Of a stretch of DNA of 20,040 nt, positions 1 through 20,040 are shown one piece after another. The position numbers and the translations under genes are program-made. This DNA comes from a virus. The notes under the pieces are model-generated. The model saw only the letters and a program-made list of their open reading frames with translations, had not been told where the DNA came from and did not search any database. How positions within the stretch are numbered: the stretch's first letter is position 1; every line of letters starts with the position of its first letter. Location: positions 1-20,040 of the IMG/VR virus record IMGVR_UViG_3300027759_000538; one strand, written 5' to 3'.

Positions 1-223
1 ACACAAGAGCTATATCTTCTCTCTTTAATTGACCAGATACACCTAAAAAAGCACTTGCAAACGCAGTTTGAGTGGTTGCCAAGTTGGTATCCCAAGGAAA
101 ATCAAGAGCGGAAATAGCACTACCGGAAGATAGAGCTACAAGATCGCCAACTTGAATCGCCTTGTCGGTGGCAACAGGGGCCACCACAGGATTAGTCGCA
201 TTGAAACTGTAAGTAATCGCCAT
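1..223 (-). CDS. Small capsid-associated (decoration-like) protein, 3' end cut by window
   Basis: The reading frame is open from an ATG at 223 to the window edge, giving 74 residues that begin MAITYSFNATNPVVAP and continue with a run of short hydrophobic and small-residue segments (VGDLVALSSGSAIS). An AAGGAG at 233-238 lies 9 bases before this ATG; an ATG at 229 is also in frame but only 3 bases from the AAGGAG, so 223 is preferred. It directly follows the protease-scaffold gene in the leftward head operon, the usual place of head decoration proteins (DUF2190-like) or of a protein just before the major capsid protein. The function is inferred from position and composition; the C-terminus lies outside the window. 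Confidence 0.6.
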   Translation of the reverse strand, partial: MAITYSFNATNPVVAPVATDKAIQVGDLVALSSGSAISALDFPWDTNLATTQTAFASAFLGVSGQLKREDIALV

Positions 224-249
224 AGTCATAGACTCCTTAAATGGATGGC

Positions 250-858
250 TTACTTGCCAAGGACATTTTCTCGAAACTGTTGATAGTTCGACTCGCCTTG
301 GATTGCAGTCGAACTAACTGGCTTAACACTAGCTCTAACAAGAGCAACCTTTTTCCTGTCATCAATCGCTTCTGCCCACATCGTTTCACCGATTGCGGAA
401 AGTTGCTTTACAAAAACAGGGGTTGCCTCTAAATTACTCTCCTTAAGCAAAGAGAATATTTTTTCTTCATTAAGTTTTTCAGATTTCCACTTGCGAAGGT
501 CTTCAAGTTCCTTCAAAGACTCTTCAAGTTCATCTTTATCGTCTTCATCGTCACCAAGATTAGCTTGTGCTGGTGTTCCCGTAGTTTTGCTCATTCCTGT
601 TACATCTGTGGTTTCAGCAGCAACATCGCCACTACCGAGGCCAGTAGCAGCAGCAATAAGGTCAAGAATCATCTTCCCCTTTGCCGAGCCTTCGCCTGGG
701 CCAACGCAAATTTCCATAATTTGCTTAAGCATATCAGAAGACGGTTCTTCCGAAGTCGGTGCAGCAGTTGGTTCTTGTGCGGGTGCAGCATCTGGAACCT
801 CTTCCTTATACATTTCTTTCACAGGGTTTTCTTCAGACATCATTTTATCATTTTTCAT
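250..858 (-). CDS. Scaffold protein from in-frame internal start in the protease gene
   Basis: Codon 157 of the protease-scaffold gene is an ATG at 858 preceded by a perfect AAGGAG (865-870) with a 6-base spacer, a better ribosome binding site than most true starts in this window. Translation from it gives a 202-residue protein starting MKNDKMMSEENPVKEM, exactly the acidic scaffold half without the protease domain. Lambda C/Nu3 and several other phages make a separate scaffold by the same nested in-frame arrangement. The start site is seen directly; production of the shorter protein is inferred. Confidence 0.7.
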   Translation of the reverse strand: MKNDKMMSEENPVKEMYKEEVPDAAPAQEPTAAPTSEEPSSDMLKQIMEICVGPGEGSAKGKMILDLIAAATGLGSGDVAAETTDVTGMSKTTGTPAQANLGDDEDDKDELEESLKELEDLRKWKSEKLNEEKIFSLLKESNLEATPVFVKQLSAIGETMWAEAIDDRKKVALVRASVKPVSSTAIQGESNYQQFRENVLGK

Positions 859-1326
859 TGCAATCTCCTTGGATTCAAAAATTGTGGTGGTGGTTGCAGG
901 GTTTGCAACTAAATCCACCGATCTAACTCTGTCAATTCTTACTACTCTTTCTGTACCATCTTGATCAGGAATTGATTTGCCACTAACAAGGTGGCTAAAT
1001 CCTACATCGCCTAAACCATTGTTTTCAGCAAACCATAAAAATGATTCAATCCCATCAGCATGAGGATTGTATCTGAAGTCTGCATATAACCCTTCGGAGG
1101 TAAAGCGGACATTCTGAAGCCATCCTAGCCTATCAGAAAACAATGGTGCTTCTGTTTTGTGATCTTTGTTTACTGGAGCGTTCTCGTATAGCGGAACTGC
1201 ATCACGAATCGCTTTTGGATCGTAGATTCTGCCATTCATTGAGCTAAATCCAAGGACTTTTACACCGTAAACAATGCACTTGTTTCGGTCTACTACACCT
1301 GGTTTGTTTTCAATAACGGCATTCAT
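250..1326 (-). CDS. Prohead protease with C-terminal scaffold domain
   Basis: A 358-residue protein with two parts. Residues 1-155 look like a phage prohead maturation protease of the His-Ser (herpesvirus assemblin-like) class: His56 in VNKDHKTE, Ser111 in DVGFSHLVSG, and the strand RVRSVDLVANPATTTTIFE at 133-151, which closes this domain in many phage proteases. Residues 157-358 are acidic and proline/alanine-rich, with a charged helix that is probably a coiled coil at about 265-292, as expected of an internal scaffold that is digested during head maturation. It lies between portal and capsid-associated genes. The ATG at 1326 is 39 bases after the portal stop. Assignment of catalytic residues comes from motif position only; no third catalytic residue is named. 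Confidence 0.85.
   Translation of the reverse strand: MNAVIENKPGVVDRNKCIVYGVKVLGFSSMNGRIYDPKAIRDAVPLYENAPVNKDHKTEAPLFSDRLGWLQNVRFTSEGLYADFRYNPHADGIESFLWFAENNGLGDVGFSHLVSGKSIPDQDGTERVVRIDRVRSVDLVANPATTTTIFESKEIAMKNDKMMSEENPVKEMYKEEVPDAAPAQEPTAAPTSEEPSSDMLKQIMEICVGPGEGSAKGKMILDLIAAATGLGSGDVAAETTDVTGMSKTTGTPAQANLGDDEDDKDELEESLKELEDLRKWKSEKLNEEKIFSLLKESNLEATPVFVKQLSAIGETMWAEAIDDRKKVALVRASVKPVSSTAIQGESNYQQFRENVLGK
865..870 (-). promoter_or_regulatory. Internal ribosome binding site AAGGAG for the nested scaffold start
   Basis: Perfect AAGGAG on the minus strand, 6 bases before the in-frame ATG at 858, inside the coding region at the border between the protease domain and the acidic scaffold domain. 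Its placement at the domain border makes a chance occurrence less likely. Confidence 0.7.
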
Positions 1327-1365
1327 AGTATGATATTACAGTCCATCGTCTAGTGTTGTCAACAA

Positions 1366-3270
1366 TTATCCTGTTACAGTTGATATATTTGGTGATTTTG
1401 CTGCGGGAAGGTTTGGCGGGCCTTCAGGCTTATCAAGTTTTTCTGGTGAAGAACTTGACACAGGCTGAACAGGTTCGGGGATCTTAATTACTACATCACG
1501 GAACATTAAATTAATGATCTCAGGTGTGATCGCAGGGAACGAAGCTCTTGCTATCGCCTTGCCACTTTCCATTGGAATCTCACCGATAGAGCATCGATGA
1601 ATAATATCGACAAGGTTAGCAATTTGGGCACCATTGAGAGCGGAGTCTTGAACTTGATCGCCACCACCGATTCCTTGCGTAGCACTTCCAGACTCAATCC
1701 TTGATGAAGGATTCATCGGATCAATTTCGGTAGCACCCTTCTTTTCATCTACAATTGGTTTTATGAAGTTTGATGCTTCGGTATCGTTATCCAATCCAAG
1801 TTCAGCCCGAATCGTCTGAATCGACTTCACACCCATTGAATGGTACACATTGTTCATCTCAGCTTCTTTCTGATGCTCTCTTGATTGAAGAGAATACGCT
1901 TCAGAAGTGATCTTAATGTTCTTAAGTATTTCCTTGGGGATGATACCGTGTTCGGATGCGAGGTGGATCTGTGACCAAGCTAAAGACTTGTTTGGCTCGA
2001 ATCGACATTCGGCCAAGGATCTTCCAACAATCCCTTGCCATCGCTCAAAAGTTCGCCTTGCTGGAGCTTCCGCAATGAGTGCTGAAGAGTAGTTATTATT
2101 GCTTGCGTCACCGGACATGAGTGTTTCGCTGATTCCAAAGCGTGTTGCAAGGGATCGTAGGTTAGCCTGCAAAACTTGGATAAGCCCTGCTGCATCGACA
2201 TTTGCCCCTGGGAATTCGTAGTCAATGTTCGCTGGTGCGGTAATGATCGATCCATAGCCAAACCTCTCCAATCCAATACTTTGCGTTGCACCAAGATTAT
2301 TGCTGCCACCGAGCGTAGCATCAATCTGTGAGTCAACTAAGCTTGCCATTGAGTCAGGTGCAACATTGTTTACCTTCCTGATCATCGCTATCTTTGCCCT
2401 GGCTTTCGCCATTGTGACTGTAGAAGCAAGAATATCCTCGCAATTGGTCAAATTTTGGAACACAGGGTAGAATGTAGTCAATCCACGCTTTGCATTCGCA
2501 TTTGTGCCAATTTTGATGTGTATGATTTCTTCCGCAGGGATAAATGTAGGTTCTCTAGTAACAGTAGGTTTCAAAATTACCTGATATCCAAGAACCGAAT
2601 TAATATCATCCTCTTCCACAATGATCCCAAATGAGTCTTTTGGCGACCCAATGTCTGTAGCATACCCTCTGACCAATTCTGGCTCAATAAAGCGAATTAC
2701 GAGCATCCCATTAGCCTGTGGGAACTTTCTTAAGAACACCTCTCCATCGACATGAAGGCGGTACACAATTTCGTTTTCGACATCCACCATATTGTTGTAT
2801 TCACGAAAGATATCTAAAGAAGCTTGACACCTCTTCAATAGGTCTTCCGGTACTGGGTTCTTTAGATCGATTGAAGCAACCCGCCATTTAAATCCAGCAG
2901 ACCCAACAACAAATGACTGAAAACATTGCACAAGTCCATGAGCAAACTCATTAGTCGCAAATACGAATCTAGCTCTATCCCTGATGCTCTTTAACTGCCA
3001 CCAAGACAGATAGATCGGAAGCTGCTCACCTGACAGGTAATTGTCTCTAACCGCTAATTGTGCGGGATTTACCCAGCCACCCATTCCCGCATTAGGAAAC
3101 TGAAACGCACCATACTCACTTGGATCGTTCCAAAACGGCCCCCAACCAGTTTGATAACTTCCTGTGTCATACGAAATAGACTCCGTAATCGGTTTTCCCG
3201 ATCTTGAAGCCTTTGTAGCCTTTGGCGAGGAAGGCGGAGTCGTTTTCGGTGACGGTTTTTTCTTTGCCAT
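1366..3270 (-). CDS. Phage portal protein
   Basis: A 634-residue protein. The N-terminus is basic and Pro/Ser/Thr-rich (about residues 1-30), followed by an aromatic-rich segment and a long domain with portal-like sections: RDRARFVFATNEFAHGLVQ, a strand-rich clip/wing section ending VIRFIEPELVRG, EEIIHIKIGTNANAKRGLT, and a stem/crown helix containing TRFGISETLMSGDASNNN. The length and this order of segments fit the lambda B/HK97-type portal superfamily. The portal is the dodecameric ring at the capsid vertex through which DNA is packaged. Its position directly before the protease-scaffold gene supports the call. The tail is rich in Pro and Ser. Its ribosome binding site is weak (AGGT). No terminase gene precedes it, which is unusual for this cluster. 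Confidence 0.88.
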   Translation of the reverse strand: MAKKKPSPKTTPPSSPKATKASRSGKPITESISYDTGSYQTGWGPFWNDPSEYGAFQFPNAGMGGWVNPAQLAVRDNYLSGEQLPIYLSWWQLKSIRDRARFVFATNEFAHGLVQCFQSFVVGSAGFKWRVASIDLKNPVPEDLLKRCQASLDIFREYNNMVDVENEIVYRLHVDGEVFLRKFPQANGMLVIRFIEPELVRGYATDIGSPKDSFGIIVEEDDINSVLGYQVILKPTVTREPTFIPAEEIIHIKIGTNANAKRGLTTFYPVFQNLTNCEDILASTVTMAKARAKIAMIRKVNNVAPDSMASLVDSQIDATLGGSNNLGATQSIGLERFGYGSIITAPANIDYEFPGANVDAAGLIQVLQANLRSLATRFGISETLMSGDASNNNYSSALIAEAPARRTFERWQGIVGRSLAECRFEPNKSLAWSQIHLASEHGIIPKEILKNIKITSEAYSLQSREHQKEAEMNNVYHSMGVKSIQTIRAELGLDNDTEASNFIKPIVDEKKGATEIDPMNPSSRIESGSATQGIGGGDQVQDSALNGAQIANLVDIIHRCSIGEIPMESGKAIARASFPAITPEIINLMFRDVVIKIPEPVQPVSSSSPEKLDKPEGPPNLPAAKSPNISTVTG

Positions 3271-3288
3271 TTTTTGGTGACCTAATGG

Positions 3289-3588
3289 TTAACTGTTTAA
3301 GGTCACAAATCCACTTAAAGTTCCAGTAACATTTCCAGTTACTGTAAGTTTTATTCCAGCCGTACTTATTAACATACCATTACCCTGCACAGCACAAAAA
3401 AGAGTCTGGTACTGCGGAATATGAATTTTACCTGACATTGCAGTCGTTCCGTCAGCCTTAAAAAACTGAATAGTGCAATCTCCATCTGGTTGCAAAACAA
3501 ATCCGTGGATATGGCCCGAACCACTAGCAATGATCGTTGTTGTGCCTGGAATGGTTTGCGAAATTGGCATTGAGCTATCTGCTGGCAT
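3289..3588 (-). CDS. Hypothetical beta-rich protein, first gene of the head operon
   Basis: 99 residues, rich in Gly, Thr, Ser and Ile, with alternating hydrophobic strands (TTTIIASGSGHIHGFVLQPD; GIKLTVTGNVTGTLSGFVTL). It lacks signal peptide and membrane features. A GGAGG ribosome binding site lies 6 bases before the ATG at 3588, so this frame is preferred over the overlapping alternative. It ends 18 bases before the portal start and is probably co-transcribed with it. The composition suggests a small beta-sandwich, perhaps a head-associated or fibre-like protein, but no family was recognised. Confidence 0.7.
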   Translation of the reverse strand: MPADSSMPISQTIPGTTTIIASGSGHIHGFVLQPDGDCTIQFFKADGTTAMSGKIHIPQYQTLFCAVQGNGMLISTAGIKLTVTGNVTGTLSGFVTLNS

Positions 3589-3613
3589 ATAAACCTCCGG
3601 TTAAGATTTACAC

Positions 3614-3641
3614 ATTGTATTGGTTTACTTGGAAAATGCAA
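3614..3641 (-). promoter_or_regulatory. Candidate promoter for the leftward head operon
   Basis: On the minus strand a TACAAT (-10-like, 3614-3619) follows TTGCAT (weak -35-like, 3636-3641) after a 16-base spacer, about 25 bases before the start codon at 3588. The -10 is good and the -35 is poor. Phage late promoters often need an activator, so this may be only the host-polymerase core of the site. Confidence 0.4.
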
Positions 3642-3748
3642 GAGAAAATCGTTTTGACGATTTGGGAAAAATAGAAAAATTTTTTGGATGCACTTTCAAA
3701 TTCGACAAAATGAAACTTGACGGTTCTAAAAAAAAGTCTCTGAGTTTA

Positions 3749-3764
3749 GGGTGGGGTGGGGGGG
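3749..3764 (+). other. G-tract cluster, potential G-quadruplex
   Basis: GGGTGGGGTGGGGGGG can be read as four runs of three G joined by single-base loops, the most favourable G-quadruplex pattern. It is striking because the surroundings are very AT-rich. On the minus strand it is a C tract about 160 bases upstream of the head operon start. Confidence 0.55.
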
Positions 3765-3870
3765 CTAAAACCAGGCCTGGATTATTAATAGGATAAACAA
3801 CTCTATATAACATATCATACAATATATTTATAGAATAAACATATTAGCAGTTACACTATCTTAATTAATT

Positions 3871-3953
3871 AAGATAAAGTTTATCTTTAATATATTATGA
3901 ATGATAATAGTGGATAAAGTTTATCTTTATTATTTAAGATAAACTTTATACTT
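3871..3953. repeat. Three GATAAA(G/C)TTTATC-type palindromes, operator-like
   Basis: Copy 1 (3871-3887) is AAGATAAAGTTTATCTT, with perfect 8-bp arms around one central base. Copy 2 (3913-3925) has perfect 6-bp arms and shares 17 bases in direct orientation with copy 1 (3873-3889 and 3913-3929). Copy 3 (3936-3953) is the complement-centred form with one inserted base. Centres are 40 and 25 bases apart. Repeated short palindromes of this kind are typical binding sites for a dimeric repressor or replication initiator. Which protein binds is unknown; the window also encodes a ribbon-helix-helix protein and two HTH-like proteins. Confidence 0.6.
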
Positions 3954-4247
3954 AATAATTTATATGTTAGAATGTATTAAATAGAGGGATAGTTTTTTTA
4001 TTATATATATATCTATATATATAAAATATATATATAATTATATAAGTAATATATAAGACTTTAAGGATATCATATCCCCCTAACACACCCATAATCCTTT
4101 ACCATAATCTTTTATGAAATAGAATCTTTTTATTCCCCCGATAGATACCACGGGAACTAATTTATTTCATTTTTTCCTTGTCGTAAAATAGATTAAAATA
4201 GCAATTATTTTAAAAAGTTTTAAGTGCTTATATCATAAGGGTTTACA

Positions 4248-4287
4248 GCAATATACTTAAAATATTATGGATTATTTAGTATATTGC
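4248..4287. repeat. Perfect 10-bp inverted repeat with 20-base loop
   Basis: GCAATATACT at 4248-4257 is the exact reverse complement of AGTATATTGC at 4278-4287. It lies about 100 bases before the first rightward gene. No T tract follows, so it is not a standard terminator. It may be an operator pair or an mRNA leader hairpin. Confidence 0.5.
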
Positions 4288-4327
4288 CATTGTGTTTTAG
4301 TCGATAATATGCATAATTACATTATTA

Positions 4328-4350
4328 TTACTGATTAATGTAATCAGTAA
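4328..4350. promoter_or_regulatory. 23-bp hyphenated palindrome upstream of the early block, operator-like
   Basis: TTACTGATTA (4328-4337) and TAATCAGTAA (4341-4350) are perfect reverse complements around ATG, 33 bases before the first rightward start codon. A competing pairing exists: ATTACATTA (4316-4324) with TAATGTAAT (4336-4344), so the two hairpins cannot form together in RNA. The site could be a repressor operator for the rightward genes or part of a leader switch. Confidence 0.55.
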
Positions 4351-4383
4351 AAAGTAGTAGTAAATAACAGTAAGGGCAAAAAT

Positions 4384-4524
4384 ATGGAAGAGTTTATAGA
4401 AAACCTAATGAAATTTTGGACGATTAATCAAGATAATCAGCTTGAATTATCATTAGTAAAAATGATCGAATCTTGGGATTTAAGCGAACTGGAAACAATT
4501 TTAACCACTAATAAAGGGGTATAG
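4384..4524 (+). CDS. Small hypothetical protein (46 aa), first gene of the rightward block
   Basis: The frame ATG (4384) to TAG (4522-4524) encodes 46 residues, beginning MEEFIENLMKFW and ending TNKGV. It is acidic, probably helical, with no recognised motif. AAGGG lies 8 bases before the start, and its 3' end carries the AAAGGGG used by the next gene 3 bases downstream, so the two are probably translated together. It sits just after the 23-bp palindrome and may be controlled by it. The good ribosome binding site and tight spacing support a real gene. Confidence 0.6.
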   Translation: MEEFIENLMKFWTINQDNQLELSLVKMIESWDLSELETILTTNKGV

Positions 4525-4527
4525 GCA

Positions 4528-4743
4528 ATGAAAAGATATAAGAATAAAATGGTAGGCAATTACATGGTATTAGAGTGTATAGGTCATACACAAGTATACG
4601 ATACCAAAACCGACAAGCTTGTTTTCATAGTTGATGATGTTAAAGGGCATTTTATATCAGCTATTAAGAGGGCAAAATTGCACCAAATATTAGGTGCAAT
4701 GATAGAAATAAATGACAATCAAGGGATTATCAGTAATAACTAA
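4528..4743 (+). CDS. Hypothetical protein (71 aa)
   Basis: A small protein beginning MKRYKNKMVGNYMVLE, with alternating hydrophobic residues in the first half (VYDTKTDKLVFIVDD) and a helical second half (SAIKRAKLHQILGAMIE). The ATG follows an AAAGGGG placed in the end of the preceding small gene. No domain was recognised and no membrane segment is present. The size and position fit phage early genes that modify host functions, but nothing in the sequence points to a specific role. Confidence 0.65.
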   Translation: MKRYKNKMVGNYMVLECIGHTQVYDTKTDKLVFIVDDVKGHFISAIKRAKLHQILGAMIEINDNQGIISNN

Positions 4744-4804
4744 TATTGTTTATTAGTTATGTTTTTCGGTATGTTTTTTCACTATTTTTATAAAGGGTTT
4801 AATA

Positions 4805-5641
4805 ATGAATACTAAGAATAAATCAGCTAAGAATCAATCAGCTAAGAATCAACTACTTGTAAACTTTGAAGGAAACATAGTCAAAGTAGGTTCGCTACTT
4901 AGTACTAATATGAAGTTATTAAAGGATAAAATTAACGGATATGATATTAGAGGTATACAAATTGCACCCGCTAACATAGGCGGGTTTAATGTTTGCCCTA
5001 GTGCAAGCGAAGGATGCAAAAAGGCTTGCATATATTCTTCGGGTCGTGGTCGTTTCACTAAGACACAAATTGCAAGAATAAAACGCAAGTTATTGTTTTT
5101 TCAATATACGAATACTTTCAAAGTACAATTAATTAAAGAAATAACTTCATTCGTTAAAAGATGTATAAAAAACAATGTAAAGCCCGCTATTCGTTTGAAT
5201 GTTTTTAGTGATCTTCCCTATGAAAAAATATTCCCCGAATTGTTTACAATGTTTCCTAATATACAATTCTATGACTACACTAAAATCAAGTCTAGACTCG
5301 ATAAGTCTAAACTACCATCGAATTACCATCTTACATATTCACGAAGTGAAAATACTAGTGATAACGAAGTAATGGAAATCATCTCGAGCGGGTTTAATGT
5401 TGCTATACCATTCAATAGCAAGAAACACGAATTGCCAAAAACATTCTTAGGTATACCTGTTCTTGATGGTGATCTTAGTGATATACGCTTTTTGGACGCT
5501 AGCGGGTCGATAGTTGGATTATCTGTTAAAGGTGATAACAAAGTTAAGAATAGCTTGAATAATGGTTTTATAGTCGATGTGAATAGTCGACAAGTTATTG
5601 AAAATAAACCTAGGTTTATTATTTCGTTAACGATGGCTTAA
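4805..5641 (+). CDS. GP88-like phage protein with conserved Cys cluster
   Basis: 278 residues. Residues 50-84 carry the hallmark of the phage 'gene product 88' family: a segment reading IQIAPANIGGFNVCP, then Cys64, Cys71 and Cys75 in CPSASEGCKKAC, then the GRGRF turn. Further on, RLNVFSDLPYEKIFP (about 125-140) resembles a conserved segment of the same family. The biochemical function of the family is unknown; the three cysteines suggest a metal or iron-sulfur site, which is inference. The N-terminus has two tandem copies of the 15-bp unit AATCAGCTAAGAATC (4821-4850), which encode the repeated NQSAK. The ribosome binding site AAAGGG lies before the ATG. Family assignment is from memory of the motif. 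Confidence 0.7.
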   Translation: MNTKNKSAKNQSAKNQLLVNFEGNIVKVGSLLSTNMKLLKDKINGYDIRGIQIAPANIGGFNVCPSASEGCKKACIYSSGRGRFTKTQIARIKRKLLFFQYTNTFKVQLIKEITSFVKRCIKNNVKPAIRLNVFSDLPYEKIFPELFTMFPNIQFYDYTKIKSRLDKSKLPSNYHLTYSRSENTSDNEVMEIISSGFNVAIPFNSKKHELPKTFLGIPVLDGDLSDIRFLDASGSIVGLSVKGDNKVKNSLNNGFIVDVNSRQVIENKPRFIISLTMA

Positions 5642-5706
5642 AGTGTTTCCAGTTCATTTTTTTCCCTGTTTTTTCCCTGTTTTTTAACCTTATTGGAGTT
5701 CATTCA
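5642..5706 (+). repeat. Gene-junction module with 11-bp tandem repeat
   Basis: After the stop codon comes TGTTTCCAGTTC (5644-5655), then two copies of TTTTTTCCCTG (5658-5668, 5669-5679), then AACCTTATTGGAGTT and the next ATG. The same TGTTTCCAGTTC followed by a different pyrimidine-rich tandem repeat and a TTTGGAGT leader occurs at 6282-6364, so the two junctions are related copies. Confidence 0.65.
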
Positions 5707-5907
5707 ATGATATCGACTATCAAGCTTACAATCTTATTAAATGGTTATAAAATCGGTGTTTTAGAAATACCTCAAAGTATAGCCAACGAATATACACCAT
5801 GGATAGATACACTGGTACGATTGAATGAAATACCTATTTATTATTCTACTATCACGAAAAAGGTTATTGAAAATAATCCACTAGTTAGACTTGTTTATGT
5901 CGACTAA
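5707..5907 (+). CDS. Hypothetical protein (66 aa)
   Basis: A small protein with hydrophobic strands (TIKLTILLNGYKIGVLEIP) followed by a helix (ANEYTPWIDTLVRL) and a strand (IPIYYSTITKKV). No domain was recognised. The ATG at 5707 is preceded by TTGGAG with an 8-base spacer, in the leader sequence shared with the 6031 and 6365 genes. The even hydrophobic pattern without long apolar runs suggests a small soluble alpha/beta protein. Confidence 0.6.
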   Translation: MISTIKLTILLNGYKIGVLEIPQSIANEYTPWIDTLVRLNEIPIYYSTITKKVIENNPLVRLVYVD

Positions 5908-5932
5908 ATAAACCCTATTAAACCTTATTTAA

Positions 5933-5974
5933 TGCCATGCCATGCTATCTATTAAGATAGTGTGGCTTAAGGCA
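5933..5974 (+). other. Intergenic stem-loop
   Basis: CTATCT (5945-5950) pairs with AGATAG (5955-5960) around ATTA, GCCA (5939-5942) pairs with TGGC (5963-5966) across a TG/TG internal loop, and TGCC (5933-5936) can pair with GGCA (5971-5974). No T run follows, so it is more likely an mRNA processing or leader structure than a terminator. It lies in the gap before the 6031 gene. Confidence 0.45.
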
Positions 5975-6030
5975 ATAGAAGCATTATTTCAATGCTTAGA
6001 ATCGGTTTAACCTTATTTGGAGTCTCGAGC

Positions 6031-6279
6031 ATGGATAATATCACGCATGAAATAAAACCTAATCAGGTTATTGAACTTGAATATTTTAACCCCGAACTTG
6101 ACGGGTTAAATAACCTTACAATCAAGGTAACCAATGATATGGTAACGATAATAGCTTATGACGATGAGGCAAATGAAATCCTAATTAAAGCCTTACCATT
6201 TTACCAGCTATTAGAATCAGCTACTGATATATTCAACGCCAAAAAAACAGTATTTAAAAAGCTATTTAATCGAGATTAA
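6031..6279 (+). CDS. Hypothetical acidic protein (82 aa)
   Basis: The start is placed at ATG 6031 because TTTGGAGT lies 8 bases before it, in the leader motif shared with neighbouring genes; an upstream ATG at 5992 in frame has no such site and would read through that leader. The protein begins MDNITHEIKPNQVIELEY and is acidic, with strand-like alternation (LTIKVTNDMVTIIAYDDE) and a C-terminal helix ending in basic residues (KKTVFKKLFNRD). No domain was recognised. Confidence 0.6.
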   Translation: MDNITHEIKPNQVIELEYFNPELDGLNNLTIKVTNDMVTIIAYDDEANEILIKALPFYQLLESATDIFNAKKTVFKKLFNRD

Positions 6280-6281
6280 AT

Positions 6282-6364
6282 TGTTTCCAGTTCGTTTCCT
6301 TACCTTGTTTCCTTACCTTGTTTCCTTACCTTGTTTCCTTACCTATTTTTTTGGAGTATTTTCA
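6282..6364 (+). repeat. Gene-junction module with four 13-bp tandem repeats
   Basis: TGTTTCCAGTTC (6282-6293) is followed by three perfect copies of TTTCCTTACCTTG (6295-6307, 6308-6320, 6321-6333), a fourth shortened copy (6334-6345), and the TTTTTTTGGAGT leader of the next gene. An open frame through this repeat would add an artificial hydrophobic N-terminus to that gene. It is the sister of the module at 5642-5706. Confidence 0.7.
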
Positions 6365-6598
6365 ATGGCATGGAGTCCTTACAAAGATAGAATCATTAAT
6401 TATGTGGAGAACAACCAAGGTTGTTCAAAGTGGGATATCGCTTCCCTATGCACTAAATCATGTTTAAGAAATCCTAGTAAGCAATATTACATAGTGAATA
6501 CTGCTTTGCGTAATGGATGGATAGAAGGTTATTTCTCTTCAGGTCGATGGCATTTATTCACACCTGAAGCATTCATGCTAATAGATGAACCTAGCTGA
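6365..6598 (+). CDS. Small winged-helix-like protein (77 aa)
   Basis: The start is set at ATG 6365 after TTTGGAGT; the frame is open further upstream but only through the tandem repeat. The protein begins MAWSPYKDRIINYVENN. Helix (KDRIINYVENNQGCSKWDIA), second helix (QYYIVNTALRNGWIEGYF) and a short hairpin (SSGRWHLFTPEAF) follow the plan of a small winged helix-turn-helix in which the recognition helix is followed by a wing. A DNA-binding role as an early regulator is therefore likely but is inferred from pattern only. It ends shortly before the hairpin at 6621. Confidence 0.6.
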   Translation: MAWSPYKDRIINYVENNQGCSKWDIASLCTKSCLRNPSKQYYIVNTALRNGWIEGYFSSGRWHLFTPEAFMLIDEPS

Positions 6599-6620
6599 TC
6601 AGCTAACCCCTATTTTCAAC

Positions 6621-6659
6621 GACCTAGGGGGCGAAATCCCTAGGTCAAAAAATTTTTTT
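6621..6659 (+). terminator. Perfect 9-bp hairpin followed by A6T7, terminator-like
   Basis: GACCTAGGG (6621-6629) pairs with CCCTAGGTC (6638-6646) around an 8-base loop, followed by six A and seven T. The T run is separated from the stem by the A run, so termination may be partial. It belongs to a set of related junction hairpins (see 7023 and 8867). A second inverted repeat, TTTTTTTGCC with GGCAAAAAAA, follows directly at 6653-6690. Confidence 0.5.
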
Positions 6660-6753
6660 GCCGATCAACCTGGAGAATCAGGCAAAAAAAAATTCACCGC
6701 CTTGTTTCTTTGTGTGTTCCGATTTTTATCACTTTTTTAAAGGATGTGTACCA

Positions 6754-7002
6754 ATGGATAAGCTAATCAAGGATCTCGCAAAGTTGTTCGCCAAAGATCT
6801 CGCTGGGTCAATCCAGCTTAACCAACCGGAAGCTAGCAAGTACCAAATTATGCTTGTAATAGTGCAAGGGTTAAAAGAATCGTTCGGGCTAACCAACGAG
6901 GAATCTTTTAACCTCGTTTTTGGCGAAAATAAATATTCAACCATAGTAGAGAAGCTTTGGAAAGATTTCAGCGAAAAAAACGCTCTGGAAGCGTCTAAAT
7001 AG
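6754..7002 (+). CDS. Hypothetical helical protein (82 aa)
   Basis: The start is ATG 6754, with AAAGGA before it; the longer open frame would need a TTG start inside the preceding hairpin region. The protein begins MDKLIKDLAKLFAKDLAG and is almost entirely helical, with two amphipathic helices (residues 2-18 and about 29-44) and a C-terminal charged helix (TIVEKLWKDFSEKNA). No domain was recognised. It is flanked by two related junction hairpins, as if gene plus junction were one mobile or duplicated unit. Confidence 0.6.
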   Translation: MDKLIKDLAKLFAKDLAGSIQLNQPEASKYQIMLVIVQGLKESFGLTNEESFNLVFGENKYSTIVEKLWKDFSEKNALEASK

Positions 7003-7058
7003 GGGCAACCCTGTTTTGCAATGGGCAGGGGGGCAAATTCGCCTGCCCAAAAAGTTTT
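7003..7058 (+). other. Junction hairpin module (ACCCTGTTTTGC ... hairpin ... CAAAAAGTTTT)
   Basis: Immediately after the stop codon comes ACCCTGTTTTGC (7008-7019), then GGGCAGG (7023-7029) pairing with CCTGCCC (7042-7048), then CAAAAAGTTTTGC. The same order occurs at 6606-6659 and 8861-8912, with different hairpin sequences. The hairpin is not followed directly by a T run and so would be a weak terminator at best. Confidence 0.5.
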
Positions 7059-7098
7059 GCAACGGAATTTTATCATTTTTTTGGAAAGGATTTGAATC

Positions 7099-7341
7099 AT
7101 GCTACGAATAACTAAAGATAAGCCGATTGAATTAATGCAATGCGATAACGAGCGAGCGATTAAAATGAAAGTTGGTTCCCTTCATTGTATGTTATCAAAC
7201 CTTACAATCATCCGTAAGCTTTGGAATAATCGGGTAAAATCAGCTTCCAAAGAACTAAGGAGGGGGTGGATTAAATGCGTAATTGAAACGCATTTAGCTA
7301 ACCAAGATTTGTATATTCGTGTTATGAATGGACTTCTATAG
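7099..7341 (+). CDS. Hypothetical basic protein (80 aa)
   Basis: A basic small protein that starts MLRITKDKPIELMQCDN and has a central helical stretch rich in Arg, Lys and Trp (IIRKLWNNRVKSASKELRRG), which would suit nucleic-acid binding. No family was recognised. AAAGGA stands 9 bases before the ATG. The stop codon is part of the first copy of the TAGACCCTGTTTT repeat. Confidence 0.6.
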   Translation: MLRITKDKPIELMQCDNERAIKMKVGSLHCMLSNLTIIRKLWNNRVKSASKELRRGWIKCVIETHLANQDLYIRVMNGLL

Positions 7342-7380
7342 ACCCTGTTTTCAAACCATGTAGACCCTGTTTTTCAATGA
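7339..7380 (+). repeat. Two tandem copies of the TAGACCCTGTTTT junction repeat
   Basis: TAGACCCTGTTTTCAA begins at 7339 (its TAG is the stop codon of the preceding gene) and TAGACCCTGTTTTTCAATGA begins at 7361. The same core occurs after the stop at 10516, in AGACCCTGTTTCCCAATGAA at 7755-7774, and in weaker form at 7008, 8469 and 8861. Confidence 0.65.
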
Positions 7381-7394
7381 AAGGTTAGTGAATT

Positions 7395-7778
7395 ATGATG
7401 GGCATCAATATCAATTGTAAACATCAGGATTTTATTGGCGAAATCCTGTCAGGCAAGAAAACAATCGAAACTAGGAACACCCCTAGCTTAGACCCCTATA
7501 TTGGTCAAAGGGTTGGTCTGATTCGTACTGGAGTATTGTTTGCAACGCTGGAAGGGTTCGCAACCATATCAGAATCATTTGTGTACTATGACAGGCAATC
7601 ATTTGATTCTGATTATGAATTGCATAGGGTTGCACCTGATTCACCATACTACATACCTGATCATGGAACTAAGGTTGGCTACATCCTTACAGATGTAGAA
7701 TCAATCGAACCTGAGAGGATCTTAAGCAAAGGTATTGTAGCTCGCAAAATAGGAAGACCCTGTTTCCCAATGAATTAG
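7395..7778 (+). CDS. ASCH/PUA-like domain protein
   Basis: 127 residues. The N-terminal segment ININCKHQDFIGEILSGKKT followed by IETRNTPSLDPYIGQRVGL matches the start of ASCH domains: a helix with a 'G-K-K-T-I-E-x-R' turn, then strands forming a PUA-like barrel (RTGVLFATLEGFATISES). ASCH proteins are linked to RNA or modified-nucleoside handling; the specific role here is unknown. The start may be ATG 7395 or the adjacent ATG 7398, since AAAGG lies 10 bases before the first. The 3' end of the gene carries the AGACCCTGTTTC junction motif, here translated as the last residues. Confidence 0.65.
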   Translation: MMGININCKHQDFIGEILSGKKTIETRNTPSLDPYIGQRVGLIRTGVLFATLEGFATISESFVYYDRQSFDSDYELHRVAPDSPYYIPDHGTKVGYILTDVESIEPERILSKGIVARKIGRPCFPMN

Positions 7779-7885
7779 CGGGCAAAAAAACCGCGGGAAA
7801 AACTATCATAAAATTTTATGGATTGATTGAAATTGTTTTAGGTTGGAAGCGAATACATATTACAACCATTGAAAGGGGTGTAGCA

Positions 7886-8125
7886 ATGCAAGTAAGAGAT
7901 GCAGATACAGCAAGGAAAGTTATCAAGGCTTGCAAGTTTGGAACAAAGCAAGTGCGTTGGATTAAGCTATCGGAAGGTGAGCGAATGATTCTCAGGGATG
8001 CATTCATTTTCCTTAATTATCACGATGGCGAAAAGATTCCTGCGGGCGTAGCCAATGGAAGCATGGAGATATCTAGAGCAGATCGTTCTGATATCAACTG
8101 GGTTGAAATTTTAGGAGATGATTAA
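7886..8125 (+). CDS. Hypothetical protein (79 aa)
   Basis: The start is ATG 7886, with AAAGGGG 7 bases upstream; the longer frame would need a TTG. The protein begins MQVRDADTARKVIKACKFG and has a helix-strand pattern (KQVRWIKLSEGERMILRDAF) ending in an acidic tail (VEILGDD). No domain was recognised. It ends just before the next gene, and its last codons contain that gene's AGGAG site, so the two are translationally linked. Confidence 0.6.
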   Translation: MQVRDADTARKVIKACKFGTKQVRWIKLSEGERMILRDAFIFLNYHDGEKIPAGVANGSMEISRADRSDINWVEILGDD

Positions 8126-8126
8126 C

Positions 8127-8471
8127 ATGGAAGCAGTTAAAGAGTTGATTACTATTACCACTAACCCAAACAAGGATGCGATTAATATGGAAGCAGTTAA
8201 ACCTATTTACCAAGCCATTAGAATGAACGCTGTTCAAATCTTTGAACACAAAGCTAATGCGTGGAAGACTGTCAGGCTTTTTGCCCTCGACAAGTATGAA
8301 GATGCCAAAGAATTTGCTAAGGATCTGGTTCAAGAATCAGTACAGCAAGACCCTGACGAAGAAGTAGCTTGCGGGATTGTAGCAGAGGTTAATTTGTTAC
8401 CAGCTTTAATGGATAGGAAGCTTGTGTATGTGATAGAAGATACCAAAGAAATCGTTATGCTAGACATTTAG
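8127..8471 (+). CDS. Hypothetical acidic protein (114 aa) with duplicated start region
   Basis: AGGAG (8113-8117) is 9 bases before ATG 8127 and directly abuts an in-frame ATG at 8118, so 8127 is preferred. A 22-base segment, GATTAA(C/T)ATGGAAGCAGTT plus AAA, is present at 8120-8141 and again at 8180-8201, so MEAVK occurs at residues 1-5 and 21-25, and the second copy also has AAGGA upstream. Either ATG may be used; the shorter form would be 94 residues. The rest is helical then strand-rich (KLVYVIEDTKEIVMLDI). No family was recognised. Confidence 0.6.
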   Translation: MEAVKELITITTNPNKDAINMEAVKPIYQAIRMNAVQIFEHKANAWKTVRLFALDKYEDAKEFAKDLVQESVQQDPDEEVACGIVAEVNLLPALMDRKLVYVIEDTKEIVMLDI

Positions 8472-8500
8472 ACCCCATTTAAAAACGAAAGGCTAGTCAA

Positions 8501-8857
8501 ATGAAGATCATTAAAAATACGCTGGAAGTAATTACATCAGTATGGGAAGACCCTGGCGATTACCCAAACGCATTAGCTAGGGGGCCACTCCCTTCGCATC
8601 TATGTGTAGAAGATATCTCAGGATACCTTTTGATCCAAGTCGAGAAACAAGATCAAGAGAACGATGATTTTGAGGGGTGCAAACCTGACGAAATCATGCA
8701 GTCTTTAATGGATGATCACACCATTAGAGTTGATGGTGTAGTCATCACATCATGGCAGTTCTGCCCAAAAGAGCATCCAAATTCAAATGATGCTGCTGGG
8801 CTTGATATGTGGAAAATAATACCTTATAAATGGGATGCTGATAAGTTTGAATTGTAA
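8501..8857 (+). CDS. Hypothetical acidic protein (118 aa)
   Basis: Begins MKIIKNTLEVITSVWEDPGD and continues as an acidic, soluble protein with strand-like segments (SGYLLIQVEKQDQ; IRVDGVVITSWQF) and two tryptophans near the C-terminus. AAAGG is 8 bases before the ATG. It has no signal peptide and no recognised domain. It follows a TAGACCCC-type junction and precedes the junction hairpin at 8867. Confidence 0.6.
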   Translation: MKIIKNTLEVITSVWEDPGDYPNALARGPLPSHLCVEDISGYLLIQVEKQDQENDDFEGCKPDEIMQSLMDDHTIRVDGVVITSWQFCPKEHPNSNDAAGLDMWKIIPYKWDADKFEL

Positions 8858-8866
8858 CATACCTTG

Positions 8867-8912
8867 TTTTGCTGGAAGCTAACCCCTAACTTTTAGGGAA
8901 GCAAAAAGTTTT
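8867..8912 (+). other. Junction hairpin module with extended stem
   Basis: CCCTAA (8884-8889) pairs with TTAGGG (8893-8898) around a 3-base loop. TTTTGCT (8867-8873) pairs with AGCAAAA (8900-8906), closing a bulged longer stem. It is followed by the AAAAAGTTTT tail also found at 7049 and, in related form, at 6647. It lies between stop 8857 and start 8933. Confidence 0.5.
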
Positions 8913-8932
8913 ATTCTTGAAAGGGATAAACC

Positions 8933-9190
8933 ATGTCTACTGAAACCGCTTCTGCTTCTGCCACCGTTACCCCTGTTGCCGATCCTAATCGCATCATTAC
9001 GATTAAGCTTAAGGCTTCTGAGGCATACATCCTTCGCTACATTGCAGCTATTCTAGCTGATACCAATACCGATAAGGAAGAAAGAAAATCGCTCATCAAG
9101 CATTGTGGAGCGACCCCAGAAGATATGACAAGAATACACCATAAAATTTATGGTGCAGAAATGGGTTGGGATACTAATTGGAATGGTTAG
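8933..9190 (+). CDS. Hypothetical protein (85 aa)
   Basis: Begins with a Thr/Ser/Ala-rich stretch (MSTETASASATVTPVADPNR), probably disordered, followed by a strand and a helical segment (SEAYILRYIAAILADTNTD), a short charged helix and a hydrophilic tail. AAAGGG is before the ATG. No domain was recognised. It is flanked by two hairpins (8867-8912 and 9203-9234). Confidence 0.6.
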   Translation: MSTETASASATVTPVADPNRIITIKLKASEAYILRYIAAILADTNTDKEERKSLIKHCGATPEDMTRIHHKIYGAEMGWDTNWNG

Positions 9191-9202
9191 ACTGTCTTTT
9201 TC

Positions 9203-9234
9203 TTCACCCTATAGGCTTCAATCTGTAGGGTGAA
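9203..9234 (+). other. 9-bp intergenic hairpin
   Basis: TTCACCCTA (9203-9211) and TAGGGTGAA (9226-9234) form a perfect stem with a 14-base loop, preceded by a T-rich and followed by an A-rich stretch. No T run follows on the plus strand, so it is not a canonical terminator. It sits 22 bases before the start of the next gene, including part of its leader. Confidence 0.5.
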
Positions 9235-9256
9235 AAATCTTACATCAGGAAGTAAT

Positions 9257-9568
9257 ATGAAAAGACCTATTGAATGTTCAAAGTGCGGTAAGCATATCAT
9301 TAAAATGTATGGCTACAAAGACCTATGCAATTTATGCCACACAAAGAGTTTAAACTTATCAGCAAGAGGTACTGCGGAGCTTAAAAAGCTAAGAGATGAA
9401 TTAAAGGAAGTTAAAGCAAAGTTAAAGAAGTTAAGAACAACTTTAGCTAATACTAAACTATCGTTGAAGACTGCTGCAAGGGTTAATGAAAGGCTTAAGG
9501 CTGATCATCGTTCTGATTTCGAGTGGGATCGTGAGCGAATCAAACAATACAACAAGGATAAATCGTGA
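9257..9568 (+). CDS. Zinc-ribbon and coiled-coil protein (103 aa)
   Basis: The start is ATG 9257, with AGGAAG before it; an earlier start would overlap the hairpin. Residues 1-27 hold two CxxC knuckles (CSKCGKH and CNLCHTK), a small zinc ribbon. Residues about 35-85 are a Lys/Leu/Glu-rich coiled coil (ELKKLRDELKEVKAKLKKLR). The pairing suggests a nucleic-acid or protein adaptor; the exact role is unknown. The stop TGA overlaps the GTG start of the methyltransferase, so the two are translationally coupled. Confidence 0.65.
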   Translation: MKRPIECSKCGKHIIKMYGYKDLCNLCHTKSLNLSARGTAELKKLRDELKEVKAKLKKLRTTLANTKLSLKTAARVNERLKADHRSDFEWDRERIKQYNKDKS

Positions 9569-10518
9569 ACTATCTTTCAGTTTGTTCTGGCGTTGAAGCA
9601 GCAACTGTTGCCTGGAATTCTATTGGATTTGAACCTATAGGATATTCAGAAATCGATAAGTTTTGCTGCGATTTACTAAAACAGAAATACCCTCAGACCC
9701 CTAATTTTGGAGACATAAATGGAAATTCAACCTGGCAAATTCCCAGAGCAATCGACATACTTATCGGGGGAACTCCTTGCCAAAGCTTTAGCCTCGCTGG
9801 CCTCAGAAAGGGAACAGACGATCCAAGAGGTGGACTTGTCTACAAGTTTTGTGAATTGGTGCGGGATAGAAAACCAAGATGGATTGTTTGGGAAAATGTG
9901 CAGGGAGTCCTATCAACTAACGGAGGAAGAGACTTTGGTTCCTTCATCAGGTCGCTGGCTGAATTCGGGTATCATCTCTGCTGGCGGGTTCTTGACTCTC
10001 AACACTTCGGATTGCCCCATAGAAGGAAAAGAGTCTTCCTTATCGGGCATTATTCAGACAGAACAAGTGGATACAAAGTTTTATTTGAGCAAGGTTGCTT
10101 GTCAAGGATTTATCAGGAGAGACAGCATGGGAAAAAGCCTTCCAGTTCGTTTGAAGGAAGCTATGATTGCCCATTCTGCAAATCACATACAACCTTAGAC
10201 CCCAAAAAAACTGGATGCAATTACTGTGGAGCATGGGTAAAAAATCCAGTCAATTGTATATCTGATGGGGCACATATGGGGGGTGGTATCAACGGTCAGG
10301 ATTACAATTCTGGAAGAATTATCGTTCAACCTGATGGAAGGGTTAGAAGACTAACACCACTTGAAATAGAAAGGCTAATGGGGTTCCCAGACAACTACAC
10401 TAACATTTCTGGGGCAAAAGATGGCAATAGGTTTAAGGCAATGGCCAATTCGATGTGTGTACCTGTGATTAAATGGATTGGAGAAAGGATAGCGGAAGTC
10501 GATTCCACTAGCAAATAG
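9565..10518 (+). CDS. DNA (cytosine-5) methyltransferase
   Basis: A 317-residue C5 methyltransferase with the family motifs in order: motif I SVCSGVEAAT (5-14), the catalytic loop GGTPCQSFS (68-76, nucleophile Cys72), ENV (110-112), QHFGLPHRRKRVFLIG (146-161), motif IX RRLTPLEIERLMGFP (261-275) and motif X MANSMCVPV (293-301). It transfers a methyl group from S-adenosylmethionine to cytosine C5 in a short target, in phages usually to evade restriction. The target-recognition region (162-260) contains a four-cysteine knuckle pair (C202, C205, C218, C221). The start is GTG 9565, with AAGGA 8 bases upstream and a GTGA overlap with the preceding gene. No cognate restriction endonuclease is adjacent. 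A second ORF lies wholly inside it (9719-10198). Confidence 0.92.
   Translation: MNYLSVCSGVEAATVAWNSIGFEPIGYSEIDKFCCDLLKQKYPQTPNFGDINGNSTWQIPRAIDILIGGTPCQSFSLAGLRKGTDDPRGGLVYKFCELVRDRKPRWIVWENVQGVLSTNGGRDFGSFIRSLAEFGYHLCWRVLDSQHFGLPHRRKRVFLIGHYSDRTSGYKVLFEQGCLSRIYQERQHGKKPSSSFEGSYDCPFCKSHTTLDPKKTGCNYCGAWVKNPVNCISDGAHMGGGINGQDYNSGRIIVQPDGRVRRLTPLEIERLMGFPDNYTNISGAKDGNRFKAMANSMCVPVIKWIGERIAEVDSTSK
9719..10198 (+). CDS. Embedded overlapping ORF in the methyltransferase, conserved-looking phage protein
   Basis: This 159-residue frame, shifted by one relative to the methyltransferase and fully inside it, has its own ribosome binding site, GGAG (9709-9712), 6 bases before ATG. Its sequence resembles, from memory, a phage protein family annotated near or over cytosine methyltransferase genes, with the order LFGKM (57-61), then SGRWLNSG (77-84), FLTLNTSDCP (91-100), SSLSGI, then FYLSKVACQGFIRR (121-134) and GKSLPVRLKEAM (138-149). 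If expressed, it is a genuine gene-in-gene. The alternative is that homologues are shadow translations that persist because the methyltransferase is conserved. Function unknown. Confidence 0.55.
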   Translation: MEIQPGKFPEQSTYLSGELLAKALASLASEREQTIQEVDLSTSFVNWCGIENQDGLFGKMCRESYQLTEEETLVPSSGRWLNSGIISAGGFLTLNTSDCPIEGKESSLSGIIQTEQVDTKFYLSKVACQGFIRRDSMGKSLPVRLKEAMIAHSANHIQP

Positions 10519-10546
10519 ACCCTGTTTTAATGTATACTGTTAGCCT

Positions 10547-10576
10547 AAGAGGGTTTGTTAAGACCCTCTTTTCTTT
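10547..10576 (+). terminator. Intrinsic terminator after the methyltransferase
   Basis: AAGAGGGT (10547-10554) pairs with ACCCTCTT (10563-10570) around an 8-base loop and is followed by TTCTTTC. It lies between the methyltransferase and the GIY-YIG-like gene. Part of it (TTAAGACCCTCTTTTCT) is repeated at the 3' end of the next gene. Confidence 0.6.
10558..10574 (+). repeat. 17-bp direct repeat, left copy
   Basis: TTAAGACCCTCTTTTCT, identical to 11097-11113. The left copy overlaps the 3' half of the terminator hairpin upstream of the GIY-YIG-like gene. Confidence 0.75.
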
Positions 10577-10594
10577 CGGCTCAAGGTATATATA

Positions 10595-11134
10595 ATGGAT
10601 GACAAAAACTTTTGGTCGTTCACGGACATCGCTGCTGACCTTGACTTAGCATATACAACCATCCGTAGAAACATAGAAACATTCATCAAGCAAAAGAAAA
10701 TGAAACCATTGACCCGCATGAAAGCGGACAAAGGACACTTTTGTTCTGTCATGGATAGCACCCAGTACAGTCTGTTTCGTGAACTAATGCGTGGAAGAAC
10801 TGCGGTAAACAAGGATGATGACAATGTTAATGACAAGATGTCTGATGATGGGTTTTTCTACTTAATCCTATTAGTTCCAGAGTTTTCAGACGGTAGGATT
10901 AAAGCTGGATTTACATCCAGGTTAGATTCAAGATTTTCTGAACACCTGATGTCAGCACCAACAGCAAAGCTAATTTACTCAACCCCTTGTCAACGAGCGT
11001 GGGAAACATTCCTGTTAGCTTATGTACACAGTCATGGTAAAAAGATTCGATCAGAAGTATTTGATGTTCCTGATACAAAGGTTTTAATCAAAAACCTTAA
11101 GACCCTCTTTTCTCAAGTTGGGCAACGAAAATGA
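10595..11134 (+). CDS. GIY-YIG-like (T5orf172/MUG113-type) nuclease-fold protein with N-terminal HTH
   Basis: 179 residues. Residues 5-40 look like a helix-turn-helix (SFTDIAADLDLAYTTIRRNI). Residues 86-160 look like a GIY-YIG fold of the T5orf172 kind: FFYLILLVPEF, then GRIKAGFTSRLDSRFSEH (100-117) and a later Glu137 in QRAWETFLL, and a strand with SEVFDVPD. Such proteins cut or bind DNA; homing and restriction members both exist. AAGG precedes the ATG by 8 bases. The 17-bp sequence TTAAGACCCTCTTTTCT lies both just upstream and within the last codons, so the gene appears bracketed by direct repeats. It is the last gene of the rightward block, followed by a terminator. Confidence 0.7.
   Translation: MDDKNFWSFTDIAADLDLAYTTIRRNIETFIKQKKMKPLTRMKADKGHFCSVMDSTQYSLFRELMRGRTAVNKDDDNVNDKMSDDGFFYLILLVPEFSDGRIKAGFTSRLDSRFSEHLMSAPTAKLIYSTPCQRAWETFLLAYVHSHGKKIRSEVFDVPDTKVLIKNLKTLFSQVGQRK
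11097..11113 (+). repeat. 17-bp direct repeat, right copy
   Basis: TTAAGACCCTCTTTTCT, identical to 10558-10574, 539 bases away and located within the 3' end of the GIY-YIG-like gene (encoding the residues LKTLFS). Confidence 0.75.
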
Positions 11135-11140
11135 ATCACT

Positions 11141-11165
11141 GAAAATAAGTCCAGCATTGTGGACT
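11141..11165 (-). terminator. Candidate terminator of the leftward recombination operon
   Basis: On the minus strand AGTCCA (11165-11160) pairs with TGGACT (11153-11148) around a 6-base loop and is followed by TATTTTC. The stem is short, so the call is tentative. It lies in the gap between convergent genes, beyond the stop of the DUF6378-like gene. Confidence 0.4.
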
Positions 11166-11175
11166 AAGGAACCGT

Positions 11176-11219
11176 CTTAGTTAAGGGAAACGCATTTGCG
11201 TGAACTAAGGCTTTTTTTC
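11176..11219 (+). terminator. Terminator of the rightward block, branched stem with T7
   Basis: CTTAGTT (11176-11182) pairs with AACTAAG (11203-11209), enclosing a second hairpin ACGCA/TGCGT (11190-11194 with 11197-11201), followed by GC and seven T. It overlaps the last bases of the convergent gene at 11205 and is the clearest intrinsic terminator in the window. Confidence 0.75.
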
Positions 11220-11495
11220 TTCTTCTAACTCAGTATTTTTAAGAAGTTCAGCCAGGGCAATATAAGCAGCAGCATCTTCAAGGGTATCTTGATGATACCC
11301 CTGAGAAAGTCTGCAAAGCTTTAACAGGGCCATCATTACAGCTACCTCATAAGCGGTAACTTCCCGCTTTAAGAAGTTAGTCCACGCATCAGCAATACGC
11401 TTTAAATTTAGCTCTGGAGCATCGTATTGATTAGCTCTTTCAACAATGTGTTCAGTACAGCGGGAAAAGAATTCATTGAGTAAATATCGATCCAT
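11205..11495 (-). CDS. DUF6378-like phage protein
   Basis: 96 residues. The pattern of an Asn-containing helix followed by RIADAWTNFLKREVTAYEVA and MMALLKLCRLSQGYHQDTLE, then a helix (DAAAYIALAEL), is that of DUF6378, a small helical phage family of unknown function. The usual segment order 'RIA..W..fL....t..dva.mM.LLK..RL' is preserved. AAAGG is before the ATG at 11495. It is the last gene of the leftward operon and overlaps the convergent terminator at its 3' end. Confidence 0.75.
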   Translation of the reverse strand: MDRYLLNEFFSRCTEHIVERANQYDAPELNLKRIADAWTNFLKREVTAYEVAVMMALLKLCRLSQGYHQDTLEDAAAYIALAELLKNTELEEEKKP

Positions 11496-11506
11496 TTATA
11501 AACCTT

Positions 11507-12340
11507 TCAATCAGTACAATGACAACTAATCGTGTCATCAAAATCAGGAAACATTGGAAGTTGCATTCTAGATTGTTTCATTACATTTTCATAGCTTGGT
11601 CGATCTTTTCTAAAGGTGTGCTGCCTAGCTACAACACTACCGATCATTTTTTTCTCTTGTTCTATCCACCAATCCAAAGCTTCGGGAGTTTCTTTTGCAA
11701 CCAAATCCAATCGATATCTAGACTTTAAAAAGCAACCTTGGCAATTACCTTGGTGTTGAGGAATATCTAAATCAAAAGATTGTTTACCCCAGAAACTCAT
11801 AACATCTGGCAATGTATGTCGAGCATCAAACATAGGTGTTAACGCTGGATTTCTTCTAGTGTTTTTCTTTATGTTGGCAACTCTTCTTGGTTCATCGTAT
11901 CGCAATCCAATAAGTTGATTGTGCTTATGAAAAAGTTTGCCGTAAACATCTTTCATATATCGATCCAGCAACCTTATTTTTAGTTCAACTGTGCAAAACC
12001 TGGCAACAGGATTAGGAAGATATTGTCGCTCATCAATAAGAATCCCAAATGGTTCTCCGTTTCTTGAAGCATCTTTATGATTAGTTACTTTATATCTTGG
12101 ATCTATTTTCCTACCAACATATTCCAGCCAAGTTATATTTATCTTCCATTCTTCAGAACACTTCTGAACAAAGTCTAAAGTCTTTGGATGCTCCAAACCT
12201 GTGTTACAAAAAACAACTTTAACATATTCTGGAAGAACATTTTCATGTGCCTCTAAAACTTTAGCCAACATAAATCCAGATGTTCTACCACCGCTAAAAG
12301 AAATAACAGATGGATCTTTTAAGAAATACTTGCTATCCAT
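11507..12340 (-). CDS. PAPS reductase-family (PP-loop) phage protein
   Basis: 277 residues. The PP-loop SFSGGRTSGFML (14-25) binds ATP or a phosphosulfate. RFCTVELK (114-121) and GLRYDEPRR (145-153) follow as in the phage PAPS-reductase-like family, and the Cys pair of GNCQGCFLKSR (C200, C203) is a conserved family segment that may carry a metal or iron-sulfur cluster. AAAGGGG is 7 bases before ATG 12340. It overlaps the preceding HTH-like gene by 8 bases. Phage members are not known to reduce sulfate; proposed roles include nucleotide or DNA modification. The related DndC/SspD function cannot be inferred from this sequence alone. Confidence 0.82.
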   Translation of the reverse strand: MDSKYFLKDPSVISFSGGRTSGFMLAKVLEAHENVLPEYVKVVFCNTGLEHPKTLDFVQKCSEEWKINITWLEYVGRKIDPRYKVTNHKDASRNGEPFGILIDERQYLPNPVARFCTVELKIRLLDRYMKDVYGKLFHKHNQLIGLRYDEPRRVANIKKNTRRNPALTPMFDARHTLPDVMSFWGKQSFDLDIPQHQGNCQGCFLKSRYRLDLVAKETPEALDWWIEQEKKMIGSVVARQHTFRKDRPSYENVMKQSRMQLPMFPDFDDTISCHCTD

Positions 12341-12596
12341 TTATTTTCCCCTTTAATTCAGATCGTTTTTTAATTGCTGATTCTAATGGAATCAAAAAGG
12401 TTTTGTTGTTTTTGTTTTCAAGCGGGTTTTCATGCTGATCAATGTGTTCAGCAATGATTGATGAATCATCCAAGTCAATCACCCCTTCCAGTTTGTTTCG
12501 CATTAAAAAATATCCAATACGAACCCTGTTAACACCAATAATTTTTGCAGCTTCTCTTGCTGTCACATATGTTTGATCGCCAACTTTAATTGCCAT
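12333..12596 (-). CDS. HTH-like protein, paralogue B (87 aa)
   Basis: The start is ATG 12596, with AAGG 8 bases upstream; a GTG 9 bases further upstream is less likely. The protein begins MAIKVGDQTYVTAREAAKII. The VTAREAAKIIGVNRVRIGYF segment has the shape of a MerR/excisionase-type helix-turn-helix, and the end is NKTFLIPLESAIKKRSELKG. It aligns over its length with the gene just upstream: GD.tYvT..EA...GV, then the fields N(K/E)..GVID(L/M).D, then FL(I/V)P(L/M).S...K. The two appear to be tandem duplicates. Role as DNA-binding regulators is inferred. Confidence 0.65.
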   Translation of the reverse strand: MAIKVGDQTYVTAREAAKIIGVNRVRIGYFLMRNKLEGVIDLDDSSIIAEHIDQHENPLENKNNKTFLIPLESAIKKRSELKGKING

Positions 12597-13014
12597 TAGA
12601 AACACCTTCCATTTCTCTTCTATTGTTAATTTGTTCTAATACTGCTGCCCTAATCTTTTCGTCAACAAGTTCACGCTCTTTAGCTTTATCTTGCTTTCTT
12701 AAAGTAGCAGTAAGCTTCTTTTCTTTTGCTGTTATCTTCCTAGTTTCCCGCCTCATCATCTTATCTAATACCGAAGACATGGGTACAAGAAAATGAGACT
12801 TACTTTTTTTGTTAAACTTTTCCAGTTCAACAGGATCTATCTCAATACCAACTGCTCTAATTGCTTGCATCAAAGGCTTCTGATCACTCATATCTATTAC
12901 CCCACGAAATTCGTTTCGGTAAAAATAATGAGCGATTAGCCCTGCCTTTACCCCCATAACCAACTGAGCTTCTGGGCTAGTTAAATACAATTCATCACCA
13001 ATGTATACTGGCAT
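12586..13014 (-). CDS. HTH-like protein, paralogue A with charged C-terminal tail (142 aa)
   Basis: Residues 1-85 align with the downstream 87-aa gene: YIGDELYLTSPEAQLVMGVK, FYRNEFRGVIDMSD and HFLVPMSSVLDKMM match its GDQTYVTAREAAKIIGVN, MRNKLEGVIDLDD and TFLIPLESAIKK. Residues 86-142 add a very basic coiled-coil-like helix (KKLTATLRKQDKAKERELVD). Purine-rich GGAAGG is before the ATG at 13014. The gene overlaps its paralogue by 11 bases. It is probably a DNA-binding protein; function unknown. Confidence 0.65.
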   Translation of the reverse strand: MPVYIGDELYLTSPEAQLVMGVKAGLIAHYFYRNEFRGVIDMSDQKPLMQAIRAVGIEIDPVELEKFNKKSKSHFLVPMSSVLDKMMRRETRKITAKEKKLTATLRKQDKAKERELVDEKIRAAVLEQINNRREMEGVSNGN

Positions 13015-13016
13015 AA

Positions 13017-13610
13017 CTATTTACCTTCCTTTCTAACTAATTCTTCTGCAATTTCCAAAAGTTTAGAACTATTTGCGGATTGAAATTTAAGGATTGGATA
13101 CAGACTCATAAGTATAACAATTCTTTCATTTAACTTCTGTGTCCATCTCCATCCGCTAGCTTCTATTCCATTGACAGTTACGCTTACACCATCATAAATA
13201 GCCTGTTGACATCCTCTAGACTCAATTAACCCTGGGAACAAACCATCTATTGTTTCTGCAACATCTTGAAGAAGATCAGAAATTTTCTTTTTATTAAGCT
13301 CGTAAGGTTCATTGCTGTCAGTTTTTTTAACAGCTTTAGCCCATTCGCAACAAGCCATACAAGCAGCAAAATTGATGTAGCTATCGGGCTTGCGTTTAGC
13401 TATTTCAGAATCATCCCAAAGCACAGATAAATTGGCCAAAGCTTCCGAAGCAGCAGCAAACATCTCGTCAGGCATGATTTCAAGACCTGTGAGTTCCCTT
13501 GAAATAAAGGATGCCCTTCTAGCACAGGTTTGAACTGCTGCAACCTTTGATATTTTTGCCATTTTCTTGTCCTCTGGGCTTCCGTTCCCCGAATCTTTAT
13601 TCTTAAACAT
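13017..13610 (-). CDS. Hypothetical protein (197 aa)
   Basis: Begins MFKNKDSGNGSPEDKKMAKI, then a largely helical protein (AVQTCARRASFISRELTG; LPMF is absent) with several cysteines and a central hydrophilic segment before QDVAETIDGLFPGLIESRG. No domain was recognised. AAGGGG lies 5-6 bases before the ATG at 13610. It sits 14 bases after RusA and 2 bases before the next gene, so it is part of the same operon. An in-frame ATG at residue 17 (MAKISKV) could be an alternative start but has no good ribosome binding site. Confidence 0.65.
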   Translation of the reverse strand: MFKNKDSGNGSPEDKKMAKISKVAAVQTCARRASFISRELTGLEIMPDEMFAAASEALANLSVLWDDSEIAKRKPDSYINFAACMACCEWAKAVKKTDSNEPYELNKKKISDLLQDVAETIDGLFPGLIESRGCQQAIYDGVSVTVNGIEASGWRWTQKLNERIVILMSLYPILKFQSANSSKLLEIAEELVRKEGK

Positions 13611-13624
13611 TATAACCCCTTCTT

Positions 13625-13996
13625 TCAGTTTTTGGTAAGTTCAATTGCAACATAAGAATCGTCACCATTTGTAAGCTTTTTGCCTAACTTAATAGTGATT
13701 GATTTAACACAATCTGTATCATCTCCTAAAAGATAACCACAATGCTGTAGTTGGTCTAATATCGGCTTAATACGGTTATCCAAATCAGATTTTCTCCAGT
13801 TTCTCCCAGGGTAAACCATAATTAATACATCGACTGGAAACAAACAGGCATCAATCCTATTTCGATCATCCGTATGGTGAAAGTTTTCCTCCCGCCATTG
13901 GCGATACTTTTCACTAAGAATAACTCTGCCTTTAAAATTCCTCCAACAAGCGTTAGCTGATGGAGGAAGGGTAAACAAAATTGGATCGACTGGCAT
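13625..13996 (-). CDS. rusA: RusA-family Holliday junction resolvase
   Basis: 123 residues, close to the size of E. coli RusA (120). The N-terminal segment PILFTLPPSANACWRN resembles the RusA start, and the acidic catalytic set lies in RKSDLDNRIKPILDQL (Asp71, Asp73, Asp81) and LLGDDTDCV (Asp92-93). It resolves four-way junctions during phage recombination. The start is ATG 13996, with GGAG 5 bases upstream, one base after the stop of the exonuclease gene. A longer open frame upstream is an out-of-frame reading of the exonuclease gene. Confidence 0.88.
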   Translation of the reverse strand: MPVDPILFTLPPSANACWRNFKGRVILSEKYRQWREENFHHTDDRNRIDACLFPVDVLIMVYPGRNWRKSDLDNRIKPILDQLQHCGYLLGDDTDCVKSITIKLGKKLTNGDDSYVAIELTKN

Positions 13997-13997
13997 A

Positions 13998-14783
13998 TTA
14001 TCTCCATGACCATGCTGGTGCAGTAAGCTTTGGAACAATTCCATAATACTCAGGCACAAAAACACCAGTCTGATGAGCAGCAAGGTACTTCCTAATCGCT
14101 TCAAACACTTGGTTCTCCGCACGATCAAGATCACTCGAATCAAACTGGCAAACCATGCATGAAGGGTACTCACCCTTGTCTACAATGATATGGTAAACAT
14201 CGTTGATGGGTATCTGCATCGATCTCAGGCAGAATCGATATAAAGCCATCTGACGAAGGTATCCATTAAATACACATTCTTTGGCCCAATCCATTGGATC
14301 GTAGCTACCAACGGTCTTTAAATCGACTAGGAAACCCTTCTCAGGGCAATACATATCAGGGATGAATTTAATCTGCAAGGGTTGCCCATCGAATTCAATA
14401 GTGGTTAAAATTTCTTGTTCACGAACAACACCAGGGCAATTAAAATATTCCGAAGCAGAATTTTCTGCAATTGCAGCGATCATTTTATTAGATTGCTCTA
14501 CATCATCATGGGTAATAATTTCAATACCATCTGTTAAAGATGATTTAAAATTATCCCAAGTTTCTTTGCCAACCTTAGTTCGCTTATCGCAGACAGGAGC
14601 AACCGCAAAGCGTTCACTAACTGTAGCTGGTTCAAGCAACATTGCATGAACTAAAGATCCAAGGATCATAGCTGGAGAAGGATCACGAACAACAACCTTG
14701 TCAATATAAGTCTTCTTATAAAGGACTGGGCTTTTGCGAAACAACTCCAAGCGGGAATGAGACACATATTCAATTGGAAACAT
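13998..14783 (-). CDS. PD-(D/E)XK exonuclease, RecE/DUF3799-like
   Basis: 261 residues. Conserved family segments appear in order: VSHSRLELFRKSPVLYKKTY (7-26), GSLVHAMLLEP with His46 (42-52), KFIPDMYC with Asp143, GFLVDLKTV with Asp154 and Lys156, and GYLRQMALYR with Tyr175 and Gln178. This is the order of the RecE-type PD-(D/E)XK nuclease found beside annealing proteins. It would process double-strand ends. It begins TAATG-overlapping the stop of the preceding gene, with AAGG 8 bases before ATG 14783. RusA follows directly. Confidence 0.85.
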   Translation of the reverse strand: MFPIEYVSHSRLELFRKSPVLYKKTYIDKVVVRDPSPAMILGSLVHAMLLEPATVSERFAVAPVCDKRTKVGKETWDNFKSSLTDGIEIITHDDVEQSNKMIAAIAENSASEYFNCPGVVREQEILTTIEFDGQPLQIKFIPDMYCPEKGFLVDLKTVGSYDPMDWAKECVFNGYLRQMALYRFCLRSMQIPINDVYHIIVDKGEYPSCMVCQFDSSDLDRAENQVFEAIRKYLAAHQTGVFVPEYYGIVPKLTAPAWSWR

Positions 14784-15094
14784 TAAACACCTTCTTCTTT
14801 CTGTTGTGAATTACACCTACTCAAAACAAACTTGCAATAAGAACTAGCAATAGCACATTTCAAAACCCTAGATGCTTCTTTTTCGCTAATTAACCGTTCT
14901 ATTTGTTCAAAAACAGATTGATAAAATGAAAAGGAAACATCTTGTTTAACATAGTTTTTTGAAAATTGACCTTCAAGTTTAGAAAAATATAAATCAATTG
15001 AATCACTTATCATTTGATAAATATGATCTTTGCGAAAATCAAACATTTTTTCAAATTGATCTTTCCAAACTTCACTTTGCTTTCTAAATGACAT
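14783..15094 (-). CDS. Hypothetical helical protein (103 aa)
   Basis: Mostly helical, rich in Lys, Glu, Phe and Ser, beginning MSFRKQSEVWKDQFEKMFDF and ending CNSQQKEEGV. Three cysteines lie in the C-terminal third. No family was recognised. AAGGAG is 7 bases before the ATG at 15094, and the preceding stop overlaps by TGATG; its own stop overlaps the exonuclease start by TAATG. The strict coupling suggests a partner or regulator of the recombination genes. Confidence 0.65.
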   Translation of the reverse strand: MSFRKQSEVWKDQFEKMFDFRKDHIYQMISDSIDLYFSKLEGQFSKNYVKQDVSFSFYQSVFEQIERLISEKEASRVLKCAIASSYCKFVLSRCNSQQKEEGV

Positions 15095-15261
15095 CAGGAT
15101 TTCTCCTTAAAAAATTTCTCAAGAATATCTAAGACCTGACCATTCATAGTTCTATTCTGGGATAAAGCCAGAAAATTTAACTGTTCTTTTAAATCCGAAT
15201 TAGGTCGAAAAACTACCGTGAGTTTTTGCCGATCCTTTTTAGACCCGTGTCTTTTTGGCAT
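15094..15261 (-). CDS. Ribbon-helix-helix (Arc-like) DNA-binding protein, 55 aa
   Basis: From ATG 15261 to TGA 15096-15094, 55 residues: a basic N-terminus (MPKRHGSKKDRQK), a strand LTVVFRP, helix LKEQLNFLALSQNR, and helix TMNGQVLDILEKFFKE. This is the Arc/MetJ/CopG ribbon-helix-helix plan: one strand for the major groove, two helices for dimerisation, the second helix starting after an Arg-Thr/Ser-x-Asn turn. GAAGGA is before the ATG and the stop overlaps the next gene's ATG (TGATG). As the second gene of the leftward operon it is a good candidate for a repressor of the divergent promoters or of the palindromes at 3871 and 4328, which is inference. Confidence 0.75.
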   Translation of the reverse strand: MPKRHGSKKDRQKLTVVFRPNSDLKEQLNFLALSQNRTMNGQVLDILEKFFKEKS

Positions 15262-15433
15262 TTTCCTTCTCCTTCAATAATGATGCCTGATAAGCATCCC
15301 ATTCACTATCGTACTTCCAAGGCTTCTCAAAAAAATAAATCAGATTGCCAACACCGCCAGCACCATCCCATTGTCCTTCATCCTTTAGCCAACGAGCTAA
15401 AGCGAGAAGATTATCGTGGATCGCATACCACAT
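15239..15433 (-). CDS. Hypothetical protein (64 aa), first gene of the leftward operon
   Basis: Begins MWYAIHDNLLALARWLKDEG and is rich in Trp, Tyr and acidic residues, with a Lys/Glu tail (SLLKEKENAKKTRV). No family was recognised. AAAGGGG is 7 bases before the ATG at 15433. Its last 23 bases overlap the start of the ribbon-helix-helix gene. Confidence 0.6.
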   Translation of the reverse strand: MWYAIHDNLLALARWLKDEGQWDGAGGVGNLIYFFEKPWKYDSEWDAYQASLLKEKENAKKTRV

Positions 15434-15472
15434 ACAGCACCCCTTTCAAAAAGTAAAACTGACAACATAATA

Positions 15473-15481
15473 AGTATATCA
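15473..15481 (-). promoter_or_regulatory. Extended -10 of the leftward operon promoter
   Basis: On the minus strand TGATATACT fits TGnTATAAT-like extended -10 elements, 40 bases before the start codon at 15433. No clear -35 hexamer is present. Confidence 0.45.
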
Positions 15482-15507
15482 TAAATATTTATTATTACCA
15501 TAGAATC

Positions 15508-15537
15508 TTTTATTTTCTTTTATTTTCTTTTATTTTC
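15508..15537. repeat. Three perfect tandem 10-bp repeats (TTTTATTTTC)
   Basis: Exact copies at 15508-15517, 15518-15527 and 15528-15537, followed by T6CTG. The A/T tracts recur once per helical turn, so the DNA is likely to be intrinsically bent. It lies between the two divergent promoters. Confidence 0.65.
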
Positions 15538-15557
15538 TGTTTTTTTCTGTTTTGGGT

Positions 15558-15586
15558 TTGACTTTTAATTTAACGGATCGTAGGAT
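15558..15586 (+). promoter_or_regulatory. Sigma70-like promoter of the rightward operon
   Basis: TTGACT (15558-15563) and TAGGAT (15581-15586) are separated by 17 bases, with a predicted start near 15593, 36 bases upstream of the first gene. The -35 is close to consensus, the -10 moderate. Confidence 0.65.
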
Positions 15587-15628
15587 AGTCGATGTGGTGG
15601 GAGTGGAACTGAGTTTGGAGTTGGCAAG

Positions 15629-15868
15629 ATGCCTAGAAAGAAAAAACATAATCTTCTTTCATTTGACGAAGCGTCAAGCTTTTGTCCACATCCCCCAGGT
15701 AGCACAGAAAAAATAATTGTTTTGGAAGCAAGATTATTTTATGGAATTGATCTTTATCACTCTGGTGATAACTCGATCCCAATAATTTCTAAAGATAAGA
15801 AAAACGCTTCTAGAGCAGAAACCGAATCTTGTCCAGATGCGGAGATACATCTGGATGATGATGACTAG
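15629..15868 (+). CDS. Hypothetical protein (79 aa), acidic tail
   Basis: Begins with a basic patch (MPRKKKHNLL), ends with a run of acidic residues (EIHLDDDD), with strand-like IIVLEARLFYGIDL between. GGAG lies 9 bases before the ATG, and the sigma70-like promoter is 43 bases upstream. No family was recognised. The stop codon is inside the first strand of the structured RNA that follows. Confidence 0.6.
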   Translation: MPRKKKHNLLSFDEASSFCPHPPGSTEKIIVLEARLFYGIDLYHSGDNSIPIISKDKKNASRAETESCPDAEIHLDDDD

Positions 15869-15961
15869 CGGTGGTCATATGGGTAAGCTCGTTGCGAACC
15901 TTAAAAAGACACTAGTTTTTACCGAGGCTAGCACACGCACCGCTAGTTTTTTACTTTTTTT
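15864..15961 (+). terminator. Structured RNA ending in an intrinsic terminator
   Basis: CTAGCGGTG (15865-15873) is the exact reverse complement of CACCGCTAG (15938-15946), and the flanking A15864-T15947 extends it to 10 bp, enclosing about 64 bases. T6ACT7 follows at 15947-15961. A competing local hairpin CTAGC (15928-15932) with GCTAG (15942-15946) has the same T tail, and TAAAAA (15902-15907) can pair with TTTTTA (15916-15921) inside. The design allows a switch between a long and a short terminator stem, as in attenuators and riboswitches. The ligand or trigger, if any, is unknown. Confidence 0.6.
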
Positions 15962-15978
15962 AACGAAAGGGGAATGTC

Positions 15979-16431
15979 ATGGAAGATGAAATTACCATGA
16001 TTGATCAAGAGTTGAGGCAGATAGTTGCTCCGAGTTTTTCGCCACCATGCAGTCTTAATGAAGATGCATATGTGGAACCGCTAACCATAACAGGTGTTGT
16101 TAATGCTGACGAGCAGCTTTTGAAGTTTCTTTTGTTCAACGGCATATCTACCCATGCTATTGGGCAAAACAAGATGATGTCTATCACCAGTATAGATGAC
16201 ATCACTTCGGGCAGAGGATCGTATTCTGACACGATCATAAAAGTGAGAATGAAAATGGGCGATTTAAACACAGTTGTTTCTATTGAATTATCAAATGAGC
16301 AACTTGAAGAAATTGTAAGGATTGGTCTTCGCACTCAGTTTGGTGCAAGTGTTGAGTCAGTCAAAGTGATATCGTTGTATCACGGACTTAAAAAGTACGA
16401 GTTAGAAGTTACTTTTAAAGGGAGAGGTTAA
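15979..16431 (+). CDS. Hypothetical protein (150 aa)
   Basis: Begins MEDEITMIDQELRQIVAPSF with several small strands in the middle (TIIKVRMKMGDLNTVVSIEL) and a helix NEQLEEIVRIGLRTQFG, ending in an alternating strand pair (VKVISLYHGLKKYELEVTFK). This looks like a compact alpha/beta domain, but no family was recognised. AAAGGGG is before the ATG. The stop overlaps the next start by TAATG, so it is coupled to the Sak4-like ATPase. An alternative ATG at residue 7 is possible. Confidence 0.65.
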   Translation: MEDEITMIDQELRQIVAPSFSPPCSLNEDAYVEPLTITGVVNADEQLLKFLLFNGISTHAIGQNKMMSITSIDDITSGRGSYSDTIIKVRMKMGDLNTVVSIELSNEQLEEIVRIGLRTQFGASVESVKVISLYHGLKKYELEVTFKGRG

Positions 16432-17171
16432 TGAAAATTGGGAAGCCTGTTGGTTTCGGTTTGACTAACAAGCCAAAGGCAGTTGTCTTTGGTGCAGAGG
16501 GTTCGGGTAAATCTACGATGGGCAGTAAGCTTTCTAAAGCTTTGTTCATTGATGTCGAAGGCGGTATTTCTGGCATTGATATTGATTGTGTGGCAATAAA
16601 AACATGGTCAGAATTTGTGGCTACGATCAAAGAGATCGTAACATCTACAGAGTTTGCTTATGAAAATATTGTCATCGATTCTCTAACCGCTTTGGAAAGA
16701 TTGCTTCATCAGCACATCTGCCAAACATCTGGAGCATCATCAATCGTGCTAGCGTGTGGCGGGTATGGTAAAGGTCTTGTCGAGTCTGTAACGCAGATGT
16801 CTCTGCTTATTAACTCGCTAAATGCCAAGAAGGATCTTGGGGTTTACTTCCTGTGTCATTCAACAGTAAAGTCTGTCAATGATCCAACAAGAGGTGAATA
16901 CGCTTCTTTTGGGGTTCGGGCTGATAAGGCCATGTCTGAATGGGTTACTTCTTGGGCTGATCTAATTGGCTTCGTTGAAATCGACCTGATGGTTGGTGAC
17001 GATGGCAAGCCAATTATCAAAAAGGATGGTAATGAGGTTCGCAGAACCATTACTGTAACTCCAAGGGGTGGACTGACTGCGAAATCACGGATTCCAGGTG
17101 TGATTGGAACCATGACGGTTGATAGTTTTGTGTCTAAGATCAATGAAATCTTTTCTAAGAAGGGTAAGTAA
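16431..17171 (+). CDS. Sak4-like/AAA_24 ATPase (single-strand annealing recombinase type)
   Basis: 246 residues. Walker A is GAEGSGKST (21-29), followed by ALFIDVEGG, and Walker B is NIVIDSLTALER (79-90). FLCHSTVKS and the C-terminal RRTITVTPRGGLTAK are typical of the phage AAA_24 group, whose Sak4 members act as RecA-core recombinases that bind ssDNA and anneal with an SSB partner. A DUF669 gene follows at once, the usual neighbour. The start is the ATG of the TAATG overlap. Confidence 0.82.
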   Translation: MKIGKPVGFGLTNKPKAVVFGAEGSGKSTMGSKLSKALFIDVEGGISGIDIDCVAIKTWSEFVATIKEIVTSTEFAYENIVIDSLTALERLLHQHICQTSGASSIVLACGGYGKGLVESVTQMSLLINSLNAKKDLGVYFLCHSTVKSVNDPTRGEYASFGVRADKAMSEWVTSWADLIGFVEIDLMVGDDGKPIIKKDGNEVRRTITVTPRGGLTAKSRIPGVIGTMTVDSFVSKINEIFSKKGK

Positions 17172-17173
17172 TT

Positions 17174-17569
17174 ATGTCTGATGAATTTGAAATCTTTGGC
17201 CAAGATGAAGCAAAAGAGCTTTTAAAGGCTGATATTCTTCCCCCAGGGGAATATCCAGTAATTATCACCAAAGCGGAAGTCCGTACCAAAGATGACAAGA
17301 AATGGTTGTCTCTTGGTTGTCAGATCGATGCTCCACATGATATGCAGGGAAGGTACAAAACCTTTACGCTGTATATCAAAGACGGTCATCCTAATCCGCA
17401 GGTGTGTAGCATCCATGCTAAGTTAAGGCAGAGTCTTGATGCTGCTCTTGGATTAGATCGCATGACCCTGACAAACATCATTGGTCAAGCCTGTGTGGTT
17501 AAAATCAAAAACAGCGAAAAGAACGGTTCTACCTATGAAAATGTAGAAAAGTTTTTGAAAGCTGTCTAA
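17174..17569 (+). CDS. DUF669-family protein, copy 1
   Basis: 131 residues. The pattern LPPGEYPVIITKAEVRTKDD, then a strand with GRYKTFTLYI, a helical segment, and a C-terminal strand with NSEKNGSTYENVEKFL matches DUF669, a small phage family found next to AAA_24/Sak4 ATPases and thought to bind ssDNA like an SSB. The start is ATG 17174, with AAGGG before it, 2 bases after the ATPase stop. A second relative lies at 18258. Confidence 0.75.
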   Translation: MSDEFEIFGQDEAKELLKADILPPGEYPVIITKAEVRTKDDKKWLSLGCQIDAPHDMQGRYKTFTLYIKDGHPNPQVCSIHAKLRQSLDAALGLDRMTLTNIIGQACVVKIKNSEKNGSTYENVEKFLKAV

Positions 17570-17571
17570 TC

Positions 17572-17633
17572 TTTGCTCATGTTGCACTTGGAAGCAACCG
17601 ATAAGAAAGGCAAGGAGGTGCAACATGAGTAAA
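17572..17633 (+). promoter_or_regulatory. Long hairpin that buries the lipoprotein start codon
   Basis: CTCATGTTGCAC (17576-17587) is the exact reverse complement of GTGCAACATGAG (17618-17629), which includes the ATG at 17625. TTT (17572-17574) with AAA (17631-17633) and G-U pairs extend the stem to about 18 pairs, with a loop of about 25 bases. The AGGAGG ribosome binding site (17613-17618) straddles the top of the stem. Translation should be blocked until the stem is opened, for example by ribosomes, RNase or an antisense RNA. Confidence 0.7.
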
Positions 17634-17777
17634 CTTTTCTTGTTTTGTTTGTGTTTCTTGATTGGATGTCAGGGAACAAGGAATTCGATAGAAACTGGGG
17701 CATCGACAACTTTAATGTCTGATTCCCCAGTAATCGAAAAAATGGATGTAAATCTTAAGTTTAAAAAGGAGTGGTAG
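17625..17777 (+). CDS. Small lipoprotein (50 aa)
   Basis: From ATG 17625 to TAG 17775-17777 the frame encodes 50 residues: MSKLFLFCLCFLIGC at the N-terminus, a short hydrophobic signal with lipobox LIGC (12-15, acylated Cys15), then a 35-residue hydrophilic tail (QGTRNSIETGASTTLMSDS). A near-perfect AGGAGG is present, but start and site lie in a strong hairpin. Small phage lipoproteins include Rz1-type spanins, superinfection-exclusion proteins such as T5 Llp, and lysis or entericidin-like peptides. Its location in a recombination operon is unusual. Which function applies is unknown. Confidence 0.7.
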   Translation: MSKLFLFCLCFLIGCQGTRNSIETGASTTLMSDSPVIEKMDVNLKFKKEW

Positions 17778-17779
17778 AC

Positions 17780-18256
17780 ATGGAAGTTATTGCCAATATT
17801 TTTGAGTTACGAGCAGCGGTTACAAATGCTTTTGGTGAAAAAAGTTTTATTGAAACACTAGAACGCAGAGGAATGTATCGCTCACGGATTGCATCAGTTG
17901 TAGACACGGACTGGTCTACTGAAGATGGCCAGCTAATAGCACATCATTGGACAGTCGATCCAGAACCTATCGTTGAGAAATTCAATTTCCCGCCAACTTG
18001 GTCGAACAAAGAAAGTTGGAAAAACACCTTTGAGTCTGATTACCCTGAGTGTTTAGAAGATGCCTTGGATATCGCTCTTTGGACTCCAAGAACCCCATCT
18101 AGATTAATTATCGAGGACGATAACGGTATTAGGGTTTTGAAATCGATTGAGACAGATCCAGTTCAAAGGGTTGAAGAAAAAAGAATTAAACCTGTTAGCT
18201 TTCCGATTAAAAGGAAGAAGCCTGTTAGCAATCAACCTACCTTATTTGGAGTTTAA
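17780..18256 (+). CDS. Hypothetical protein (158 aa) with C-terminal clamp-binding-like motif
   Basis: The start is ATG 17780, with AAGGAG 8 bases upstream; a GTG 9 bases earlier overlaps the lipoprotein stop. Residues 1-110 form an unrecognised domain (IANIFELRAAVTNAFGEK; TDWSTEDGQLIAHHWTVDPE), residues about 110-150 a charged linker rich in Lys and Pro. The final residues QPTLFGV fit the QxxLF pattern of beta-sliding-clamp-binding peptides, which usually sit at protein ends after flexible linkers, as here. A replication- or repair-linked role is inferred from the motif and from its place between two DUF669 genes. Confidence 0.65.
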   Translation: MEVIANIFELRAAVTNAFGEKSFIETLERRGMYRSRIASVVDTDWSTEDGQLIAHHWTVDPEPIVEKFNFPPTWSNKESWKNTFESDYPECLEDALDIALWTPRTPSRLIIEDDNGIRVLKSIETDPVQRVEEKRIKPVSFPIKRKKPVSNQPTLFGV

Positions 18257-18257
18257 C

Positions 18258-18635
18258 ATGAGTGATGAACCTTTATTCGATCCAGAAGAAACCAAACCGA
18301 TTCCCGCTGGAACTTACTCTGCTCGCATCATGCGAGCGGAGATCAAGACATCCAGAGCGGGAAATAAATATCTTGCTTGCGATATGCAGATACTTCAAGG
18401 GGCACAACAGGGCAGAGCATTGGATGCGAATTTCCATATCTTTTCGACTGATACAAAGTTTCGTGCAGACTCAAGAAGGAAGCTGGCTCGACTGGCTTCA
18501 TCATGCGGTATCACTACTGTAATGAAACCCGAAGAGCTAGTAGACAAACCCTTCCTAGTTGAAATAGGCGAAACAACGGATAACTATGGGGCAACAAATT
18601 TGATTCTTGGGTACTCAAAGTTAGGGAGAAGTTAA
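18258..18635 (+). CDS. DUF669-family protein, copy 2
   Basis: 125 residues. The start is ATG 18258, with TTTGGAG 8 bases before it. IPAGTYSARIMRAEIKTSRA, GRALDANFHIF, LARLASSCGI and NYGATNLILGYSKLG correspond in order to segments of the 17174 DUF669 protein (LPPGEYPVIITKAEVRTKDD and so on), though identity is limited. DUF669 proteins are inferred ssDNA-binding partners of Sak4-like ATPases. Two copies in one operon are uncommon. Its stop overlaps the HNH gene start (TAATG). Confidence 0.72.
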   Translation: MSDEPLFDPEETKPIPAGTYSARIMRAEIKTSRAGNKYLACDMQILQGAQQGRALDANFHIFSTDTKFRADSRRKLARLASSCGITTVMKPEELVDKPFLVEIGETTDNYGATNLILGYSKLGRS

Positions 18636-19192
18636 TGAATGCAATTAAAGAAAGAATTACATCGATAAGTGGAATCCCTTTAGAACATATACAATCGATA
18701 TTAAAAATAGATCCAAGTAGCCCATCGGGGTTAATGTGGATTCCGAGAGAATTACATTTTAATCAAAAAGATAAATGCGGAAGTGTTCGCATTGGGAAAA
18801 AGGATGGATACAGAAGGTTTACTGTAACCATTAGATATGATAAAAAACAATATACTGTAACTTGCAGCAAAATAATATTACTTTTAGCTAACGGATTCCT
18901 TACTGAAGGGAAATATATTGATCATATAGATGGAAATTCTTTAAATAATAATTTAGAAAACTTAAGAGAGGTTACTGCTTGTCAAAACGGACACAACAAA
19001 AAAATTTCAAAAATTAACACATCAGGAAATAAAGGAATTAGTTGGAATAAAAAAAACAAGAAATGGCTAGTGCAAATGGTTGCAAATGGTAAATTTCATT
19101 ATTTTGGACTTTATGAAAATAAAGAAGATGCAATTAAGGTTTCTATAGAAGCAAGAAAAAAACTTCATGGTGAATTTGGGAGAGATAAATAA
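18635..19192 (+). CDS. HNH endonuclease with AP2 domain (homing type)
   Basis: 185 residues. Residues about 80-122 hold the HNH core: ILLLANGFLTEG then YIDHIDGNSLNNNLENLREV (94-113) with Asp96-His97, Asn101 and Asn109. Residues 129-182 are an AP2-type DNA-binding domain (TSGNKGISWNKKNKKW; FGLYENKEDAIKVSIEARKK). This pair is typical of free-standing phage homing endonucleases. Both ends are TAATG overlaps. Its codons are visibly more A/T-rich than the neighbours (strings of AAA, AAT, TTA), which fits a later arrival. Cutting site unknown. Confidence 0.88.
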   Translation: MNAIKERITSISGIPLEHIQSILKIDPSSPSGLMWIPRELHFNQKDKCGSVRIGKKDGYRRFTVTIRYDKKQYTVTCSKIILLLANGFLTEGKYIDHIDGNSLNNNLENLREVTACQNGHNKKISKINTSGNKGISWNKKNKKWLVQMVANGKFHYFGLYENKEDAIKVSIEARKKLHGEFGRDK

Positions 19193-20040
19193 TGTTAAGA
19201 AAATACCAAAAAGATGCGGTGGATTCATTATTTGAATTTCAGCATGATCGCCCTGGGCATTCATCTGTAATAGTAATTCCAACTGGTGGCGGGAAAACTA
19301 TGATAATGGCTGAAATAATCAGGCGGTCATTTGAAGCCAATCCGAATTGCAAGGCTATGATTCTCTCCCATGTGAAAGAACTTATTGAACAAACGAGTAA
19401 GACTTGTACACATTATGCGACCACCACAGGTCTTCCTGTTGAGTCAATCGGGGTTTACTCCGCTGCAATGAAACGCAGGGAAGTAAAAGCCTTGACGATT
19501 GCGGGGATACAAAGTGTATACAAGAAAGGTGCTGACTTTGGGTACTTGGACACCATAATAATAGACGAGTGCCATCTTTTAAGTACCAATAAAGAAACAA
19601 TGTACCGAAAGTTTTTGTCTCAAGCAAAGATATCTAACTCTAGGGTAAAAGTTGTTGGATTAACTGCCACCCCATATAGGCTTCAAAGCGGGATTATCTT
19701 TGGACATAAGGAAAAGACATTTGACAATTGCTGTTACGCTATTGGTGTACGAGACTTAATTGATGAAGGGTTTCTTTCTCCATTAGTAACAATGGGTTCA
19801 ACCGATTCTCCTGACTTAAAGAAGGTAAGAATTAGAGCGGGTGAATATTTTTCCAAGGATCTTGATGCGATTCTTGAGAACGCTGATTTGGTTCAATCCA
19901 GCGTTAAAGAAGCAATCGTAAAAGCATCAGGAAGAAAATCTGTTTTGGTATTTGCTTCATCGATCAAACACGCACAGATGATTCTTGATGAGCTAAAGAA
20001 CCAAGGTCAACGAGCAAACATGATAACAGGTGAAACTCAC
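19192..20040 (+). CDS. RadD-like DEAD/DEAH-box helicase, 3' end cut by window
   Basis: 283 residues to the window edge. An N-terminal Q-like motif LRKYQKDAVDSLFEF, motif I PTGGGKT (30-36), LSHVKELIEQ (Ia), motif II DECH (125-128), motif III LTATP (157-161) and the following FGHKEKTFDNCCYAIGVRDL then IDEGFLSPLVT segment resemble E. coli RadD (YejH), a superfamily 2 ATPase involved in recombination intermediate processing. ATG 19192 is in a TAATG overlap with the HNH gene. The C-terminal RecA-like domain is only partly inside the window (VLVFASSIKHAQMILDELK). Confidence 0.82.
   Translation, partial: MLRKYQKDAVDSLFEFQHDRPGHSSVIVIPTGGGKTMIMAEIIRRSFEANPNCKAMILSHVKELIEQTSKTCTHYATTTGLPVESIGVYSAAMKRREVKALTIAGIQSVYKKGADFGYLDTIIIDECHLLSTNKETMYRKFLSQAKISNSRVKVVGLTATPYRLQSGIIFGHKEKTFDNCCYAIGVRDLIDEGFLSPLVTMGSTDSPDLKKVRIRAGEYFSKDLDAILENADLVQSSVKEAIVKASGRKSVLVFASSIKHAQMILDELKNQGQRANMITGETH

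Follow-up and report, generated by a model that had tools for sequence, protein, structure and literature searches.

Orphan C5 methyltransferases are common among phage genes. Most validated overprinted genes, in the part of that literature consulted here, come either from small viruses with RNA or ssDNA genomes or from bacteria, as lineage-restricted orphans. Same-strand, fully nested overprinted genes place a novel frame on an older gene, are accompanied by a depletion of synonymous change in the host gene and encode products with little predicted structure, and in these respects the nested gene described here resembles them. Out-of-frame coding inside a phage DNA methylase gene is also on record: Arsenault et al. 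(2025) described hidden HNH endonucleases in phage methylase insertions of actinophages (ShiLan domain, Pacc40 gp60; PMC11855218), where a mobile insertion present in some methylases encodes the HNH nuclease. These hidden HNH genes are the nearest published case to our locus, which likewise has an ORF in another frame of a phage DNA methylase gene and differs from them in the defining features tested. Searches of open-access papers yielded no description of the nested family itself.

The methyltransferase gene and its nested reading frame

The locus lies in an IMG/VR virus record (IMGVR_UViG_3300027759_000538), of which we analysed a stretch of 20,040 nucleotides, henceforth the window. The features to which we refer are the following.

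9565 to 10518, plus strand: C5-cytosine DNA methyltransferase (MTase) gene, 317 aa, GTG start; the frame enclosing the nested gene
9709 to 9712, plus strand: GGAG, Shine-Dalgarno-like, seen in the sequence; followed by 6 nt (acataa) and then the ATG at 9719-9721
9719 to 10198, plus strand: nested +1-frame gene, 159 aa, ATG start, all within the MTase ORF
10079 to 10189 (approximate), plus strand: C-terminal two-helix segment of the nested protein as predicted by AlphaFold2 (about residues 121-157; helices 125-136 and 143-156)
4805 to 5641, plus strand: GP88-domain protein
11507 to 12340, minus strand: phage-borne PAPS-reductase-domain protein (PF01507, E 8e-8)
13625 to 14173, minus strand: RusA resolvase
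13998 to 14783, minus strand: PDDEXK nuclease (DUF3799)
16431 to 17171, plus strand: AAA_24 ATPase
18635 to 19192, plus strand: HNH/AP2 endonuclease

Profile searches identified the MTase (PF00145, E 2.9e-61; TIGR00675, E 9.7e-58; phrog_116, E 9e-83), and its translation shows the motifs PCQSFS (IV), ENV (VI) and HRRKR (VIII), the last of which usually reads QRRRR. The gene sits in an ordinary phage replication and recombination region of the window, with no recognised restriction enzyme gene adjoining it. As the original prediction had described, an ORF of 159 residues (9719-10198) lies wholly inside the MTase, with its ATG 6 nt after a GGAG. Its offset of 154 nt from the MTase start places it in the +1 frame, each nested codon being made up of MTase codon positions 2 and 3 and the next position 1, so that a silent third-position change in the MTase falls on position 2 of a nested codon. 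A stop codon of the +1 frame (TAA, 9716-9718) directly abuts the nested ATG. The far end of the nested gene is straddled by a zinc-ribbon-like CPFC-x12-CNYC motif (10168-10227) in the target-recognition region of the MTase.

The predicted motif order is likewise present: the window protein reads LFGKM-SGRW-FLTLNTSDCP-FYLSKVACQGFIRR-SLPVRLKEAM, in agreement with the family consensus of 105-119 homologues (GKTSPxSC, SGRWxNSGM, LTLNTSExP, CSLSDxLETG, YxLSxKACxGILRRAEKRGKxLPxxLxxAL). It ends in a predicted basic two-helix hairpin (KVACQGFIRR...SLPVRLKEAM), upstream of which the conserved GKxSPxSC, SGRWxNSG and LTLNTSxxP are found. Two AlphaFold2 runs gave low overall confidence (mean pLDDT 61-62, pTM 0.27-0.29) except for the C-terminal hairpin; the two-helix block itself reached a pLDDT of 85-89 in P0001 and of 83-96 in family member L164. 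Most likely, the N-terminal half of the nested protein is flexible and is followed by a C-terminal domain that is basic and helical. Relatives in the PDB were found neither by profile search at E <= 1 nor by Foldseek at E <= 0.001, and against the viral library Foldseek gave only two weak hits that make sense, to Mycobacterium phage Thibault gp104 and to a cytosine MTase. Among profiles, Pfam and NCBIfam yielded no match to the window protein, and PHROGs yielded phrog_16143, labelled 'DNA methyltransferase' (E 6.7e-9). That the nested protein is itself a C5 MTase, as this label would have it, was rejected, since none of the 119 nested-family members matches PF00145 in its own frame.

Selection and the start signal in the overlap

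Because the MTase frame contributes to identity in the +1 frame, the raw +1 identity of 40-50% among homologues was not taken as evidence by itself. Instead, we determined for 67 diverse phage MTases how often pairs with the same amino acid share the codon, relative to an expectation from within-gene codon usage. This ratio was 1.06 for codons 0-50, 1.87 (up to 2.9) for codons 52-211 and 1.10 for codons 212-317, and the profile has sharp steps at codons ~52 and ~205 that match the ends of the nested ORF. The synonymous-site check proposed with the original prediction thus revealed a strong excess of constraint in the MTase frame across the overlap. Its companion, dN/dS in the second frame, pointed the same way: in 77 independent pairs dNN/dNS of the +1 frame was 0.41 (0.38-0.43) in the overlap, compared with 0.87-0.90 in the flanks, and changes that are silent in the MTase and alter the +1 product were five-fold rarer inside (d = 0.34) than in the flanks (1.70-1.81). 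In the same pairs, the overlap has reached saturation for changes that are silent in both frames, showing that the overlap DNA is not simply slow to mutate; a constraint at the RNA or DNA level was rejected for the same reason. Within the clade of the window, MTase synonymous differences per 100 codons and pair number 9.4 in the N-terminal flank, 4.1 in the overlap and 16.7 in the C-terminal flank, and dSN drops about nine-fold (0.055 in the overlap vs 0.485 in the C-terminal flank). This clade is shallow, and its dNN/dNS (0.27 in the overlap vs 0.35) does not discriminate.

The caution that apparent conservation must be separated from the shadow cast by the MTase frame was answered with synonymous-codon shuffles. 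We scored 77 MTases, picked regardless of their +1 frame, with a +1 profile from other loci: the real scores had a median of 227 bits, whereas 1540 shuffles had a median of 68 and a maximum of 132, and 0 of 1540 reached the real score of their own gene. Shadow similarity is therefore real, yet explains a minor part only. The shuffles together with the codon-class substitution rates led us to reject shadow conservation.

The signals for initiation of the nested gene are also retained. A Shine-Dalgarno sequence of at least 5 nt accompanied by a start codon is present in 56 of 75 genes, compared with 12% expected from synonymous shuffles. The start is ATG, TTG or GTG at MTase codon 58-60, mostly 7 (in some genes 10) nt after the Shine-Dalgarno sequence. 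The K/Q-E codons before W, which supply it, read AAGGAG (44), CAGGAG (12) or AAAGAA (2), compared with a share of only ~42-46% for G-ending codons at K/Q/E residues elsewhere. In the window clade the start is instead a separate TAAATG, located a few codons before the common site and found in 11 of the 11 close relatives examined.

Distribution of the nested family and a second +1 family

Two samples of MTases, both limited to a single MTase clade and a single viral collection, were chosen independently of the overlap. When selection was by codons 1-52 alone, outside the overlap (80 contigs, 2 of them too short to judge), 75 of 78 genes proved to have an open +1 frame that begins near codon 51 or 59, in rare cases earlier, and extends to around codons 205-230, and the +2 frame carries 2-13 stops over the same stretch. 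The other three are long-insert genes in which the nested ORF begins later. Every non-truncated MTase of this sample matched the +1 profile, which was built from loci selected by their nested frame. Selection by the C-terminus gave 52 usable genes; from motif IV to motif VIII the +1 frame is stop-free in 44 of them, and the +2 frame in 0 of 52. Six of the eight exceptions belong to the long-insert type with a later-starting ORF, and L353 and L374 may be interrupted copies. Regarding the stop codons by which the original prediction could be challenged, 75 independently chosen homologues are thus free of them in the +1 frame, the exception being one or two candidate interrupted copies in the second sample.

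By tblastn, the nested protein of the window matched 28 phage records at 32-52% identity; most of these matches coincide with features whose annotation reads cytosine or DNA methyltransferase. The family consensus matched 216 phage records, including Escherichia phage P1 (dmt) and Vibrio, Streptococcus, Mycobacterium and Caulobacter phages, as well as 535 plasmid records, mostly P1-like phage-plasmids of Escherichia. Scans of viral contigs and genome contigs yielded at least ~600 candidates, and among the matches listed those on genome contigs come from Acidobacteria, Proteobacteria, Actinobacteria, Firmicutes, Planctomycetes, Spirochaetes and Verrucomicrobia. At ~280 loci, prophages of many phyla included, the nested ORF again occupies +1 relative to a C5 MTase; the recurrence of the motif order over C5 MTases in many phages, as stated in the original prediction, was thereby borne out. 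A further proposal, to look for homologues in genomes without an overlapping MTase, came up empty: all resolvable matches, 107 of 107 viral, phage and plasmid loci and 91 of 91 genome and other loci, overlap a C5 MTase gene in its +1 frame, and no free-standing copy was found among the best 80 loci per scan of phages, plasmids, viral contigs and genome contigs. One apparent in-frame copy (L001) was ruled out; its first piece is a segment of the MTase frame with SGKWTNAG, and the genuine copy occupies +1 in this locus as well.

In P1 (NC_005856) the nested ORF occupies 66728-67201 inside dmt (66412-68676), a GGAG stands 7 nt before the ATG at 66728, and the +1 product contains the sequence MQLTTNGLSPSSNRQ. 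In the P1-like phage 813R1 (ON470617, 2246-2755) the C-terminus of the nested protein is altered relative to P1, and the annotation has two hypothetical proteins in place of Dmt; together these suggest that an indel has occurred close to where the nested ORF ends. In a further locus (IMG/VR 3300032289_002179) the MTase has a nonsense codon in the overlap (GLRK*LNDPRG) and the nested frame is intact, representing either a natural knock-out or a sequencing error.

Another C5 MTase clade (PCQPFS ... GNAIxP) carries in its +1 frame members of PHROG 1008 (329 aa, 'DNA methyltransferase'), which come from Alphaproteobacteria and viral contigs; 29 of the 119 nested-family members give weak matches to this profile. 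The PHROG 1008-type ORFs (loci L283, L284-L291 and L318-L326) are mostly 227-377 aa long, with the motifs WPTP and LNPxxSxWLMGYPxEWG, and in this clade the MTase codon identity ratio rises up to 2.6 near the WLMGYP stretch. Both families are encoded in +1 of a C5 MTase gene and have weak profile similarity, but the PHROG 1008 family is longer, extends over nearly the whole MTase gene, belongs to a different clade and has a different C-terminal part. On the strength of this second family, the coding of a further protein in +1 may be a general habit of phage C5 MTases. The motif W-x-x-[S/A]-G lies in the +1 protein of short-type genes (181, vs 0 in the MTase frame) and in the MTase frame of long-insert genes (24, vs 1 in +1; loci L001, L008-L011, L026, L113, L135 and L154), and almost never in both; the DNA segments carrying it may be homologous but frame-shifted between the gene types. 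This alternation is in line with an unrecognised two-protein system, in which at least two +1 families in different MTase clades would be obligate partners setting MTase activity or target choice, a reading that we entertain as speculative and on balance doubtful.

Candidate roles and comparison with known systems

Sequence evolution shows the MTase gene to be dual-coding, with a constrained internal start signal and obligate linkage of the nested gene to the MTase, and it supports the claim that one DNA codes for two unrelated conserved proteins, the nested one with its own start signal. We regard dual coding as nearly certain, being as well supported as sequence alone allows. We infer that the nested protein is made, and our guess is that it is a partner of the MTase. 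On the best reading, the overprinted gene is genuine and encodes a protein that acts either together with the MTase or against restriction by the host. A function in defence or counter-defence, as the original prediction proposed, may apply. The C5 MTase would be translated from the GTG at 9565, and ribosomes would initiate in +1 at the internal Shine-Dalgarno sequence and start codon (9709-9721), giving a separate protein of ~159 residues. Overprinting on the part of a phage MTase gene that encodes the catalytic core would have created the nested gene, which would then have been retained through phage radiations over many host phyla; the nested protein may bind the MTase or the DNA of the MTase and so tune methylation and protection against restriction. 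We lean towards such a partner role for the separate ~159-residue product. Since the nested gene was never found apart from the MTase, its product most likely belongs to the same module; this obligate linkage is no proof of partnership, because overprinting itself makes it hard for a gene to part from its host gene. In laboratory E. coli, CRISPRi knock-down of P1 dmt, which should silence both Dmt and the nested gene, was not harmful to P1 (PMC10695390), so that any function there would be conditional and expected only under restriction or in competition.

The main rival to a role in the methylation module is an independent counter-restriction protein: the overprinted gene would be real, and its product a small anti-restriction or anti-defence protein (e.g. 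DNA-binding, or a nuclease inhibitor) that acts independently of the MTase and is tied to it by origin only. Phage and prophage MTases without a neighbouring restriction enzyme (in the window and among annotated neighbours), the predicted basic helical C-terminus and the dispensability of P1 dmt in the laboratory would all fit. However, no nuclease, defence or anti-restriction profile was matched in Pfam or PHROGs and PADLOC gave only weak hits to MTase models, and independent genes usually also occur free-standing, which was not seen among the best 80 loci per scan; we consider the independent protein unlikely, if far from negligible. An endonuclease, whether a homing enzyme or the restriction partner of the very MTase that conceals it, would have precedent in the out-of-frame HNH genes of phage methylase insertions (PMC11855218), yet HNH, GIY-YIG and PD-(D/E)XK profiles gave no match, the consensus is devoid of a histidine cluster, and rather than residing in an insertion the nested ORF overlies the conserved motifs IV-VIII and is fixed, not scattered, in the clade. 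Identity with a hidden HNH element was rejected on these grounds, and an endonuclease of either kind is very unlikely.

Neither do the data favour readings in which the overlap yields no separate protein. Programmed frameshifting into +1, which would give an MTase with an altered C-terminal part, is in keeping with two long, co-directional frames, but the +1 frame has stops at codons 50 or 58, just before the conserved Shine-Dalgarno sequence and start, and no conserved slippery site was noticed on unsystematic inspection; we judge it extremely unlikely. That there is no second protein at all, with RNA or DNA signals constraining the synonymous sites or the +1 similarity being a shadow of the MTase, is barely credible and already largely refuted. 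The 68-bit median of the shuffles against the +1 profile, and the weak +1 hits (~17-37 bits, mostly with stops) of some cellular MTases, do speak for a shadow, but the real scores exceed every shuffle of their own gene, +1 is without stops and +2 rich in them, and Shine-Dalgarno and start codons are retained; doubly silent sites that are saturated next to MTase-only silent sites that are constrained are not expected from an RNA signal.

The nested gene appears to have been overlooked because it is labelled 'methyltransferase' or left unannotated, and it is present in one or the other state in hundreds of annotated records (216 phage, 535 plasmid). Provided that it is translated, few fully nested genes of tailed phages would be as widely conserved, and phage MTase knock-outs would have to be read differently, since two proteins will have been removed. 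Phage P1 makes the nested gene directly testable in E. coli, and the family offers a large natural data set on two proteins co-evolving on the same DNA.

Isolated annotations of the nested frame are already in the database, as the PHROG 16143 profile (139 aa) matches 107 of 119 nested-family members; its label is misleading, the protein being the other frame of an MTase gene. ORF14 of Streptococcus phage MM1 (CAC48080, 'putative methyltransferase') is an annotated copy of the +1 ORF nested in ORF13, and Thibault gp104 (81 aa, hypothetical) is part of another. As far as we found, both were annotated without recognition as a conserved dual-coding family. In Thibault (L327, 1539-3340) the C5 MTase pieces are split by an HNH endonuclease gene, and the piece of the nested frame after this gene is gp104. 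Compared with the hidden HNH elements, the nested gene lies over the catalytic core itself, is fixed in its clade and has no HNH match. Unlike most validated overprinted genes, it resides in an enzyme gene of tailed phages and has been kept across phages and prophages of many phyla.

Follow-up and report, generated by a model that had tools for sequence, protein, structure and literature searches.

Gene neighbourhood of the lipoprotein gene

The stretch of DNA analyzed here (the window) comprises 20,040 bases of the virus record IMGVR_UViG_3300027759_000538, and all coordinates are window positions. From about 15.6 kb it carries a replication and recombination module on the plus strand, to which all genes named in this paragraph belong. 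A Sak4-like AAA_24 protein (16431-17171) is followed by a DUF669 / phage ssDNA-binding-like protein (17174-17569; Pfam DUF669 E 1e-4, phrog_378 E 2.3e-7), whose stop codon TAA lies at 17567-17569. Next comes the gene under study (17625-17777). The reading of this locus made earlier from the letters alone (the sequence-only reading) had called its product a 50-aa lipoprotein with the lipobox LIGC, and this gene was confirmed. Its product has a conserved C-terminal SPVIEK...KEW, and pN/pS is 0.27 among the closest relatives (clade A, see below). The adjoining gene (17780-18256) begins 2 nt past the lipoprotein stop, encodes a 158-aa protein without known family and is a conserved neighbour. A second DUF669 protein (18258-18635), an HNH_3/AP2 endonuclease (18635-19192) and a helicase follow. 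The two DUF669 genes, both ssDNA-binding-like, thus bracket the lipoprotein gene and the 158-aa gene. The HNH_3/AP2 gene, likely for a free-standing homing endonuclease, has the second DUF669 gene and the helicase gene as its neighbours; in record G001 it is absent and these two directly abut.

For identification of relatives, IMG/VR was searched with the DUF669 protein, the lipoprotein and the product of the next gene. All searches converged on one set of contigs, and the final two revealed no further lipoprotein clade. In GTDB genomes, 129 pattern matches were obtained for relatives of the next gene, none of which was confirmed, and the phage collection contained no relative of the DUF669 protein or of the next gene. 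Phage relatives were found for the portal protein (two, weak) and the Sak4-like protein (110, distant) and are uninformative for the host, for which Planctomycetota is only a guess from motifs.

The leaders of 41 loci (the window and 40 contigs) were compared, 28 of them distinct. They fall into six sequence groups: A (29 loci including the window), B (L029-L031), C (L063-L065), D (L058, L059, L105), E (L092) and F (L097, L098). Loci cut by a contig end (L033, L060/L102/L193, L103/L162/L195, L133) were excluded from folding, L105 is truncated at its end, and internal stops were checked in part of the 41 lipoprotein genes. In the loci read, the gene order is DUF669, lipoprotein, 158-aa gene. 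L028, identical to L062 (contig 3300027770_002709), carries a 22-base deletion which breaks the lipoprotein frame and leaves the hairpin described below intact; it was folded but excluded from the lipoprotein pN/pS. In L097 (2500-3120, clade F) an alternative frame is open across the lipoprotein gene and continues in frame into the next gene.

A hairpin over the start site

Between the DUF669 gene and the lipoprotein gene lies an exact 12-bp inverted repeat, CTCATGTTGCAC at 17576-17587 and GTGCAACATGAG at 17618-17629. In full, the stem joins 17572-17589 to 17616-17633 by 18 pairs, of which two are G-U. The sequence-only reading had described a perfect 12-bp stem over the ATG that touches the Shine-Dalgarno (SD) sequence and extends to about 18 pairs, and both descriptions proved accurate. 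The 5' arm (17572-17589) starts 2 nt past the DUF669 stop, and its assignment rests on pairing and covariation. It is followed by a loop of 26 nt (17590-17615) and by the 3' arm (17616-17633), which contains half of the GGAGG, the start codon and codons 2-3. All bases of the lipoprotein start codon (17625-17627) are paired, as are the last three bases of the GGAGG (17614-17618), the first two of which lie in the loop. The SD sequence AAGGAGGTG (17612-17620, plus strand) is very strong, with a predicted anti-SD duplex of -15.1 kcal/mol. This is the best value among 37 starts of the window, the next best being -10.7 kcal/mol. Such a strong SD beneath a stable hairpin would be expected for a start that is off by default and efficient once open. 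The SD rank, the position of the stem 2 nt past the upstream stop and a mini-ORF opened by the 5' arm go beyond what had been noticed from the letters.

Comparison of the fold with shuffled sequences, which the sequence-only reading had proposed, gave a clear result for the 74 nt that run from the stop of DUF669 and hold the hairpin: its -27.0 kcal/mol (z -4.57) was reached by none of 200 shuffles. The result for a 121-nt fold was weaker (z -2.26), with 4 of 200 shuffles at least as stable. Of the 746 ATGs on both strands of the window, 28 have a local fold that reaches or exceeds the stability of -27 kcal/mol, and in a list of 38 starts, 37 of them genuine plus-strand starts, the energy of the hairpin ranks third. 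The fold energy alone is therefore unexceptional for the lipoprotein start, and the case rests on conservation. Five longer inverted repeats, AT-rich and imperfect, occur in a non-coding stretch at 3.86-4.06 kb; this region between two gene blocks (3850-4060) is dense in AT-rich inverted repeats and may be a regulatory or origin region.

Conservation and covariation of the hairpin

In predicted minimum-energy folds, every one of the 41 loci, with their 28 distinct leaders, has at least three of the five GGAGG bases paired. For the AUG, pairing is complete in 36 loci, involves two bases in three and is absent in two. The z values of the representatives range from -2.45 to -7.15 (10 of 10). A single consensus fold for the six clades (alignment A7) failed, with clades D and F using different pairs, and the common-stem test was therefore done on alignment A6, which holds 23 of the 28 distinct leaders, all of the long-stem type; it omits L058, L059, L097 and L098, which have another hairpin, and, by oversight, L023 of clade A.

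In A6, 98.3% of 410 cells are paired, compared to 95.3 +/- 0.4% in shuffled alignments and 33-55% when the partner is slid. Changes on both sides were found at 5 of the 18 pairs (shuffled mean 1.0; none of 500 shuffles had as many) and in 13 cells versus 3.2 shuffled, and the covariation score was 0.218 versus 0.157; as the rows are related by descent, these shuffle counts are not probabilities. In clade C, for example, codons 2-3 are altered and the opposite arm is altered to match. The long stem is missing in L058, L059, L105, L097 and L098, in which a different hairpin lies over the SD instead, formed by GUUGCCU with AGGUGAC in clade D and by UCAUC with GGUGA in clade F (L097). Since the hairpin has apparently been replaced by another one in two clades, masking of the SD rather than one specific stem looks to be the selected property. 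The sequence-only reading had looked to covariation in homologues for support, and to homologues that keep the gene and lack the stem for evidence against it. The search for covariation gave the changes at 5 of the 18 pairs, and the homologues without the stem carry the other SD hairpins while the rest covary, so that the reading withstands this check.

The stem could also be a chance product or an inverted repeat acting on the DNA level, such as a binding site or a cruciform, and the equally stable folds at 28 of the 746 ATGs would fit this. It is contradicted by the covariation and by a strand bias: G-U cells number 62 and A-C cells only one, so that the folded strand is the coding or mRNA strand. 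The changes keep the pairing of the coding strand alone, a bias not to be expected of an inverted repeat in DNA, and we regard the chance or DNA-level explanation as hardly credible. The conservation with compensating changes is the strong evidence that the hairpin matters, and it identifies a real, conserved mRNA hairpin which masks the start and has undergone compensatory change on the mRNA strand. The locus is a clear case, in uncultured lake phages, of RNA structure at a start site being retained through sequence divergence.

The lipoprotein family

The lipoprotein is probably an envelope-anchored phage protein. A lipobox signal peptide (L.GCQ pattern) is present in 7 of 7 aligned members, which share the invariant motifs L.GCQ, SPVIEK and EW. 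Searches of Pfam, PHROGs, PADLOC and PDB gave no significant match. In NCBIfam nothing exceeded the cut-off; the best match there, NF038215, was to the member from L063 (E 1.2e-4; 21.8 bits, cut-off 33). The AlphaFold model is poor (mean pLDDT 61.3). Literature searches returned precedents for the mechanism; among the entries examined, neither the lipoprotein nor the hairpin was described.

The sequence-only reading had suggested an exclusion or lysis peptide. This part of its interpretation found no significant support, no relative having been obtained above the cut-offs, while the part on a hairpin covering start and SD was supported. Rz1-type outer spanins are likewise small lipoproteins, and their profiles give insignificant matches to the family (PHROGs E 0.04-0.14 in three members, from the window, L063 and L092; tblastn E 1 and worse). 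However, no Rz inner spanin partner is adjacent to the window gene, which sits in the recombination module between the genes for DUF669 and the family-less 158-aa protein. T5 Llp is a phage superinfection-exclusion lipoprotein. Exclusion lipoproteins of this kind are also small, possess a lipobox and are encoded in a non-structural region, but proteins of the Llp/Cor type show no sequence similarity to the family in the libraries searched, and an exclusion role here is hypothetical. The task of the lipoprotein may be exclusion, lysis or another one at the envelope. The hairpin marks an unnamed lipoprotein family whose output the phage seems to control.

Proposed opening of the hairpin by upstream translation

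The DUF669 gene and the lipoprotein gene are adjacent and on the same strand; in the window the stem begins 2 nt past the upstream stop. We propose that the cis-acting hairpin blocks independent initiation and is opened by translational coupling to DUF669, and we hold this, somewhat guardedly, to be the probable arrangement. The hairpin on the operon mRNA would conceal the SD and start codon of the lipoprotein gene, so that ribosomes would be unable to initiate there alone. A ribosome ending DUF669 translation would occupy the base of the 5' arm and thereby release the SD, and the lipoprotein would then be made in step with the ssDNA-binding-type protein.

This arrangement was modelled with a ribosome on the stop codon which hides 12 nt counted from the first base of the stop. 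For the window, the modelled cost of opening the region from SD to AUG falls from 12.2 to 6.1 kcal/mol with masking. Each of the 11 representatives shows a fall, which is trivial in L098 (7.4 to 7.0 kcal/mol) and weak in L063 of clade C (24.6 to 19.5 kcal/mol), where opening stays costly. A control with the 5' arm removed was unclean, with at least 8 kcal/mol left in 6 of 13 rows from residual folds, and is disregarded.

Coupling by RNA unfolding is established for phage f1 VII-IX, MS2 coat-lysis and E. coli rpmI-rplT (+52 nt), as described in a review (PMC12548453). In these systems, too, a downstream start is locked by a hairpin beside a co-directional upstream stop, and the rpmI-rplT spacing is similar to that of the phage lipoprotein genes, in which the stop-to-start gap is 43-60 nt (11 representatives). 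They differ in that the presumed target here, a lipoprotein, is encoded in a replication module, that the 18-pair stem is accompanied by covariation and that coupling is predicted. Mechanisms of this kind are known; for the lipoprotein family no named match was obtained. Several points count against coupling: a gap of 43-60 nt exceeds that of most efficiently coupled pairs, a screen cited in the same review found that structure just past the stop reduced coupling (PMC12548453), and in so short an intergenic gap any hairpin is nearly forced to start near the stop. A late promoter, RNA processing or a trans-acting factor could act in place of coupling. Read-through of the DUF669 stop into the mini-ORF described below was considered and rejected, the frame being shared in the window and not in clades B and C. 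The locus provides a covariation-backed candidate for translational coupling which is suited to a simple reporter.

The loop element and other rival explanations

The loop contains the sequence CGAT (17599-17602), which is invariant in 12 of 12 rows of alignment A7 across the six clades and is, besides SD and start, the sole block of four invariant columns. It forms part of a bipartite element, T.A.G[TC]T - 14 nt - [CT]CGAT[AG], with fixed spacing in all six clades. The element occurs once each in four phage records and the window, always at the hairpin (5 hits versus 1.0 +/- 0.9 in shuffles, for a pattern derived from those same sites). In clades D and F, where the sequence is TAAAGTT(G/C)-N12-GTCGAT(G/A), it resembles the sigma-28 consensus. 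A sigma-28-like promoter in the loop was nevertheless rejected: the pattern TAAA-15..18-[CT]CGAT[AG] is unenriched in the four records and the window (12 versus 11.9 shuffled), and a second scan, over a spacing range that excluded the D/F spacing, gave 11 forward and reverse hits versus 17 in the control. The loop has no sigma-70-like site, and no recurring or consensus promoter was found between the 5' arm and the ribosome binding site, although the promoter motifs of the phage itself may differ. The loop element is possibly a protein site.

The element bears on two alternatives to coupling. The hairpin might silence read-through RNA until a later promoter or an RNase cut inside it frees the start, as for T4 e, soc, 49 and I-TevI, where the SD and/or AUG likewise lie in a helix on a long operon transcript. 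The anatomy agrees with that of T4 e (PMC3014915), and the bipartite element of fixed spacing lies within the hairpin in six clades. Yet for the lipoprotein hairpin, in contrast to the e type, no phage promoter within it has been demonstrated; the element is found only at the hairpin, the sigma-28-like pattern is unenriched and a sigma-70-like site is missing from the loop, which leaves timed release of this type rather unlikely. Alternatively, a phage or host protein or a small RNA could bind the CGAT and open or lock the hairpin, in the manner of T4 gp32/gp43/RegA-type control. The invariance of CGAT across six clades would be accounted for, as would the low divergence of the loop in clade A, with a mean difference of 1.85% over 22 loop nt against 14.5% for the lipoprotein gene. 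But a partner is not known, the mini-ORF would conserve the loop too, and Rfam gives only chance matches (6 up to E 10 among cis-regulatory families including thermosensors, all under the gathering scores). Such a regulator appears quite improbable to us.

Premature termination was also weighed, in which the hairpin together with U-rich signal-peptide codons would act as an attenuator controlling the downstream operon. U-rich tracts do follow the stem in clades A, B and C, but they follow from Phe/Leu codons and are absent in D and F. Moreover, the loop has 26 nt, and the hairpin is missing from a terminator scan, which counts loops of 3-8 nt only. This makes an attenuator very improbable.

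A mini-ORF threading the hairpin

A mini-ORF of 17 codons (MLHLEATDKKGKEVQHE, 17579-17632, plus strand) threads the hairpin, from an ATG at 17579 in the 5' arm to a TAA stop at 17630-17632, and ends on the lipoprotein start (ATGAGTAA). Its translation is possible. Ribosomes leaving DUF669 could restart at 17579, translate the 17 codons and thereby unzip the stem, stop exactly on the lipoprotein start and hand over to it, which would make the hairpin a two-step relay. In clades A, B, C and E, 12-16 nt separate the stop of DUF669 from this ATG; the mini-ORF stops on the lipoprotein start in the clade A, B and C representatives, in B and C via ATGA, and in clade E it runs in frame into the lipoprotein. 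In clade A, pN/pS is 0.07 in the mini-ORF frame, close to the 0.08 of DUF669, while the other frames give 0.21 and 6.07.

Much of this would arise without any relay, however. CATG is self-complementary, so that any stem over the start also places an ATG opposite it, in the 5' arm, and termination at ATGA or AGTAA follows almost by necessity. The pN/pS value derives from only nine variable sites, six of them synonymous, and the requirement for pairing by itself favours changes of this sort, 13 of 37 transitions that preserve pairing being synonymous. In addition, the mini-ORF has no SD, its peptide shows no conservation between clades, clades D and F have no ATG at this position, and L025 has lost the stop. 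We consider the relay unlikely and prefer direct coupling to DUF669. If the relay were true, production of an envelope lipoprotein would be linked to the availability of a replication protein, and the CGAT of the loop could add a regulator to the relay. In L092 (1740-1960) the loop is one base shorter, which puts the mini-ORF in frame and would give the lipoprotein a possible N-terminal extension of 15 residues.

A stable fold was also observed upstream of the MPTPAENL gene (G001 25297, G004 36228, G005 4233 and G006 40767), with -27 to -32 kcal/mol in 4 of 4 records; it is perhaps the terminator of the preceding gene.
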